Below, piece after piece: positions 1 through 64,000 of a DNA stretch of 64,000 nt (within the stretch, counting starts at the first letter, position 1; every line of letters begins with the position of its first letter). The stretch is from an uncultured Lachnospiraceae bacterium (GTDB lineage: Bacteria > Bacillota > Clostridia > Lachnospirales > Lachnospiraceae), in assembly GCA_944381575.1 (NCBI GenBank), contig CALWLS010000008.1, positions 48,162 through 112,161 on the forward strand, in the 5' to 3' direction. The notes beneath the pieces are model-generated. The model ran no database searches. It saw only the letters and a program-made list of their open reading frames with translations, and was not told where the DNA came from. The position numbers were made by a program, and so were the translations under genes.

Positions 1-504
1 ATCAAACTTTTACTGCTTATGGACAGTGGCGGCTCCATGGACTGGTACAACGGCATGTGCAACCTGCTGTTCCAGGCCGCGACAAAGTCCAATTACTTTA
101 AGGAACTCCACACCTATTACTTCCACAACTGCATTTACGAGACCATGTATACCGATCCGAGGATGAGGATGCAGGACGGGATATCCACTGAGTGGATATT
201 AAATAACTTTGACGGCGAGTATAAGGTGATAATAGTCGGAGATGCCGCCATGAATCCTTACGAGATAGTGGAGCACAGATACAACTGGAGGACAAAGTCC
301 TATCAGGAGTATTCCGGCATGGAGTGGCTGCAGAGATTCAAATCCCAGTACAGATATCTGATATGGCTTAATCCGGAACCCCTTCCTACCTACAGGAATT
401 TCTGGACCCAGACTCATCTGGATCTGGCCGGAATGTTTAAGATGTATGACCTGTCGGTAGACGGCTTGGATCAGGGCATTAAGGCCCTTATGGCAAGGAA
501 GTAA
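1..504 (+). CDS. VWA domain protein, C-terminal part (5' end outside window)
   Basis: The reading frame is open from the first base, so the start lies upstream. The visible 167 residues begin in a hydrophobic beta strand followed by Asp-Ser-Gly-Gly-Ser, which fits the DxSxS metal-ion-dependent adhesion motif of von Willebrand factor A domains. A later strand with GDAAMNPYE matches the second half of such a fold. The arrangement resembles the CoxE-like/VWA proteins that often accompany MoxR-type AAA+ ATPases, but no ATPase is visible here. A strong hairpin with a T-run follows the stop. The domain call is fairly safe; the biological role is unknown. Confidence 0.7.
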   Translation: MKLLLLMDSGGSMDWYNGMCNLLFQAATKSNYFKELHTYYFHNCIYETMYTDPRMRMQDGISTEWILNNFDGEYKVIIVGDAAMNPYEIVEHRYNWRTKSYQEYSGMEWLQRFKSQYRYLIWLNPEPLPTYRNFWTQTHLDLAGMFKMYDLSVDGLDQGIKALMARK

Positions 505-526
505 AACGAAATAAGATAGGCAATAA

Positions 527-566
527 TAAAATCGGCCGGTGGCTTTTGCCATCGGCCGGTTTTTTA
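527..566. terminator. Bidirectional rho-independent terminator
   Basis: The inverted repeat pairs ATCGGCCGGTGGC with GCCATCGGCCGGT (one G-T wobble) around a TTTT loop and is followed by TTTTTT. It lies between the converging ends of the VWA gene and the class II aldolase gene. The A-run on its left side lets it serve both strands. Confidence 0.85.
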
Positions 567-587
567 GTTTGTCTTGAAACGTGATGT

Positions 588-1229
588 TTACTGTCCGTAG
601 GATGCGAATTTTTCAAGGACCTTGGCCAGATCTGCGTCGGAGATGTACTGAGGAGTACCGATGCTCATGGCACGGTACTGCAGCTCTGCGACGTATTCGA
701 GGTTGGAGGCGAGAGAGTAAGCGGATCCGATGTCCTTTCCGCAGCAGACGATGCCGTGATTCTTCAGGAGAACGGCGTTACTGTTGCGGCAGGCCTTTAC
801 GGCGGCTTCTCCAAGCTCCTTTGTGCCGAATAATACATACGGAGCGCATGGTATCTCGCCGGTGCCGGCAGCACCTATGGCAAAATGCACGGCCCTGATC
901 GGCATTCCCAGTACTGAAAATGTAGTACAGAATACTGAATGGGTATGTATTATCGAACGTACGCCGGGTTTATTTTTATAAAACTCAGCGTGCATGCTCC
1001 ATTCGCTTGACGGCCTGCGGCTGCCTTCGATGACATTTCCATCAAGATCTATGACCGTTATGTCTTCGGGTTCAAGCGTCATATAGTCCATGCCTGACGG
1101 GCTTATGGCGATGTAGCCGCAGGATGGGTCGTATATGCTTAAGTTTCCGCTGGTCCCGCGGCACAGCCCTGATATTGAAAGATTCTTTCCGAATTCAACT
1201 ACTTTTTTACGTTCATTTTCCAGAATCAT
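588..1229 (-). CDS. Class II aldolase, L-fuculose-1-phosphate aldolase family
   Basis: This 213-residue protein has the whole class II (zinc) aldolase/adducin fold. Visible catalytic features are Glu76 in SSEW, zinc ligands His95 and His97 in HTHS, and His158 in KNHG. The family splits sugar 1-phosphates into DHAP and an aldehyde. The ATG at 1229 fits family N-termini (MILENERKK); a TTG at 1244 would overlap the upstream stop by 4 bp and is less likely. It is the last gene of a leftward operon behind the GGGtGRT protein and sits near an MtnA-type isomerase. Together these suggest a 5-methylthioribose or 5-deoxyribose DHAP-shunt aldolase (Ald2/DrdA type) rather than true fucose use. No fucose genes are nearby. 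Substrate is inferred. Confidence 0.85.
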   Translation of the reverse strand: MILENERKKVVEFGKNLSISGLCRGTSGNLSIYDPSCGYIAISPSGMDYMTLEPEDITVIDLDGNVIEGSRRPSSEWSMHAEFYKNKPGVRSIIHTHSVFCTTFSVLGMPIRAVHFAIGAAGTGEIPCAPYVLFGTKELGEAAVKACRNSNAVLLKNHGIVCCGKDIGSAYSLASNLEYVAELQYRAMSIGTPQYISDADLAKVLEKFASYGQ

Positions 1230-1240
1230 GGCGCACCCCG

Positions 1241-2251
1241 TCAAAACCTGCCCTGCTCAGCTGCCTGAGCTATTGCCACGGCTACTGAAACTGTCATGCC
1301 GACCATAGGGTTGTTGCCGGCGCCGATAAGTCCCATCATCTCTACATGGGCCGGCACGGAGGAGGAGCCTGCGAACTGCGCGTCGGAATGCATGCGTCCA
1401 AGGGTGTCGGTCATACCGTAGGAAGCCGGTCCTGCAGCCATATTGTCAGGGTGCAGAGTACGTCCGGTGCCTCCGCCGGAAGCTACTGAAAAATACGCCT
1501 TACCGGCCTCAAGCCTTTCCTTTTTGTAGGTGCCTGCCACCGGATGCTGGAAGCGGGTAGGGTTGGTCGAGTTTCCTGTTATGGAAACGTCAACGTTTTC
1601 CTTCCACATGATGGCAACGCCTTCAGGAACGGAGTTTGCGCCGTAGCAGTTGACCTTTGCCCTCGGTCCGTCTGAATAAGCCGTGCGGCCTGTTTCCTTG
1701 ACGGTGTTGGTATAAGGGTCGTATTCGGTCTCCACGTGAGTGAAGCCGTTGATACGGGAAATGATAACGGCAGCGTCCTTGCCAAGGCCGTTAAGGATGA
1801 CCCTTAAAGGCTTTTTGCGGACCTTGTTGGCGTTGTTCGCTATGCCTATGGCGCCTTCCGCAGCGGCAAATGATTCGTGGCCTGCAAGGAAACAGAAGCA
1901 CTCGGTATCCTCTGAAAGCAGCATCTTTCCAAGATTGCCGTGGCCGAGGCCGACCTTTCTGTTATCTGCAACGGATCCCGGTATGCAGAAGGACTGAAGT
2001 CCCTCACCTATGGCAGCAGCTGCGTCCGCAGCGCTGCGGCAGCCTTTCTTTATGGCGATGGCTGCGCCCGTTATATAAGCCCAGCATGCATTTTCAAAGC
2101 ATATAGGCTGAATGCCCTTTATCATGCCGTATACATCGAGACCGGCGTCCTCAGTGATCTTCCTTGCTTCCTCTATGTCCTTTATGCCGTAAGAATTGAG
2201 GACTTCGTTGATCTTATCTATTCTTCTTTCGTAACCTTCAAAAAGTGCCAT
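1241..2251 (-). CDS. GGGtGRT protein (conserved, function unknown)
   Basis: This 336-residue protein carries the family-naming motif GGGTGRT at residues 259-265, followed by the conserved LHPDNMAAGPASYG region and a Gly-rich C-terminus (GAGNNPMVGM). I recognise it as the GGGtGRT family found in anaerobic bacteria, which has no established activity. It lies 16 bp downstream of a NifU-like scaffold, a pairing I know from other genomes, and its stop abuts the class II aldolase. The ATG at 2251 follows AAGGAGG. No transmembrane segment is seen, so it is probably cytosolic. Cysteines at ICFENAC and CFCF could bind metal, but that is speculation. Confidence 0.88.
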   Translation of the reverse strand: MALFEGYERRIDKINEVLNSYGIKDIEEARKITEDAGLDVYGMIKGIQPICFENACWAYITGAAIAIKKGCRSAADAAAAIGEGLQSFCIPGSVADNRKVGLGHGNLGKMLLSEDTECFCFLAGHESFAAAEGAIGIANNANKVRKKPLRVILNGLGKDAAVIISRINGFTHVETEYDPYTNTVKETGRTAYSDGPRAKVNCYGANSVPEGVAIMWKENVDVSITGNSTNPTRFQHPVAGTYKKERLEAGKAYFSVASGGGTGRTLHPDNMAAGPASYGMTDTLGRMHSDAQFAGSSSVPAHVEMMGLIGAGNNPMVGMTVSVAVAIAQAAEQGRF

Positions 2252-2267
2252 TTCAAGTCCTCCTTTC

Positions 2268-2975
2268 TTATTTTGATATCTCTTTGTCAGTACGAGGGTC
2301 GATGATCCTTACGGCGTCGTCTATCCTGCCGTACTGGCCCTTGGCTTTTTCCCATGCAGTGTTAGGGTCGTCGCCCTTCTTGATGAAATCGGTCATCTTG
2401 CCGAGGGAAACGAACTGGTAGCCTATGATCTGGTCGTCCTTATCCAGAGCTATGCCGGTGACATAGCCCTCGGCCATCTCAAGATATCTCGGGCCCTTCT
2501 TGAGGGTACCGTACATGGTTCCTATCTGTGAGCGGAGACCCTTGCCGAGATCCTCGAGACCGGCTCCTATGGCAAGGCCGTCATCGGAAAATGCAGACTG
2601 TGAACGGCCGTATACTATCTGAAGGAAAAGCTCCCTCATGGCGGTATTTATGGCGTCGCACACAAGGTCGGTGTTCAGGGCCTCAAGGAGTGTGAGTCCC
2701 GGAAGGATCTCTGACGCCATAGCTGCGGAATGAGTCATGCCTGAACAGCCTATGGTCTCCACTAAAGCCTCCTGTATGATACCGTCCTTAATATTGAGCG
2801 AAAGCTTGCAGGCACCCTGCTGAGGCGCGCACCAGCCTATGCCGTGAGTGAATCCTGAAATATCCTTGATCTCTTTGGCCTGTACCCATTTTCCCTCTTC
2901 AGGGATAGGAGCAGCACCGTGATGAACGCCCTGTTTTACCGGGCACATCATCTCTACTTCATGCGTGTAAATCAT
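2268..2975 (-). CDS. NifU-like iron-sulfur cluster assembly scaffold protein
   Basis: The 235-residue protein resembles the IscU/NifU N-terminal scaffold: cysteines in GWCAPQQGACKL and the classic GCSGMTHSAAMA segment. It is longer than IscU (about 130 aa) and has a C-terminal extension shared with the NifU-like partner of GGGtGRT proteins. The start is the ATG at 2975, behind GGAGG; a longer in-frame extension lacks its own ribosome site. No cysteine desulfurase is adjacent, so it may serve the GGGtGRT protein specifically rather than general Fe-S supply. It is the first gene of the leftward operon. Confidence 0.85.
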   Translation of the reverse strand: MIYTHEVEMMCPVKQGVHHGAAPIPEEGKWVQAKEIKDISGFTHGIGWCAPQQGACKLSLNIKDGIIQEALVETIGCSGMTHSAAMASEILPGLTLLEALNTDLVCDAINTAMRELFLQIVYGRSQSAFSDDGLAIGAGLEDLGKGLRSQIGTMYGTLKKGPRYLEMAEGYVTGIALDKDDQIIGYQFVSLGKMTDFIKKGDDPNTAWEKAKGQYGRIDDAVRIIDPRTDKEISK

Positions 2976-3157
2976 GTAGTTTCCTCCGCATATTAAAAAC
3001 AAATATATTACCTGACTAATTATCTCATAATTTTAATGAAAAAAAAAGCTTGGGAAAAATGAAAAAAGCCCGGGAAAACGGATTATGGTTTTATGTTATA
3101 ATGAGAAAATGATTAATACGTATAATATGTGCAGTGCATGAATATGTAATCTCGAAT

Positions 3158-3186
3158 TTGACGTAACTTTTAGGCTTTTCTAATAA
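3158..3186 (+). promoter_or_regulatory. Promoter of the MtnA-type isomerase
   Basis: TTGACG at 3158-3163, a 17-bp spacer and TAATAA at 3181-3186 form a good sigma-A promoter. The start of transcription would be near 3193, about 40 bp before the ATG. A second TATAAT with an extended TG lies at 3097-3102. Confidence 0.55.
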
Positions 3187-3231
3187 TGATTGAATAGATC
3201 CGGTATCAATATGCTGGGGTCAGGAGGAAAA

Positions 3232-4284
3232 ATGGAACGCTGTGATAATGATATGCCTTTTCTGCTCAAATATGAGCATGTGGCCTGGTATGAGGACGGC
3301 AGGGTGTACATCCTTGACAGGAGGGTGTTTCCTGCAGAGATAAAATTTGTTGAATGCACCACCTATAAGGAGGTGGCAAAGTGCATAACGGACATGGTGA
3401 CCCAGAGCACCGGACCGTATACTGCAGTAGGGATGGGCATGGCGCTTGCCGCATATGAATGTAAGGATATGCCGGAGGCAGAGCAGGAGAGCTTCTTAAA
3501 GCAGGCTTCATATGACCTTGCCCATTCAAGGCTCACGGCTGCCCACAGGTACGGAAAGGTCACTGGACACTGCCTTGACGCCGCCTTAAAAGCTTTAAAA
3601 GAGGGCAGAAGCACCGTTGAGGCCTGCTTTGACAGGACAATAGAATCCCTTAACCGCAGATATTCCACCATGCAGATCGTAGGGGACTATCTGGCAGATA
3701 TCATCCCGGAAGGAGGGACCATACTTACCCAGTGCTTTGGGGAGACCATTATAGCTACGGTAATGAGGGCGGCAAAAAAGAAAAACAAGACATTTAAAGC
3801 CATATGCGCGGAAACCAGGCCGTTTTTTCAGGGAGCAAGGCTTACGGCAAGCTGTTTTGCGGAGATGGGAATAGATACCACGGTAATAACGGATAACATG
3901 GCAGCCTGGGCAATGGAATCTGGAAAGGTGGATCTGTTTACATCAGCCTGCGATGCAATGGCGCTGGACGGATATATCGCAAACAAGATAGGCTCGTTTC
4001 AGATAGCCATTTTGAGTAAGTATTTCGGAATACCTTATTATGTAACGGGGATTCCGGACGCTGGAAAAAAGACGATGAAGGATATCGAGATAGAAATGAG
4101 GGATCCTGAGGACGTGCTTAAGGCTGAGGGACCGCGCCACTGCATGAAGGAGGTAAAAGGGCTCTATCCAGCCTTTGACATCGTGCCGCCGCACCTCATA
4201 ACCGGCCTTGTTACCGATAAGGGAGTGTACGTGCCGGAGCTGATAAGCCATTACTACGATACTTCGACCGAGGAATATTATTAA
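3232..4284 (+). CDS. mtnA: S-methyl-5-thioribose-1-phosphate isomerase-like protein (eIF2B/MtnA family)
   Basis: The 350-residue protein has the MtnA/ribose-1,5-bisphosphate isomerase fold of the eIF2B-related family. The catalytic cysteine is Cys168 in ILTQCFGET, and the general acid is probably Asp241 in SACDAMALDG; TDNMAA and ANKIGSF are family signatures. The Arg that follows the Asp in classical MtnA (GADRI) is replaced by Ala, as in ribose-bisphosphate-type relatives, so the exact sugar is uncertain. The ATG at 3232 follows a strong AGGAGG; a TTG at 3190 lacks one. It is divergent from the class II aldolase operon, which fits an isomerase-aldolase salvage route for 5-deoxy- or 5-methylthio-pentose phosphates (DrdI/MtnA type). 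Confidence 0.8.
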   Translation: MERCDNDMPFLLKYEHVAWYEDGRVYILDRRVFPAEIKFVECTTYKEVAKCITDMVTQSTGPYTAVGMGMALAAYECKDMPEAEQESFLKQASYDLAHSRLTAAHRYGKVTGHCLDAALKALKEGRSTVEACFDRTIESLNRRYSTMQIVGDYLADIIPEGGTILTQCFGETIIATVMRAAKKKNKTFKAICAETRPFFQGARLTASCFAEMGIDTTVITDNMAAWAMESGKVDLFTSACDAMALDGYIANKIGSFQIAILSKYFGIPYYVTGIPDAGKKTMKDIEIEMRDPEDVLKAEGPRHCMKEVKGLYPAFDIVPPHLITGLVTDKGVYVPELISHYYDTSTEEYY

Positions 4285-4314
4285 GCACTGCGCAGATAAT
4301 TTAAAAGCATTTTA

Positions 4315-4414
4315 ATGCTGCCGGTGCCAAAAATATTTGATGCTGTCATCACCAAAAGTGTTCGATGCTGTCAATGCAAAAAATATCAGATCCTGCCAGC
4401 ACGAAGGTATTCAG
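4315..4414. repeat. Four tandem imperfect 25-bp repeats
   Basis: Units at 4315-4339, 4340-4364, 4365-4389 and 4390-4414 each begin ATGCTG or ATCCTG and run through an A-rich middle to TATTTG, GTTCG, ATCAG or TTCAG. The spacing is exactly 25 bp. Degenerate copies may flank them at 4290-4314 and 4415-4439. The period is not a multiple of three, so the array is not coding. The function is unknown. Confidence 0.7.
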
Positions 4415-4436
4415 TCATATTTTTTTCTGAAAAAAG

Positions 4437-4482
4437 AAGATCCGTCCTAATAAATTCAGTGAAATTTACGGACGGATCTTTC
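4437..4482. terminator. Probable terminator after the isomerase gene
   Basis: AGATCCGTCC at 4438-4447 pairs with GGACGGATCT at 4470-4479. Inside the 22-nt loop, AAATT and AATTT can pair again. A short T-run follows. The hairpin is 150 bp past the gene end, so efficiency is uncertain. Confidence 0.5.
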
Positions 4483-4738
4483 ATACTCTATAAAACAGGT
4501 GAACTCGGCCGGCTGAAAAACGGATAAAAATCAATGATTTTCATATGCAGGTGATTTTGACAGCCTGATTATGCGGATAAGATCTGAAAAGTGTTAAATT
4601 CAGGTGAACAAGCTGCTTAAACTAAGCCCTTAGTAAACTGAACCATAGGCAGTGGACACGTAGAAAAAATTTTACCCGCATAAACTTCTCCATTATGATC
4701 AAAGAATAAAAACTGGAAACTAAGGGGCAGAAAAAGAG

Positions 4739-4760
4739 ATAAGTGAAATTAATCACTTAT
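4739..4760 (-). terminator. Hairpin overlapping the stop codon of the PqqD-like gene
   Basis: ATAAGTGA and TCACTTAT form a perfect 8-bp stem with a 6-nt loop that contains the TAA stop. On the minus strand it is followed by CTCTTTTTC, which fits a weak rho-independent terminator. Confidence 0.5.
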
Positions 4761-5048
4761 TATGCCGGCGCTCTTAAGCTGCCCGATCAGGGCCTTAACG
4801 TCTTCTCTTGCGATATCTTCCTCTACGGTATAGTTTTCCGTCATGGCTTTTACAAGCTCATCCTCAGATTTTTCCTCTTTAAGCTGATCAAATATAAAAT
4901 GCGTTACCTCGCTTATCTGCATGCGCTCAGGGAATCTTTTAAGCAGCTCTCCTGAAAATATGGCGTAGTATTCGGCAGTGCTCGGCTGTGAAGGTATCAG
5001 CGGCTCTTCGCCGACTATCTCAGTGGTTATTCCGTCAATAAGTTTCAT
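4749..5048 (-). CDS. Orphan PqqD-like protein (RiPP recognition element fold)
   Basis: The 99-residue protein looks like the PqqD/RRE winged-helix family: an N-terminal beta hairpin (MKLIDGITTEIVG), then helices with the usual pattern THFIFDQL, SEDELVKAMTENY and a final LIGQLKSAGII. RRE domains bind leader peptides of ribosomally made, modified peptides. No radical SAM enzyme, precursor or transporter is adjacent, so it is an orphan. The insertion around residues 24-45 (PSTAEYYAIFSGELLKRFPE) is longer than in simple PqqD proteins. It is transcribed alone, divergent from the acidic lipoprotein, and a hairpin overlaps its stop codon. Confidence 0.65.
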   Translation of the reverse strand: MKLIDGITTEIVGEEPLIPSQPSTAEYYAIFSGELLKRFPERMQISEVTHFIFDQLKEEKSEDELVKAMTENYTVEEDIAREDVKALIGQLKSAGIISD

Positions 5049-5237
5049 GATTTTTTCCTCTTTTTGATTAAAATTTATATTTTGATATTGGCATATTTAG
5101 ATGAAAAATACATCGATTTTTCATACAAAAAACATAATTAGATTATATCATACGATGCAATAAATGAAATGACAAAGTCAGGCAGCAGTATTTGATTTCT
5201 AATTTATTAATTTTTACTATATATTGTGTGCGTGACA

Positions 5238-5266
5238 TTGACATTTAGCATATGAGTACCTATTAT
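5238..5266 (+). promoter_or_regulatory. Near-consensus promoter of the acidic lipoprotein gene
   Basis: TTGACA at 5238-5243, an exact 17-bp spacer and TATTAT at 5261-5266 make one of the strongest promoters in the window. Transcription would start near 5273, about 45 bp before the ATG. Confidence 0.7.
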
Positions 5267-5318
5267 GATGTTGTTCAGCGGCATATAAGCCGCCGTAATA
5301 AAAGGAGGAAAAAAGATT

Positions 5319-5678
5319 ATGAGAAAGAGCATTGCAACACTTACCATTGTTGCGGCAATAGCTGCACTTTCAGCATGCAGCCAGAGCGCAACTGAGGAGA
5401 CCACAGCAGCAGAGACAACTGTTGAGGAGACAACTGAAGCAGCTGAGGAAGAGACCGAGGCAGCAGAGGAAGAGTCAGCAGAGGAGGTCGTAGAGGAGAC
5501 TACGGCTGACGCTGAGGAGGAGGCTGCAGATGAGGAGTCAGCAGCTGAGGAAGAGAGCGAGGTAGAGGCTGAGGAGTCCGCAGAGGAGGCTGAGGCAGAG
5601 ACCGACGCAGAGGCTGATGCAGCAGAGGAAACTGAGGCAGAGACAGAAGCTGCAGAGGAGACAGAGGCTGCTGAATAA
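5319..5678 (+). CDS. Small, extremely acidic Glu/Ala/Thr-repeat lipoprotein
   Basis: The 119-residue product starts with a lipoprotein signal (MRKS, hydrophobic core, LSAC lipobox with Cys20). The rest is low-complexity, almost only Glu, Ala, Thr, Ser, Asp and Val in EETTEAAEE-like repeats. It has no folded domain, no Lys/Arg after the signal and a very high negative charge. It should be anchored to the outer face of the membrane as a flexible acidic brush; cation binding or spacer roles are possible but unproven. A consensus promoter, the AAGGAGG ribosome site and a terminator frame it as a single, probably well-expressed gene. Similar acidic linkers occur in the lipoproteins at 9472 and 25246. 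Confidence 0.8.
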   Translation: MRKSIATLTIVAAIAALSACSQSATEETTAAETTVEETTEAAEEETEAAEEESAEEVVEETTADAEEEAADEESAAEEESEVEAEESAEEAEAETDAEADAAEETEAETEAAEETEAAE

Positions 5679-5703
5679 TCAGGCCGGTCATTTGACGATC
5701 ATG

Positions 5704-5732
5704 GCGGCTGCCTTTATGGCAGCCGCTTTTTT
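5704..5732 (+). terminator. Rho-independent terminator
   Basis: GCGGCTGCC and GGCAGCCGC form a perfect 9-bp stem with a 5-nt loop, followed by TTTTTT. It ends the lipoprotein transcript. Confidence 0.9.
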
Positions 5733-5827
5733 AGTATTTGGCGCTGTGCCCTGTTCTGACATTTCATGATACGTCATGATGCTGTGAAGTATTAGCGCTG
5801 GTATTGGTGCCGTATTCCAACAAGTGC

Positions 5828-5856
5828 TTGCAATATCCTGCCCTTCATGCTACAAT
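5828..5856 (+). promoter_or_regulatory. Promoter of rpmE
   Basis: TTGCAA at 5828-5833, 17 bp and TACAAT at 5851-5856 predict a start near 5863 and an 85-nt leader before rpmE. Confidence 0.55.
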
Positions 5857-5862
5857 ATCTAA

Positions 5863-5947
5863 GCTTTAGTGCTAACTGCCCGGCAGCAAGGGCAGATTTC
5901 AAATAACGGCGGTCGGAAATCGCCGCATCAGACAGCGAGGTGAAAAA
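5863..5947 (+). ncRNA. Candidate structured leader of rpmE
   Basis: Two hairpins fit in the predicted leader: CTGCCC (5876-5881) with GGGCAG (5890-5895), and CGGCGGT (5907-5913) with ATCGCCG (5919-5925). Ribosomal protein L31 genes in Firmicutes often carry autoregulatory leaders, so this may be one. I cannot confirm a match to a known family by eye. Confidence 0.35.
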
Positions 5948-6148
5948 ATGAAAGAAGGACTTCATCCTGAGTATTATCAGGCAACAGTTACATGCCACTG
6001 CGGCAATACATTCGTAACGGGATCAACAAAGCCGAGCATCACAGTCGAGGTTTGCTCAAAGTGCCATCCTTTCTATACAGGTAAGGAGAAGGCTGCACAG
6101 GCTCGCGGACGTGTTGAGGCATTCAACAGAAAGTACGGACGCGCATAA
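5948..6148 (+). CDS. rpmE: 50S ribosomal protein L31 (zinc-binding form)
   Basis: The 66-residue protein is a full-length bacterial L31 of the zinc-binding (C+) type, with Cys16, Cys18, Cys36 and Cys39 placed as the CxC...CxxC zinc site. [12 protein letters not shown] and [10 protein letters not shown] are family signatures. L31 sits on the central protuberance of the large subunit and bridges to the small subunit. The ATG at 5948 follows GAGGTG. It heads the conserved clostridial order rpmE-DUF1385-prmC-prfA. Confidence 0.95.
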
Positions 6149-6218
6149 TCTTTTGTAACAGTGATCCGGACCGGGCTTTGAGCCCGGTCTGTTTTCTTTT
6201 ATATCGAAAGGATTATCT

Positions 6219-7343
6219 ATGAAATACAGCGGCATAGGCGGACAGGCCGTAATGGAAGGCATAATGATGCGTTCCGGAGACAGGTATTCCGTCGGAGTCA
6301 GAAAGCCGGACGGGGATATCTCGGTGGAGGTATTCGACTTTGTACCTTACGCAAAAAGGTTTGCCCTCGCAAGGATACCATTTATAAGGGGGTCTTTTGC
6401 CTTTGTTGAGTCCATGGTGATAGGCATGAAGACTCTCATGTATTCTGCGTCTTTTTTTGAGGACGACGAGGAATATGAGCCTTCGGCCTTTGAAAAATGG
6501 CTCGAAAGGAAATTCGGGGACAAGGTGGATAAGATCATCATTACATTTTCGATGATAATTGCCTTTCTTCTTGCGCTGGTGATATTTATCTGGCTTCCGC
6601 TTTTTATTGCCGGCATCCTTAAGAACATAATAACATCGGAAACCCTGATGGCGCTCATAGAGGGAGTGGTCAGGGTATCCATATTTGTTTTATATATAAA
6701 ACTGATATCCAGGACTCCGGATATAAACAGGACATTCATGTATCATGGAGCCGAGCACAAATGCATAAACTGTATAGAGCACGGGCTTCCGTTAAATGTT
6801 GATAACGCCGCCGTGTCCAGCAAGGAGCATAAGCGCTGCGGCACAAGCTTCATCATTATAGTCATGCTCATAAGCATACTGTTTTTTATGGTGATCAGGG
6901 TCGAGGATCCTGTCATGAGATTTGTTTCGAGGATAGTCCTGATGCCGGTGATAGCCGGAGTGAGCTACGAATTTTTAAGGCTTGCGGGCCGTTCTGACAG
7001 TCCGGTGGTAAATTTATTTTCAAAGCCTGGACTCTGGATGCAGGCTCTTACCACCTACGAGCCTGACGACAGCATGCTGGAGGTAGCCATAGCAGCGGTG
7101 GACGCGGTGTTTGACTGGAGAAAGTATCAGGCCGAGGAGTTTCCGGAGGGGCCGGATGAGCTTGGGAAAAGACTCAGCCTTAAGGCCGCAGAAAGAAAAA
7201 ATATGAAAGCGGCCGGGACATTAAGCGGCGCGGCTATGAGCACGGACGGCTTAAGCGGCGCAGTATTAAGCGATGAGGCTGTGAGCGGTGATGACTTAAA
7301 CAGAGATGACTTAAGCGGTTCAGCCGCTGCGGAGAATGCCTGA
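6219..7343 (+). CDS. DUF1385 family membrane protein with pentapeptide-like tail
   Basis: The protein (374 aa) starts with GGQAVMEGIMMR, the signature of DUF1385 (YqhQ-like). It has hydrophobic segments near residues 105-135, 148-165 and 208-225, plus the conserved YHGAEHKCINCIEHG motif that could bind metal. Its function is unknown, but it is regularly found between rpmE and prmC in Clostridia. The last 41 residues (334-374) are not part of the family: they show a five-residue period with Leu/Met/Val then Ser/Asn (TLSGA, GLSGA, VLSDE, AVSGD, DLSGS). The gene ends in TGATG, overlapping prmC by 1 bp. Confidence 0.88.
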   Translation: MKYSGIGGQAVMEGIMMRSGDRYSVGVRKPDGDISVEVFDFVPYAKRFALARIPFIRGSFAFVESMVIGMKTLMYSASFFEDDEEYEPSAFEKWLERKFGDKVDKIIITFSMIIAFLLALVIFIWLPLFIAGILKNIITSETLMALIEGVVRVSIFVLYIKLISRTPDINRTFMYHGAEHKCINCIEHGLPLNVDNAAVSSKEHKRCGTSFIIIVMLISILFFMVIRVEDPVMRFVSRIVLMPVIAGVSYEFLRLAGRSDSPVVNLFSKPGLWMQALTTYEPDDSMLEVAIAAVDAVFDWRKYQAEEFPEGPDELGKRLSLKAAERKNMKAAGTLSGAAMSTDGLSGAVLSDEAVSGDDLNRDDLSGSAAAENA

Positions 7344-8236
7344 TGAAGGTAAGAGAGCTGCTTAATGAGGGAACGGGAAAGCTTGAGGCGGCCGGCATAG
7401 ACAATGCGGCATATGACGCGAGGATCATATTGGAAGACGCCTACGGGCTGGATGCGGCAGGCCTCCTTATGAATCTTAACAGGGATATATGTCCCGGAGC
7501 TCTTGGAGGGACTGAACCATCGGACATAAGAGAGTGTCCGGGCGACTGCGGAGCCATATCCACCTTCAATATGGGGATCAACATGAGGCTCAGGCATGTG
7601 CCCCTGCAGCATATAATAGGCCATACCGGATTTATGGGGCTGGACTTCAAGGTCTCCCGGGATGTGCTGATCCCGCGGCAGGACACGGAAACACTGGTGG
7701 AAACTGTGCTTGACAGGGAAAAGGACCCTGCGATAAGCATTCTGGATCTTTGTACCGGCTCCGGATGTATAGCCGTATCCCTTAAAAAGCTCGGAGGCTA
7801 CTCTCAGGTAGCCGCATCTGACTTAAGTGACAAGGCCATAGGTCTTGCCATGAGGAATGCCTCAATAAACGATACTGAGATAAGACTCATAAAAAGCGAT
7901 CTGTTTAAAGATATCGACGGTCGTTTTGACGTTATAGTTTCAAATCCGCCTTACATACCTGCTGAGGAGATAGAAACACTTTCGCCGGAGGTAAGGGACC
8001 ATGACCCGAGGATGGCCCTGGACGGAGGAGAGGACGGCCTTGACATATACAGGCGTATAGTATCTGAATGCGGTGATGTGTTAAATGCCGGCGGCAGGCT
8101 GTATATGGAGATCGGCTTTGATCAGGCCGCGGCAGTCGGCGGACTCATGGAAAAGGCTGGTTTTAGAGATATTGAAGTGGTAAAGGACCTTGCCGGAAAG
8201 GACAGGGTCATATTCGGAACACTAACATTAAAATGA
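7343..8236 (+). CDS. prmC: Peptide chain release factor N5-glutamine methyltransferase
   Basis: PrmC uses S-adenosylmethionine to methylate the Gln of the GGQ motif in release factors. The 297-residue protein has an N-terminal helical domain and a Rossmann methyltransferase domain with LDLCTGSGCIAVSL and the substrate-gripping NPPY at residues 201-204. A stretch around residues 55-70 is Cys/Gly-rich and longer than in typical PrmC. Its target prfA follows 18 bp downstream, and its start overlaps the DUF1385 stop, so the three genes are co-translated. Confidence 0.95.
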   Translation: MKVRELLNEGTGKLEAAGIDNAAYDARIILEDAYGLDAAGLLMNLNRDICPGALGGTEPSDIRECPGDCGAISTFNMGINMRLRHVPLQHIIGHTGFMGLDFKVSRDVLIPRQDTETLVETVLDREKDPAISILDLCTGSGCIAVSLKKLGGYSQVAASDLSDKAIGLAMRNASINDTEIRLIKSDLFKDIDGRFDVIVSNPPYIPAEEIETLSPEVRDHDPRMALDGGEDGLDIYRRIVSECGDVLNAGGRLYMEIGFDQAAAVGGLMEKAGFRDIEVVKDLAGKDRVIFGTLTLK

Positions 8237-8254
8237 TCACGGGAGATAATAATA

Positions 8255-9340
8255 GTGCTCGGAATTGACAGACTGACGGATATAGTTAAGCATTACGAAG
8301 AGCTGATGGGACTACTGCAGGAGCCGGACGTGGCTTCGGATACAGCTAAGTTTCAGCAGCTCTTAAAGGAGCAGGCGGACCTCAAACCGATAGTGGACGT
8401 CTACATGCAGCATGAAAAGGCGGTAAATGATGAAAGAGACGCTCTTGACATGCTTGCGGATGAGAATGACGCTGAAATGAGGGAAATGCTGAAATCTGAA
8501 CTTTCCGCTGCCCGCGCGGCAAAGGAAAGGACCGAGGGAGAGCTTAAGATACTGCTGCTGCCTAAGGATCCCAACGATGAAAAAAATATATTCATGGAGA
8601 TCAGGGCAGGAGTAGGAGGAGATGAGTCGGCTCTTTTTGCATATGATCTGTACAGGATGTACACCTCATATGCCGCTGCCAAGGGATGGAAGACCGAGAT
8701 ACAGTCATTTAACGAAAACGGTATTGGCGGCTTCAAGGAGGTGGTATTCATGATCACCGGAAAGGGAGCCTATTCAAGACTTAAATATGAATCAGGAGTG
8801 CACCGGGTACAGAGGGTCCCTGAAACGGAAACGGGAGGCCGCATACACACCTCCACGGCGACGGTGGCGGTAATGCCCGAAGCCGAAGAGGTGGATGTAA
8901 GGATTGATCCGAATGACATCAAGTGGGATGTGTTCAGAGCCTCGGGAAACGGAGGCCAGTGCGTCAACACAACGGACTCCGCAGTCAGGCTCACGCATTT
9001 TCCTTCCGGCATAGTCATACATATGCAGGAGGAAAAATCACAGCTCCAGAATAAGGAAAAGGCCATGAGGATCTTAAGATCCAGGCTGTATAACATGGAG
9101 CTTGAAAAAAAGCAGAGCGAGGAAGCGGACTTAAGGCGCTCGCAGATAGGCACCGGAGACAGGTCTGAAAAGATCAGGACCTACAATTTCCCTCAGGGAA
9201 GGGTCACTGACCACAGGATAAAGCTCACCCTCTATAAGATAGACCAGATAATAGACGGGGACTTAGACGAGCTTATCGACGCCCTGATCACGGCGGATCA
9301 GGCGGCAAAGCTTTCAAAAATGGATGAGATGGCGGGCTGA
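8255..9340 (+). CDS. prfA: Peptide chain release factor 1
   Basis: RF1 reads UAA and UAG and triggers peptide release on the ribosome. The 361-residue protein has the usual length, the codon-reading [13 protein letters not shown] region (RF1 PxT type) and the catalytic GGQ at residues 233-235. It starts at GTG 8255 behind GGGAG. A loose stem at 9350-9370 lacks a T-run and is a poor terminator. Confidence 0.96.
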
Positions 9341-9379
9341 TATTTAAAGGCCTGGACCTGGTCCAAGCCTAAAAAAATA

Positions 9380-9409
9380 TTGCAATACGTTCACGGTAAT
9401 AAGTATACT
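9380..9409 (+). promoter_or_regulatory. Probable promoter of the RsiV-like lipoprotein
   Basis: TTGCAA at 9380-9385, an 18-bp spacer and TATACT at 9404-9409 lie 63 bp before the ATG. Confidence 0.4.
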
Positions 9410-9471
9410 GATACAGTAGGTTGAGATATTATAATAAAATCATCCTTAAGCAAAACGGAGGCGATATATTT

Positions 9472-10410
9472 ATGAAGAGAAAGTTATATATATTAGCAGC
9501 GGCATCGGCAGCAGTGCTCATGACTGCCTGCGGAGGAGATAAGGGTACTACTGCAGAGACTGAGGTCGTTGAGACCGTGGAAACGGGATCTGAGACCGAG
9601 GAGGAAAGCAGCGAAGAGGAGACCGGGGAAAGCAGTGAGGCTGAGACTGACGAAGAGTCAGCGGATACAACTGTGGTTAAGACCTCGGAGGACGGCTTAA
9701 GCGTCGAGATAAAGACAGAGGAGATGACATATCCGGAAGAGTCTGATGCGGAGAGTGCAAAGCTTACAGGAAAGGTTCAGTCCATAGATGTTGCCGAGGA
9801 GGAGCTTACCGGGCTTAAAGACGCCCTTAAGGCTGAAAATGCTTCGGCAAGGAGGGCCTATGACGAGATGTGGGATAGCTCGGTCAGCATTTTTGAAGGG
9901 GAAAACGCACCGGACACGGCTTCCGTTTGGAGCATTGAGACCACAGTGGAGCCTTCCCGCTGCGATGATGCCATATTCAGTTTTACAAGGACGGACTACT
10001 CCTATATCGGAGGGGCTCATCCTAATACATACGTAACGGGCATGAACTATGCTCCGGATTCGGGAGAGGAGCTCGCGCTTTCAGACGTGGTGACGGACTA
10101 TGACGCGGTATATGAGTATGTTTTAAATGACCTCAAGGAGCAGGCTGAAGAAAATGAGGACCTGGCATATTTTGACGACTATGAGAGTACCGTGCATACC
10201 ATATTCTACGGCGCCGGAGAGGGTGAGAAGGTAGTTTCGGAAGAAGATGGATTTGAACCGAATACGGCTTACATGCCTAACTGGGTATCCGGAGAGGACG
10301 GAGTTTATATAATATTTAATAATTACGATATAGCACCGTATGCTGCCGGAAGGATAACAGTAAACGTGCCTGTTTCCTCGGGACTTCTTGACGGAGAGAT
10401 CTTCGGGTAA
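9472..10410 (+). CDS. RsiV-like lipoprotein (DUF4163/DUF3298 type)
   Basis: The 312-residue protein has a lipoprotein signal with Cys at LMTACGG, an acidic Glu/Ser/Thr linker to about residue 75, then a DUF4163 domain followed by DUF3298. The signature YSYIGGAHPNTYVTGMNY is clear. These domains occur in RsiV (anti-sigma factor that binds lysozyme) and in PdaC-type proteins. Here there is no transmembrane anti-sigma part and no sigma factor gene, so a lysozyme- or glycan-binding surface lipoprotein is more likely than an anti-sigma factor. ATG 9472 follows GGAGG; an upstream in-frame TTG at 9421 would hide the signal peptide. Confidence 0.8.
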   Translation: MKRKLYILAAASAAVLMTACGGDKGTTAETEVVETVETGSETEEESSEEETGESSEAETDEESADTTVVKTSEDGLSVEIKTEEMTYPEESDAESAKLTGKVQSIDVAEEELTGLKDALKAENASARRAYDEMWDSSVSIFEGENAPDTASVWSIETTVEPSRCDDAIFSFTRTDYSYIGGAHPNTYVTGMNYAPDSGEELALSDVVTDYDAVYEYVLNDLKEQAEENEDLAYFDDYESTVHTIFYGAGEGEKVVSEEDGFEPNTAYMPNWVSGEDGVYIIFNNYDIAPYAAGRITVNVPVSSGLLDGEIFG

Positions 10411-10449
10411 AACATAAACGGCGCAAAGCCCTTAAGCAAAAAAGCGTGG

Positions 10450-11481
10450 ATGATAAATGAAGAAAACGGAAAACAAAATAGAGAAGTACACGACGATAAT
10501 GTACGTGGCTGCATGGTTTCTGTGTCTTGTATTACTTTTAATCACGCAGGATACATCAGACAGGCGTTAGACAGCTTTCTCATGCAGAAAACGGATTTCG
10601 CTTATGAGATACTCATACATGACGATGCGTCGACTGACGGCACAATAGACATAATAAAGGAGTATGAGGAGCGTTATCCGGATATTATAAGGCCGGTCCT
10701 TGAAACTGAAAATCAGTATTCTAAGGGGATATCCAATATCAGCGGAGTGTTCAATTTTCCGCGGGCAAGGGGCAGATATATAGCCATGTGCGAGGGAGAC
10801 GACTACTGGTCCGATCCATATAAGCTCCAGAAGCAGTTTGATCTGATGGAGTCAGACGCAGGGTATTCGCTCTGCTGCCACAGCGCCGGCGTCATATATG
10901 AAAATGAGGCTTTTGGAGGGGAAACTCTCATAAGGCCATTTAAAGGCAGCGGCGAGATAAGACCGGAGGAAATGATTTCCAAACGGACCAACATACCGAC
11001 GGCCTCCATGTTTTTCAGGACTGAATATGCCAAAAGCCTTCCGGACTGGTATTTTGACTGCCCGGTAGGAGACATACCTCTGCAGCTTTATCTTGTTCTT
11101 AAGGGAAGGATATATTATATAGACGAGCCCATGAGTGTTTACAGGAGCGGAAGCGCAGGCTCCTGGCAGGATTCCATGGATAAGGACGAAAGCAGGCTCA
11201 TTGCGAAATGGGAAGCTCATTATTCCGCAATGGAAAAGCTGTATAAGGCCTTTGACGCTGAGAGCGAAGGAAAATGGAGAGAGTCGGTGGATGAGGCCCT
11301 AAGGAGGCAGAGGTTCCATATAGATTTAAAGGAAGGGAAGGCCTCGGCCGTAAAGGACAGATCCAACAGGCTCTTTGTAAGCGAGCTTCCGGCTTCGGAG
11401 GCAAGGCTTCAGAGGATAAAGGCGGACCTTCCATGGCTCTATGAGCTCATGCGGAGGGCATATAAGCTGATAAAGCGCTGA
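10450..11481 (+). CDS. Family 2 glycosyltransferase
   Basis: The 343-residue protein is a cytosolic GT-A glycosyltransferase of family 2: MVSVSCITFNHAGYIRQALDS at residues 22-41, HDDASTDGT as the nucleotide-binding DD motif, and EGDDYWSD as the DxD-like metal site. This CAZy subgroup (with FNH and DDYW) often acts on capsular or teichoic-type polymers. The C-terminal 80 residues are helical and basic. It lies at the left edge of a large surface-polymer region. The donor and acceptor cannot be predicted. Confidence 0.88.
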   Translation: MINEENGKQNREVHDDNVRGCMVSVSCITFNHAGYIRQALDSFLMQKTDFAYEILIHDDASTDGTIDIIKEYEERYPDIIRPVLETENQYSKGISNISGVFNFPRARGRYIAMCEGDDYWSDPYKLQKQFDLMESDAGYSLCCHSAGVIYENEAFGGETLIRPFKGSGEIRPEEMISKRTNIPTASMFFRTEYAKSLPDWYFDCPVGDIPLQLYLVLKGRIYYIDEPMSVYRSGSAGSWQDSMDKDESRLIAKWEAHYSAMEKLYKAFDAESEGKWRESVDEALRRQRFHIDLKEGKASAVKDRSNRLFVSELPASEARLQRIKADLPWLYELMRRAYKLIKR

Positions 11482-11497
11482 ATGCTTAAAAAAAATT

Positions 11498-11554
11498 TAC
11501 ATTTTATACAAAATGTAGCGGAAGATTTTTAACTGTGTTAAACTAAAATCCGCT
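11498..11554 (+). promoter_or_regulatory. Stacked inverted repeats before the L,D-transpeptidase gene
   Basis: TACATTTT and AAAATGTA (11498-11517) form a perfect repeat with a 4-bp spacer. Immediately after, AGCGGA (11517-11522) pairs with TCCGCT (11549-11554), enclosing TTTAAC-TGT-GTTAAA (11528-11542). The first could end the glycosyltransferase transcript or bind a regulator; the second looks like a 5' leader hairpin. Confidence 0.45.
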
Positions 11555-11579
11555 AAGAACATATTTGAGGGTGAGTTTT

Positions 11580-13334
11580 ATGCATAGAAAGAGATTAGGC
11601 GCGGCAGCAGTGTCTGCGGCCTTAAGCATAGCCATGAGCATGTCGTCATTTGCGGCTGTGATATATGCTCCGGGAATAAGCGGAGTTACGGATAATGGTG
11701 AGTCCGTAGTGATCGGGGCAGACAGCAGTTCAGAAAATGACAGCTCTTCAGGCTCAAATAACAGCGGTTATGTCGTTATAGGAGGCGGCACTTCAAGCAC
11801 CTCCGTGATACAGCCGGGAGGACCTTCATCAGACGGAGGTTCTTCGTCAGGCCCTTCAGAGGGAGGGGCAGTTATCATGGCTCCATCCTCGGAGGGAGGA
11901 GCTGTTTCTGAGGCGCCTTCAGGCGGCAGCGGAGTTGCGGTCATAGGACCGGGATCCGGCGGCAGCGTGATCTATCCGGGAAGCTCGCCTTCATCCGGGT
12001 CATCTCCTTCGTCGGGAGCTGTGCTTACGACAGTGGATAACACGGACATAGCATCCTGTGCCAGCAATGTCACCACGGATCCGATAATGGGGCTGGTGCC
12101 GTTCATCCATGCGCAGATGCTTACTTCCTCCGGTAATCTTACGGAAGGCTTCACCACCAACATGGGTGCCTTTAATTCACCTGAGGACGGTTTTACCGGA
12201 TTAAAATTAAGATTAGAGAACAGCATAGGCGATATATATTACAGGGTATATACCAATGAGCACGGATGGTCCAAGTGGGCCATGAACGAAATGGTCACTC
12301 CTTATGCGGGAGACGGGGCTAAGGTGACCGCCGTACAGATAAGAGGAAACGGACATACCAAAAACCTCTATGATTTCTATTACAGGATCATATTAAATGA
12401 CGGAACCGTGCTCGGATGGGCTAAGAACGGAGAGTCAGCCGGAACCATAGGAACCGGAAAGTACGCCCAGCAGCTTCAGTTCGCCCTGTGGCCAAAGGGA
12501 CAGGCTTTCGGACAGTCAACGGAAAATCGTTTCCTTGCTGAAAATGAGGAAGGCGTTCTGACTGACGAAAACGGCGTGCATTATTATTCGAGCTGGAATG
12601 GACAGCCTTATACCGGATGGGCTTATGATACCGACAATAATAAGTATTATTTCAGGGACAGCTCCATCGTTACAGGCTGGCAGTACATAGACGGCTATAA
12701 GTATTACTTTGACGCCTCAGGAAGAGTAGTGACCGATCTTGAGCCTATAATAGGCATACAGGACGACTATATAATAAAGATAAACAAGTCCATGAAGACC
12801 ATGACCATATACGCCAAGGACGGCGATAACGGCTATATAATGCCGGTCAAGGTCATACTTAACACTATAGGACCTGACACTCCGATAGGAACCTTCAAGA
12901 CCTATGAGAAGTACAGATGGAAGTTCATGCACGATGATATCTACTGTCAGTTCCTCTTGAGGTTCAAGGACGGATTCATCCTTCACTCCATCATATACAG
13001 GCCGCAGCCTAACTCATACTGTCTTGAGGCCTCGACCTACAACTATCTTGGAAAGAACCAGTCGGACGGCTGCGTAAGGATGACCTCCGGAGACGCTTAC
13101 TGGGTATATACCCACTGCGGAGTGGGAACTCAGGTGACCATATACGAGGACGAGTGGTCCACAGGACCGTTCGACAGGCCTGCGATACAGCAGGGAATAC
13201 CGTTCGATCAGAAATATGATCCTACGGATCCTGTCATAGTTGAGCAGATGGCAGCTGACACCAAGGCTGCAGCAGAGGCCCAGGCCGAAGCGGCTACCGG
13301 CGTGGAGGCGCCTCCTACGGACATAGACAACTGA
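11580..13334 (+). CDS. Secreted L,D-transpeptidase with ChW and cell-wall-binding repeats
   Basis: The 584-residue protein has a signal peptide (about residues 1-24), a Ser/Gly/Pro-rich linker to about 145, one or two clostridial hydrophobic-W (ChW) repeats around 180-300 (GWSKWAMN, GTVLGWAKNGE), two to three choline-binding-like repeats (YTGWAYD, VTGWQYIDGYKYYFD) and a YkuD catalytic domain. The active site is seen as His469 in ILHSIIYRP and Cys498 in SDGCVRM. YkuD enzymes form 3-3 crosslinks in peptidoglycan or attach proteins to it. The ATG at 11580 follows GAGGGTGAG. The C-terminus is Ala/Glu-rich. It lies within the surface polymer cluster. Confidence 0.9.
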   Translation: MHRKRLGAAAVSAALSIAMSMSSFAAVIYAPGISGVTDNGESVVIGADSSSENDSSSGSNNSGYVVIGGGTSSTSVIQPGGPSSDGGSSSGPSEGGAVIMAPSSEGGAVSEAPSGGSGVAVIGPGSGGSVIYPGSSPSSGSSPSSGAVLTTVDNTDIASCASNVTTDPIMGLVPFIHAQMLTSSGNLTEGFTTNMGAFNSPEDGFTGLKLRLENSIGDIYYRVYTNEHGWSKWAMNEMVTPYAGDGAKVTAVQIRGNGHTKNLYDFYYRIILNDGTVLGWAKNGESAGTIGTGKYAQQLQFALWPKGQAFGQSTENRFLAENEEGVLTDENGVHYYSSWNGQPYTGWAYDTDNNKYYFRDSSIVTGWQYIDGYKYYFDASGRVVTDLEPIIGIQDDYIIKINKSMKTMTIYAKDGDNGYIMPVKVILNTIGPDTPIGTFKTYEKYRWKFMHDDIYCQFLLRFKDGFILHSIIYRPQPNSYCLEASTYNYLGKNQSDGCVRMTSGDAYWVYTHCGVGTQVTIYEDEWSTGPFDRPAIQQGIPFDQKYDPTDPVIVEQMAADTKAAAEAQAEAATGVEAPPTDIDN

Positions 13335-13356
13335 TCTGTCGGTTTTAAACGGATAC

Positions 13357-13387
13357 AAATAGGTGCGTTCACTGCGCACCTATTTTG
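13357..13387 (+). terminator. Rho-independent terminator
   Basis: AAATAGGTGCG and CGCACCTATTT form a perfect 11-bp stem with a 7-nt loop, then TT. It ends the L,D-transpeptidase transcript just before the flippase gene. Confidence 0.85.
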
Positions 13388-13404
13388 ATTAAAGGAACAC
13401 AGCT

Positions 13405-14904
13405 TTGGATAACAGTGCGGGAATTAAAAAAAATGTGATATCCGGATTTTTCTGGAAGGCCATGGAGAGCGGAGGCGACCAGCTGGTGACCTTCTTTATT
13501 TCAGTCATCCTGGCAAGGCTTTTAGGGCCGGAAAAATACGGGACCATGGCAACGATGCTGATATTTATAGCCATTGCCAACGTGGTGATCCAAAACGGCT
13601 TTCAGACTGCACTAATACAGAAGAAAAGGGTTGATGGCACTGACCTTAGCTCGGTTTTCTGGACTGGGCTGATAATTTCCGCAGTCCTATACGCTGTTAT
13701 ATTTGCGGCGTCACCATTTATTGCGGATTTTTTTGACGACGCGGATATAATTCCCATGCTCAGGGTCCTGTCTCTAATATTGTTTTTCGGAGCGGTCACC
13801 TCTGTGGAGATCGCCATAGCGGCGCGAAGCATGAATTTCAGGGTACAGTGCTCCTCCACCATAACGGCGGATATCATTTCCGGAGCCTTCGGCATAGCGG
13901 CGGCCTTTAAGGGACTTGGTACCTGGGCTTTGGTAATACAGCAGCTCATGAAGAACCTTGTGCTCATGCTCTTAATGTATGTAAGGCTTAAATGGAGGCC
14001 GGAGCTTAAGATCTCTGCGGCAAGGCTTAAAGACCTGTTTGATTACGGCTGGAAGGTCCTTGTTTCCGGGCTTATAGATACGGCCTATACAAATATCTAT
14101 ACTCCATTCATCTCCGTGCTCTACGACGCCTCAATGGTGGGATATTACAACAGGGGCAATCAGTTCCCACAGGTGATAGTAAATTCAATGGCGGCAACGA
14201 TGCAGGCCGTGATGCTCCCTGCCTTTTCAACCCTTCAGGACGAAAAGAAACAGGCAGGAAGGATGCTAAGGAGAGCCGTGAAGCTGTCAAGCTTTGTGAT
14301 GTTCCCGGTACTTTTCGGGATCGCTGCGACAGCGGATTCAATAGTAATGGTGCTGCTGGGAGAGAGCTGGATGCCGGCGGTGCCGCTTATCAGGCTCTGC
14401 TGTCTTTCATACAGCGTATGGCACATACATGTGGCCAATCTTCAGGCTATAAATGCCAACGGACGCAGCGATATATATCTTAAGCTTGAGATAATAAAAA
14501 AGCTGATAGGCATTTTAGTGCTGATATTAAGCATAAGGACAGGCATTATAGGCATGATATTCATGAAGGCGGCCTTTGACTATATCTGTACCTTCATAAA
14601 CGGCTGGCCAAATAAAAAAATAATCGGTTACGGACCCTTTGACCAGTGGGCGGACATACTTCCTGAATTTCTGCTTTCTGCCGGGATGTTCACCATAGTT
14701 ACGGCAGTTGAATTTATATATACCGGTTCTTATTCGTTTTATGGAAATGCAGCCGCCCTTGAAGGGATAAACTGCATACTGCTGCTGTGCATACAGGTAG
14801 TAACAGGAGCGGCGGTGTATTTTGCCGCTGCGCTTATATTCCGTATGGAAAGCCTGAGATATCTTATAGAGACGATAGAGCTTTTAGTAAAAAGAAAGCT
14901 GTAG
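13405..14904 (+). CDS. Polysaccharide flippase (Wzx/oligosaccharide transporter type)
   Basis: The 499-residue protein has about 12-14 hydrophobic segments and the typical N-terminus of MOP-superfamily flippases (SGFFWKAMESGGDQ, ILARLLGPEKYGTMA). Such proteins move lipid-linked glycans across the membrane. The start is TTG at 13405, preceded by AAAGGA. It is the first of two flippases here; the second (17746) is of a different subfamily, suggesting two glycan substrates or one redundant copy. Confidence 0.88.
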   Translation: MDNSAGIKKNVISGFFWKAMESGGDQLVTFFISVILARLLGPEKYGTMATMLIFIAIANVVIQNGFQTALIQKKRVDGTDLSSVFWTGLIISAVLYAVIFAASPFIADFFDDADIIPMLRVLSLILFFGAVTSVEIAIAARSMNFRVQCSSTITADIISGAFGIAAAFKGLGTWALVIQQLMKNLVLMLLMYVRLKWRPELKISAARLKDLFDYGWKVLVSGLIDTAYTNIYTPFISVLYDASMVGYYNRGNQFPQVIVNSMAATMQAVMLPAFSTLQDEKKQAGRMLRRAVKLSSFVMFPVLFGIAATADSIVMVLLGESWMPAVPLIRLCCLSYSVWHIHVANLQAINANGRSDIYLKLEIIKKLIGILVLILSIRTGIIGMIFMKAAFDYICTFINGWPNKKIIGYGPFDQWADILPEFLLSAGMFTIVTAVEFIYTGSYSFYGNAAALEGINCILLLCIQVVTGAAVYFAAALIFRMESLRYLIETIELLVKRKL

Positions 14905-14968
14905 CCATGGGCTTTACGGATGACGGCAGAGAATAGGGGAAGGCAGAGTATATAAGGGGACCAGATAT

Positions 14969-15952
14969 ATGGAAATGGATTTTCAGACGCCCATACAGTA
15001 CCTTGGAAGAGAAGGGGATGCTGATATATACATAAAAAGAGATGATCTCATACCTTTTTCCTTTGGGGGAAATAAGGTAAGGATCGCTTATGAGCTTGTG
15101 TCCTCCGCCCTTAAGAGAGGCTGTGACTTAGTGATATCCTATGGATCAGAAGGCTCCAACATGAACCGGGCCATGGCGCATATGGCGAAGCTTTACGGGC
15201 TTAAGTGCCATGTAATAATAAAAAGGGAAAATGACGAGGCGGAAAGCCTGGAGGCCGGGCCGCTGAACGAGAGACTCGCAAGGGAGTCAGGCGCGGACAT
15301 AACATACTGCATGGGAGGGAATGTCAGGGAAACGGTGGAGTCCGTCATGGACAGGGCGAAGAGCCTTGGGGAGAAGCCTTATTATATATATGGAAACAGT
15401 CTCGGCACCGGGAACAGTACAGCCCTTATGATGGCGTATTTTAAGGCCTACGGGGAGATACTGAAATGGGAAAGGGAGAAGGGCTTGAATTTCAGGCACA
15501 TTTTCCTTGCGGTTGGTACCGGCTGCACCATAAGCGGCCTTTTGGCGGGGATAATGACTGAGGCTTGTCTTAATGAAAAGGGCCATGCTCCTGAACCGAA
15601 AGAACTTCCAGGCGTGCACGGCATTTCCATAGCAAGGGAAAAAGACAATGTCACAGGTAAGATATATGAAAATCTTGAAGCCTTTAATCCGTATATAATA
15701 AGGGAAGGCATGTTTGACATAAGCGACGCATATCTCAAAGGAGGCTACGGTCTTGCGGACGAGGGCGTATATAAGGAGATACGGCAGGCGTTAATTGACC
15801 ATGGAACAGCCATGGATCCCACTTACAGCGGCAAGGCCTTTTACGGAATGAAGTCGGAGATAAAAAAACAGGGGTATAAGGGGAACTGCCTGTTCATACA
15901 TACCGGAGGCACGGCGGGATTTTTTGACAGGGCAGGGGATATCTTTGCCTGA
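14969..15952 (+). CDS. PLP-dependent D-cysteine desulfhydrase/ACC deaminase-like enzyme
   Basis: The 327-residue protein is a fold-type II PLP enzyme. Lys36 in FGGNKVR is the expected Schiff-base lysine; SYGSEGSNMNRA and HTGGTAGFFD are the cofactor-binding segments. Family members act on D-cysteine, D-amino acids or 1-aminocyclopropane carboxylate. It lies 38 bp before an ATP-grasp ligase and between two flippases, so it may make an amino-acid or amine substituent for a surface glycan instead of serving catabolism. That role is inferred from context only. Confidence 0.82.
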   Translation: MEMDFQTPIQYLGREGDADIYIKRDDLIPFSFGGNKVRIAYELVSSALKRGCDLVISYGSEGSNMNRAMAHMAKLYGLKCHVIIKRENDEAESLEAGPLNERLARESGADITYCMGGNVRETVESVMDRAKSLGEKPYYIYGNSLGTGNSTALMMAYFKAYGEILKWEREKGLNFRHIFLAVGTGCTISGLLAGIMTEACLNEKGHAPEPKELPGVHGISIAREKDNVTGKIYENLEAFNPYIIREGMFDISDAYLKGGYGLADEGVYKEIRQALIDHGTAMDPTYSGKAFYGMKSEIKKQGYKGNCLFIHTGGTAGFFDRAGDIFA

Positions 15953-15990
15953 AGTTTACTAAATCAGAAGGCTGTGCTAATATAATTCAC

Positions 15991-17016
15991 ATGAATATTC
16001 TTTTGACGAGCGCAGGCAGAAGGACGTATATGGTTGAATATTTTAAAAAGGCTCTGAATGGAAAGGGCCTTGTTTTTGCGTCCAATTCCTGCATGAGCCC
16101 GGCTCTTAAGGCTGCGGACGGATATTTTATCACTCCTCTTATATACGACAGCGAATACATACCATTCCTGCTGACAGAATGTAAAAAGAGAAAAATAGAC
16201 ATGATAGTTTCTCTTTTTGACGCTGATCTTCCTGTGCTTTCCAAAAACAGGGATATATTTGCAGAGGCAGGAGTCAGGGTGGCCATATCAGGCCCTGAGA
16301 CCATAAAATACTGCAACGATAAATACCTTATGGCTTCGAAGCTTTCTGAATACGGGATAAGCTGTCCGAGGACTTTTATCGATCCGGAAGCTGTCATCGC
16401 GGAAATTGAGAATGGAAAAATGAGCTTTCCGGTAATAATAAAGCCAAGATACGGCATGGGCTCCATTGGGCTTTACAGGGCCTTCAGTCCGGAGGAGCTT
16501 AAGGCGGCCTGCGGCATGTGCAGAAGGGAAGTTTTTAATACCTATCTCAGATTTGAATCAGAGGCCGTAAGGGACGAATGCGTGATCATACAGGAGATAA
16601 GGCAGGGCTCAGAGTACGGCCTTGACGTTATCTCGGATCTTGAAGGCGGATATATCACGACGATAGTGAGAAAAAAGCTTGCCATGAGGGCAGGTGAGAC
16701 GGATGAGGCCATAGTTCTTGGAGAAGACGACAGAGAATACGCTGTCCTTCAAAGGCTTGGAGCCGGGATAGCCAGGGCCCTCGTGCCGTCAGGACTCATA
16801 GACGCAGACGTGATCATGGATGAAAAAGGCCAGGAACCCTATGTTATAGATATAAATGCCAGATTTGGCGGAGGATATCCGTTCTCCCACCTTGCGGGAG
16901 CCGATGTGCCCAGGGCATATGTGCTTTTTGCGGAGGGAAGGGATGAGGAAGCTAAAAAATATCTTAGGACAGTCCCGGGGACACACGGTTACAAGGAGAT
17001 AGTCGTAAAGGCTTAA
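15991..17016 (+). CDS. ATP-grasp ligase (carbamoyl-phosphate synthase-like)
   Basis: The 341-residue protein starts with a PreATP-grasp Rossmann segment (NILLTSAGRR) and continues with an ATP-grasp domain: FPVIIKPRYGMGSIG as the nucleotide loop, VIIQEIRQGSEYGLDV, and YVIDINARFGGGYPFSHLAG as the metal-binding end. The family joins a carboxylate to an amine via acyl phosphate. It follows the PLP enzyme and precedes a glycosyltransferase, so an amino-acylated sugar or peptide modification is plausible. The ribosome site is weak. Confidence 0.85.
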   Translation: MNILLTSAGRRTYMVEYFKKALNGKGLVFASNSCMSPALKAADGYFITPLIYDSEYIPFLLTECKKRKIDMIVSLFDADLPVLSKNRDIFAEAGVRVAISGPETIKYCNDKYLMASKLSEYGISCPRTFIDPEAVIAEIENGKMSFPVIIKPRYGMGSIGLYRAFSPEELKAACGMCRREVFNTYLRFESEAVRDECVIIQEIRQGSEYGLDVISDLEGGYITTIVRKKLAMRAGETDEAIVLGEDDREYAVLQRLGAGIARALVPSGLIDADVIMDEKGQEPYVIDINARFGGGYPFSHLAGADVPRAYVLFAEGRDEEAKKYLRTVPGTHGYKEIVVKA

Positions 17017-17036
17017 AGGAAAACGGTGAAAATGTT

Positions 17037-17732
17037 ATGAGTAACAGTAAGGCAGGCAGACAGAGCGATGTTCTGCTGGTCATACCTGCATATAATGAGG
17101 CGGACAGCATAGAAAGAGTGGTGGATGAGCTTACGGCTGAATATCCTGAGCTGGATTACGTTGTGGTCACTGACGGCTCCACGGACGGCACCGATGAGAT
17201 CTGCAGGAGGAGAGGTTATAACGCCGTCAATCTTCCGGTGAATCTCGGACTTACGGGATGCTTCCACAACGGCATGATATATGCATACAACAACGGCTAT
17301 AAGTATGCCGTGCAGTTTGACGGTGACGGCCAGCACAGGCCGGAATATATAGAGGCCATGAGGCGTAAGGCCGAGGAAGGCTATGATATAGTCATGGGCT
17401 CGAGGTTCATAGGCCTGAAAAACTCCATGGGAGGCATGAGGAACATAGGCTCGAAGCTCATCAGAGCAGCCATAAGGCTGAAAACCGGGGCCTTTGTCAC
17501 GGATCCTACCTGCGGCCTCAGGATGTATGACAGGCGTATAATAAAGATGTTTGCAAAGCGGGATAATCTTGCTCCGGAACCGGATACCATAGCCATGCTG
17601 ATAAAACACGGAGCCAGGGTGGCAGAGGTACCGGTAAAGGTGGCGGAAAGACAGGCGGGAACATCCTACCTTAAGCCTTTGAACGCGGTGAAATACATGA
17701 AGCGCATACTGATATCAATAATGCGCATATGA
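17037..17732 (+). CDS. Family 2 glycosyltransferase, polyprenyl-phosphate sugar transferase type
   Basis: The 231-residue protein matches the DPM1/undecaprenyl-phosphate glycosyltransferase subgroup: VIPAYNEADSIERVV, VVVTDGSTDGTDEI, QFDGDGQHRPEYI (DxD site) and MGSRFIG. It lacks the C-terminal membrane helices of GtrB-type enzymes. It probably moves a sugar from a nucleotide to a lipid phosphate. It is 13 bp before the second flippase. Confidence 0.9.
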   Translation: MSNSKAGRQSDVLLVIPAYNEADSIERVVDELTAEYPELDYVVVTDGSTDGTDEICRRRGYNAVNLPVNLGLTGCFHNGMIYAYNNGYKYAVQFDGDGQHRPEYIEAMRRKAEEGYDIVMGSRFIGLKNSMGGMRNIGSKLIRAAIRLKTGAFVTDPTCGLRMYDRRIIKMFAKRDNLAPEPDTIAMLIKHGARVAEVPVKVAERQAGTSYLKPLNAVKYMKRILISIMRI

Positions 17733-17745
17733 TCAGGGGAAGATA

Positions 17746-19083
17746 ATGGGAAAAACTGCAGCTGACGGACTTAAAAAGGACATTATATGGAATACGCTGG
17801 GAAGCCTTATCTATGCGCTTTCCTCAATGGTGCTGGCATTTATCGCCTTAAGGTTTGCGGGGCCCGATGACGGAGGCATATTCGGATTCGGATTTTCGAC
17901 CCTCGGCCAGCAGATGTTCATAGTGGCTTATTTCGGCATCAGGCCGTTTCATATAACTGACACAAAAAGAGAGTATACATATGGTGATTACAGGAGGCTG
18001 AGACTATACACGGCAGGGCTTGCAATAGTGATAGCCGCCCTTTACCTGGCGGTATCCATGCTCCTGGGACACTATGACTTAAGGAAGGCTTCCATACTGA
18101 TACTGCTTGTGGCCTACAAGGTATGCGACGGCATAGCGGACCTCTACGAATCAGAGTGCCAGAGGATAGACCGGCTCTATATCGGAGGCATGGAGCTGTC
18201 CGCAAGGACCATCCTTGCAAGCGCGGCCCTTGCCATAACGGTGATAGTGACCGGTAACATAATGCTTGCCGCCGGCGCAGGCGTTATCATGCAGCTTATT
18301 TCCATACTTTTCTTCAGGCAGTATCTTAACGGAAGGCTTCTCAAGGAGGCAGGATATGCCGAGGAGGCCTCGGGAGGAAACGAGCGCATAAAGAGCCTTG
18401 TAAAGGATACGGTGCTCATATTCCTTTCAGTATTCATAGACTTTTACATTTTTTCCGCCACAAAGTATTCCGTGGACAGGTTTATGACAGATGCGGATAA
18501 CGGCATATTCAACATACTGTTCATGCCTACATCCGTGATCTATCTGGCAGCTAATTTCATAATCAAGCCATACATGAGCAGACTTGCAAGGGTATGGGAT
18601 GAAAGGGAATTTGACAGGTTCGATAAGGCCAGGAGGATACTTCTTGCGTATATAGCCATAATGTCGGTGATAGCGGTGCTCATAGCCAATTTCTTTGGAA
18701 CGCCGATACTTAAACTGCTGGAAATGCTTTTAGGAACAGAGTATGAAGGCATGCTGGTATCAAGACATTATGAGTTCGTGCTGCTCATAATCGGAGGCTG
18801 CTTCTACGCCATAACCAACCTGTATTATTATATACTTGTCATAATGCGCAGGCAGCAGCTCATATTCATGGACTATCTCATAATGGCCATAGGCGTTTTC
18901 GTCATTTCAAGGAGAGCCGTTACCGGATACGGGATGACGGGAGCCGCCGCGGCTTATGCGGCGTACATGCTGCTGCTTATGATAGTTTTTGCGAGCACGG
19001 TAAAAAAGGGCATGACCGCGGAAAAGGAGCAGACAGGTAATACTCCTGGCGGACCTGAAAATATATATGATAAAAAGTTTTGA
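17746..19083 (+). CDS. Second polysaccharide biosynthesis/flippase membrane protein
   Basis: The 445-residue protein has about 12 hydrophobic helices and ends in a short polar tail. The N-terminus (KKDIIWNTLGSLIYALSSMV) and the FIIKPYMSRLARVWDE segment resemble MOP-superfamily exporters of Gram-positive surface glycans. Its C-terminal 17 bp overlap the next glycosyltransferase gene, which supports translational coupling. Confidence 0.85.
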   Translation: MGKTAADGLKKDIIWNTLGSLIYALSSMVLAFIALRFAGPDDGGIFGFGFSTLGQQMFIVAYFGIRPFHITDTKREYTYGDYRRLRLYTAGLAIVIAALYLAVSMLLGHYDLRKASILILLVAYKVCDGIADLYESECQRIDRLYIGGMELSARTILASAALAITVIVTGNIMLAAGAGVIMQLISILFFRQYLNGRLLKEAGYAEEASGGNERIKSLVKDTVLIFLSVFIDFYIFSATKYSVDRFMTDADNGIFNILFMPTSVIYLAANFIIKPYMSRLARVWDEREFDRFDKARRILLAYIAIMSVIAVLIANFFGTPILKLLEMLLGTEYEGMLVSRHYEFVLLIIGGCFYAITNLYYYILVIMRRQQLIFMDYLIMAIGVFVISRRAVTGYGMTGAAAAYAAYMLLLMIVFASTVKKGMTAEKEQTGNTPGGPENIYDKKF

Positions 19084-20053
19084 CATAATCATACCTGTAT
19101 TCAGACCGGGGGAGACATTCCTCCGGCTTTTGTCCTGTCTTGAAGGCCAGAGGCTTAAATATTCAAAGCTCATAATATTTAACACAGTGCCGGATAACGA
19201 TCCTTCCATGCGGGGAAAGCTTGAGGAGATGGTGAGCTCCACCGTTAAAAACATGGAGAATGTCATAATAAGACATATAAGCGAAGCCGAATTCGACCAT
19301 GCCGGTACCAGACGGGCGGCGGCGGCTCTTTCCAAAGCGGACGCATTTATATGTATGACGGACGACGCGGTGCCGGCGGACGACAGGCTTACGGAGATAC
19401 TTATAGGGGCCTTAAACCGGGACGAGCGCATAGCCATAAGCTACGCAAGACAGCTTCCCCGGAAGGAAGCGGGTCCGGCTGAGGCCTATACAAGGCAGTT
19501 CAATTACCCTGATAAAAGCTGCATAAAGAGCATAAAGGATCTTGACCGCCTCGGCATAAAGACATTTTTTGCATCCAACGCATGCTGCGCATATAAGAAA
19601 AAAATATATGATCAAATAGGTGGTTTTATCGACACGGCGATCTTTAATGAGGATATGATCTACGCCTCAAATGCCCTTAAAAACGGATATATGTCATATT
19701 ACAGGGCGGACGCCATGGTATACCATTCCCACAGCTATACGCCGTTAAAGGAGTTTTCAAGGAATTTTGATCTCGGCGTAAGCCAGGCGATGCATCCGGA
19801 GGTGTTCGGAGGCATAAGATCAGAAAGCGAGGGTATAAAGCTGGTCCTTGGCACGGTCAGATACCTCAGTTCAAAGGGACGGCTTATGGAGATACCGGGA
19901 TTTATCCTGAGGTCGGGACTTAAGCTTTTGGGCTACCGTTTTGGGAAAAATTATGAAAGACTTTCGGACAGAGCGGTGCTGAGATTTTCAATGAATAAAA
20001 AATATGCTGAGAAAATAGTGGCTGAAAGGCATAAACAGGATCATGGCAGATGA
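19067..20053 (+). CDS. Family 2 glycosyltransferase, rhamnosyltransferase-like
   Basis: The 328-residue protein has the GT2 signature FDIIIPVFRPGETFLRLL and the segment SEAEFDHAGTRRAAA that marks rhamnosyltransferase-like members. TDDAVPADDR fits the metal-binding motif. The YHSHSYT and LGVSQAMHPEVFG regions are typical of this subgroup, which builds rhamnose-containing cell-wall or capsule chains. No dTDP-rhamnose genes lie in the window. It overlaps the flippase stop. Confidence 0.87.
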   Translation: MIKSFDIIIPVFRPGETFLRLLSCLEGQRLKYSKLIIFNTVPDNDPSMRGKLEEMVSSTVKNMENVIIRHISEAEFDHAGTRRAAAALSKADAFICMTDDAVPADDRLTEILIGALNRDERIAISYARQLPRKEAGPAEAYTRQFNYPDKSCIKSIKDLDRLGIKTFFASNACCAYKKKIYDQIGGFIDTAIFNEDMIYASNALKNGYMSYYRADAMVYHSHSYTPLKEFSRNFDLGVSQAMHPEVFGGIRSESEGIKLVLGTVRYLSSKGRLMEIPGFILRSGLKLLGYRFGKNYERLSDRAVLRFSMNKKYAEKIVAERHKQDHGR

Positions 20054-20075
20054 TCCCGGAAAGGAGCTTTAAAAC

Positions 20076-21467
20076 ATGAAGGCAGTTATCATGGCAGGAG
20101 GACAGGGAACGAGGATAAGGAGCGTCGCTTCCGATATCCCAAAGCCCATGATACCGGTAATGGGAAAACCGGTGCTGGAATATCAGATAGAAAACCTCGT
20201 AGGCTCAGGCATAAGGGATATAATACTGGTCACCGGGTATCTGAGCTCATGTATAACGGAATATTTTGGAGACGGAAAAAAATTCGGAGCGGACATAAGC
20301 TGTTTTAACGAGTCTGTTCCAATGGGTACTGCAGGAGCCCTGTACTATCTTAAGGACCGGCTTCAGGATGATGATTTTCTACTCATTATGGGAGACCTGA
20401 TGCTTTCCGTGGATTTTAAGAGGTTCATGGCGGCTCATAGGCAGTCGGGATCGGCTGTCACGCTGTTCGTGCATCCAAATTCCCATCCCCAGGACTCAGA
20501 TATAATACTTACGGACAGAGAGTATGACCTGTCGGATTATTATGAGGATAAGTGCGGCCGTGAGAACCAGTCCCTTAAGGGGGTGAAGGCGCCAAAGGCC
20601 CTTAAGGTCACGGGCTTTATCGGTAAAAAGGATGAAAGGAAAGGCTATTACCACAATCAGGTGAACGCCGGGATCTACGCCATATCTCCTATGGTATTAA
20701 AAGCCATACCGGAGCCGGAGGGAAGAAAGGTGGATCTGGATAAGGATATCATAAGGCCTTTAACGGGAGAGGGGAAGGTCTCAGCCTACAGGTCGACGGA
20801 ATACGTAAAGGACATGGGTACTCCGGAAAGATATGAGGAGGTGTCCCATGCGGTACAGACCGGTCTCGTGGAGGACAGGAACCTTTCAAATAAGCAGAAA
20901 TGCGTATTTATCGACAGGGACGGGACCCTTAACAGGGAAAAGGGATTCATCAGCGCCCCTGAGGACATAGAGCTGTATGAGGGAGCCGCTGAGGCAATAG
21001 CAAAGCTCAATAAATCAAGATATCTGTGCGTGCTGATAACCAATCAGCCTGTGGTGGCCAGAGGCGAAACAGACTTAAAGGGTCTTGATGAGATACAAAA
21101 ATGCATAGAGCTCAAGCTTGGCGAAGAGGGAGCCTATCTTGACGGCGCATATTTTTGTCCGCATCACCCTGACAGCGGATTTGACGGCGAAGTGAGAGAA
21201 CTTAAATTCAGATGCTTTTGCAGAAAGCCGGAGCCTGGCCTTATCCTTAAGGCGGCAGAGGACTTGAATATAGATCTTTCCGGCTCATATATGATAGGCG
21301 ACTCCACCGGGGACATGCTTTGCGGGAAAAGAGCAGGCGTGAAGACCATAGGCCTTAAGACCGGCATGGCGCTTAAGGATGGAAAGTATGACGCTTATGC
21401 GGATGAGATATGCGGTGGGCTTTTGGAGGCGGCAGAGTTAATACTTTCAAGGGAGCAGGAAGTTTGA
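20076..21467 (+). CDS. Fused sugar-1-phosphate nucleotidyltransferase and GmhB-like HAD phosphatase
   Basis: Residues 1-235 form a nucleotidyltransferase of the HddC/RmlA-like group: MAGGQGTRI pyrophosphorylase loop, KPMIPVMGKP, MGTAGALYY and NQVNAGIY. Residues 275-455 form a HAD phosphatase like GmhB: Asp280 and Asp282 in FIDRDGTLN, TNQPVVARG, and a zinc loop of CPHHP plus CFCRKP. In heptose synthesis GmhB removes the C7 phosphate from D-glycero-D-manno-heptose 1,7-bisphosphate and HddC adds GDP. A single polypeptide could therefore catalyse the last two steps. The isomerase and kinase (GmhA, HddA) are not in the window, so a heptose product is inferred, not shown. Confidence 0.85.
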   Translation: MKAVIMAGGQGTRIRSVASDIPKPMIPVMGKPVLEYQIENLVGSGIRDIILVTGYLSSCITEYFGDGKKFGADISCFNESVPMGTAGALYYLKDRLQDDDFLLIMGDLMLSVDFKRFMAAHRQSGSAVTLFVHPNSHPQDSDIILTDREYDLSDYYEDKCGRENQSLKGVKAPKALKVTGFIGKKDERKGYYHNQVNAGIYAISPMVLKAIPEPEGRKVDLDKDIIRPLTGEGKVSAYRSTEYVKDMGTPERYEEVSHAVQTGLVEDRNLSNKQKCVFIDRDGTLNREKGFISAPEDIELYEGAAEAIAKLNKSRYLCVLITNQPVVARGETDLKGLDEIQKCIELKLGEEGAYLDGAYFCPHHPDSGFDGEVRELKFRCFCRKPEPGLILKAAEDLNIDLSGSYMIGDSTGDMLCGKRAGVKTIGLKTGMALKDGKYDAYADEICGGLLEAAELILSREQEV

Positions 21468-21483
21468 TCGGAGGTATTTTTAT

Positions 21484-22302
21484 ATGCTCGTCATAAAAAC
21501 TGATTATCTTACTGACGATATGTATGACGCCCTTACTGACCTTGTCTTAGACGTGAATGAAGCTGACGGGGCTAAATACGCCGTACCGGATGATGCGGAT
21601 TATTATGCCATAGCCTATGAGGACGAAAGCAGCACTGTAACGGTGCCGGAGGATGTGGATGCTGAAAAGCTTGATCCGGACATGATGAGGTCGGTCATAG
21701 CCATCTATGAGATGGGAGAGACTCATGAGGGCATGACAGTAATAGAGCTTTCGGCGTTTACAGGACCAGAGTTTCGGCAGAAGGGATGGTTCAAGACGCT
21801 CTTTGAAAGCATAAAGGAGGAGCTTTCAGCCTTTGCCATAAGGTTTGCGGTCTATGAAAATGATATAAATAAAGAGGCCCTTAGAAGCATAAACGCCGTT
21901 CATGAGCACGATGAGCTGATGATGGCCCTTACTGAAGATGCCGTAAAAAAGGCCGCCGCCTTATCGGAAAATATGGATATGGAGGCAGGCATTGAATCGG
22001 AAAGAGTTGATACTGAGGAAGGCTCCTTTGATGAAGGCAGGGTGGAAACGCCTTACGGAGAGTGCTTCTTCAGGGTATACGGCGAAAACGCGTATGTGTA
22101 CGGTATACTAACCTACGACAGCTTTTTAAGGAAGGGCTTTGCCTACGCCATGCTTTTAAAGCTGTTCAAATATTTTGATGATATAAATGTATCCGAGGTG
22201 ACGCTGGAGGTCTCGGCCTCAAACGTGCCTGCAGTAAGACTGTATGAAAAGCTTGGATTCACCGTGGTCGATAGACTGAGTTATTATTATGTGGTAAAAT
22301 AA
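21484..22302 (+). CDS. GNAT-family N-acetyltransferase (possibly tandem domains)
   Basis: The 272-residue protein has a clear GNAT acetyl-CoA fold at the C-terminus: GILTYDSFLRKGFAYAMLLKLF as motif A region and VSASNVPAVRLYEKLGFTVVDR as motif B. The N-terminal half (TGPEFRQKGWFKTLFES) resembles a second, degenerate GNAT unit. The middle is acidic. It lies in the surface glycan region, so an amino-sugar or peptide acceptor is possible, but GNAT specificity cannot be read from sequence. Confidence 0.75.
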   Translation: MLVIKTDYLTDDMYDALTDLVLDVNEADGAKYAVPDDADYYAIAYEDESSTVTVPEDVDAEKLDPDMMRSVIAIYEMGETHEGMTVIELSAFTGPEFRQKGWFKTLFESIKEELSAFAIRFAVYENDINKEALRSINAVHEHDELMMALTEDAVKKAAALSENMDMEAGIESERVDTEEGSFDEGRVETPYGECFFRVYGENAYVYGILTYDSFLRKGFAYAMLLKLFKYFDDINVSEVTLEVSASNVPAVRLYEKLGFTVVDRLSYYYVVK

Positions 22303-22308
22303 TCCCTT

Positions 22309-22812
22309 ATGATAAGGGGGACCACAAAAACACAAAAGATATCCTGGCTGATATTTATACTTTATCTTATTGCGATACTTTACTATACGATCTTTGCGGA
22401 ATCCATGGGCAGGGCAAACACCGATCCGACGGACGATCCGAGGTTTAATCTCATACTTTTCAATGAGATAAACAGGTTTATAGTATACAGAGAGCAGCTC
22501 GGCATGAAGGCCTTCATGCTGAACGTGGTGGGAAACTGCGTTGCATTTATACCCGGAGGCTTTCTGCTTCCGGTGATAAGCAGGCGCTGCAGATCATTTA
22601 TATCCTGCACTTTAGTGGGATTCGTCATCAGCTTTTTTATTGAATGTACCCAGCTTATATTCAGGGTGGGAAGCTTTGACGTGGACGATCTTATGCTGAA
22701 TACCCTTGGGGTCGCCATCGGATTTATCATGAATGCGGCGATCAAAAAATTCAGGGCCTTCAGGAAAAGGAAAAAGGAATCGAGGATCGTAAAGATCAGA
22801 AAGATAGGCTAA
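22309..22812 (+). CDS. VanZ-like membrane protein
   Basis: The 167-residue protein has four hydrophobic helices and the VanZ pattern: NVVGNCVAFIPGGFLLP, FFIECTQLIFRVGSFDVDDLMLNTLG. VanZ proteins give low-level teicoplanin resistance in enterococci; in most Clostridia the role is unknown. The C-terminus is strongly basic. Its stop overlaps the next small membrane gene by 1 bp. Confidence 0.85.
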   Translation: MIRGTTKTQKISWLIFILYLIAILYYTIFAESMGRANTDPTDDPRFNLILFNEINRFIVYREQLGMKAFMLNVVGNCVAFIPGGFLLPVISRRCRSFISCTLVGFVISFFIECTQLIFRVGSFDVDDLMLNTLGVAIGFIMNAAIKKFRAFRKRKKESRIVKIRKIG

Positions 22813-23123
22813 TGGCAGTCAAAAAAAAGATATATTCATATATAAAATATCCCTTCAGCCGGAACGGCTGGTTCAGCTTCGGCCTTTCGGCGCTGGCATT
22901 TATCCTCACACAGATAATAGTGTACCTGGCGGTAAAAAGTAAAGGCAGCGTCAGCCCGGTCACTGCGGCCCTCGGCTTATGCTCGATGCTGATAGACCTT
23001 ACGGCCGTGTATTTTACGGCGGCAGCCTTCAGGGAGAAGGAAAAAAACTATATTTTCGCGGTGATAGGGGCGCTGCTTTCCTTAAGCGTGCTGATAGAAT
23101 GGATATACATTTTTTCCAAATAA
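22812..23123 (+). CDS. Small membrane protein, unknown function
   Basis: The 103-residue protein has three hydrophobic helices (about residues 20-42, 48-70, 80-101) after a short basic N-terminus with SRNGWFSFGLSALAF. This layout resembles small DUF6142-like membrane proteins of Lachnospiraceae, but I am not certain of the family. It is coupled to the VanZ gene and 21 bp before the peptidase. Confidence 0.6.
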   Translation: MAVKKKIYSYIKYPFSRNGWFSFGLSALAFILTQIIVYLAVKSKGSVSPVTAALGLCSMLIDLTAVYFTAAAFREKEKNYIFAVIGALLSLSVLIEWIYIFSK

Positions 23124-23144
23124 TAAAGGAGCGGTTGGTATAAG

Positions 23145-25277
23145 ATGGAACTAAACAGTATAGAGATAGACGGCAGCAGGGCTGCCCTTGAGGAAAGGTA
23201 TGAGCTTGCCCTCGGAAGGATAAGGGAGTTTCCGGATTCCATGGCCGATATGGCGGTGAGGGAGTATTTTTCCGTATTGAAAGATCTGGTGCTGAACCTT
23301 GACAGGGTAAAAAAGGAAGGGAAAAAGGACGCGGAGATGAATTCCCTATTGTTCCATGACCTTGAACCTGAAAATTACCCTGATTCATTCCTTGATCCGG
23401 ACAACGCCTTAAGGAAGCTTGGAAAGGAAAAATCGGGCATACTCTGCGTCTGGTACTATGAGTTCAGGGGAATAATCCCTTTTATGTTTGAAAACAGGCT
23501 TAAGGACGTAAACGCCATTCTTGAGACCACCATACAGCTCTATAATATTTTTGAGCAGGAACAGATGAATGTGGGACAGTTCCAGCAGCTCATAATGAAC
23601 GAGCATCTCACGGACACGGTGTACGGATACATTTATGACTATACCGAGGAATTTGTGGCCGATTATGTGGAAAACGATCTGTGCCGCACCGATTCTTTTG
23701 CAAAGGATATCGTAATGAATGCCGACCTTACGGATGCCGGTGATAACTCATATCTGTACTGCTACGGGGAGTGGATCACCAGGGAGCAGCTCATGACGGC
23801 AAGGCTCATGGCTGCGCTTCCTGAAGAAACCATAGTAAGGATGGCAAGGGCGTACACTGACGGTTATATAAGGGGCTTTGAGCTTACCGGAAAGGATATC
23901 GGCAAAAAGTCCACTGTCGTATGCTATATGCCGGTGGGCTTTGAAAGATTCATGAGAGAGGCCGTAAAGCAGTTTGAAGAGGCAGGCCTTAAGGCAGTGA
24001 TCAACAGAAGTCCTGTGCACATGATCAATAAAAAGCTGAGGGGCAATGTAAAGCCGGGATTTTACGGCGCTTCCAACCTGCAGTGCGAGTTTGACCATAG
24101 GGAGGATCTGTGCTATTTCTGGGGCAAAAAGCTTGAAGAGCATAAGCTCAGCGCTTTTAGAAACGCCTGTGAGAAAAACGCCGAAGCGCTCAGGAAGCTC
24201 TCAGGAAACGCCTGCGTGGAAGCCTTTGGAATGAAGGCCGGGGATCTAAGGACCAGCGAAAACGTGATGCATTTTTCAGAGCATCAGATAAAGGTCAATC
24301 AGGATTATATACAGAGATCCCATGACATCAAAAATGAGTTCGCCCCTGATGAGGAGACGAGCTTTACCATAATAGCATGGCCGACGCCTTCCATAGCTGA
24401 AAGGACTGCGGAGGATTTTTCCGAAGAAGGCATTTTAAACAGCTACAGATCCATATTTGAGGAATTTGTCGGTATAAACACCCTGCCGGTGGAAAGATGG
24501 AAGGAGATACAGCAGAGGATCATAGACGCCTTGGACAGGGCGGATCATGTGGAGATAAAAGGGGCCGGTAAAAATGAGACCATGATGACGGTAAGGCTCC
24601 ATGAGCTTAAGGATCCTGCAGGAGAGACCAATTTTGAAAACTGCCTTGCAGATGTGAATATACCTGCGGGAGAAGTATTTACCTCTCCGGCGTTAAAGGG
24701 TACGAACGGCGTATTGAACGCAGGATACGTATACATAAACGGATATCTGTTCAAAAACCTTAAGCTGAGGTTCAGCGAAGGAAGAGTAACTGATTACGCC
24801 TGCGATAATTATTTTGATCAGGCTGAGGGCAGGAAGCTTATAAAGAAGGTCATCCTTGGAGATACGGAGGGACTCCCGATGGGAGAGTTTGCCATAGGCA
24901 CGAATACGAAGGCCTATGCTGCCTCAAGGAAATACATGATAGAGGACAAGATGCCTGTGCTTATAGCTGAAAAGACAGGCCCGCATTTTGCAGTGGGAGA
25001 TACCTGCTATTCCTATGAGGAGGATATCGAAACCTTTAATCCGGATGGAAAGAAGCTGATCGCCAAGGAAAATGAATGCTCGGCGCTTAGAAAGTCAGAT
25101 CCGGAAAAGGCGTATTTTAACGTACATACCGACATAACGATACCTTATGAGGAGCTTCAGAGCATTACGGCGGTTTCAGGTTCCTCAAGGACAGACATAA
25201 TCAGAAACGGAAGATTTGTGCTGGAGGGCACTGAGGAGCTTAATGATGCGCTTGAAAAGATCGACAGTGACAGATAA
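23145..25277 (+). CDS. M29-like aminopeptidase, extended
   Basis: The 710-residue protein has an uncharacterised N-terminal half and a C-terminal domain like thermophilic aminopeptidases (AmpS/M29). The metal-site signatures are present in order: GEVFTSP near residue 505, GEFAIGTN near 585 and AEKTGPHFAVGD near 610. True M29 enzymes are about 410 aa, so this is a longer clostridial variant. It should be a cytosolic zinc/cobalt aminopeptidase. Its last codons overlap the next lipoprotein start by about 30 bp. Confidence 0.8.
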   Translation: MELNSIEIDGSRAALEERYELALGRIREFPDSMADMAVREYFSVLKDLVLNLDRVKKEGKKDAEMNSLLFHDLEPENYPDSFLDPDNALRKLGKEKSGILCVWYYEFRGIIPFMFENRLKDVNAILETTIQLYNIFEQEQMNVGQFQQLIMNEHLTDTVYGYIYDYTEEFVADYVENDLCRTDSFAKDIVMNADLTDAGDNSYLYCYGEWITREQLMTARLMAALPEETIVRMARAYTDGYIRGFELTGKDIGKKSTVVCYMPVGFERFMREAVKQFEEAGLKAVINRSPVHMINKKLRGNVKPGFYGASNLQCEFDHREDLCYFWGKKLEEHKLSAFRNACEKNAEALRKLSGNACVEAFGMKAGDLRTSENVMHFSEHQIKVNQDYIQRSHDIKNEFAPDEETSFTIIAWPTPSIAERTAEDFSEEGILNSYRSIFEEFVGINTLPVERWKEIQQRIIDALDRADHVEIKGAGKNETMMTVRLHELKDPAGETNFENCLADVNIPAGEVFTSPALKGTNGVLNAGYVYINGYLFKNLKLRFSEGRVTDYACDNYFDQAEGRKLIKKVILGDTEGLPMGEFAIGTNTKAYAASRKYMIEDKMPVLIAEKTGPHFAVGDTCYSYEEDIETFNPDGKKLIAKENECSALRKSDPEKAYFNVHTDITIPYEELQSITAVSGSSRTDIIRNGRFVLEGTEELNDALEKIDSDR

Positions 25278-26022
25278 AAAAAGAATGGTCCCGGCAGTTT
25301 TTGCCATGGCCTTTATGCTTGCGGCTTCGTCCTGCGGGGACAGCGGGGATCAGGATACTATAGCGGCTGAAAGCCAGGCTGAGGAAGAGGCCGTGACTAA
25401 AGAAGAGACCGCATCTGAAGCGGATACCAAAGAAGCTTCAGCAAAGGAAAGATCTGCAGATAACGATGAGGGATCATCAGAGGCAGACGCGGAAACTGAA
25501 GCGGAGCAGAGGATAGAGTACGAGGGGACGCTTTCCGCCGGAGAAGCAAAGGAAAATGAGTCGCCGTATTATGGCATAATGCACGCTACTGTATTAAGCA
25601 TAAACGGCAAGCAGGGCGACAGCAGCACCATATATACCTTCAGCGATAAAAAGGATCCTGATAACGGATGGTCATTTTCAGGCCTTGAGATAAGGGATAT
25701 AGAGGCGGAGCTTGAAACCGGAGCCGATGTATGCGTGCTGTTTTCCGGGGATATTACCGGAGACGGTGAAAATGTTGAATTTATAGCTGTGCTCCCGGAC
25801 GGTGAATATACCATGCGCAGGATAGAGGGAGAAACTGTCAGCAATCTTATGAGTACATTTACGGTGCTCACAGACGGCGGAGAAGAGATCACCTTCCTTA
25901 AGGATAACTGCATGGTGGATGAAAACGCCTTGAGCTCAGACAGCGGAGACCACGTTATAGTTTATTATGCCGACGGCGGGGAGCTGGGAAATTTCCCTGC
26001 AAGGGTATTTAAGGGAAATTGA
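25246..26022 (+). CDS. Lipoprotein with acidic linker, unknown function
   Basis: The protein (258 aa from ATG 25246) has a basic N-terminus (RLKRSTVTDKKR), a hydrophobic core and a lipobox LAASSCG. An acidic Glu/Ala/Ser linker of about 55 residues follows, then a folded domain of about 150 residues with beta-strand character (SPYYGIMHATVLSING, VCVLFSGDITGDGENVEF). I do not recognise the domain. The gene starts inside the end of the peptidase gene; GAGGAG at 25233 sets the start at 25246 (or 25243). Confidence 0.7.
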   Translation: MRLKRSTVTDKKRMVPAVFAMAFMLAASSCGDSGDQDTIAAESQAEEEAVTKEETASEADTKEASAKERSADNDEGSSEADAETEAEQRIEYEGTLSAGEAKENESPYYGIMHATVLSINGKQGDSSTIYTFSDKKDPDNGWSFSGLEIRDIEAELETGADVCVLFSGDITGDGENVEFIAVLPDGEYTMRRIEGETVSNLMSTFTVLTDGGEEITFLKDNCMVDENALSSDSGDHVIVYYADGGELGNFPARVFKGN

Positions 26023-26045
26023 CGTAAAAAACTGAAAGGCCATGC

Positions 26046-26852
26046 ATGTTCAATACTAAGATAGACGATTTTTCCATAGAGGCGATAGCCGAATCCGGAC
26101 AGTGCTTCAGGATCGTTCCCTCGGAAAACGGGGGATACAGCGTAAACGCATTCGGGCATGTGGTGGATATCAAAAAGGAAGCTGACGGAAGCTTTACTTT
26201 TTCGTGCGATGAAAAAGAGTATCTGGATATATGGAAGGATTACTTCGATCTCGAAAATGATTACGAAAAATACAGAAGCATAGCCCTTAAGGACGACGAG
26301 TACCTGAACCGGGCCATAAGCTTTGGAAGCGGGATCAGGATACTTAATCAGGACCCATGGGAGATGCTGATCTCCTTTATCATATCCCAGAGGAAATCGG
26401 TGCCGGCCATAAGAACGAGCGTTGAGAGATTGTCGGCGATGTATGGGGAGGAGATCTCCGGGGGATATCATGCCTTTCCTGAGCCGGAGGCTCTTTTGAG
26501 GTCGGATACAGAGGGGTTAAGATCCTGCGGCCTGGGATACCGCGTTGAGTACATACAGAATGCGGCAGAGGCCGTATGCAGCGGAAGCCTTGATATAGAG
26601 GGGATGAAAAGGCTGAGTACGCAGGAACTTATAGAGAAGCTTATGGAGCTCAAGGGGGTCGGCATAAAGGTCGCCTCCTGCGTGGCCCTCTTTGGTTTTC
26701 ACAGGCTGGATACTGTCCCTGTGGACGTATGGATGAAGAGAGTGATAGATACTGTATACGGCGGAAGCCTGCCTGAGGAGTACGCGCCTTACGCCGGAGT
26801 CCTCCAGCAGTATATGTTTAATTATGCCAGGATCAATAAAGTAGGTATCTGA
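26046..26852 (+). CDS. 8-oxoguanine DNA glycosylase/AP lyase (OGG1 type)
   Basis: The 268-residue protein has an OGG N-terminal domain (ESGQCFR, FSCDEKEYLDIWKDYFDL) followed by the HhH-GPD domain. The catalytic lysine is Lys208 in GVGIKVASC and the aspartate is Asp227 in PVDVWMKRV. There are no FCL cluster cysteines at the end, as expected for OGG rather than EndoIII. It removes 8-oxoG from DNA. It is preceded and followed by envelope genes without a tight link. Confidence 0.9.
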   Translation: MFNTKIDDFSIEAIAESGQCFRIVPSENGGYSVNAFGHVVDIKKEADGSFTFSCDEKEYLDIWKDYFDLENDYEKYRSIALKDDEYLNRAISFGSGIRILNQDPWEMLISFIISQRKSVPAIRTSVERLSAMYGEEISGGYHAFPEPEALLRSDTEGLRSCGLGYRVEYIQNAAEAVCSGSLDIEGMKRLSTQELIEKLMELKGVGIKVASCVALFGFHRLDTVPVDVWMKRVIDTVYGGSLPEEYAPYAGVLQQYMFNYARINKVGI

Positions 26853-26856
26853 GGAT

Positions 26857-28311
26857 TTGAAGCAGCGTATAAACAGCATTATAAGGAGACTTGCCGCATT
26901 TACCGCAGCATTTTTTATTGCGGCGGGATTTTTTTCGCATACCTGCTTTTACATGTGGGCAAGGGCTGAAGCCTGGCCTTATCCCGGCGGTGAGATAACA
27001 GCGGAATCAGCGGTTGTGATGGATGCGGATACCGGAGCCGTTTTGTGGGGAAGGAATCAGGACGTACAGTATTATCCCGCCTCGATAACCAAGATCATGA
27101 CGGCTCTTGTGGTACTGGAAAACTGCGAGCTGAATGAAAAGGTGCCGATAACTGCAAATGCGGTCTATGGGCTTGAGAGCGGAGCAACCAATGTGGCTCT
27201 TTCGGTAGACGACATACTTACCGTAGAGGATCTGTTAAATGCTCTGCTTTTGAGATCGGCGAACGATGCGGCAAACGCCCTTGCCATATATGTGGGAGGA
27301 AGCGTGAGCGGGTTTGCAGAAATGATGAATGAAAAGGCGGCGGAGCTCGGATGTGAGAATACTGATTTCAGGAATCCCAGCGGTCTGACTGATGATGAGC
27401 ACATGACTACGGCTTATGATATGGCGCTTATTATGAGAGCCTGCGTCAATAATCAGGATTTTCTTGATATAGAGGCGAATGATAAGTATAAGCTGTCTCC
27501 CACTAAGCGGTATCCCGGAGGGCTTACGGTGTCTATGGAGCATAAGATGATGATCGATGGTACCGGATACACCGATGACAGGGTGATAGCCGGAAAGACC
27601 GGGTTTATAACCGCCAGCGGAAACACCCTCGTGACCTGTGCGAAGCAGGATGGAAGGAGAGTTATCGCCGTAGTGCTAAAGGACAGGACGCCTTATCATT
27701 ATACGGATACTGAAAAGCTCCTGGACTTCGGTTTCAGCCAGTTTGAAAACCTTACCATAGATGATCCTGTAGGGCGTTTTTATTCTGCTCAAAGACTTGT
27801 GGCGGATAAGATATGTACCGGACAGAGCAGCGACAACATAGTCGCTTACGGGGACGCGGTAGTCACGGTGCCTAAAGGGAGCGGTACCGACGCCATAAGC
27901 GTAAGATATGAATATAACCTTAAGGAGGATGCGCCGGACAGGAGCGTAGCCCTTTTGAAGTTCTATATGGAGGACAGAAATGTGGGCAGCGTGTATCTGT
28001 TAAATGACAGCGAGTCCACAGTGGGAATAGCATCGCTGGAGCCGGATACTGCAGCTAAGGCGGCGGTGGGATTAAGCGTCGTCATAGCGGCGGCTGCAGG
28101 AGCTGCCCTGCTGCTTACCGGAGGCTTAAAGGCCAAAGCCGTTAAGGATGAAAAGCTCCGCAGGCAGAGATTTATAGAAAAACGAAACCAAAGGCTTGAG
28201 TCCATGGGCATGAGCGTCGAGGAATTTGAACAGTTCAAGAACGACAGCAGGATGAAGAGCAGACAGAGGAGAAATGAAAGGTCCGGATCATATAAGAGAA
28301 AAAATATTTAA
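26857..28311 (+). CDS. D-alanyl-D-alanine carboxypeptidase (DacF/PBP5 family)
   Basis: The 484-residue penicillin-binding protein has a signal peptide, then all three active-site motifs: SxxK with Ser76 and Lys79 (PASITK), SxN with Ser134 and Asn136 (SAND), and KTG with Lys247. After a beta-rich PBP5 C-terminal domain comes one transmembrane helix (AAVGLSVVIAAAAGAALLL) and a basic cytosolic tail with coiled-coil character. It trims the terminal D-Ala from peptidoglycan stem peptides. It starts at TTG 26857, 4 bp past the glycosylase stop. Its end overlaps gtrA. Confidence 0.92.
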   Translation: MKQRINSIIRRLAAFTAAFFIAAGFFSHTCFYMWARAEAWPYPGGEITAESAVVMDADTGAVLWGRNQDVQYYPASITKIMTALVVLENCELNEKVPITANAVYGLESGATNVALSVDDILTVEDLLNALLLRSANDAANALAIYVGGSVSGFAEMMNEKAAELGCENTDFRNPSGLTDDEHMTTAYDMALIMRACVNNQDFLDIEANDKYKLSPTKRYPGGLTVSMEHKMMIDGTGYTDDRVIAGKTGFITASGNTLVTCAKQDGRRVIAVVLKDRTPYHYTDTEKLLDFGFSQFENLTIDDPVGRFYSAQRLVADKICTGQSSDNIVAYGDAVVTVPKGSGTDAISVRYEYNLKEDAPDRSVALLKFYMEDRNVGSVYLLNDSESTVGIASLEPDTAAKAAVGLSVVIAAAAGAALLLTGGLKAKAVKDEKLRRQRFIEKRNQRLESMGMSVEEFEQFKNDSRMKSRQRRNERSGSYKRKNI

Positions 28312-28711
28312 TTATGAGACCGTTTCATATGTCATAGCAGGCGTCCTTACCACGGCGGTGGACTATATCGTATTCATTATAGTAAATGAAGCGTTAAGAG
28401 CCCATGGCATATCGGAGATGAAGGCTGTCACGGCGGCTACGGCGGTATCCTGGGCAGCTGCGGTGCTGTTTGCTTATGCGGCCAATAAATTTGCGGTATT
28501 TAAAAACTTTGATATTAAGCCGGCACATATGGTAAGGGAATTTTCGGCCTTTGTTTCCGCAAGGGTCTTAAGCGGAGCGATAACACTTATACTGATGTGG
28601 CTTATGACCGGCTTTGCGGGATGGAACGAGTATCTGGCAAAGGTGATCACTTCCGTATTTAATGTGGTGTTCAATTATGTTGCAAGTAAGCTCTTTATTT
28701 TCAAAAAGTAG
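28274..28711 (+). CDS. GtrA family membrane protein
   Basis: The 145-residue protein has four helices and GtrA signatures: SYVIAGVLTTAVDYIVF, SWAAAVLFAYAANKFAVF and a C-terminal FNVVFNYVASKLFIF. GtrA proteins help flip or use polyprenyl-phosphate sugars in glycan decoration. The gene overlaps dacF by 38 bp and the YfhO gene by about 35 bp, so the three should be made together. Confidence 0.9.
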   Translation: MKGPDHIREKIFNYETVSYVIAGVLTTAVDYIVFIIVNEALRAHGISEMKAVTAATAVSWAAAVLFAYAANKFAVFKNFDIKPAHMVREFSAFVSARVLSGAITLILMWLMTGFAGWNEYLAKVITSVFNVVFNYVASKLFIFKK

Positions 28712-31274
28712 AAATGTATGCCTTTTAAGCTTCATTACCGTTTCTTTGATATTTTTGTTCGTGACGATCGCAGGGGAGGTATATCCTTTCGGGGATCAGT
28801 GCATACTGAGGACGGATATGTACCATCAGTACGCACCGTTTTTTTCTGAGCTCAGGAATAAATTAAGGTCGGGAGAGACACTGAACTTTACCTGGAATTT
28901 AGGGCTTGGAGTTAATTTTACCGCCATAATAGCCTACTATCTTGCGAGCCCATTAAATCTTTTGGTGGCTTTTGTGAGCGAGGACCATGTCATAGAGTTC
29001 ATGACGGTGCTCATTATAGTAAAGGCAGGGCTCGCAGCGGCGTCGATGGCTTACTATTTAAAGTCGAATTCGCCGGAAAACGGAGCCGGCGCCTATCTGT
29101 TCAGCCTTTTTTACGGACTCAGCGGATACATATGCGCCTATTACTGGAACCTGATGTGGCTGGACGCGGTGATCATGTTCCCGATAACCGTACTGGGAGC
29201 GGAAAGGCTTATAAAGGGCAGGAGCGGCATACTCTACGGGGCGGCTCTTGGCTTCAGTATTTTTTCAAATTATTACATTTCCATACTTATCTGTATATTC
29301 CTTGTGTTTTACTTCTTTTTGTACAGCTTGGCGATCCTTGGTACGGATATAAGGCAGTTTTTCAAGGCGGGCATACGCTTTGCTGCATGGAGCCTTCTTG
29401 CGGCAGGTCTGGCCTCAGTCATGCTGCTTCCGGAGATCTACGCCTTTACCCTGACGGCTTCAAGCTCCAACGAATTCCCGAAGGTGTATACGGACTATTT
29501 TTCACTGCTTTCCGAGCTTGCAAGGCATCTTCCGATGGTGGAAACGGAGCAGGGGCTGGATCACTGGCCGAATATTTACTGCGGTACGGGAGTGCTGTTT
29601 TTAATAGTGTTGTATGTATCCAACAGGAGGATACCTTTAAGGGAGAAGGCGGCGTATATCGCCATGGCCTTTTTCATGCTTGCGGGCTTTGCCATAAACG
29701 TGCTTAATTTCATATGGCACGGTATGCATTATCCCAACTCCCTGCCGGCGAGGCAGTCCTTCATATATATCTTCCTGATACTGTTCATGTGCTTCAGGGC
29801 CTGGGAAAATACCGGCTGTATGACAAAGCGGGAGATAGTAAGGGCTTTTGCGGTCTCAATGATACTGATTCTTTTCTGGCAGGATACGGCTGAGGATGAC
29901 GCCTTTCCTTTCGGGTCCTTTTACATGGCCCTTGTGCTTACGGCGGCCTATGCCCTGTTTATGCATATGTTCAGGAGCGGCAGGACGAGGCGCAGGCTCA
30001 TAGGAGCCGCCGTGTTTATGACGGCGCTGATCGAGCTTTCGGCAAATACGGCCTATACCTCGATAACAACTACCTCGAGGAAGGCCTATACGGATGATAA
30101 CGCCGATGTAAGGATACTTACGGCAGAGGCTGAAGGCCTGTCCGATGGATTTTACCGTATGGAGAGAAGCCAGAGAAAGTCCAAGGATGACGGAGCCTGG
30201 CTCAATTTCCCCTCCGCCTCCCTGTTCAGCTCCATGGCGAATGCGGACTGCAGTGATTTCTTCAGGAAGTTAGGCTGTGAGGCATCTACCAACGCATACA
30301 GCATAACGGGCTCTACTCCGCTGGTGGATATGCTGCTTGGGATCAACTATGAATTAAATACCGATGCTTATCAGGAAACGGGCATAAGCAGGATAATATC
30401 GGCTTTAGGCCATACGAACCTTTATGAAAATACCTATGCCCTGAGCCCGGGCTTTGTTATGCCTCAGAAAATGGCGTCGGAATGGATGATAGATTCGGAT
30501 GATCCGGCTCTTGTGCAGAATTCCCTCTGCGATGCGCTTAAGACAGAACAGATACTCATACCGGTATATAACGGAGGCAGCTCCGTCGACGGGGAGTGCG
30601 CGGTGACCATAAGCGAGACGGGGCTTTACTACGCCTATGAGGAAAATTTTGACGCAGGAGATATTACCGTAAGCCGTCCGGCTAAAAAGAAAACCTATAC
30701 AAATCTTGACAGAAGCTATTTTATGGAGCTCGGAAAATGTGAACGCGGAGAGCTTATCACATTTACAGCTGAAAATAAGGGATATGATCCCGGCATAATC
30801 ATATACAGGCTGAACGAGAACGCCTTAAAAAGCATATATGAGATATTAAGCCCGGGAGAGCTGAAGATATCGGCCTTAGGCGACGACTATATAAGAGGTT
30901 CGGTCACGGTGGACACGGATGCCCTGGGATATAGCTATGACAGGGCCAGCATGCTCATGACCATACCGTATGACGAGGGCTGGAGAGTCTACGTGGACGG
31001 TGAAGAAACCGAGATATATAAGGGACTTGGAACCTTCATAAGCTTTTATGTAAGCGGCGGTGTCCATGATATAGAACTTAAATATTTTCCTAAGGGCCTT
31101 AAAGCAGGAGCTGCCATAAGCCTCATCAGCCTTATGATCCTTGCGGGAACGGCGGTGCTTCAGTACGGCCCGGGGCGGCTGAGGAAAACAGAGGCTCCTG
31201 ATGATGCTCTGGATGACGTGGATAATCATGCTTTGGGCGATGGGGATAATCAAGGCTTGAAGATGGATAATTAA
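28677..31274 (+). CDS. YfhO family membrane protein (GT-C-like)
   Basis: The protein (865 aa from ATG 28677; an ATG at 28662 is an alternative) has about 12-13 helices, with the YfhO signature DMYHQYAPFFSELRNKLRSGE after the first helix and FTWNLGLGVNFTAIIAYYLASP. A large extracellular domain follows, then a last helix near residue 830. YfhO in Gram-positives glycosylates lipoteichoic or wall polymers from lipid-linked sugars, working with GtrA/GtrB-type partners. The neighbouring gtrA gene fits this. The C-terminus is acidic with a DDALDDVDNHALGDGDN repeat. Confidence 0.9.
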   Translation: MLQVSSLFSKSRNVCLLSFITVSLIFLFVTIAGEVYPFGDQCILRTDMYHQYAPFFSELRNKLRSGETLNFTWNLGLGVNFTAIIAYYLASPLNLLVAFVSEDHVIEFMTVLIIVKAGLAAASMAYYLKSNSPENGAGAYLFSLFYGLSGYICAYYWNLMWLDAVIMFPITVLGAERLIKGRSGILYGAALGFSIFSNYYISILICIFLVFYFFLYSLAILGTDIRQFFKAGIRFAAWSLLAAGLASVMLLPEIYAFTLTASSSNEFPKVYTDYFSLLSELARHLPMVETEQGLDHWPNIYCGTGVLFLIVLYVSNRRIPLREKAAYIAMAFFMLAGFAINVLNFIWHGMHYPNSLPARQSFIYIFLILFMCFRAWENTGCMTKREIVRAFAVSMILILFWQDTAEDDAFPFGSFYMALVLTAAYALFMHMFRSGRTRRRLIGAAVFMTALIELSANTAYTSITTTSRKAYTDDNADVRILTAEAEGLSDGFYRMERSQRKSKDDGAWLNFPSASLFSSMANADCSDFFRKLGCEASTNAYSITGSTPLVDMLLGINYELNTDAYQETGISRIISALGHTNLYENTYALSPGFVMPQKMASEWMIDSDDPALVQNSLCDALKTEQILIPVYNGGSSVDGECAVTISETGLYYAYEENFDAGDITVSRPAKKKTYTNLDRSYFMELGKCERGELITFTAENKGYDPGIIIYRLNENALKSIYEILSPGELKISALGDDYIRGSVTVDTDALGYSYDRASMLMTIPYDEGWRVYVDGEETEIYKGLGTFISFYVSGGVHDIELKYFPKGLKAGAAISLISLMILAGTAVLQYGPGRLRKTEAPDDALDDVDNHALGDGDNQGLKMDN

Positions 31275-31352
31275 TAAAGTATAATTACGTAATCATAAAA
31301 ATACATGCTGCCCGCATGCGCGGACGGACATTTATATAAGGAGATCATATCA

Positions 31353-31865
31353 ATGACGTTATTAGAGCAGTGGAGGAACAAGGCATACGGAGATGTGCTT
31401 GACGCAAGGCAGAGGGACCAGCTGTGGAACACTTACTTTGCAATAGAAAAGGGTATATACGAAAAGATACTGAGCGATCCGTCAAAGGTCTACGAGGGGA
31501 CGCTTAAGGAACTGGCAGAGCTTTTCGGAACAAATATAGAGATAATGACGGGATTCATCGACGGTATAGATGATTCCCTTAAGGGCTACCACAACCCGAT
31601 CGATACCATGGATGAGGATACCGTCCTCAAGATCGAGATCGATCCTGAGATGCTCTACTACAATATGGTGGGGGCAAAGGCAAACTGGCTGTATGAGCTT
31701 CCGGAGTGGGACAGCATACTTACAGAGGAAAAAAGGAAGGAGCTTTACCACAAGAACAAGGTTTCAGGTACGGTAAAGCGCGAAGGCAAAAAGGTTTATC
31801 CTAACGACCCTTGTCCTTGCGGAAGCGGCAAAAAGTATAAAAAATGCTGCGGCAGGAACGCATGA
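31353..31865 (+). CDS. SEC-C metal-binding motif protein
   Basis: The 170-residue cytosolic protein ends in the SEC-C zinc motif ([13 protein letters not shown]) found at the end of SecA and in many small proteins. The N-terminal 140 residues are helical and acidic and match the clostridial group of short SEC-C proteins. Its partner is unknown; zinc and ribosome or SecB-like contacts are known for SecA only. ATG 31353 follows AAGGAG. Confidence 0.85.
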
Positions 31866-31909
31866 ATTTAAATTATCCGCGATCCGGAGCAGTTGAGTCC
31901 GGGAAGCGT

Positions 31910-31940
31910 AAGGAACTGAATAGATTTCAGTTCCTTTTTT
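31910..31940 (+). terminator. Rho-independent terminator
   Basis: AAGGAACTGAA pairs with TTCAGTTCCTT around a 5-nt loop and is followed by TTTT. It ends the SEC-C protein transcript. Confidence 0.92.
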
Positions 31941-31953
31941 ATAGGATCAGACG

Positions 31954-32463
31954 ATGAATATAAAAAAAACAGTATTCTATGCGCTTGCCGTCGCGATAGG
32001 CCTCACGCTTTCATATGTGGAGCTCCTGATACCCGTTAATTTGGGCGTGCCGGGGGCCAAAATAGGCCTGCCCAATATTATGACCATACTGATGCTGTAC
32101 GTATTTGGAGCGGCTCCGGCTTTTTATACGGCGGCTCTCCGAATAGTATTGAGCGGTTTTCTGTACGGCAATCTTTTTTCCATAGTTTATTCCTTTGCCG
32201 GGCTTATACTGAGCCTTGGGACGATGCTCCTGATGAAACGGACGGGAAGATTCGGGGTCCTGGGAGTGAGCAGCGTCGGCGGAGTCATGCATAACCTGGG
32301 ACAGCTTATAATGGCGGCGCTTCTTACAAATATATATGTTTTTACCTATTTTCCCTTACTGGTATTCTGCGGTGTCATTGCGGGAATACTCACGGGAACT
32401 GCCGGAGGCATGATCACGGGAAGGATTTCAGTTTTTTTAAGGAAAACCTTAAATGAGATGTAA
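31954..32463 (+). CDS. Gx transporter family protein (ECF S-component-like)
   Basis: The 169-residue membrane protein has five to six helices with the family pattern GLPNIMTILMLYVFG and GVSSVGGVMHNLGQL. It belongs to the family once named heptaprenyl diphosphate synthase component I, now considered an ECF-type substrate-binding subunit. Its usual partner, a small NusG-II/FMN-binding protein, is not next to it here. The substrate is unknown. Confidence 0.85.
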   Translation: MNIKKTVFYALAVAIGLTLSYVELLIPVNLGVPGAKIGLPNIMTILMLYVFGAAPAFYTAALRIVLSGFLYGNLFSIVYSFAGLILSLGTMLLMKRTGRFGVLGVSSVGGVMHNLGQLIMAALLTNIYVFTYFPLLVFCGVIAGILTGTAGGMITGRISVFLRKTLNEM

Positions 32464-32571
32464 GCTATGTATGTGGCAATATAGCCTGCGATATGGTAAA
32501 ATCATTAATTGTCGAAAATCGGTCTTATCAGGGCCGTATCATAATTTTAAACAGTTTTCGGAAAGAGTTTT

Positions 32572-34476
32572 ATGGATCCTGATCAGTTAAGAAATAAAAA
32601 ACAAAACAGGAAGAACGGGATGCCGGGAGGCGGCCCTGATCTGTTACAGAGTCTGCTGACCCTGTTTACGGTGGGGTGCATCGCGTTTTTTATAATGAGC
32701 TACGGACGGGCTGTCATAAGGGACCGTTCGAGCGCAGAGGTCTCCTACGACCAGTTTTATGACATGGTGGAGGCCGGAGACGTCGAGTCGGTAAGGTTTG
32801 ATAATACCACAGTATCTATAAGCGTAAAGCCTGATTCTGAGGAGTACTCCCCGCTTATACATTATTATGCCTATCTTACGGATGACCCTTTAAGGACCCA
32901 GATGCTGCTGCAGCATGACGTTACCATATATCAGGATAAGCCTGATACCAGCGGCATCATATGGGACATACTCATAGGGGTAGTGCTGCCGTTTGCCTGC
33001 ATATTCCTGTTCATGAACATCATGATGAGGAAGGCCGGAGGCTCCGGAGGACTGATGGGCGTGGGCAAGTCAAACGCCAAGATGTATATGCAGAAAGATA
33101 CAGGAGTGACATTTGCCGACGTGGCAGGAGAGGACGAGGCAAAGGAATCCTTAGTGGAGATAGTGGACTTTCTGCATAATCCAGCGAAGTACCGCAGCAT
33201 CGGAGCAAAGCTTCCTAAGGGAGCGCTTTTGGTAGGACCGCCTGGAACAGGAAAAACGCTGCTTGCGAAGGCAGTTGCAGGAGAGGCTGAGGTGCCGTTC
33301 TTTTCACTTACGGGTTCTGATTTTGTGGAGATGTTCGTCGGCGTCGGAGCTTCAAGGGTGAGAGACCTTTTTAAGCAGGCAAACGCCGTGGCCCCATGCA
33401 TAGTTTTCATAGATGAGATAGACGCCATCGGAAAGTCAAGGGATTCGCGCTATGGCGGAGGAAATGACGAAAGGGAGCAGACGCTTAACCAGCTGCTTTC
33501 AGAGATGGACGGCTTTGATCCCGGGACAGGGATAATGGTGCTCGGAGCCACCAACAGGCCTGAGATCCTGGATCCGGCCCTGATGAGGCCGGGACGCTTC
33601 GACAGGCGTGTTATAGTTGAAAAGCCGGATCTTAAGGGAAGGGTCAATATCCTGAAAGTACATTCCAAGGGAGTGAAGCTGGACGATAGCGTGGATTTTG
33701 AGGAGATAGGCCTTGCGACGAGCGGAGCCGTCGGGGCGGATCTTGCCAACATGATGAATGAGGCTGCCATAATGGCGGTAAAGAACGGAAGGCATGCTGT
33801 AAGCCAGGCCGATCTGTTTGAAGCCGTGGAGGTGGTGCTCGTGGGCAAGGAAAAGAAGGACAGGATACTTTCCCAGGAGGAAAGGAAGATAGTTTCCTAC
33901 CATGAGGTGGGACACGCCCTTATAGCCGCCATACAAAAGGATGCTGAGCCGGTACAGAAGATCACCATAGTTCCGAGGACCATGGGAGCCCTGGGCTATG
34001 TAATGCAGGTGCCGGAAGAGGAAAAATACCTCAATACCAAAAAAGAGCTGGAGGCAATGCTGGTAACTTTCCTTGGAGGAAGGGCAGCCGAAGCCCTGGT
34101 ATTTGATTCCGTGACCACCGGAGCGGCCAACGATATAGAAAAGGCCACCGATCTTGCAAGGAACATGATCACAAGATACGGCATGAGTGAGAAGTTCGGG
34201 CTTATGAGCCTTGCCAAGGTACAGGATATGTATCTGTCAGGAAGAACGGTATTAGACTGCGGCGACGCCACGGCGGCGGACATAGATAATGAAGTAAAGA
34301 AGATGCTGGACAAGGCCTATGAGGAGGCCAAAAAGATAATCAGCGAGAACATGGAGGCCCTTGACAGGATAGCCGCTTATCTTATTGAGAAAGAGACGAT
34401 AACCGGTAAGGAGTTCATGGATATTTTAAACGAGGTGAGAAATAAAGATGATATCGTTAAAGAAGAGGATCAGTAG
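32572..34476 (+). CDS. ftsH: ATP-dependent zinc metalloprotease FtsH
   Basis: The 634-residue protein has two N-terminal transmembrane helices (about 20-42 and 120-140) around an extracellular domain, then the AAA+ module with Walker A GPPGTGKT at 222-229, Walker B FIDEID and the arginine-finger region RPGRFDRR. The M41 protease domain has HEVGH at 444-448. It degrades membrane and short-lived proteins. It ends 29 bp past the start of a carboxypeptidase gene, an unusual pairing. Confidence 0.96.
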
Positions 34477-36103
34477 GACAGCCGCACTTGTAATGGCAGG
34501 AGCTTCGCTTTTTACCCAGCCGGTATTTGCGGATACGGTGGAAGTGGCTTCCATGCCGACAGTGCAGGGAACGGCGGCTCAGGGCACAACGGTGACCGCT
34601 AATTCCGGTGAAAATTTCATAAGCAGCACCGGACCTACGGAGTCCAAGCAGTACGATGAAAACGGCATATTCGTTTACAACGCAGGAACGGGCCTTAACT
34701 CCACTGACAGCATAAGCACAATAGGGCCGGGCGGCTCTGTAAGCCAGTCGGGTTCCAGCCAGACGTCATCAGGGGAGACGACTGCGGCGACGCAGCCATC
34801 TGCAGACAATACCCAGGGCGCTTCAGGAGCTTCAGGACCTTTAGGATCTTCATCATCCGGCCAGACTTCGGCGACAGCGCCGGCAGGCTCAGCTTCAGGA
34901 CAGATAACCATAGATCCGAATATAGCAAAGCCTGAGATCACGGCCGAGTCAGCCATACTTTATGATCCGGCAACAGGACAGGTGATATTTGAGAAAAACG
35001 CCGATGAAAAGCTCTATCCGGCTTCTACTACAAAGCTTATGACTGCGCTCCTTGCAGTGGAGAACCTGGATCTCAACAGTAAGATAACCATCAATGCGAG
35101 CGCAGTGGATAATCTTGAGAGCGGGGCGACTACGGCGGGAATGAAGGCCGGAGATACAATGACGGTGAACGACGCCCTCCATGCCATACTTATAAAGTCT
35201 GCATGCGAGGTAGCCAACGCCCTTGGTGAAGCGGTATCAGGCTCACAGCAGGCTTTTGCGGATCTTATGAATAAGAGGGCAGCGGAGCTTGGCTGCACAA
35301 ATACGCATTTTGCAAACGCATCAGGCCTTAACGATACCGATCACTACAGCACTGTCAGGGATATGGCGCTTATAACAAAGGCTGCCCTTGCAAACGATAC
35401 CATAAGGAATATGACATTAACGAAGACATATACCCTTCCGGCCACAAGCTCAAGAGGAGAGCTTTCCATAATCAACACCTGCAGGTTTGTTACGGGAGCT
35501 GAGAGCCTTGAGGGCTACCTTGGAGGAAAGACAGGCTATACCTCAAAGGCGGGAAGCTGCCTTGCATCCGAGGCAAAGGTTGGAGACAGGCAGTTAATTG
35601 CAGTCGTATTTAAGGCACAGGCGCCGCAGCAGTATTCAGATACCAAAAAGCTTTATGAGTATGCTTCAAAGCTTATGGGCATAAGCCAGACATCCGGCTC
35701 ACAGTCTTCAGAGACAGCTGTATCCGGTAATTCAGGAAGCGCTGGAACAGGTTCTTCAGGAAACACTCAGAGTATATCGGGAAGCTGGGAGAAAACGGCT
35801 GACGGACAGTATAAGTATAAGAAAGCAGATGGTACATACTGCACCAATGAGTGGCTGGATCTCGGACAGAATTCATATTTCTTTGACGGAAACTCAATAA
35901 TGTGCACAGGCTGGAAGCAGTTCACAAACGGATCATGGTATTACTTTAATCCGGCGGACGGTACCATGGTAACAGACAAATGGGTGGTTCAGAACGGAAA
36001 ATCATATTACCTTAAGTCTGACGGAACCATGGCAGTGAACACCATAGTAAACGGAATGTATCAGGTGGACGCAAACGGAGTGTATATCAAAAAGGTAGGA
36101 TAA
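34448..36103 (+). CDS. Secreted D,D-carboxypeptidase family protein with cell-wall-binding repeats
   Basis: The 551-residue protein has a signal peptide (to about residue 29, VFADT), a Ser/Gly/Thr linker to about 158 and a PBP5/DacF-type catalytic domain. Ser193 and Lys196 form SxxK (PASTTK) and Lys361 forms KTG, but the middle SxN motif reads Ser251-Ala-Cys253 in place of Ser-x-Asn. Four choline-binding-like repeats end the protein (CTGWKQFTNGSWYYFN, VTDKWVVQNGKSYYL). It overlaps ftsH by 29 bp. It may be a weakened or specialised carboxypeptidase. Confidence 0.87.
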   Translation: MISLKKRISRTAALVMAGASLFTQPVFADTVEVASMPTVQGTAAQGTTVTANSGENFISSTGPTESKQYDENGIFVYNAGTGLNSTDSISTIGPGGSVSQSGSSQTSSGETTAATQPSADNTQGASGASGPLGSSSSGQTSATAPAGSASGQITIDPNIAKPEITAESAILYDPATGQVIFEKNADEKLYPASTTKLMTALLAVENLDLNSKITINASAVDNLESGATTAGMKAGDTMTVNDALHAILIKSACEVANALGEAVSGSQQAFADLMNKRAAELGCTNTHFANASGLNDTDHYSTVRDMALITKAALANDTIRNMTLTKTYTLPATSSRGELSIINTCRFVTGAESLEGYLGGKTGYTSKAGSCLASEAKVGDRQLIAVVFKAQAPQQYSDTKKLYEYASKLMGISQTSGSQSSETAVSGNSGSAGTGSSGNTQSISGSWEKTADGQYKYKKADGTYCTNEWLDLGQNSYFFDGNSIMCTGWKQFTNGSWYYFNPADGTMVTDKWVVQNGKSYYLKSDGTMAVNTIVNGMYQVDANGVYIKKVG

Positions 36104-36106
36104 GAT

Positions 36107-37189
36107 TTGGATAAACGGGATAAGCGGTATACTGGCCGTGAGGAAGAAAAAAAACGTTTTATCATAGTCGGATGCTCAATCATTGTGATCCTTGTGATAA
36201 TCGCAGTGATCGCGGTCTCCCACAGACGCAGGACAGACGCCCTCAGGGCGAGCGAGGCCCTTACCCGGGAGTCGGAGGCTGCCGCCCTGCAGGATGGGAC
36301 TGCGGAGGAGACCGTAAGCGAAGAGGAGACGGGATTCAAGCTTACGGAGGACGAGGGGCTCAACCAGCTTGTAAGGGATTATTTTGACGCAAGGCTTGCG
36401 GCCGATACAGGCAGGATCTATGAGCTTTTTGGCCGCAGCGACGCATCGCCTAACGAGGCCTTTGCGGAAAAGCTTGCGGCTCAGGCGTCGTGGATACAGG
36501 GATATCAGGACATAGAGGTATACTCAATGCCCGGCACTACTGAAAATGAGGAGCTGTGCCTTGTTACCTATGAGATAGATTTCAGGCGTACTGATGCAAT
36601 GGCTCCGGGGATCATGTATTTTTACGCTGAGGGCGATGGCTCAGGCGGATATACGATAGCGGAGACCCTTATGAAGGACAGGGTGGATTATGCTGAAACG
36701 GCTCTTTCCGCAGAGCCGGCAAAATCCCTCATAGAGGAAACGGATGCTGCCCTTAAAGAGGCTCTGGATAATGACGGTACCCTGGCTCTCATTTATACCT
36801 CGTTTTTGAACGGTGCCATATATGACGACACGTCAATAGATATGGACAGCGAGCAGAATGTGGATATATTCATGGATCCGGAGGATTCCATACTTGTGGA
36901 CGAGGATACCCTTAAGGATATAGCAGAGGAAGCCAGCGAGGCGGCGTCTATTGAGGCCTCGGAGGCTGCCGGGGATGTTTATGAGACTGACTCCTCCGAC
37001 GGACAGTCAGTGGAAACGGCTGCCCAGCCATCGGCATTAAGCCCTGAACAGGGCGCGGTAGCTGTCGGAGAACCTTCTGACGCACAGACTGTGTATACTG
37101 AGAGCCAGTCAGCGGCAGACGGGGCGTCAGACGGTACAGCGGCTTCAGAGGGCGTGCAGGAAGGAAGCGGTGAAATTGAAAGTCAGTGA
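36107..37189 (+). CDS. Membrane-anchored protein with NTF2-like region, unknown function
   Basis: The 360-residue protein has a basic start, one transmembrane helix (about residues 18-42), an acidic linker and a domain around 80-230 ([34 protein letters not shown]) that resembles NTF2-like lipid- or ligand-binding folds. The last 110 residues are low-complexity Ser/Ala/Glu. It starts at TTG 36107, 4 bp past the carboxypeptidase, and overlaps queA by 20 bp. I do not recognise a family. Confidence 0.7.
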
Positions 37190-38297
37190 TTTTGATTATG
37201 ATCTTCCGGAGGAACTTATAGCTCAGGACCCCCTTGAGGACAGGAGTTCTTCAAGGCTGCTGGTACTGGACAGGCGCTCCGGAGATACGAGCCATGAGCA
37301 TTTTACGGATATAGTAAAATATTTAAAGCCCGGAGACTGCCTTGTAATAAATGATACAAAGGTCATACCCGCAAGGCTCCTCGGATTTAAGGAGGATACT
37401 GGGGCCCATGTGGAGATCCTGCTCTTAAAGCATAAGGGCGACCGCACCTGGGAATGTCTTGTGAGGCCGGGTAAAAAGCTTAAGACCGGAGCAAGAGTGC
37501 AGTTCGGAGACGGGCTTTTGAAATCGGAGATCGTCGATACGGTGGATGACGGGAACAGGATCGTAAGATTTGAGTATGACGGCATATTTGAGGAGATACT
37601 TGACAAGCTCGGAGAGATGCCGCTTCCGCCTTACATAACGCATAAGCTTAAGGATAAGAACAGGTATCAGACCGTATACGCCGTGCATGACGGTTCGGCA
37701 GCGGCTCCTACTGCGGGACTGCATTTCACTAAGGAGCTGTTAAAAGAGATAGAGGATATGGGGGTCAGGATAGCAAGAGTGACTCTCCATGTAGGGCTCG
37801 GCACTTTCAGGCCTGTAAAAGCAGAGACCGTCGAGGAGCACCATATGCACAGCGAATACTATATAGTAAGCGAAGAGGCGGCGGAAACGGTAAACGACAC
37901 TTTAAGGTCCGGGCACAGAGTTTTTGCGGTAGGCACCACATCCACCAGGACTCTTGAATCTGCAGCGGTTCCAAACGATGAGTTTAATAAACTTAAGGCA
38001 GCCGGAGCGGACATAAAAAATATAGGCGGACTGGATATGGCGGTAAATGACGACGGGACATATGTACCGGAGTACAGGCTTACACCGGGCGGCAGCTGGA
38101 CATCGATATTCATATATCCAGGATATAAGTGGAAGCTCGTTCAGTGCCTCATCACCAATTTCCATCTGCCTCAGTCGACGCTCATGATGCTGGTCTCAGC
38201 CCTTGCGGGCAGGGATCATATAATGGCGGCTTACAGGGAAGCGGTAGAGAGACGGTACAGGTTTTTCAGCTTCGGGGACGCAATGCTCCTTAAGTAA
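37170..38297 (+). CDS. queA: S-adenosylmethionine:tRNA ribosyltransferase-isomerase
   Basis: QueA transfers the ribosyl part of SAM to preQ1 in tRNA and forms epoxyqueuosine at wobble position 34. The 375-residue protein has the full family pattern: [14 protein letters not shown] at the start, [38 protein letters not shown] and [12 protein letters not shown]. It starts at GTG 37170 behind AGGAAGGAAG, inside the end of the preceding gene. The later queuosine enzymes (tgt, queG/queH) are not in the window. Confidence 0.95.
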
Positions 38298-38315
38298 AAA
38301 ATAAAAACAGGATAC

Positions 38316-38344
38316 TGTACAAATCAAATGACATGTGCTAATAT
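38316..38344 (+). promoter_or_regulatory. Promoter of the threonine dehydratase gene
   Basis: TGTACA at 38316-38321, a 17-bp spacer and an extended -10 TG-C-TAATAT (38339-38344) fit sigma-A. The -10 lies in the left arm of the large inverted repeat. Confidence 0.5.
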
Positions 38345-38389
38345 ACAGGTGTTTAGTTGCTAAACTAAACGATGTATATCAGCACATGT
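38331..38389. repeat. 59-bp nearly perfect inverted repeat
   Basis: The outer arms, ACATGTGCTAATATACA (38331-38347) and TGTATATCAGCACATGT (38373-38389), pair with one mismatch. The inner arms, GTTTAGTT (38351-38358) and AACTAAAC (38363-38370), pair perfectly around GCTA. The inner palindrome looks like a MarR-type operator placed at the transcription start. Confidence 0.75.
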
Positions 38390-38435
38390 TTTATATTTGA
38401 CGTGTCAATAATATTTTAATTTATGGAGGCAGAAA

Positions 38436-39434
38436 ATGGCAGATCAGGACAGGAACATCATATCCATAGATGACATAAGGAGAGCGTACGAGCGTATCAA
38501 GCCCTATATAAGGCATACTCCGCTTTTGGATGCCTATAACCTCAAGGGACAGGTAGGCTGCAGGGCTTATTTCAAGCCTGAGATGCTCCAGTATGTCGGA
38601 GCCTTCAAGCTTCGCGGAGCCCTCAACGCCGTACTTTCCATGACGCCGGCAGAACGCGCAAGAGGCATAATAACAAGCTCATCGGGCAACCACGCCCAGG
38701 CCTGCGCATTTGCAGGACAGGTTTTAGGCATACCTGTAACCGTAGTCATACCTGAGGACGCTCCGCATGTTAAGGTAGAAAACGCAAAGGCCATGGGGGC
38801 TAACGTTATCCTATGGGACAGGGACGCAGATGCGCGCTGGGTCAAGGTACACGAAGAGGTGGAAAAGCACGGCTATAACATAGTACATCCTTATGAGGAC
38901 CCGAGGGTCATGGCAGGACAGGGCACCATGGCGCTGGAGATACTGGAGGATGAGCCTGACATGGATATGTTCATAGTTCCTATCGGAGGAGGCGGACTTA
39001 TCTCAGGAGTAGCGACAGCCGTTAAGGAGTACAGGCCGGAAAAGAAGGTAATAGGCGTTCAGGCTGCCAACAGCGCCGCATACTATGAAAGCAGGAAGGC
39101 CGGAAAGCAGATGAGCGTTGAATGTCTTCCTACAGTCGCTGACGGATTATCCTGCAGGAGGGCTGCAGATCATGCTTTCTCAGTAATAGAGAGATATGTG
39201 GATGATATAGTTACAGTTGAGGAAGACGAGATCGTAGAGGCAGTACGCTGCGTGGCAAATAAGGCAAAGCTTATAGCAGAGCCTTCGTCATGCGTCGGAG
39301 TAGCTGCGCTCCTTTATAACAAGATAGACGTAAAGCCTGAGAACAAGGTGGTAACAGTGCTTACTGCCGGTAACTGGGACATAGCAGATCTTGGACACAT
39401 GTATGTTGGAGATCAGATAAAGAGCGTTAAATAA
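38436..39434 (+). CDS. Threonine ammonia-lyase (threonine/serine dehydratase)
   Basis: The 332-residue protein is a fold-type II PLP enzyme. Lys58 in GAFKLRGALN binds PLP, SSGNHAQ contacts the substrate carboxylate, and GGGGLISG holds the cofactor phosphate. It has no C-terminal ACT regulatory domain, so it is the short, catabolic (TdcB-like) type rather than IlvA with feedback control. It would deaminate threonine to 2-oxobutanoate and ammonia. It is a single gene between an elaborate 5' repeat and a terminator. Confidence 0.92.
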   Translation: MADQDRNIISIDDIRRAYERIKPYIRHTPLLDAYNLKGQVGCRAYFKPEMLQYVGAFKLRGALNAVLSMTPAERARGIITSSSGNHAQACAFAGQVLGIPVTVVIPEDAPHVKVENAKAMGANVILWDRDADARWVKVHEEVEKHGYNIVHPYEDPRVMAGQGTMALEILEDEPDMDMFIVPIGGGGLISGVATAVKEYRPEKKVIGVQAANSAAYYESRKAGKQMSVECLPTVADGLSCRRAADHAFSVIERYVDDIVTVEEDEIVEAVRCVANKAKLIAEPSSCVGVAALLYNKIDVKPENKVVTVLTAGNWDIADLGHMYVGDQIKSVK

Positions 39435-39458
39435 ATAAAAAGATCAGCCATATCTAAA

Positions 39459-39500
39459 AGCCGCTGCTTAAGGGAAAGCTCCTATAAGCAGCGGCTTAGT
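39459..39500. terminator. Terminator between converging genes
   Basis: AGCCGCTGCTTA (39459-39470) and TAAGCAGCGGCT (39485-39496) form a 12-bp stem with a 14-nt loop. The T-run is poor on both strands, but position between converging genes supports termination. Confidence 0.7.
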
Positions 39501-39566
39501 ATTTCCGATGAAAAATACCCTGTTTACCATATCCTGTTTACCGGGACCGGCCGTCAGCACGTTTTA

Positions 39567-40472
39567 TTAGGACTCTTTATTTTTATGGCGGCCGCCGGCC
39601 TTTATTTCCGAACATATGAGGCCGGAAAGCGTAAGCAGGGTGCCGAGTCCGGTCATGAAAGTAAAAGGCTCCTTAAGTATCAGTATCGATGCGATAACGG
39701 TGATCACCGGGACGAGATAGATATATACGCTGGTCCTTATGGCGCCAAGGAGCTTTACAGCGTGATTCCATGTGACAAAGCAGGCAGCAGAGGCACCGAG
39801 ACCCAAAAATAAAAGATTTGCAAAGTTCAAGGGCTTTGTAAGGGAGCTTATATCAGGAGAAAAATCCATAAACCTAATTACCGGTATCATGAATATAATT
39901 CCGTAGCAGAAAATACGGCGGGTCGTAAGGAGAGTATTGTAGCCGAAGCTGCTGATCTTTTTTGTAAGAACTGAATAGCATGCCCAGGTAACGGCGGCAA
40001 GCAGGGCTAAGATATCTCCAAAAGGGTTAAGCTTGAGCTCTGAGCCGCTGAAGCTTATTATGGCTATGCCCGCCATGGACAGTATGAATCCGATAAAAAA
40101 TCCTGCTCCAAGCCTCTCGCTGTGGTCGATCATTATGCGGGAAAGGATCGCGGTAAAAAACGGCGCGACTGCCACCACCACGCTCACATTGGAAGCCATG
40201 GTGAAGGTAAGGGCAATATTTTCCAGCAGATAATACAGGCAGATGCCGGTAAGTCCTGCAAGGGCAAATACGGCCTCCTCTCTGACACTGCGGCTTTTAA
40301 AGCGTTTAGGATATGCAATGAACAGGGCCAGAAGTCCCAAAAGAAAACGTATAAACAGAATCTCCACGGGAGCAAAGTCCCTCAGCAGAACTTTAGTGGA
40401 TATAAATGTGGTACCCCATAAAATGGCGGTAAAAAAGGCGGCGGCATGCCCCTTTATCAGTTCGTCCTTCAT
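39567..40472 (-). CDS. EamA/DMT family exporter
   Basis: The 301-residue protein has ten hydrophobic helices in two EamA halves (GTTFISTKVLLRDFAPVEILF in the first, FGDILALLAAVTWACYSVLTKK in the second). DMT exporters move metabolites such as amino acids out of the cell. The neighbour is a threonine dehydratase, but they are convergent, so a joint role is unproven. ATG at 40472 is behind AGGAGATATCC. Confidence 0.9.
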   Translation of the reverse strand: MKDELIKGHAAAFFTAILWGTTFISTKVLLRDFAPVEILFIRFLLGLLALFIAYPKRFKSRSVREEAVFALAGLTGICLYYLLENIALTFTMASNVSVVVAVAPFFTAILSRIMIDHSERLGAGFFIGFILSMAGIAIISFSGSELKLNPFGDILALLAAVTWACYSVLTKKISSFGYNTLLTTRRIFCYGIIFMIPVIRFMDFSPDISSLTKPLNFANLLFLGLGASAACFVTWNHAVKLLGAIRTSVYIYLVPVITVIASILILKEPFTFMTGLGTLLTLSGLICSEIKAGGRHKNKES

Positions 40473-40545
40473 AATGGATATCTCCTGAAAATATGATAAT
40501 ATGGCAATATCTTATCACAATCTTAATGAAGGAAAAACTAAAGTA

Positions 40546-40574
40546 TTGCATTCCGCTATGCCTGCAAATAAAAT
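40546..40574 (+). promoter_or_regulatory. Promoter of bcp-yaaA
   Basis: TTGCAT at 40546-40551, a 17-bp spacer and TAAAAT at 40569-40574 predict a start near 40581. Confidence 0.5.
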
Positions 40575-40578
40575 AGAA

Positions 40579-40593
40579 CTGTAATAATTATAA
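40579..40593 (+). promoter_or_regulatory. Candidate PerR box
   Basis: CTGTAATAATTATAA matches 12 of the 14 defined bases of the PerR consensus TTATAATNATTATAA. It lies right after the -10 and would cover the transcription start of a peroxide-defence pair, which is where a repressor of peroxide genes should bind. Confidence 0.55.
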
Positions 40594-40638
40594 ATTTCAG
40601 GCTTTGTATAAAAAAATTTATTTCAGGAGGGCCAGATC

Positions 40639-41094
40639 ATGCTGAATACAGGAACAAAAGCGCCGGATTTCACCTTACCGGATCAGAACGGTGAAATGAG
40701 GAGTCTTGAAAGCTACCGTGGACAGAAGGTCATATTATATTTTTATCCCAAGGACATGACGGCAGGCTGCACAAAGCAGGCCTGCGGCTTTGCCGAGCTT
40801 TATCCGCAGTTTGTGGAAAAAGGAGCCGTTATACTTGGAGTGAGCAAGGATACGGTGGCATCGCATAAGAAATTTGAGGAAAAATACGGACTTCCGTTTA
40901 CGCTTTTGTCGGACACTGAAAAGGAAGTGATCCAGGCTTATGACGTATGGAAGGAAAAAAAGAATTACGGCAAGGTATCCATGGGCGTTGTAAGGACCAC
41001 CTACCTGATAGATGAAGAAGGGATAATAATAAAGGCCTTTGACAAGGTAAAGGCGGCTGATAATCCGGCGGATATGCTTAAAGAACTGGAATGA
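40639..41094 (+). CDS. bcp: Thioredoxin-dependent thiol peroxidase (Bcp/PrxQ)
   Basis: The 151-residue peroxiredoxin has its peroxidatic Cys44 in MTAGCTKQAC and a likely resolving Cys49 five residues later, the typical atypical-2-Cys PrxQ pattern. It reduces hydrogen and organic peroxides with electrons from thioredoxin in the cytosol. ATG 40639 follows AGGAGG. It shares ATGA with yaaA, so both are coupled. Confidence 0.94.
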   Translation: MLNTGTKAPDFTLPDQNGEMRSLESYRGQKVILYFYPKDMTAGCTKQACGFAELYPQFVEKGAVILGVSKDTVASHKKFEEKYGLPFTLLSDTEKEVIQAYDVWKEKKNYGKVSMGVVRTTYLIDEEGIIIKAFDKVKAADNPADMLKELE

Positions 41095-41864
41095 AGATAA
41101 TAATCTCACCGGCAAAGAAAATGAAGGAAAATACCGACAGCCTGAAGCCTAAGGGGCTGCCGGTATTTTTGGATGAGGCTAAGCAGCTCCGGGACAGGAT
41201 CAACGGGTTTAATTTGGAGGAGCAGAAGGCGCTTTGGGCCTGCAGCGACAGGATCGCCGCTCATAATTCTGAAAGATTTAAGCATATGGAGCCTGATAAG
41301 GCCGGGACTCCGGCTATACTGGCTTACGACGGGATACAGTATACCTATATGGCGCCGTCGGTTTTTGAGGAGGGCCAGTTCGATTATGTCGAAGCAAACC
41401 TCCGTATACTTTCCGGGTTCTACGGAGTGCTTAAGCCCATGGACGCCGTTGTTCCATACAGGCTTGAGATGCAGGCCAGGCTTAAAATGGACGGATATAA
41501 GGATCTCTATGGATTCTGGGGAGACAGGATCTATAAGGAGGTGCGGGATGAAAGCGGCGTGATCATCAACCTTGCCTCGGCGGAGTATTCGAGGTGTGTT
41601 GAAAGATTTTTAAGGCCTGAGGATGTGTTCATTACCTGTGTATTCGGAGAAGAGGAAAAGGGAAGGATAGTACAGAAGGGCGTATACGCCAAGATGGCAA
41701 GAGGCAGTATGGTCAGGTATATGGCAGAGAGAAATATCTCCGATCCGGAACAGCTTAAGGACTTTAGTGTCGGCGGATATCATTTTGAAAAGGAACTGTC
41801 GGACAGGGAGAAATACGTCTTTATACGCGACAAGTCACGGGATGATATGGAGTTATCAAAATGA
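41091..41864 (+). CDS. yaaA: Peroxide stress protein YaaA
   Basis: The 257-residue protein matches YaaA (DUF328): ISPAKKMKE at the start, PAILAYDGIQYTYM, ILSGFYGVLKPMDAVVPYRLEM and ARGSMVRYMAE. In Escherichia coli YaaA lowers free iron during peroxide stress and binds DNA. It is translationally coupled to bcp, consistent with a peroxide-stress operon. The lengths and motifs are complete. Confidence 0.94.
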   Translation: MKIIISPAKKMKENTDSLKPKGLPVFLDEAKQLRDRINGFNLEEQKALWACSDRIAAHNSERFKHMEPDKAGTPAILAYDGIQYTYMAPSVFEEGQFDYVEANLRILSGFYGVLKPMDAVVPYRLEMQARLKMDGYKDLYGFWGDRIYKEVRDESGVIINLASAEYSRCVERFLRPEDVFITCVFGEEEKGRIVQKGVYAKMARGSMVRYMAERNISDPEQLKDFSVGGYHFEKELSDREKYVFIRDKSRDDMELSK

Positions 41865-41882
41865 GACAGGGAGGAAAGTAAC

Positions 41883-43502
41883 ATGTTTCTCAAGTTTAAT
41901 GCATTAAGATACAGATATCCATCAAGAAGGAGAGTGATATACGGAAGCAGGGGCATGGTGTGCTCCACTCAGCCCCTTGCTGCAAATGCCGGGCTCGATA
42001 TGATAAAAAGGGGAGGAAACGCCGTTGACGCCGCAATAGCCACGGCCGCCTGCCTTACAGTGCTGGAGCCTAATAATAACGGACTTGGGGGAGACGCCTT
42101 TGCGATCTGCTGGATAAAGGATAAGCTGTACGGGCTCAATTCCAGCGGGCCTGCACCAATGGCTGTGGACGCTTCAAAATTCAGGGAAAAGTACGGCGAT
42201 AATATCCCTTCCCACGGCTGGGCGCCGGTGACGGTGCCGGGGATCCCGTCCGCCTGGGCTGAGCTCTCAAATAGATTTGGAAAGCTGAGCCTAAAAGAGG
42301 TACTTGAGCCTGCAATAGATTATGCGGATAACGGCTTTCCGGTGCAGCCGTCAACTGCATACCTCTGGGATAAATGCTTCAGGGAATATAAGGAAGCGTT
42401 TGACGGACCGGAGTTTGAGCCCTGGTTCGATACATTTGCAAAAAACGGCCGTGGACCGGAGCCGGGAGAGATCGTACAGCTTAAGGACCATGCGGCTTCC
42501 TTAAGGGAGCTTGCCGAAACGGACTGCGAATCATTTTACAGAGGTGCCCTGGCAGACGAGATAGACGAATATTCAAGGAAAACCGGAGGATATCTGAGAA
42601 AAGAAGACCTGGCGGGATTCAAGGCCTCATGGGTAGAGCCCATAAGCGTGGATTACAGGGGCTATACCGTTTCAGAGATACCGCCTAACGGACACGGGCT
42701 CGTGGTACTCATGGCCTTAAGGATATTGAGCGGGTTTGACTTTGGAAGAGAGGATAAGGATAAGCCGGAAACCTGTCATAAACAGCTGGAGGCCATGAAG
42801 CTTGCCTTTACTGACGGCAAGGCCTTTATAGCTGATCCGGAATACATGCGGGCAAGGATCTCCACACTGCTTTCGGATGAATATATAAATGGACGGAGGA
42901 GCCTGATAGGGGATGAAGCGCTGACGCCATATGCCGGAGATCCTTATTCCGGAGATACGGTCTATTTCTGCACGGCAGACGGCGAAGGGAATATGGTCTC
43001 GTTTATCCAGAGTAATTATAAGGATTTCGGCTCCGGCATAGTAGTGCCTGGTACCGGCATAGCCCTGCATGACAGAGGCTGTAACTTTTATCTTGATCCT
43101 GAGAGCGATAACTGCATAGCTCCGGGTAAAAAGCCATATCATACCATAATCCCGGGATTTTTATCAAAGGACGGAAAGCCGGTAGGCCCCTTTGGAGTCA
43201 TGGGAGGATTTATGCAGCCTCAGGGCCATGTGCAGGTGGTAATGAATACGGTGGATTTTGGAATGAATCCTCAGGAAGCGCTGGACGCTCCAAGATGGCA
43301 GTGGACCGGAGGGAAGAAGGTGCAGATGGAGAGATATTTCGACGCTGACACTGTAAGAAGGCTTAAGGCCATGGGCCACGAGATATCGGTGATGCCGGAC
43401 AGGTATTCCTTTGGAAGAGGCCAGATCATCTGGAGATCGGAGGAGGGAGTCTTATGCGGGGCAAGTGAGCCGAGATCCGACGGAGGGGTTTTCGCCTGGT
43501 AA
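41883..43502 (+). CDS. Gamma-glutamyltransferase family protein
   Basis: The 539-residue protein is an Ntn-hydrolase proenzyme of the GGT family. Thr359 in GDTVYFCTADGEGN is the expected autocleavage and catalytic residue; PNNNGLGGDAF and GGFMQPQGHVQV are conserved. It has no signal peptide, so unlike classical GGT it is cytosolic, as in the CapD-lacking clostridial branch. It may hydrolyse gamma-glutamyl amides or related acylated compounds. It follows yaaA by 18 bp and could be part of that transcript. Confidence 0.88.
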   Translation: MFLKFNALRYRYPSRRRVIYGSRGMVCSTQPLAANAGLDMIKRGGNAVDAAIATAACLTVLEPNNNGLGGDAFAICWIKDKLYGLNSSGPAPMAVDASKFREKYGDNIPSHGWAPVTVPGIPSAWAELSNRFGKLSLKEVLEPAIDYADNGFPVQPSTAYLWDKCFREYKEAFDGPEFEPWFDTFAKNGRGPEPGEIVQLKDHAASLRELAETDCESFYRGALADEIDEYSRKTGGYLRKEDLAGFKASWVEPISVDYRGYTVSEIPPNGHGLVVLMALRILSGFDFGREDKDKPETCHKQLEAMKLAFTDGKAFIADPEYMRARISTLLSDEYINGRRSLIGDEALTPYAGDPYSGDTVYFCTADGEGNMVSFIQSNYKDFGSGIVVPGTGIALHDRGCNFYLDPESDNCIAPGKKPYHTIIPGFLSKDGKPVGPFGVMGGFMQPQGHVQVVMNTVDFGMNPQEALDAPRWQWTGGKKVQMERYFDADTVRRLKAMGHEISVMPDRYSFGRGQIIWRSEEGVLCGASEPRSDGGVFAW

Positions 43503-43549
43503 AAAATATTTGCATTTTAACTGATATGGTGATATTATGTCAAAAGGTA

Positions 43550-43583
43550 AAGGAGCCGTCTAACAGGGGTTCCTTTATTTTTT
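43550..43583 (+). terminator. Rho-independent terminator
   Basis: AAAGGAGCC (43550-43558) pairs with GGTTCCTTT (43568-43576) with one G-T pair, and is followed by ATTTTTTT. Confidence 0.85.
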
Positions 43584-43607
43584 TACAGGATATCGTATGA
43601 GGAAACA

Positions 43608-44399
43608 GTGGATAAGATAAGGATAAATAAATATTTATCGGAACAGGGTATTTGCTCAAGACGCGAGGCTGACAGGCTTATAGCCTGCGGCAGAGTCATG
43701 ATAAACGGCCTCCCGGCAGGGCCGGGAGACAGGGTCTCAGAGGCTGACAGGATATCTGTAGACGGTAAGGAGATCGAAAAGAGATCCGCTGACAGCTATG
43801 AGCTTATCGCCTTCAATAAGCCTAAGGGAGTGGTGTGTACCTCTTCCGACAGGGACAGGGCGGTAAACATCATAGAATACATTAACTATGGAAAAAGGAT
43901 ATTTCCGATAGGAAGGCTGGACAAGGATTCAGAGGGCCTCATACTATTGACCGATATGGGTGACCTGGTGAACAGGGTGAACAGGTCGTCATACGGCCAC
44001 GAAAAGGAATATATAGTGAGCTGCGAAAGGCGGCTTTCCGAGGGATTCCTTAAGAAGATGTCAGAGGGCGTCGAGATAAAGGTGCCCGGCAGGCAGGAAG
44101 GCGAATACAGGTTCGTCGTAACTGATCCATGCAAGGTCAGGAAGCTTTCCGAGGATACCTTTGACATCGTCCTTACCCAGGGGCTCAACAGGCAGATCCG
44201 GCGCATGTGCGCAGCCCTGGGAAACCGCGTAACGGAATTAAAGCGCGTAAGGGTGATGAATATAGAACTTGGAGGACTGAAAACAGGGGAATACAGGCGC
44301 ATTACAGGAAAGGAACTAAAGGATTTTATGCGCCTTATAAATGATAAAGAGGAAACGGGCCTTAAGGGACCGTCATTTACAGGAGGAAACAAGATATGA
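43608..44399 (+). CDS. rluF: 23S rRNA pseudouridine synthase, RluF type
   Basis: The 263-residue protein starts with an S4 RNA-binding domain ([21 protein letters not shown]) and continues with the RsuA/RluB/RluF catalytic domain. Asp in [14 protein letters not shown] is the nucleophile, and [11 protein letters not shown] plus [13 protein letters not shown] point to the RluF branch that modifies 23S rRNA U2604. It starts at GTG 43608 behind GAGGAAAC and overlaps asnA by 4 bp (ATGA). Confidence 0.88.
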
Positions 44400-45403
44400 A
44401 GCTTATCCTGCCGGAGCATTATGATCCAAAGCTTACCGTAAGGGAAACACAGGAAGCCATTAAGTACATAAGGGATACCTTCCAGAAGGAGATAGGCAAG
44501 GAGATGAATCTTGAGCGTATCTCAGCGCCGCTTTTCGTGGAAAAGAGCAGCGGTCTCAACGATGACCTTAACGGCGTGGAGAGAAAGGTATCCTTTGATC
44601 TCGCGGCAATGCCGGGAGAGGAAGTTGAAGTGGTACAGTCGCTGGCCAAGTGGAAGAGGATGGCCCTTGGAAAATACGGCTTCAAGCCAGGCGAGGGGCT
44701 CTACACAAACATGAACGCCATAAGGAGAGATGAGGAGCTGGATAATCTCCACAGCGTTTATGTGGACCAGTGGGACTGGGAGAGAGTCATAACTAAGGAA
44801 GAGAGGACCATAGAGACTCTTGAAAAGACGGTAAGGACCATATTCAAGGTGATAAAGCATATGGAGCATGAGGTGTGGTATAAGTACCCTCAGGCTGTTT
44901 ATCGTCTGCCTGACGATATCGTATTTATAGACTCAGAGGACTTAAGGCGCAAGTATCCGGACCTCACTCCAAAGGAGAGGGAGAACGCCATATGTAAGGA
45001 ATACGGCGCAGTATTTATCATGAGGATAGGAGATAAGCTCGGTGACGGAAAGCCGCATGACGGAAGAGCGCCGGACTATGATGACTGGCAGCTGAACGGA
45101 GACATACTGTTCTGGTTCAAGCCTCTTAATATGGCCATGGAGATATCCTCCATGGGCATAAGGGTCTCTGAGGAGAGCCTGCATGAACAGCTTAAAAAGG
45201 CTGACTGCCTTGAGAGGGAGAAGCTTCCTTTCCACAGGATGATACTTAACAGAGAGCTTCCGTATTCCATAGGAGGAGGTATAGGACAGTCAAGATTATG
45301 CATGCTGCTGCTTGGAAGGGCCCATGTGGGCGAGGTCCAGGCGTCAATGTGGCCTGAAAGCATGAGAAATGAATGCGCGGAGCATAATATAATCCTGTTC
45401 TGA
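44396..45403 (+). CDS. asnA: Aspartate-ammonia ligase
   Basis: AsnA makes asparagine from aspartate, ammonia and ATP through a class II aminoacyl-tRNA synthetase-like fold. The 335-residue protein is full length and matches along its whole course: [38 protein letters not shown] and [17 protein letters not shown]. The start codon lies inside the rluF stop. Ribosome site AGGAGG precedes it. Confidence 0.96.
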
Positions 45404-45437
45404 TCACACAGTAAACAAATCAATAGAATCAATATTA

Positions 45438-45482
45438 AAGACCTGTCTTCAGGCCGGTAAAAACGGCCAAAGGACAGGTCTT
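45438..45482. terminator. Bidirectional terminator
   Basis: AAGACCTGTC (45438-45447) and GACAGGTCTT (45473-45482) enclose a second stem, GGCCG (45452) with CGGCC (45464). The cruciform-like unit separates asnA and the convergent DUF4364 gene. Confidence 0.75.
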
Positions 45483-45523
45483 GGCATTTAAAAATAAATA
45501 CTGCCGTGGATACGGAATTTTGC

Positions 45524-46054
45524 TCAGCTGTTTTCGTTATTGGTAAGCCTGCGCAGGAGATACAGATACACATCCTGGCTGCAGTTTCTCCAGTTTGTGC
45601 ACATGTCGCCGGCGACACGGCTGTCCGGAATGGCAAGATCTATGGAAAGTATGGTCGACTTACCGTCCCGTGCCGCAAGGTGGACTATATATCCATCGCC
45701 GCCGTCGCTGAAATACTCGGCGGTGATGCCGGACTCCGACCTTAAGCTGAATTTGTTGGCCTCGAGATAGGAATCCATATCCTCTATGGCAGCTGAGGAA
45801 ATGTCGGAAACAAAGAAACCGAGAGCTTTGGTTCCGTCGTCAGTTATTTCATAATGGGTGGTGTTGCCCGACTGCCTTGAGGAAATGAGATTGGACTCGC
45901 AAAGCTCAGTAAGGACACTCTGGAAAGTAAAGTAGGTCGTGTATTCCTTATCCAGAAAAAATTTTGAAAGCTGTGAATTGGTAAGTGGAAAGCTGACCTT
46001 GTCAAGCATATACAATATCATCAGCTTATATAATGTTTCAGGCTCCTGGATCAT
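45524..46054 (-). CDS. DUF4364 family protein (winged-helix-like)
   Basis: The 176-residue protein matches the DUF4364 family of Clostridia. The N-terminal 75 residues look like a winged helix (LYKLMILYMLDKVSFPLTNS, LTELCESNLISSRQS, YEITDDGTKAL), so it may bind DNA. The C-terminal part has beta character. Function is not known. ATG 46054 follows AAGGAG. It is divergent from the DUF5717 gene and may control it, which is only a positional guess. Confidence 0.85.
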   Translation of the reverse strand: MIQEPETLYKLMILYMLDKVSFPLTNSQLSKFFLDKEYTTYFTFQSVLTELCESNLISSRQSGNTTHYEITDDGTKALGFFVSDISSAAIEDMDSYLEANKFSLRSESGITAEYFSDGGDGYIVHLAARDGKSTILSIDLAIPDSRVAGDMCTNWRNCSQDVYLYLLRRLTNNENS

Positions 46055-46179
46055 TTAAGATCTCCTTATTAATAGTTTCAAGTGTGACAATTATAACATA
46101 TAACTATGGAAATAGCACTCGGGTCTGTGATAAAATATTATGGTTTAATGTAGAGTTTTAAGAGGGCTTTTGGATAATA

Positions 46180-48711
46180 ATGAAGGATAAGATAACTAAG
46201 CTTGCAAAGGGAATAGCCGAGCTTGAAACGCCGCTCATACGGATAGAGCCTGAAGCGGCCGAAGGACGGATCAGGTCCGGCAGCAGGGATTTTTTTGATC
46301 TTGAGCTGACAGGCGAAAACGGCTGTACCATTAAGGGAGTCTGCGTTTCCGATGATATAAGGGTAGCACCTGAAACGGCCATGTATGCCGGAAGAAGGGC
46401 CAATGTGCGCATATCCGTGGATGCTTCGGGACTTAATGAGGGAGATACCGTTAAGGGCAGCCTTAAGCTTATAACAAATGCAGGAGAGATAGATTATCCT
46501 TATTCGTTTACGGTAACGGCTCCGGCGGAAAAGCTTTATGAAGAGGAAACATATATAATCGAGGATCCTCTTAACTATGATGAGGTACTGGACGCGGGAG
46601 AAACCGCCCCGTCCGGGAACGACGGCGCTCAGGCGGCAGGAGGAAAGAAGCGCAGGCTTCCAAAGGATGACGGAGAGCTTTCCGAGCTTGTTTCCGAAAT
46701 GATCCGGGAAAAGGATGGATCACAGTTCGCATTTAATGCATATAAGGAAGCCATAGCAAGGGGCTTAAGCATCACACGCCTTTATGAGAGCTATGTTCAG
46801 GCGTATCCTGACGGGCTTGAGGAGCCGATGCCGAGAGAGGTGATACTGTATTTTTCATATGACAGCGAGGCCTCTTTGGAGCTGTGTGAAAAAATATACT
46901 ATAACATAGTAAGATTCGGGGACCAGGATCCGGAAGCAGCAGAGACCTTTGCTTCAAGGATGAGTGCCTTCGCCATGAATCAGGCACTTTCAGGCAGGAT
47001 CAACAGGAGGCTTGCCGCGATATATGACAAAATGATCTATCCGGGTATGATAGACCTGAAGGCTGCGGAGGTGCTGCCGGATATATTAAAATGCCACGAG
47101 ATCGTCATAACAAAGGGCAGCGCCGACTTTATAATCCTTTCCTATCCTGAGCTTAAGGAAAGAATGGGAGCAAGGGTAATTGAAGCAAGGGCATATATAC
47201 CTGTTTATTTTAAGAACGCCAAGATAGATTTTTACAAATACGGAGACGACCTGGAAGAAGATGCAGCAGAATCTGATAATGCTTCAGGTGCATCTGAAGC
47301 TCAGGGCAATGATAACAGGGCAAAATGCGTGAACGATCTTGTCAGGTATGAGGAAAGGGCCCTGTTTGACAAACCGGAGCTCTTAAAGAAATGCTTTGAG
47401 ATCGCGCCTGGCCACAGGATGCTGAAGCTTGCAGCCTGCAGGAGCATACTTGAGGAGGGCAGCGCAAAGGGAGACAAGGCAGGGATACTGACGGACAGCC
47501 TTAAGGATCCTTCATTTACGGATGAATTCAGATCTGCAGTCATACGCATGCTCTGCCTGGAAAAAATAAATACCTCATGGATGAGGTATTTAAGGGAGGA
47601 AGATTATACAAGCGAGGTACGTGCTCCGCTTTTTGAGGCGCTGATGGGGGCGTCGGACCTTCAGGGCGCATACGCCCTAATAAAAAAATACGGAACGGAG
47701 AATATCGACGCAAGGCTGTTGGTAAGGCTTGCCGACGGGCTGCTCATGGAAAAGACGGCTACAGCGGAGGGAGACGGATTTTTCCTGAGGCTGTGTTCAG
47801 GACTTTTTAAAAACGGGAAGACCTCCGACCGCATACTTGAATATCTGTGCCGCGAATATACCGGCTCTGCGGCGGACATGCTGTCAATACTGAAGGCGGC
47901 CGGCAAAAAGAATCTTGATATATCTGATATGCCGGAACGCATACTCACATTTGAGCTGTTTACGGATGAGAGAGCGGATATTGACGGCATATTTAAAATG
48001 TACATATCCGGTAAAGGATATGACGATCTCATCGTGAGGGCTTATCTAAGTGTCAGATGCGAGGATTATTTCCTGAATGAAAGAACGGTTGACAGAGAGA
48101 TATTATTCGGCGCTCTGTACAGTTATCTTAAAGGGTCAGAGGATCCTTTCAGGCTTCCGGTCATTTACCTGATTGCAATGACTTCATATTTTTCAGAGAA
48201 AGACTCGCTCGATGACGAGGAAAATGAGCTGGCGCAAAAGCTTACGGACTGGCTGATAGATCAGGGGCTTATATTCAGATATACCAAAAAGCTCAGGAAA
48301 CTTATAAATATCCCTGAGGAGATCTGCTGGAAGTATTACATAGAGTACCGGGCAGAGGAAGCCGGTGCAAGGCCAAAGCTGCTTATTAAGATACTGCCGG
48401 ACGATACCGAATTCCATGTGGCGGAAATGAAAAGAGTCTACAGAAATGTTTATGTGGCGGATATCGTCCTGTTCCTTGGAGATAAGCTCCATTATCTTAT
48501 ATACCCTTCGGCTGAGGCAAAGGAGGCCGTGGAGGAAGGCACCATCAATGTGGTGAAGTTCCATAACAGGTCCAACGACCGCATGAGGTGCATAAATCTC
48601 ATGCTTAAGGCCATTGCGGCCGGAGATGCCGGAGCGCTTAAGGAAAATATGCTCAATTACGTGGAAAACAGCGAGATAGTAAAAGAGCTTTTCAAACTGG
48701 AGAATAAGTGA
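46180..48711 (+). CDS. DUF5717 family protein
   Basis: This 843-residue protein has an N-terminal beta-rich domain (to about residue 125) with two Ig/PapD-like halves, an acidic/basic linker and a long all-helical repeat region that resembles TPR or HEAT solenoids. I recognise it as the DUF5717 family of Lachnospiraceae, with no known activity. No signal peptide is present. It shares TGATG with the DUF5716 gene, and both precede a small repeat protein and valS. Confidence 0.75.
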   Translation: MKDKITKLAKGIAELETPLIRIEPEAAEGRIRSGSRDFFDLELTGENGCTIKGVCVSDDIRVAPETAMYAGRRANVRISVDASGLNEGDTVKGSLKLITNAGEIDYPYSFTVTAPAEKLYEEETYIIEDPLNYDEVLDAGETAPSGNDGAQAAGGKKRRLPKDDGELSELVSEMIREKDGSQFAFNAYKEAIARGLSITRLYESYVQAYPDGLEEPMPREVILYFSYDSEASLELCEKIYYNIVRFGDQDPEAAETFASRMSAFAMNQALSGRINRRLAAIYDKMIYPGMIDLKAAEVLPDILKCHEIVITKGSADFIILSYPELKERMGARVIEARAYIPVYFKNAKIDFYKYGDDLEEDAAESDNASGASEAQGNDNRAKCVNDLVRYEERALFDKPELLKKCFEIAPGHRMLKLAACRSILEEGSAKGDKAGILTDSLKDPSFTDEFRSAVIRMLCLEKINTSWMRYLREEDYTSEVRAPLFEALMGASDLQGAYALIKKYGTENIDARLLVRLADGLLMEKTATAEGDGFFLRLCSGLFKNGKTSDRILEYLCREYTGSAADMLSILKAAGKKNLDISDMPERILTFELFTDERADIDGIFKMYISGKGYDDLIVRAYLSVRCEDYFLNERTVDREILFGALYSYLKGSEDPFRLPVIYLIAMTSYFSEKDSLDDEENELAQKLTDWLIDQGLIFRYTKKLRKLINIPEEICWKYYIEYRAEEAGARPKLLIKILPDDTEFHVAEMKRVYRNVYVADIVLFLGDKLHYLIYPSAEAKEAVEEGTINVVKFHNRSNDRMRCINLMLKAIAAGDAGALKENMLNYVENSEIVKELFKLENK

Positions 48712-49928
48712 TGTCAATGAATATCGGGGTCGATCTTTGTGATGACTACATAACCGTATACTGTGCTGAGGAAAAGAGCATGATCAGCGTGCCCGCAGTA
48801 ATATGCAGGGAGAAAAAGGAGGACGTCTGGTATATAGGGGAAACGGCCTACAGGACGGCCCTTTCAGGAAGCGGGGTGCTCACGGATAAGCTGCTCAGCC
48901 TTCTTAAGAAAAACGGTACGTCAACCATCTCCAGAAAGGCGTATACGGCAGGACAGCTCATAGCCAGGCTGCTTTCAACTGTGCTTTCACAGATACTGAA
49001 CGGTTCTCCCATAAGCGATATAGAGAACATAACGATAGCCTTAAGGGATGCGGACAGACAGGAGATGGACGGGATCCTTGAGGCTGCCGTAATGGCGGGC
49101 GTGGAAAAAGACAGGATACATATGATCAGCCATCAGGAGGCGTTTATACATTATGTGATGGCGCAGGATAAGGAGCTTTCCTACAATATGGCTGGGCTGT
49201 TTGACCTTTCCGGAGAGGATTTAAGCTTCTGCAGCCTAAAGGTCATAAGAGGCGGAGGAAAGAACAGCATAGCGGCGTCAGGAGGGGAGTTAGAGGAAAA
49301 ATTCAGGACAGGGATACTCAAAAACGACTCCGGCTCAGAGCTTGCAGACAGGATAATGACGGACGCTGCAAAAAAGTATCTTGGAAACGGCATATATTCC
49401 TCCGTTTTCCTTACCGGAAAGGGATTTGAACGGACGGACTGGGCCAAAGGATTTATAGAATTTGTCTGCAAAAAAAGAAGGGTCATATACGAAGCCGGGC
49501 TTTTTGCCATAGGCGCGGCGTATTTTTCCGCAGGACAGTCGGCGGACAGCGCCGGGTACCGTATATTCTGTGATACCAGGACGCCGGCGGAGGTATCGCT
49601 TCAGGTCGTGATAAATGACAGGAAGTCAAAGCTTGTCATGATCCCTGCGGGGGTGCCATGGTATACGGCAGATGCATTTGCCGAGGTGCTATTAAAGGGA
49701 CAGACAAAGGTGGATATAGACATAGAGGCTCCGGGAAGAGTTTCCTCCAAAAAAAGCGTAAGCATACCGCTTGAAGGGTTTCCGGCGAGGCCTGACAGAT
49801 GCACGAGGGTATCCGTAAGGGTAAGATGCGAGGACGGAGAAAGGCTCAACGTCAGCATAAAGGATATGGGCTTTGGGGAGATATATCCGGCAGAGGATGT
49901 ATCTGTTTCAAAGCAGATCGCTCTTTAG
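48711..49928 (+). CDS. DUF5716 family protein (Hsp70/actin-like ATPase fold)
   Basis: The 405-residue protein begins MSMNIGVDLCDDYITVY, resembling the phosphate 1 loop of actin/Hsp70 ATPases, and later has GLFDLSGEDLSF and VFLTGKGFERTDW, resembling the phosphate 2 and adenosine loops. The C-terminal 140 residues look like a beta substrate-binding domain of Hsp70. It would be a divergent Hsp70-like protein working with the DUF5717 repeat protein. The start is ATG 48711 in the TGATG overlap; GTG 48708 is possible. Confidence 0.75.
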   Translation: MSMNIGVDLCDDYITVYCAEEKSMISVPAVICREKKEDVWYIGETAYRTALSGSGVLTDKLLSLLKKNGTSTISRKAYTAGQLIARLLSTVLSQILNGSPISDIENITIALRDADRQEMDGILEAAVMAGVEKDRIHMISHQEAFIHYVMAQDKELSYNMAGLFDLSGEDLSFCSLKVIRGGGKNSIAASGGELEEKFRTGILKNDSGSELADRIMTDAAKKYLGNGIYSSVFLTGKGFERTDWAKGFIEFVCKKRRVIYEAGLFAIGAAYFSAGQSADSAGYRIFCDTRTPAEVSLQVVINDRKSKLVMIPAGVPWYTADAFAEVLLKGQTKVDIDIEAPGRVSSKKSVSIPLEGFPARPDRCTRVSVRVRCEDGERLNVSIKDMGFGEIYPAEDVSVSKQIAL

Positions 49929-49961
49929 GGCAAAGAGCCGTATTTTGGAAGGATCGTGGAT

Positions 49962-50771
49962 ATGGCATTGCTGTTATGCAGGCAGACGGCTTCAAGGCCG
50001 TTTTACCTATCAAAACTTAATATCAATATATGGAGCGAGCAGGAACTCTGCTACTGTATATATAATAATCCGCTGCTCTGTATGCAGAGCCTTCCCGACG
50101 AAGGCCTGTTCAGCTGGATAAACGAAGAACTTAAGATGAAAAAGCTCTCTGACCGCCTTATGATGATGACAAGAGCCGGAGAGGGAGCAGACGCCATGCT
50201 TTCAGAGATAATCCAGGAATGCAATTATCTGGATACTCAGGAAAAAGCCGCGTTTATAAAAAAGCTTTCCGAGTTTAAGGATCTCTCAGGATACGACATG
50301 TCGTATATGGAAGGCAGGGCTCTTTTTGATTCAGGAAATTATAACGCCGCATTTGAGTGCTTTTCGGATGCTGTAAGGCAGCTTGAAGCTGATTACAGGC
50401 GTTCGTCAAAAAATGACGATGCTAAGCTTAAGGATCATAATGAGATAAAGGCTGATCTATACTGTGATATGGCGGCCGTCAAAATGCAGATGTTCGACGA
50501 GAAATCGGCGGAAAGGCTCCTTGAACTGTCAAAGGAAACTTTTTACAATGACAGGGCCGTAAGGATGAGGTATCTGATAGATAAAAAGGGAGACCTTCCG
50601 GAGGAGGAGCTTAATAAGCTGGATGAGCTGGTTATGAAAGCGAAGGAAAATGCCAGGGAAACAAAAGCTTATCGCGATGTTGAAGCAATATTTGAGCTCG
50701 ATACTGACAGCATGTTAAAGGAGGCCGGAAAAATAGCCGCCGCATGGAAGAAGAGCTTCAGAAAGATGTAA
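49962..50771 (+). CDS. TPR-like repeat protein of the DUF5717/DUF5716 operon
   Basis: The 269-residue protein is mostly helical. Residues around 100-135 (GYDMSYMEGRALFDSGNYNAAFECFSDAV) form a tetratricopeptide-like pair. The N-terminus (YLSKLNINIWSEQELCYCIYNNP) is conserved in the third member of this operon in related bacteria, as far as I recall. It might be a co-chaperone of the Hsp70-like protein. ATG 49962 follows GGAAGGA. It overlaps the earliest possible valS start. Confidence 0.65.
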   Translation: MALLLCRQTASRPFYLSKLNINIWSEQELCYCIYNNPLLCMQSLPDEGLFSWINEELKMKKLSDRLMMMTRAGEGADAMLSEIIQECNYLDTQEKAAFIKKLSEFKDLSGYDMSYMEGRALFDSGNYNAAFECFSDAVRQLEADYRRSSKNDDAKLKDHNEIKADLYCDMAAVKMQMFDEKSAERLLELSKETFYNDRAVRMRYLIDKKGDLPEEELNKLDELVMKAKENARETKAYRDVEAIFELDTDSMLKEAGKIAAAWKKSFRKM

Positions 50772-50791
50772 ATGTTTCAGGGGAATATGTT

Positions 50792-53476
50792 ATGAAAGAG
50801 CTTGCAAAAAACTACAATCCCGAGGAGATGGAGGGACGCATCTATCAGAGATGGATGGACAAAAAGTATTTTCATGCGGATGAGGATTCTCTTAAAAAAT
50901 CCTTCTCCATTTCCATGCCGCCTCCAAACGTAACGGGACAGCTGCACATGGGACATGCGCTGGATAATACGCTTCAGGACACTTTATGCAGATATAAGAG
51001 GATGAAGGGCTATGAAGTCCTGTGGCAGCCCGGCACGGATCACGCCGCCATAGCCACTGAGGTCAAGGTCATCAATAAGCTCAAGGCCGAGGGAAAAGAC
51101 AAGCACGATCTCGGCAGAGAGGGATTTTTAAAGGAAGCCTGGGCCTGGAAAGAAGAGTACGAATCCAAGATAGTCAACCAGATGTATAAGCTTGGAGTAT
51201 CGGCTGACTGGGACAGGATACGCTTCACCATGGACGAGGGCTGCTCAAGAGCCGTGGAGTACGTATTTACGGATCTGTATAATAAGGGGCTCATATATAA
51301 GGGAAACAGAATGATAAACTGGTGTCCTGTATGCAAGACCTCTATTTCTGACGCAGAGGTAATACATGAGGATCAGGACAGCTTCCTCTGGCATATCAGA
51401 TATCCGGTGGCAGGAGAAGAGGGCAGGTTCCTTGAGGTGGCTACCACAAGGCCTGAGACCATGTTTGGAGATACTGCTGTGGCGGTAAACCCGGAAGATG
51501 ACAGATATAAGGACCTGATCGGTAAAAATGTTATACTTCCGCTCCTCAATAAAGAGATACCGGTGGTCGGGGACGAACATGCAGACATGGAGTTCGGCAC
51601 GGGATGCGTCAAGATCACGCCTGCCCACGATCCTAATGATTATGAGGTCGGAAAGCGCCACGGTCTTCCTGAGATATGCATAATGCATGACGACGCCACC
51701 ATAGATCTTCCAGGTACGAAGTACGACGGAATGGACAGATACGCTGCAAGGGACGAGGTTGAAAAGGACTTAAAGGATCAGGGATATCTCGTTAAAAAGG
51801 TACCTCATACTCACAGTGTCGGAACTCATGACAGATGCGGAGCCACGGTAGAGCCTATGATCAAGCCTCAGTGGTTCGTAAAGATGGACAGGTTCGCCGA
51901 GCACTGCAAAAACGCATTGGAAAGCGGCGAGTTAAAGTTCATACCGGAAAATTATTCCAGGACCTACATGAACTGGGTAAATAATATCAAGGACTGGTGC
52001 ATAAGCAGGCAGCTCTGGTGGGGTCACAGGATACCTGCCTGGTACTGCGACAGCTGCGGAAAAATATACGTAGGACACAGTGCGCCTGAGGCCTGCGAAT
52101 GCGGCTGCAGGTCATTCACACAGGATGAGGATACCCTGGATACATGGTTCTCATCTGCACTCTGGCCTTTCTCTACCCTTGGCTGGCCTGAGGATACAAA
52201 AGCATACAGGAAGTTCTATCCAAATGACGTGCTTGTTACAGGATATGACATAATATTCTTCTGGGTCATCAGGATGGTATTCTCCGGCATCGAGCAGACA
52301 GGAAAGTGTCCGTTCTCCAATGTACTCATCCACGGACTCGTAAGGGACGAGCAGGGACGAAAGATGAGTAAGTCCTTAGGAAACGGAATAGATCCTCTTA
52401 AGGTAGTGTCAGAGTACGGAGCCGACGCGTTGAGAGGAGCGCTGCTCACCGGAAACGCCCCGGGCAATGACATGCGCTACTCAGAGAAAAAGATCACCAA
52501 TGCAAGGAACTTTGCCAATAAGGTATGGAACGCCTCAAGATTCGTCATAATGAATGTTGAAAAGGCAGGAGATGAAGAAAGGCGCGTATTTGAGGAGGCC
52601 GGAAAGGACGAGGGCCTCGGGAAGATACCTTGCGGTATAAGCCTTCAGAAGGAGGATAAGTGGATCCTGTCAAGGCTTAACGGGCTCGTTGATAATGTTA
52701 CGAGAAACATGGACAGCTTTGAGCTGGGAGTAGCTCTTGACAATGTGACCGGATTCATGTGGGATGAGTTCTGTGACTGGTACATTGAGATGGTCAAGAG
52801 CCGTCTTAACGGTGAGGATAAGGAGAGCCGCAAGGCGGCGTTCTGGACCCTTAAGACGGTGCTGGTTTACGGATTAAAGATGCTTCATCCGTTCATGCCA
52901 TTTATTACAGAGGAGATATACGACAATATCACGGATGAGGAATCAATAATGATATCCGCTTATCCTGAATACAGCAGCGAGCTGGTATTTTCAGAGGATG
53001 AGGCTGACGTTGAGAGCATCAAGGATGCAGTACGCGCCATAAGGAACATGAGATCAGAGAAAAATGTTCCGCCGTCAAAGCGCTCCATGGTATATGTGGT
53101 GGCTGAGGATGAAAAGGTAAGGAGAGCCTTTGAGGAGATGAAAAACGTCGCGAAGGGCCTGTGTTCCGCCTCGGATATAATCACCATGGCCGAAAAGCAG
53201 GGTATCGATAAAAACGCCGTATCCCTTGTTACTAAGAACGCCTCCATATACATACCGTTAAGCGATCTCATAGATCCTGAAAAAGAGATAGAGAGGCTGA
53301 AAAAAGAGGAGGAAAGGCTGAAGGGAGAGCTTAAGCGTTCAAGATCTATGCTTTCAAATGAAAAGTTTACCTCTAAAGCGCCTAAGGAAAAGGTAGAGGA
53401 GGAACAGAACAAGCTCCTCATGTATGAGGAAATGATGAAGAAGGTAGTGGAACAGCTTAAAGAACTGGAGGGCTGA
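50792..53476 (+). CDS. valS: Valyl-tRNA synthetase
   Basis: The 894-residue class I synthetase carries HMGH (the HIGH motif) at residues 52-55 in PPNVTGQLHMGHAL, the editing domain (TTRPETMFGDTAV) and KMSKS at 524-528. It has the C-terminal coiled coil that holds tRNA (DPEKEIERLKKEEERLKGE). The start at ATG 50792 (MKELAKNYNPEEM) fits relatives; a longer frame from 50744 overlaps the previous gene. No T-box leader lies directly before it, so expression depends on the upstream operon. Confidence 0.96.
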   Translation: MKELAKNYNPEEMEGRIYQRWMDKKYFHADEDSLKKSFSISMPPPNVTGQLHMGHALDNTLQDTLCRYKRMKGYEVLWQPGTDHAAIATEVKVINKLKAEGKDKHDLGREGFLKEAWAWKEEYESKIVNQMYKLGVSADWDRIRFTMDEGCSRAVEYVFTDLYNKGLIYKGNRMINWCPVCKTSISDAEVIHEDQDSFLWHIRYPVAGEEGRFLEVATTRPETMFGDTAVAVNPEDDRYKDLIGKNVILPLLNKEIPVVGDEHADMEFGTGCVKITPAHDPNDYEVGKRHGLPEICIMHDDATIDLPGTKYDGMDRYAARDEVEKDLKDQGYLVKKVPHTHSVGTHDRCGATVEPMIKPQWFVKMDRFAEHCKNALESGELKFIPENYSRTYMNWVNNIKDWCISRQLWWGHRIPAWYCDSCGKIYVGHSAPEACECGCRSFTQDEDTLDTWFSSALWPFSTLGWPEDTKAYRKFYPNDVLVTGYDIIFFWVIRMVFSGIEQTGKCPFSNVLIHGLVRDEQGRKMSKSLGNGIDPLKVVSEYGADALRGALLTGNAPGNDMRYSEKKITNARNFANKVWNASRFVIMNVEKAGDEERRVFEEAGKDEGLGKIPCGISLQKEDKWILSRLNGLVDNVTRNMDSFELGVALDNVTGFMWDEFCDWYIEMVKSRLNGEDKESRKAAFWTLKTVLVYGLKMLHPFMPFITEEIYDNITDEESIMISAYPEYSSELVFSEDEADVESIKDAVRAIRNMRSEKNVPPSKRSMVYVVAEDEKVRRAFEEMKNVAKGLCSASDIITMAEKQGIDKNAVSLVTKNASIYIPLSDLIDPEKEIERLKKEEERLKGELKRSRSMLSNEKFTSKAPKEKVEEEQNKLLMYEEMMKKVVEQLKELEG

Positions 53477-53505
53477 AACGCCGCCCCATAGATCAAATAA
53501 TAATA

Positions 53506-53520
53506 TTGACACCGTGTCAA
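53506..53520. promoter_or_regulatory. TetR-type operator 1
   Basis: TTGACACCGTGTCAA is a perfect palindrome with 7-bp arms that covers the -35 hexamer. The core TGACACnGTGTCA is shared with operator 2. Confidence 0.65.
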
Positions 53521-53534
53521 ATAACTGCTATTAT
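53506..53534 (+). promoter_or_regulatory. Promoter of the DUF362-flavodoxin-TetR operon
   Basis: TTGACA at 53506-53511, exactly 17 bp, TATTAT at 53529-53534. The -35 is part of the first TetR-like palindrome. Confidence 0.75.
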
Positions 53535-53542
53535 TTCGTTAC

Positions 53543-53555
53543 TGACACAGTGTCA
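53543..53555. promoter_or_regulatory. TetR-type operator 2
   Basis: TGACACAGTGTCA is a perfect palindrome with 6-bp arms at the predicted transcription start. Its centre is 36 bp from operator 1. A TetR gene ends the operon, so autorepression is likely. Confidence 0.65.
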
Positions 53556-53657
53556 TTTTTATTGGTTTAAATTTCTGACTGTTAATCAAGCCCTTTCATG
53601 ATACGCGGAAACTCTCATGGAGCGGCAGGTAAAATGATCGCCAAGGAGGTCAAACAT

Positions 53658-54548
53658 ATGAGTTCAAAGGTTTATTTTTCAAGAGAGATCACGCCTGAAA
53701 AGGTAGTCGAGCTTTATCATAAGCTTAATATAAAACTGCCGGGCAGGGTTGCGGTAAAGGTGCATTCGGGAGAAAAAGGGAATCAGAACTTCCTGCATCC
53801 TGAGTTCTGGAAGCCTGTGGTGGACGAGGTAAACGGCACCATAGTAGAGTGCAATACAGCTTACGGTGACGCTTCCGGAGGGGTGCGCGATAATACGGAG
53901 GACCATCTTAAGCTTATTGAGGAACACGGATGGAACAAATATTTCAAGGTGGATCTGATGGATGCCGAAGGCCCTGATCTTATCTGGCCGATACCTGAAG
54001 GAAAGGTATTAAAGGAAAATCATTTAGGTAAGGATATAGCGGATTATGATTCGATGCTGGTGCTTGCTCATTTTAAAGGGCATCCTATGGGAGGCTACGG
54101 CGGAGCGTTAAAGCAGCTTTCCATCGGCTGCGCTTCCAGAGCGGGAAAAGCGCTGATTCATTCTGCCGGAGTGACGGACGACCGCTATGAGACATTGGAG
54201 AAGCATGCGGATAAGACGGCCTTCCCGGAGGCAATGGCAGATGCTGCAATGAGCGTGGCAAAGCATTTTGAGGGAAGGATAGCCTATATAAATGTTATGA
54301 AAAATCTTTCCGTGGACTGCGACTGCTGCATGGTGGCAGAGGATCCGTGCATGAAGGATATAGGCATACTTGCTTCCCTTGATCCCGTAGCCATAGACCA
54401 GGCCTGCATAGATCTTGTAATGAATTCGGATGATCCGGGCAGGGAGCATTTCATGGAGCGGATAAACAGCAGAAACGGAATACATACGATAGAGGCGGCT
54501 GCGGACCTCGGATACGGTACGCGCGAATATGAGCTTATAGAGATTTGA
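53658..54548 (+). CDS. DUF362 domain protein
   Basis: The 296-residue protein matches DUF362: VAVKVHSGEKGNQNFLHPEF, ECNTAYGDASGGVRDNTEDH, GHPMGGYGGALKQLSIGCAS and VDCDCCMVAEDPCMKDIG with ASLDPVAIDQA. The Cys cluster in the CDCC region may hold an Fe-S centre, but the usual ferredoxin-type CxxCxxC box is absent. Function is unknown; the family is linked to redox proteins. ATG 53658 follows AAGGAGG. It is the first gene of a TetR-controlled operon with a flavodoxin. Confidence 0.82.
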   Translation: MSSKVYFSREITPEKVVELYHKLNIKLPGRVAVKVHSGEKGNQNFLHPEFWKPVVDEVNGTIVECNTAYGDASGGVRDNTEDHLKLIEEHGWNKYFKVDLMDAEGPDLIWPIPEGKVLKENHLGKDIADYDSMLVLAHFKGHPMGGYGGALKQLSIGCASRAGKALIHSAGVTDDRYETLEKHADKTAFPEAMADAAMSVAKHFEGRIAYINVMKNLSVDCDCCMVAEDPCMKDIGILASLDPVAIDQACIDLVMNSDDPGREHFMERINSRNGIHTIEAAADLGYGTREYELIEI

Positions 54549-54575
54549 TATGGCTTAAAGGGAGGTGGATACGCC

Positions 54576-55043
54576 ATGAGGATTTTGACAGCGTATTTTT
54601 CAGGAAGCGGGATCACCGCTTCGGCCGCAAAAAAAGCGGCGTCGGCAGTGGGAGCGGATATATTTGAGATAAGGCCAAAGACGCCTTATACTTCCGCCGA
54701 CTTAAACTGGATGGATAAAAACAGCAGGACCACGATAGAGATGAATGACGAGGCATATCGTCCTGAAATGGCGGACGCTGCGCCGGATATGTCAGTTTAC
54801 GACGTCATACTGCTTGGATTTCCAATTTGGTGGTATGTCGAGCCGCGTATAATCGATACATTTTTAGACAGTGTAGATTTGAGCGGAAAAACAGTCATAC
54901 CTTTTGCAACTTCAGGGGGAAGCGGTATCGACAGGGCCTTAAAGAGGCTTAAGGGGCTTTATCCTGAGGCTGTATGGAAGGATGGCGGTCTCTTAAACGG
55001 ACGCGACCCTGCCGAATGGGCAAAAAAGGTCTGCATGGGATAA
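54576..55043 (+). CDS. Flavodoxin family protein
   Basis: The 155-residue protein starts with ILTAYFSGSGITASAAKKA, the FMN phosphate loop, and has FPIWWYVEPRIIDTFLDSVDLSGKTVIPFATSGGSGI, the flavin-sandwiching loops of the flavodoxin_4 group. Such proteins are electron carriers or quinone/NADPH-linked reductases. GGGAGGTGG precedes ATG 54576. It sits between DUF362 and TetR genes. Confidence 0.92.
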   Translation: MRILTAYFSGSGITASAAKKAASAVGADIFEIRPKTPYTSADLNWMDKNSRTTIEMNDEAYRPEMADAAPDMSVYDVILLGFPIWWYVEPRIIDTFLDSVDLSGKTVIPFATSGGSGIDRALKRLKGLYPEAVWKDGGLLNGRDPAEWAKKVCMG

Positions 55044-55051
55044 GGTGAGCC

Positions 55052-55696
55052 ATGCCAAGGTGTTCAGAGGAATTAACAAATTCACGCAGGGATGAGATCA
55101 TAAACGCCTGCGCGGCTCTGTATGAGAGCATGAGCTTTAAGGAGATAACCCTTAAGGAGATAGGAAAGATAACTTCATTTACCAGGACTTCTATATACAA
55201 TTACTTTCAGACAAAGGAGGAGATATTCTTAGCCCTCATGCAGAGAGAGTATGAGGAGTGGGTAACGGATATCTCAGCCATAATGAATGGAAATGAGATC
55301 ATGGACGTCGAGGCGTTTTCAGACGCCCTGGCGAGGACCCTTGAAAACAGAAAAAGGTTATTAAAGCTTATCTCCATGAATCTTTACGATATTGAGGCTG
55401 ATTCGAGCCTTGAGAGCCTGATCTCATTTAAAAGGGCTTACGGAAGCTCAATACTGGCGGTTTCCAACTGCCTGAGGAAGTTTTTCCCTAAAATGACTGA
55501 AGCAGAGATACAGAATTTTATCTACGCCTTTTTCCCGTTTATGTTCGGCATATATCCGTATACGGAGGCCACTGAAAAACAGAAAAAGGCCATGGACGAG
55601 GCCGGGGTGAATTACGTCTGCCTTACGGTCCATGACATATGCTTTCAGATGATATCAGGGCTCTTAAAGGGATCTGCCGCGGCGGTGCAGGATTAA
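55052..55696 (+). CDS. TetR family transcriptional regulator
   Basis: The 214-residue protein has an N-terminal TetR DNA-binding domain (SRRDEIINACAALYE, SFKEITLKEIGKITSFTRTSIYNYFQTKEEIF) and a variable helical ligand domain. The two palindromes at 53506 and 53543 in front of the operon are of TetR type and are probably its targets. The effector is unknown; oxidants, quinones or drugs are possible given the partners. It starts 8 bp after the flavodoxin. Confidence 0.92.
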   Translation: MPRCSEELTNSRRDEIINACAALYESMSFKEITLKEIGKITSFTRTSIYNYFQTKEEIFLALMQREYEEWVTDISAIMNGNEIMDVEAFSDALARTLENRKRLLKLISMNLYDIEADSSLESLISFKRAYGSSILAVSNCLRKFFPKMTEAEIQNFIYAFFPFMFGIYPYTEATEKQKKAMDEAGVNYVCLTVHDICFQMISGLLKGSAAAVQD

Positions 55697-55712
55697 ATGA
55701 AATGACCGGGCA

Positions 55713-55734
55713 CCATTTGGGCACCATTTATGCC
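55713..55734. repeat. Two tandem 11-bp copies (GGGCACCATTT)
   Basis: GGGCACCATTT occurs twice in direct succession about 105 bp from the tRNA-Ser gene. Its meaning is uncertain. Confidence 0.4.
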
Positions 55735-55793
55735 TGTTTAAGGCAAAAAAAAAAGGGATAAAAACGGACATAAAGAATCAGTGAAAAAACATG

Positions 55794-55831
55794 AAAAATC
55801 CGCGTAAAGCAAGGCTTTGCGCGGATTTTTG
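55794..55831. terminator. Bidirectional terminator between tetR and tRNA-Ser
   Basis: AAAAATCCGCG pairs with CGCGGATTTTT (11 bp), with a further AAAGC/GCTTT stem inside. T-runs exist on both strands. Confidence 0.9.
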
Positions 55832-55837
55832 TTTAAG

Positions 55838-55923
55838 CGGAGTGGGAGGGATTCGAACCCTCGTGGCGTTGCCGCCAAACTGATTTCGAGTCAGCCCCGT
55901 TATGACCACTTCGATACCACTCC
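55838..55923 (-). tRNA. tRNA-Ser(CGA)
   Basis: Read on the minus strand, GGAGTGG pairs with CCACTCC as the acceptor stem, followed by discriminator G. The anticodon arm is CTGA-CTCGAAA-TCAG with anticodon CGA, which reads the UCG serine codon. The long variable arm (GGCGGCAACGCC) and the T arm GAGGG-TTCGAAT-CCCTC are complete, as class II tRNA-Ser requires. No encoded CCA follows. Confidence 0.95.
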
Positions 55924-56002
55924 AAACTATGCAATTATTTCACACATTCGGTAAATTTGCAAGCACTTATTGTATTTACGGGCGTCAGTACGGGTGTCAG
56001 GC

Positions 56003-57451
56003 TCAAAGCCCCATTACCCTGATAAGCAGCACCCAGGACATCGAATAGTAGGTGACGACTGATATGAGGTCGCTGACTGTCGATATCAATGGTCCTGAAG
56101 CTACGGCAGGATCGATGTTTATCTTTTTGAATAGCATCGGTATCAGCGCGCCGACTGCCGCGGCTATGGTCATGGCGATCAGCAGGGAGGCGCCTACGCA
56201 GCCGGATATGGCAAAGGACATACCTGCGGCCTGGCCCTTTATCAGCATTATATACAGGCCGACTATAAGGGTGGAGCAGAGTCCCAGTATGAGACCGTTG
56301 CTGAAGCCGACCTTCATTTCCTTAAGCACATGCATGCTCTTTTGTTTTGCCGTAAGGTTTTCATCCATGAGGATACGTATGGTAACGGCAAGGGACTGGG
56401 TCCCGGAGTTTCCGGCCATGCCGAGTATCATGGACTGGAAGAACATTATGATCGTCAGCTGCGATATTACCTTTTCGAATACGCCAACTACCGAGGATAC
56501 TATGAGGGCCAGCAGCATAAGTACGGTAAGCCACGGAAGACGTTTCTTCATGGAGTCCTTTAATGGCTCCTCAAGCTCCTCCTCGGCTATGATACCTGCA
56601 AGTCGTGCATAGTCCTCTCCTAATTCCTCATCCACTACTTCGATGATGCTCTGGGAGGTGATAACGCCGAGCAGCATGTTGTTGTTATCAAGCACCGGGA
56701 TCAGGTCCTCGGAATAATCCTTAAGCTTTTCTATACAGTCATCTATCTCCTCGGTACCGTAAACATAGGGGTATGAGGTCATTATAAGCTCCTCCAAAGG
56801 AGTTGACTGCCTCGCTATTATGAGCTCCTTTAAGCCTATCGCTCCGCAGAATACGTCCTGATCGTCCAAAACGAAAAGGGTGGAGATGTTATCGTTTTCC
56901 GACGCCTGCTCTATAAGGGCGCTCATGGCTCCCTTTACCGTAAGGTTATCGTGTATGACTATATAGTTTGTGGTCATCTTTGAACCGATCTCATCCTCAT
57001 CAAAGGAGGCGAGGAGAGCCACATCGCGCCTGAAATCATCATCCACGAGATCCAGTATGAGCCCTCTTTTTGTACGGTCCAGCTCCCTCAGGATATCTAC
57101 AGCGATATCCGAGTCCATATGGCCTATTACATCGGCTGCTTTTTTTAAGTCCATCTCACCGAGATAGACAGCCGCTTCGTCCTCATCGGCATACCCAAAT
57201 ATATTTGAGAGTGTGTCCACATCCAGGACTCTGTAAACCTTTTTCCTGAGTGCCGGAGACAGCGGAAACAAAGCCTCGGCTATATCGTTGTCATGATAAT
57301 CGCTGAGCTTGTCTCTCAATACCTTTGGCGATGCATTGCTCTCGATGATACCGACGATCTCGGCAACGTAATCCGGCTTTTCAGCCGGCTCTGTATCATC
57401 TTTTACTGATTCCGTATCGGAGTTTTCAAAGATGTCTTCTCTTTCGTCCAT
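56003..57451 (-). CDS. mgtE: Magnesium transporter MgtE
   Basis: The 482-residue protein has an N-terminal cytosolic helical domain (to about 150), two CBS domains (about 150-280) and a C-terminal five-helix pore with FQSMILGMAGNSGTQSLAV, the MgtE signature, and a GALIPMLFKKINIDPAVASGP segment. It takes up Mg2+ and is gated by Mg2+ binding to the cytosolic domains. The start is ATG 57451; an upstream in-frame ATG has no ribosome site. A structured leader precedes it. Confidence 0.95.
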   Translation of the reverse strand: MDEREDIFENSDTESVKDDTEPAEKPDYVAEIVGIIESNASPKVLRDKLSDYHDNDIAEALFPLSPALRKKVYRVLDVDTLSNIFGYADEDEAAVYLGEMDLKKAADVIGHMDSDIAVDILRELDRTKRGLILDLVDDDFRRDVALLASFDEDEIGSKMTTNYIVIHDNLTVKGAMSALIEQASENDNISTLFVLDDQDVFCGAIGLKELIIARQSTPLEELIMTSYPYVYGTEEIDDCIEKLKDYSEDLIPVLDNNNMLLGVITSQSIIEVVDEELGEDYARLAGIIAEEELEEPLKDSMKKRLPWLTVLMLLALIVSSVVGVFEKVISQLTIIMFFQSMILGMAGNSGTQSLAVTIRILMDENLTAKQKSMHVLKEMKVGFSNGLILGLCSTLIVGLYIMLIKGQAAGMSFAISGCVGASLLIAMTIAAAVGALIPMLFKKINIDPAVASGPLISTVSDLISVVTYYSMSWVLLIRVMGL

Positions 57452-57545
57452 ATCCGTGATCCTTTCTACATCGAAATAAAAAATCCATGCAGCACAAGCG
57501 GATATCACCGATGATATGAAGTTGTTTTTGCTCCTGAGAAATTAA

Positions 57546-57657
57546 AAGCCGGTACGGGCTTCCGGAAATAAAAACAGGTAACATAAGCACGGTGCATATC
57601 CGGTTGTTAAATTGTACTTTCGACTATGACCGTCGCCTGCGTCCACTTATGTTCACC
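57546..57657 (-). ncRNA. Structured leader of mgtE, not M-box
   Basis: In the 330-bp gap before mgtE, arms 57577-57587 (GGTAACATAAG) and 57646-57657 (CTTATGTTCACC) form an 11-bp stem with one bulge, enclosing 58 nt that contain a CGAC/GTCG hairpin. Downstream on the minus strand, AAGCC/GGCTT (57546-57561) is followed by TTTTAATTT and could act as an attenuator. I see no M-box core. The rest of the gap is AT-rich and empty of genes. Confidence 0.4.
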
Positions 57658-57781
57658 CGCCTTTGTAATTGATATTTCAAGAAATGATTTTCAAACAACT
57701 TTAAGAATAAACTTTCATTTTGCAAATTTCAAGCAGTTAAACGTAAAATGTAAAAGAATTTATCATAAGCATCGTGTAAAG

Positions 57782-58057
57782 TCACCGGTCCGAATGTCCG
57801 GCAGCTACTGCGGCGGCCTCAACGAACCACTTGCTGCCTTCGTTAAAGAGATAGGATGTGCGGCTGCCGATGGAAACGGTATAGCGTATCCCTCCGCCGG
57901 AAACATTTCCTGACGCCGCACGGCATTTGTACAAAACTCTGTCTATGGTAAATATCCTGCCGTTTTCCCAGCGTATGCACCGCGGGTGTACGGTGCCGTC
58001 AGCGTCGACATCGAGGTTGACGGAAACATAGGCCTTCCGGTAGTGCTTATCTGACAT
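57782..58057 (-). CDS. 91-aa protein linked to Y-family polymerases, unknown function
   Basis: The 91-residue protein (MSDKHYRKAYVSVNLDVDAD...) is a small beta-rich protein of a family that I know to lie beside Y-family polymerase genes in Clostridia. ENGRIFTIDRVLYKCRAAS and IRYTVSIGSRTSYLFNEG are its core. A similar task is performed in other phyla by DUF6504-type proteins, which may be distant analogues. ATG 58057 follows AGGAGG; the longer upstream frame lacks one. It diverges from the XRE-led cassette and its promoter overlaps the SOS-like box. Confidence 0.65.
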   Translation of the reverse strand: MSDKHYRKAYVSVNLDVDADGTVHPRCIRWENGRIFTIDRVLYKCRAASGNVSGGGIRYTVSIGSRTSYLFNEGSKWFVEAAAVAAGHSDR

Positions 58058-58121
58058 GTATGCCTCCTGTGTGAAATAAAAGTAAGCTGAAAATGTAATA
58101 AAAATAAAATCAAAAACGACA

Positions 58122-58150
58122 TTGCGGTACAGTATTTCGTGTGATATCAT
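58122..58150 (+). promoter_or_regulatory. Candidate promoter of the XRE-ImmA-polymerase operon
   Basis: TTGCGG at 58122-58127, 17 bp, TATCAT at 58145-58150. The spacer holds TTTCGTGT, the same half-site as the nearby operator. A TATATA at 58226 is an alternative -10. Confidence 0.4.
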
Positions 58151-58183
58151 GAAATACGAACAAAATTTCATGCCGATAAACGC

Positions 58184-58212
58184 ATGATAACACGAACGTG
58201 TTTTCGTGTCAA
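58184..58212 (-). promoter_or_regulatory. Promoter of the 91-aa gene
   Basis: On the minus strand TTGACA (58212-58207), exactly 17 bp, TATCAT (58189-58184). It is one of the best promoters in the window, and its whole spacer is the operator palindrome. Confidence 0.7.
58190..58209. promoter_or_regulatory. SOS-like (DinR/LexA) box or XRE operator
   Basis: ACACGAA (58190-58196) and TTCGTGT (58203-58209) form an inverted repeat with a 6-bp spacer. CGAACGTGTTTTCG at 58193-58206 matches 13 of 14 positions of the Bacillus SOS consensus CGAACRNRYGTTYG. Binding would block the minus-strand promoter. Confidence 0.6.
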
Positions 58213-58274
58213 TGATCTGCCGGGATATATAAGGCGGGATATCCGCCGTAATGTATTTGTTAAAGAGGTACTAC

Positions 58275-58694
58275 ATGATATTTAAAGACAGGCTTAAAGA
58301 GAAGCGAACAGAGGCCGGGCTGACTCAGGCCGAGCTTGCAGGTCTTGCAGGAGTGACGGCGCGGACGATACAGAACTACGAACTCGGAAGCCGCAGGCCG
58401 TCTAATATGGAAACGATACAGCGTATAGCTGACGCGTTGAAAACAACTCCGGCCTATCTTTTAGGCAGCAGCGGAGCCTATGTGGTCGAGGCCGGCATAA
58501 GAGGCGGACAGTCGGCGGCAAGGGACATAGACGAGCTTGTAAGTGAGGTGACGGGGCTGTTTGCCGGCGGCAAGCTGAGCGATGAGGCCCTTGACGGAGC
58601 CATGCGGGCCCTTAACGAGGCCTACTGGATAGCCCGGGATAAGAATAAAAAATATGCGTCAAAGGGATCGGAAAATGATAAGGCCGGCAGCTAA
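58275..58694 (+). CDS. XRE family transcriptional regulator
   Basis: The 139-residue protein has a classical N-terminal helix-turn-helix (FKDRLKEKRTEAGLTQAELA, GVTARTIQNYELGSRRPS) followed by a helical C-terminal part. ATG 58275 follows GAGG; an ATG at 58251 lacks a site. The neighbour is an ImmA-type protease. In ICEBs1 and Deinococcus, such proteases cleave their XRE partner (ImmR, DdrO) after DNA damage, so this is likely to be the protease target and the operon repressor. Confidence 0.9.
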   Translation: MIFKDRLKEKRTEAGLTQAELAGLAGVTARTIQNYELGSRRPSNMETIQRIADALKTTPAYLLGSSGAYVVEAGIRGGQSAARDIDELVSEVTGLFAGGKLSDEALDGAMRALNEAYWIARDKNKKYASKGSENDKAGS

Positions 58695-58748
58695 GGGCCA
58701 GGGAACGGAGCGGAAAGAGTCCGGTTTATTTTTTACGGAGGAGGTCTT

Positions 58749-59258
58749 ATGAATTCTGAAAGACTTTCTGCCATAGGCAGCGGTCTTGTAAAACGATATG
58801 GCACAAGGGATCCCTTTATTATTGCGAAAGAGCTGGGGATAGAGGTCCTGTTCTGCGACGGCTTCGGCCCGTTAAAGGGTATGTATCGCGTGATAAAGCG
58901 CAATCGTTTTATATTTATAAATAAGGACCTGGAGCCTAAGATGCAGAGGATAGTATGCGCCCATGAGATAGGGCATGACCGGCTGCACCGCAGCATTGCG
59001 GGAAGCGGCGTACTGCACGAGTTCATGCTGTATGATATGACGGCAAAGCCGGAGTATGAGGCCAATATAGTTGCGGCGGAGATACTCCTCGATACGGACG
59101 AGATACTTGAGTATATTTACAGGTATGGATATACCTCGGAGCAGATAGCAGGGAAGACGGATACGGATATCAATCTTGTGGCGCTTAAGATAGCCCATAT
59201 GGCTGAGACGGGATATGACCTGAGACCCGTGGAGCACAGGAGCGATTTTCTTAAGTAG
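58749..59258 (+). CDS. ImmA/IrrE-type metalloprotease
   Basis: The 169-residue protein has the M78 zinc-protease motif HEIGH at residues 72-76 and the following EANIVAAEILLD segment with the third ligand region. The family cleaves XRE repressors (ImmA-ImmR, IrrE-DdrO). No extra N-terminal or C-terminal domains are present. GGAGGAGG precedes ATG 58749. It lies 54 bp after the XRE gene. Confidence 0.92.
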   Translation: MNSERLSAIGSGLVKRYGTRDPFIIAKELGIEVLFCDGFGPLKGMYRVIKRNRFIFINKDLEPKMQRIVCAHEIGHDRLHRSIAGSGVLHEFMLYDMTAKPEYEANIVAAEILLDTDEILEYIYRYGYTSEQIAGKTDTDINLVALKIAHMAETGYDLRPVEHRSDFLK

Positions 59259-59292
59259 ATTATAAATTCAATTCGGAACTTTTGAAAAGCAC

Positions 59293-59793
59293 ATGGATAA
59301 AAAGGAAATATACAGATTTTTAGATGAGAAAAATATAAGCTATGAGGTGACAGAGCATAAGGCTGTCTATAACATGGCTGAGTTAAATGAAATAGACATG
59401 CCTTATCCGGATGCAGACGCCAAGAACATTTTTATAAGGGATGACAGGCATGAGGCCTACTATATGATAACCGTAAAGGGAGATAAGAGGGCGGATCTCA
59501 AGGCTTTCAGGCGGGCTAACGGCACAAGGGCTCTGAGCTTTGCTTCCGAATCAGAATTAAAAGATATATTAGATCTGATACCGGGATCCGTTACGCCGCT
59601 GGGACTTTTGAATGACAAAGAAAAAAAAGTCAGGCTGTATCTGGATAAGGAATTATCTGACGGGGCCGGGATCATTGGAGTACATCCAAATGATAACACG
59701 GCAACAGTCTGGCTTAAGGTCAATGACCTTGTGGAGATCATAAGGGAACATGGCAGTGAGGTGCATATAACGGATATAGCAGGGAGGATATGA
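59293..59793 (+). CDS. ProXp-ala/PrdX-like aminoacyl-tRNA deacylase
   Basis: The 166-residue protein is of the YbaK/ProRS INS editing superfamily. KNIFIRDDRHEAYYMI, LSFASESELKDIL, LIPGSVTPLGLLND and GVHPNDNTATVWLKV are the hallmarks of the ProXp-ala/PrdX branch, which removes alanine from tRNA-Pro. In this place it is wedged between an ImmA protease and a DNA polymerase, an unexpected partner. Its stop overlaps the polymerase start by 4 bp (ATGA). Confidence 0.88.
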   Translation: MDKKEIYRFLDEKNISYEVTEHKAVYNMAELNEIDMPYPDADAKNIFIRDDRHEAYYMITVKGDKRADLKAFRRANGTRALSFASESELKDILDLIPGSVTPLGLLNDKEKKVRLYLDKELSDGAGIIGVHPNDNTATVWLKVNDLVEIIREHGSEVHITDIAGRI

Positions 59794-61298
59794 AACAGCG
59801 TACGTATATAGCCATAGATCTTAAGAGCTTTTATGCATCGGTAGAGTGCAGGGACAGGGGGCTTGATCCTCTGGATACCAATCTTGTGGTGGCTGATGAG
59901 AGCCGCACGGATAAGACGATATGCCTTGCAGTGACTCCGCCGCTTAAAAGTTACGGCATATCGGGTCGGGGAAGGCTGTTTGAGATAAAGCAGCGCGTAA
60001 AGGAGGCGAACGCCGGAAGAAGGCACGATGCGCCTGGACATAAGCTTACGGGAGCATCCTGTTCAATGACTGAACTGAAAAACGACCCCTGCCTTGCGAT
60101 AGATTTCATAACGGCAAGGCCGCGCATGGCACGCTACGTGGAATACAGCACACGCATATACGGCATATATATGAGGTATGCGGCACCTGAGGATATCATA
60201 GTTTACTCCATAGACGAGGTATTTATGGACGTGACGGATTACCTTGGCATATACAGGCTCTCAGCCCGTGACCTGACAATGAAGATAATACTTGAAGTCC
60301 TAAGGGAGACCGGGATCACGGCGACGGCAGGAATAGGCACCAACCTGTATCTTTGCAAGATCGCCATGGACATAATGGCAAAGCATATACCGGCTGACGA
60401 AAACGGAGTACGCATAGCCGAGCTTGATGAGATGAGTTATCGCAGGGAACTGTGGCATCACCAGCCGCTTACGGATTTCTGGAGGATAGGGAGTGGCTAC
60501 GCTAAAAGGCTCGAGGAAAACGGAATGTTCACCATGGGGGATGTGGCCAGATGCTCAGTTGATAATGAGGACATCCTGTATAAGCTGTTTGGTAAAAACG
60601 CCGAGCTGCTGATAGATCATGCCTGGGGCTGGGAACCGTGTACCATTGTGGATGTTAAACAGTACAGGCCGGCAAACAACAGCCTTTGTTCCGGACAGGT
60701 GCTGCATGAACCATACGACGCTGAAAAAGCCGGAATAGTTATCAGGGAGATGGCGGATTCGCTCTCCATGGATCTTGTAAGGAAAGGGCTTGTAACGGAT
60801 CAGATAGTGATAACGATAGGCTATGATATAGAAAACATCAAGGATCCTGAAAGGAGACGGAGATATCACGGCAGCATAGTTAGGGACGGTTACGGAAGAC
60901 TGATACCAAAGCATTCCCACGGCAGCGTCAGGCTTGGAAGGCATACATCCTCCTCAAGGATGATGATCAATGAGGCGCATAAGCTTTTCATGAAGATAGT
61001 AAACCAGGATCTATTGATCAGAAGGATGAATATAACGGCGGAGCATGTTATACCTGAGGAAAAGGCGAGGGCGCCTTACGATATGTATGAGCAGATGGAT
61101 ATCTTTACAGATTACGAGAAACTTGAAAGGGAGAGGAAAAGTCAGGAAGCCGAGCTGGAGAGAGAAAAAAGGCTGCAGAGGGCAGTGATAGACATAAAGG
61201 GAAGATACGGAAAAAATGCTGTGCTTAAAGGTCTTAACCTTGAAGAAGGGGCAACGGCAAGGGACAGGAACGCACAGATAGGAGGCCACAAAGCTTAA
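59790..61298 (+). CDS. Y-family DNA polymerase (UvrX/UmuC-like)
   Basis: The 502-residue protein is a translesion polymerase. The first metal site is in AIDLKSFYASVE with Asp10; the second is Asp142-Glu143 in YSIDEVFMDV. It has a little-finger domain (about 290-410), then a long charged coiled coil and the C-terminal KNAVLKGLNLEEGATARDRN tail typical of Firmicute UvrX-type enzymes. It lacks a recognisable beta-clamp peptide that I can see with confidence. The YolD-like gene follows at the stop (1-bp overlap), as in uvrX-yolD loci. Confidence 0.93.
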   Translation: MKQRTYIAIDLKSFYASVECRDRGLDPLDTNLVVADESRTDKTICLAVTPPLKSYGISGRGRLFEIKQRVKEANAGRRHDAPGHKLTGASCSMTELKNDPCLAIDFITARPRMARYVEYSTRIYGIYMRYAAPEDIIVYSIDEVFMDVTDYLGIYRLSARDLTMKIILEVLRETGITATAGIGTNLYLCKIAMDIMAKHIPADENGVRIAELDEMSYRRELWHHQPLTDFWRIGSGYAKRLEENGMFTMGDVARCSVDNEDILYKLFGKNAELLIDHAWGWEPCTIVDVKQYRPANNSLCSGQVLHEPYDAEKAGIVIREMADSLSMDLVRKGLVTDQIVITIGYDIENIKDPERRRRYHGSIVRDGYGRLIPKHSHGSVRLGRHTSSSRMMINEAHKLFMKIVNQDLLIRRMNITAEHVIPEEKARAPYDMYEQMDIFTDYEKLERERKSQEAELEREKRLQRAVIDIKGRYGKNAVLKGLNLEEGATARDRNAQIGGHKA

Positions 61299-61720
61299 TG
61301 AGATCAGAAGACAGCTATGATGACATAATAAACCTTCCGCATCATATATCATTAAAGAGGCCTCAGATGCCGATGCATGACAGGGCCGCGCAGTTTTCGC
61401 CATTCGCAGCGCTTACCGGATATGATGAGGCCATAAAAGAGGAGGGAAGGCTCACTTCAGGAAGGATAGAACTGGGAGAATACGAAACTGAGCTGTTAGA
61501 CAGGAGCTTAAGAGATATCCTCGAGCATATTGATGAAAGGCCTTATATAAGCGTCATATATTTTGAACCGGACGAAAGAAAGTCAGGAGGAGCTTACATG
61601 GAGAAATCCGGAAGGCTGAAACGGATAGATGAGTATGAGAGGAAATTATATTTCACCGATGGTACGGGCGTTGATATGGATAGTGTGATCGAAATAAACC
61701 AGGACCTCATACGGATATGA
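61298..61720 (+). CDS. YolD-like protein
   Basis: The 140-residue protein matches the YolD-like family: YDDIINLPHHISLKRPQMPM, DRAAQFSPFAALTGYDEAI and a C-terminal beta part (ISVIYFEPDERKSGGAYMEK). YolD proteins are thought to assist Y-family polymerases in Gram-positives, similar to UmuD. It shares its start with the polymerase stop. Its last 14 bp overlap the converging YbaK gene. Confidence 0.88.
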   Translation: MRSEDSYDDIINLPHHISLKRPQMPMHDRAAQFSPFAALTGYDEAIKEEGRLTSGRIELGEYETELLDRSLRDILEHIDERPYISVIYFEPDERKSGGAYMEKSGRLKRIDEYERKLYFTDGTGVDMDSVIEINQDLIRI

Positions 61721-62201
61721 GGTCGGCAAATGAGGCATGTATATAATCCGCTAAGGAAGCGGCGTTAAGTATCACCTGTACTCCTCGCTGTCCTGCGCTT
61801 ACGCTGATCTCATCAGCATTCAGGGCAGTTTCGTGGATATATGTCGGGAAAAGCTTCTTCATGCCTATGGGAGAACAGCCGCCGCGTATATAGCCTGTGA
61901 CGGAGATAAGATCCTTCATAGGTATCATTTCGGCCTTTTTATTTCCGGAAACTCTGGCAGCTTTTTTCAGATCGACTTCATAATCAACGGGAATAACGCA
62001 TACAAAATAACCGGCCTTATCACCGTGCAGCACGAGGGTCTTGAATACTGTAGCATGGTCGAGTCCGAGGATATTGGCGGCATGGGTGCCTGAGAGGTCG
62101 TTTTCATCGACTTCATATTCAAGATGTCTGTAGTTTATGCCGGCCTTATCCAGCAGGCGCATGACGTTTGTCTTTGTTTCTTTTTCCTTATTTTTTGACA
62201 T
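61707..62201 (-). CDS. ybaK: Cys-tRNA(Pro)/Cys-tRNA(Cys) deacylase YbaK
   Basis: The 164-residue protein matches YbaK/EbsC: LDKAGINYRHLEYEVDE, LGLDHATVFKTLVLHGDK with the catalytic lysine region (FKTLV), and TGYIRGGCSPIGMKK. It clears mischarged Cys-tRNA(Pro). Its end overlaps the YolD gene by 14 bp in a convergent layout. It is the second INS-type deacylase in 3 kb. Confidence 0.92.
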   Translation of the reverse strand: MSKNKEKETKTNVMRLLDKAGINYRHLEYEVDENDLSGTHAANILGLDHATVFKTLVLHGDKAGYFVCVIPVDYEVDLKKAARVSGNKKAEMIPMKDLISVTGYIRGGCSPIGMKKLFPTYIHETALNADEISVSAGQRGVQVILNAASLADYIHASFADLISV

Positions 62202-62321
62202 GAAATTTATTTATCCAAAAATGTTCAGCTTGTTATATATTTTTATCAGGCATAAGTATATAATAAAAAGCTCAAAGAGATAAATGTATTTATTTTAGTA
62301 CACTGTGCTCAGGAGGGCGTC

Positions 62322-63929
62322 ATGAAATCTGATTTAGGAAATGTTATGAACCAGGAGCAGCTTAAGGAAAAACGTAATCAGTCAAATGAGAAAAAAGTGT
62401 GTGCTGAAAAAGGCCCGGTAACGGATGAACTGATAGAGAGGATGAACAGGTGGTGGCGCGCGGCAAACTATCTGTCGGCAGGCCAGCTGTATCTGCTGGA
62501 CAACTCTCTGTTAAAAGAACCGCTCACGATGGACATGATAAAGAAAAAGATCGTAGGACATTGGGGCACGGTGCCGGGACAAAACTTTGTTTTTGTACAT
62601 CTTAACAGGGTGATAAAGAGATACGATCTGGACCTGATACTTTTATCAGGGCCCGGACACGGAGGGAATTTCCTGATAGCCAACGAATATCTGGACGGTT
62701 CCTATAGTGAGATATATCCAAATGTTTCCCAGGATATCAAGGGGATGAAAAAGCTGTTTAAGCAGTTTTCATTTCCAGGCGGGGTGCCGTCCCACTGCGC
62801 TCCCGAAACGCCTGGCTCCATTAACGAGGGCGGCGAGCTTGGCTACAGCATAGCCCATGCCTTTGGAGCTGTATTTGATAACCCTGAGCTTATAGCCGCT
62901 GTAGTTGTAGGAGACGGAGAGGCCGAGACGGGCCCGTTAGCGACCTCCTGGCACAGCAATAAGTTCCTTAACCCGGTGACGGACGGAGCCGTGCTCCCTA
63001 TCCTGCACCTTAATGGCTATAAGATAGCAAACCCTACGATATTTGCTCGGATGTCCAGAGAAGAGATAACTGATTTCTTCCACGGATGCGGCTGGGAGCC
63101 TTATTTTGTAGAGGGTAATGAGCCGCTTGCCATGCACAGGCTTATGGCGGAGACCTTGGATAAAGTTATTGAAGAGATACAGGAGATACAGGAAAATGCC
63201 AGAAAGAACAATGATACAAAAAGGCCGAGATGGCCTATGATAATACTCCGCACTCCAAAGGGCTGGACAGCGCCGAAGATAGTCGACGGGCAGAGGATAG
63301 AGGACAATTTCCTTGCCCATCAGGTACCGATAGCCATGGAGGATGATCATAACCTTAAGCTTTTGGAGGAGTGGCTTAGGAGCTATCATCCGGAAGAGCT
63401 TTTTGATGATGAAGGCAAACTGTTTAAAGACATCGCGGAGCTTGCGCCGGAGGGTCACAAGAGGATAGGCCTGAACCCTCATGGCAATGGCGGAAAACTC
63501 TTAAAAGAGCTTAAGATGCCGGATTACCGGGAATACGGAATAGACGTAAAAGGACATGGGGAGATAGACGCCCAGGATATGTCAAGGCTCGGAGAGTTTG
63601 TAAGGGATATAATCAGGCTTAATGAAGATAACAGGAATTTCAGGGTATTCGGGCCGGATGAGACAAATTCCAACAGGCTGAACGCTGTTTTTGATGTCAC
63701 GGACAGAGTATGGAACCTTGAAAGATATGATACGGATGATCATCTTGCGCCTTACGGCAGGGTAATGGATTCAATGCTGTCGGAACATATGTGCGAGGGA
63801 TGGCTGGAAGGGTATCTGCTCACAGGAAGGCATGGATTCTTTGCCACATATGAAGCCTTTGCAAGGATAATAGATTCCATGGCAGCACAGCATGCAAAAT
63901 GGCTTAAAGTCTGCCGTGATCTGCCATGA
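62322..63929 (+). CDS. xfp: Xylulose-5-phosphate/fructose-6-phosphate phosphoketolase, truncated
   Basis: The 535-residue frame is a clear phosphoketolase: [55 protein letters not shown] and [19 protein letters not shown] with the thiamine-diphosphate motif. It splits xylulose-5-P or fructose-6-P to acetyl phosphate. Full enzymes are about 790-800 aa. Here the frame stops at TGA right after WLKVCRDLP, where relatives read a Trp and go on for some 260 residues. What follows is unrelated. The catalytic C-terminal domains are therefore missing in this frame. ATG 62322 follows AGGAGG. Confidence 0.85.
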
Positions 63930-64000
63930 AGCGTTTTGTCAAGTGCTTTTTTGAGTTATTGACGCAAATTCTTGTGAAAGTGCGAAAGTGCAAAGTGCAA
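63930..64000. other. Unrelated sequence after the broken phosphoketolase
   Basis: The 71 bp up to the window end do not encode the expected phosphoketolase continuation in any frame I can see. They contain a bulged inverted repeat (TTTGTCAA, 63935-63942, with TTGACGCAAA, 63959-63968) and three AAAGTGC copies at 63977, 63985 and 63992. This fits the left end of an inserted element, but no transposase is visible. Confidence 0.45.

Follow-up and report, generated by a model that had tools for sequence, protein, structure and literature searches.

The window, which is the whole stretch of 64,000 nucleotides analysed here and comes from a gut Clostridia genome, carries a locus that, judged from its sequence, is likely to be a self-contained derepression operon of the ImmR/ImmA type for translesion synthesis. 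The initial annotation had already proposed an XRE/ImmA switch driving translesion synthesis. This part of the proposal gained support in silico from linkage to two polymerase families, from operators at divergent promoters and from covariation of operator and recognition helix, and the arrangement recurs more broadly than had been claimed.

Gene layout and regulatory sites

Six intact open genes lie in the order div91, XRE, ImmA, ProXp-like, Y-polymerase and YolD-like, the first on the minus strand and the others on the plus strand (Table 1). The ProXp-like and polymerase genes overlap by 4 bp and the polymerase and YolD-like genes by 1 bp; this gene set, its order and both overlaps were all found as the initial annotation had placed them. 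The XRE start at 58275 was preferred over a longer ORF at 58251 on the basis of homologues. When the order was checked in relatives, a four-gene core recurred: of the 24 other genomes of the genus, 2 (G016 and G019) carry div91-XRE-ImmA-polymerase without ProXp, and this arrangement also occurs far outside the genus. The exact five-gene order proposed earlier was seen in this genome alone. The refuting condition named in the initial annotation, an order unique to the strain, therefore holds for the five genes but not for the four-gene core.

Table 1. Genes and regulatory sites of the locus (positions in the window)
Feature	Position	Strand	Remarks
div91	57782..58057	-	small all-beta protein
XRE promoter, TTGCGG-N17-TATCAT	58122..58150	+	found by eye; weak -35; absent from promoter-scan list
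Operator-like site O2, TACGAACAAAATTTCATG	58155..58172		just 3' of XRE -10; exact pattern match 58156-58172
div91 promoter, TTGACA-N17-TATCAT	58184..58212	-	TG before -10; 11/12 bases
Operator-like site O3, CACGAACGTGTTTTCGTG	58191..58208		within div91-promoter spacer; palindrome; exact match 58192-58208
XRE repressor, 139 aa	58275..58694	+	HTH_3 3.6e-14 (Pfam)
ImmA-type M78 metalloprotease, 169 aa	58749..59258	+	HEIGH motif; Peptidase_M78 4.3e-17 (Pfam)
ProXp-ala-like tRNA deacylase	59293..59793	+	tRNA_edit 2.9e-26 (Pfam); in variable slot
Y-family polymerase, UvrX/YqjW type	59790..61298	+	IMS 2.9e-22, also IMS_C (Pfam)
YolD-like small protein	61298..61720	+	alignment of 14 sequences

The gap between div91 and XRE contains two operator-like sites over back-to-back promoters, and the div91 promoter was the best among 14 promoter-scan sites in the region, where 8.4 sites were expected. 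Exact matches to the operator occurred twice in the 2.0-Mb genome, both times in this gap, and the sites with one mismatch were within ORFs. A genome-wide regulon was rejected, since 48 sites were found at two mismatches or fewer versus 122 for a reversed-pattern control; the predicted regulon of XRE is local. CACGAAC half-sites tracked the recognition helix of XRE, with 51/51 loci versus 3/38 loci, or 29/29 versus 3/32 when distinct helices were counted, figures that are to be read with the helix class having been set after the first covariation result had been seen and with related loci not being independent.

Linkage to Y-family polymerases

The related set comprised 87 loci, that is, 80 genome loci kept and 7 loci from a viral collection, and XRE accompanied ImmA in 82 of the 87. 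Among the 80 genome loci, 52 have a Y-family polymerase next to a window-type XRE-ImmA pair; 40 of these polymerases are full-length, 5 run off the edge of the locus and 7 are short fragments. None of the 7 viral-collection loci has one. After clustering of all 87 loci at 90% ImmA identity, 36 of 58 clusters were polymerase linked. No polymerase was seen in 35 of the 87 loci, the 7 viral ones included, and half of the polymerase-less clusters (11/22) are flanked by 2.5 kb or more on each side. The XRE-ImmA-polymerase loci fall into two layouts, with two polymerase families. Within the genus, most polymerase loci lack an adjoining XRE-ImmA pair. In the reciprocal search, starting from div91, 29 other loci were fetched, and in 22 of them the family member adjoins a Y-polymerase.

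If XRE-ImmA were a toxin-antitoxin-like or stress pair, a signal other than damage (redox, metal or peptide) would induce the polymerase. Pairs of this kind are at times counted among the toxin-antitoxin systems, a view that excerpts of PMC10233336 argue against for TnSmu1, and the signal is not readable from sequence; however, two kinds of Y-polymerase, together with their small partners, are linked to the pair, which points to lesions, and we regard a non-damage signal as improbable.

Repressor and protease

The XRE gene is followed directly by the gene of a single-domain M78 protease, as in ImmR/ImmA. Among PDB sequences, XRE matched ImmR (7t8i) with 4.2e-4 and DdrO with 6e-4. In the structure model the HTH matched DdrO 6rnz (E 1.5e-3), and comparison with full-length DdrO gave an rmsd of 10.8-12.9 and a TM of 0.42-0.47, the XRE C-terminus being modelled at lower confidence. 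A DdrO-type C-terminal fold was not found in the model, in which this part does not superpose on DdrO. Residues F96, G98 and G99 were invariant in 54 aligned sequences; in L097, a locus of the same genus, LLAGG replaces FAGG and the F is missing. The ImmA family profile matched IrrE 3dte (6.3e-5), whose solved chain has 301 aa. M78 was the sole Pfam domain above the cut-off in ImmA, and no domain sensing single-stranded DNA (ssDNA) was recognised in the protein.

Polymerase and its small partners

The div91 model (pLDDT 87.6) is a beta barrel of seven strands, for which the PDB held no relatives at E ≤ 0.001. Pfam returned no match for 31 members of the div91 family, DUF6504 included, and DUF6504 was not found in genome G000. 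Two sub-threshold matches of div91, to MIT_C (16.4 bits versus a Pfam cut-off of 25) and to SepQ, were put down to chance. When the div91 profile was compared with DUF6504, which we take to be ImuB-C, 17 chosen rows gave a probability of 52% and a score of 30.0 (40 column-shuffled controls scored at most 16.6), whereas all 30 rows gave 19.5%, and the 17-row subset was picked after that result. Div91 is probably a standalone Y-polymerase accessory of the ImuB-C type.

The YolD-like protein had no matches in Pfam, NCBIfam or PHROGs. It was named for its position 3' of the polymerase, for an N-terminal arm conserved across 14 aligned proteins and, in part, for its presumed likeness to YolD sequences. 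The polymerase keeps a tail, RNAQIGGHKA, that is present in 16 listed homologues, and it carries a motif like the RecA N-terminus, as seen by comparison with the RecA of the same genome; excerpts of PMC6511836 describe such a motif for polymerases of this kind.

Mobility and LexA

The 9.5 kb read for gene content and mobile genes (54500-64000) held no gene recognised as mobile. Relatives do sit on mobile DNA, with an integrase and a relaxase in L142 and the mobilisation gene MobC in L109, and the description of the switch as chromosomal in the initial annotation was not supported. These relatives, the near-identical loci in the records of several genera and three viral-collection loci with div91-XRE-ImmA would fit a relic of a mobile element, in which XRE-ImmA once ran excision or transfer and the polymerase operon was left behind as cargo that has lost any role in damage. 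However, every gene is intact here, both operators are exact, the region read is free of recognised mobile genes and the polymerase linkage holds in most clusters; we consider a relic unlikely, and an operon for translesion synthesis remains the preferred reading.

LexA gave no match in this genome (97.4% complete) and a match over the cut-off in only 2 of 25 genomes of the genus. The cassette as a general substitute for LexA was rejected: among 39 cassette genomes, which we chose out of 80, LexA was over the cut-off in 19 and gave any match in 32.

The deacylase in the variable slot

The deacylase is similar from end to end to characterised ProXp-ala, its best solved relative being Caulobacter crescentus ProXp-ala (5vxb, residues 4-163, 1.9e-21). 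Its GC content is 42.7%, versus 48.6% for ImmA and 48.8% for the polymerase. The slot between ImmA and the polymerase is variable, and in other loci it is filled by unrelated genes, with a base-excision glycosylase, an ABC-F-like ATPase and restriction genes among the payloads; group II introns were considered as the cause of ImmA-polymerase gaps, but none was seen in the gaps read. ProXp was searched for in 25 genomes of the genus, in 299 of the family and in the 87 loci, and these searches ruled it out as a conserved part of the cassette. It was absent from the cassettes of both G016 and G019, its profile had zero matches over the 87 loci, and none of 22 other ProXp loci had XRE, ImmA or the polymerase within 1.5 kb. 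The tie of error-prone copying to proofreading of Ala-tRNA(Pro), drawn in the initial annotation, was not supported by these results.

That damage-induced editing of Ala-tRNA(Pro) guards translation during error-prone DNA copying is very unlikely on these distributions, although the stop-start overlap with the polymerase, the lack of a second match to the deacylase in the genome (though two more tRNA_edit proteins are present) and, as a partial exception, a ProXp-like gene directly 3' of the other polymerase in G020 speak for it. The deacylase looks like a passenger in the variable slot, outside the mechanism. Several tRNA deacylases were seen near polymerases of this kind: at this locus both ProXp and YbaK, in G019 a Dtd-like gene (by eye) and in G020 ProXp. 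This clustering is probably coincidence, because the ProXp and YbaK profiles matched 0 of the 87 loci.

Proposed mechanism

In an undamaged cell, XRE on O2 and O3 would keep both promoters low, with div91 and XRE-ImmA-ProXp-polymerase-YolD nearly silent. DNA damage would expose single-stranded DNA and ImmA would become active, cutting the C-terminal part of XRE, the cut most likely falling close to the conserved FAGG turn. With XRE cut, both promoters would open, and the polymerase together with YolD and RecA, perhaps also with the ImuB-C-like div91, would copy past lesions until fresh XRE brings silence back. The deacylase would be co-transcribed and have no role. Since the operators are defined and a cleavage region is predicted, the switch is directly testable.

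It is conceivable, and we offer it tentatively, that Clostridia share a class of mobile, LexA-independent "mini-SOS" operons, in which a conserved two-way promoter, freed by a damage-sensing ImmA, yields ImuB-C one way and a Y-polymerase, YolD and a swappable, damage-only payload (tRNA proofreading here) the other way. A repressor/protease pair that is otherwise met mostly on mobile elements, if wired to a mutagenic polymerase and moving between genera, would amount to a portable means of controlling the supply of mutations.

Comparison with known systems

CapH/CapP of CBASS also pairs an M78 protease with an XRE repressor, but profile and fold matches are weak, CapP is longer (291-aa chain) and the genes controlled there are immunity genes. 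The standalone ImuB-C of Clostridia, which excerpts of PMC6511836 place with YqjH polymerases, also has parallels here: the div91 family adjoins Y-polymerases of about 411-440 aa, and div91 is likewise a barrel without PDB relatives. Here, however, div91 stands with a UvrX-type polymerase and YolD, and its identity is probable, not proven. The YqjW/UvrX-YolD-RecA mutasome, as described in excerpts of PMC6511836 and PMC12926913, has the RecA-like motif, the conserved tail and the overlapping YolD-like gene in common with this locus; it is under LexA control, whereas XRE/ImmA and an ImuB-C-like gene are present here.

IrrE(PprI)/DdrO of Deinococcus shares the M78 protease, the XRE repressor with a DdrO-like HTH and a presumed LexA-independent damage response. 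Excerpts of PMC10904395 describe activation of IrrE/PprI by ssDNA and a GAF-like domain, which the 169-aa ImmA lacks; moreover, the operators form one region in the genome and not a multigene regulon. The switch had been called IrrE/DdrO-like in the initial annotation, but with an ImmA of M78 only, a repressor C-terminus that does not superpose and exact operators at a single place, it resembles ImmR/ImmA more, and we therefore take the latter as the nearer model. In common with ImmR/ImmA of ICEBs1 and TnSmu1, the locus has a repressor with an ImmR-like HTH, an M78 protease of a single domain next to it, regulated promoters that diverge and, in its relatives, mobility, and for TnSmu1 the excerpts of PMC10233336 report activation by damage and posit cleavage of ImmR by ImmA. 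The difference is in the target, which is excision and transfer in those elements and a Y-polymerase operon here.

Organization of the cassette and its conservation within the genus

All six genes of the cassette were found where the initial annotation had placed them when the sequence was read (see the table), and the products of four of the six matched the named Pfam families. For the YolD-like protein and div91, the 91-aa product of the divergent gene, the libraries gave no match above the cut-off. The overlaps at the polymerase were also as described, with 4 bp common to the deacylase stop and the polymerase start and 1 bp common to the polymerase stop and the YolD-like start. A second tRNA_edit gene, ybaK, is convergent to the YolD-like gene and shares 14 bp with its end; a terminator-like hairpin lies at this junction. 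The window genome has two more, distant M78 genes with XRE neighbors (L092 on contig C5 and L093 on contig C11), and an antirepressor-like ORF lies close to the former.

Coordinates of the cassette and of features at related loci
Feature	Position	Strand	Remark
div91	57782-58057	-	divergent 91-aa gene
O2	58155-58172		operator-like site
O3	58191-58208		operator-like site
XRE	58275-58694
ImmA	58749-59258
ProXp-like deacylase	59293-59793
Y-polymerase	59790-61298
YolD-like	61298-61720
Hairpin	61703-61724		terminator-like
YbaK	61707-62201	-	Cys-tRNA(Pro) deacylase type; NCBIfam 2.3e-58, over its cut-off
Slot of L109			macro-domain gene and CAT-family gene
Slot of L110			unknown or zeta-toxin-like kinase genes
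Slot of L116			ABC ATPase, read as ABC-F
Slot of L119			flavodoxin
Restriction-modification-like genes	L115:7061-12507		by eye only
M78-family and zinc-ribbon-like genes	L129:2772-3766	-	245 aa and 88 aa
ProXp-like gene of G020	L094:5168-7083		with 417-aa Y-polymerase

Among the 25 genomes of the genus, the polymerase was matched in 22 at E<=0.001, two of which (G008 and G013) match weakly and via another polymerase, and ImmA was matched in 15. XRE-ImmA-polymerase with a divergent div91 is present in the window genome, G016, and G019. Conservation of gene order holds for this core but not for the deacylase, which is absent from the ImmA-polymerase interval of G016 and G019; a YolD search of the 19.5 kb read in G019 gave no match. 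A second layout, in which XRE-ImmA-div91 homologue is divergent from another polymerase of 411 to 417 aa, was found in G008, G009, G013, and G020. G001, G010, G014, and G018 have the XRE-ImmA pair with no polymerase recognized in the stretch read.

Recurrence beyond the genus

Five window-type ImmA proteins were used as queries, and the best 80 of 88 genome relatives were kept together with 7 viral-contig relatives; 4 of the 80 loci appear to be contigs of G016, G019, G011, and G005, already in the genus set. With home-made profiles for XRE, div91, Y-polymerase, ProXp, and YbaK, XRE was present in 82 and div91 in 51 of the 87 loci. The switch on translesion synthesis that had been proposed is supported by a recurrent polymerase linkage: a Y-polymerase is in the expected place in 52/87 loci (22 downstream and 30 divergent). 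Forty of these polymerases reach 350 aa or more, 5 run off the edge of the locus, and 7 are short pieces that may be broken genes. No polymerase was found in the 7 viral loci, several being truncated. When ImmA was clustered at 90% identity, 36 of 58 clusters had the polymerase; 11 of the other 22 extend 2.5 kb or more to either side. With div91 as the query, 54 matches were obtained in 45 of 299 family genomes. Thirty div91 loci were fetched, and with the window's own left out, a Y-polymerase lay within 1.5 kb in 22/29, counting L265, which has just a 69-aa fragment.

One version moves between genera, since L129 (Roseburia inulinivorans) shares 96 to 97% DNA identity over 1.5 to 6.6 kb with loci in Faecalibacterium, Gemmiger, Blautia, Brotaphodocola, and Pseudoflavonifractor records. 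Mobile genes are found nearby in L142 (integrase and relaxase) and L109 (MobC). In L129, a larger second M78-family gene and a zinc-ribbon-like gene follow div91, as do similar ORFs in several related loci.

LexA gave no match at E<=0.001 in the window genome. In the genus, 9/25 genomes have a match and 2/25 pass the cut-off; of 39 cassette genomes searched among the 80, 32 have some match and 19 pass. Subthreshold LexA-like genes lie near the window-type polymerase in G015 (L048; 0.2 kb downstream) and G004 (L050; 1.4 kb away), as if one repressor type had been swapped for another. In L262, a 94-aa ORF that resembles a LexA DNA-binding domain lacking the protease part stands between polymerase and div91 homologue, and the spacing of these two is the same in L264.

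Repressor, protease, and operator-like sites

The family profile of ImmA matched IrrE (6.3e-5), CapP (0.001), and an IrrE orthologue (0.0041). The XRE helix-turn-helix matches ImmR and DdrO (structural match, E of 1.5e-3 at best), and the C-terminal part gave no superposition on DdrO. F96, G98, and G99 do not vary among the 54 homologues aligned and lie at the turn that leads into the final long helix of the model; L097 has LLAGG in its place. We infer that the predicted ImmA cut falls at this turn.

Dyads of 18 or 19 bp, depending on the locus and typically CACGAACnnnnTTTCGTG, are repeated upstream of XRE. O3 lies within the spacer of the div91 promoter (TTGACA-N17-TATCAT), the best site of the region, and O2 lies just after a weaker XRE -10, identified by eye. 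Genome-wide, the pattern ACGAACNNNNTTTCRTG is matched exactly only at O2 and O3, and its two one-mismatch sites both fall within ORFs; since the pattern was derived from this locus and related ones, this count tests locality, not existence. A more independent test is the covariation of helix and half-sites. Among 89 loci with enough upstream DNA, at least three half-sites were present in 51/51 with an RT[IVL]Q[NH]YE[LM]G-type XRE helix versus 3/38 with other helices, one of these exceptions having nearly the main-class helix. By distinct helix, the values were 29/29 versus 3/32 (Fisher, 2.7e-14), with helix class and threshold set after an earlier look at the data and the loci being related.

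The deacylase and the variable slot

The proposed tie to Ala-tRNA(Pro) proofreading was not supported. The ProXp and YbaK profiles had no matches in the 87 ImmA loci, and XRE, ImmA, or polymerase matches within about 1.5 kb were found at 0 of 22 further deacylase loci (299 family genomes, E<=1e-30). The best solved relative of the deacylase is Caulobacter ProXp-ala; the nearest in the genus (60 to 62%) are sited elsewhere, in G004 and G008. A search of the window genome with it found only its own copy, and two other tRNA_edit proteins are present. In a genus-wide search made with the editing domain alone, no match lay in a frame of >395 aa, and thus synthetase-borne editing was not seen.

The ImmA-polymerase gap of the 22 downstream-polymerase loci is >1 kb in 7, 307 to 414 bp in 5, and <=237 bp in 10, and in the loci read this slot holds various genes (see the table). 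The GC content of the deacylase (42.7%) is below those of ImmA (48.6%) and the polymerase (48.8%); that of YolD (44.2%) is also low. The best reading of ProXp is as the gene that fills the slot in this strain. What counts against this is G020, where a ProXp-like gene lies directly 3' of the other Y-polymerase, beside XRE-ImmA-div91; we read that adjacency as a probable coincidence. Elsewhere, a methyladenine glycosylase gene separates the polymerase from YolD in L142, L115 has restriction-modification-like genes in the polymerase's usual place, and G019 (L033) has, by eye, a Dtd-like D-aminoacyl-tRNA deacylase gene as the second gene downstream of the polymerase.

Comparison with known systems

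The cassette is a real and recurrent ImmR/ImmA-type control of translesion synthesis that is probably functional, and the tRNA link looks specific to the window strain. A profile comparison with DUF6504, the ImuB-C family, supports, but does not prove, a putative identity of div91 with ImuB-C; of 14 control genomes searched for DUF6504, Caulobacter alone gave a match. No paper describing a Y-polymerase operon under an XRE/ImmA switch was recognized in the literature searched, mostly open access; word searches gave no hits for "protease" and "HTH" in PMC6511836 or for "metallo" and "Xre" in PMC12926913. What is new is this combination or variant; the parts themselves are already known. Standalone ImuB-C is reported to occur with YqjH polymerases, mostly in Clostridia (PMC6511836), and ImuB-C is reported to be a beta barrel without PDB relatives (PMC12926913); the div91 model is likewise a beta barrel for which no relatives were found in the PDB. 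The C-terminal end of the polymerase carries a motif resembling the N terminus of the genome's own RecA, a likeness shared with YqjW and UvrX as described in PMC6511836.
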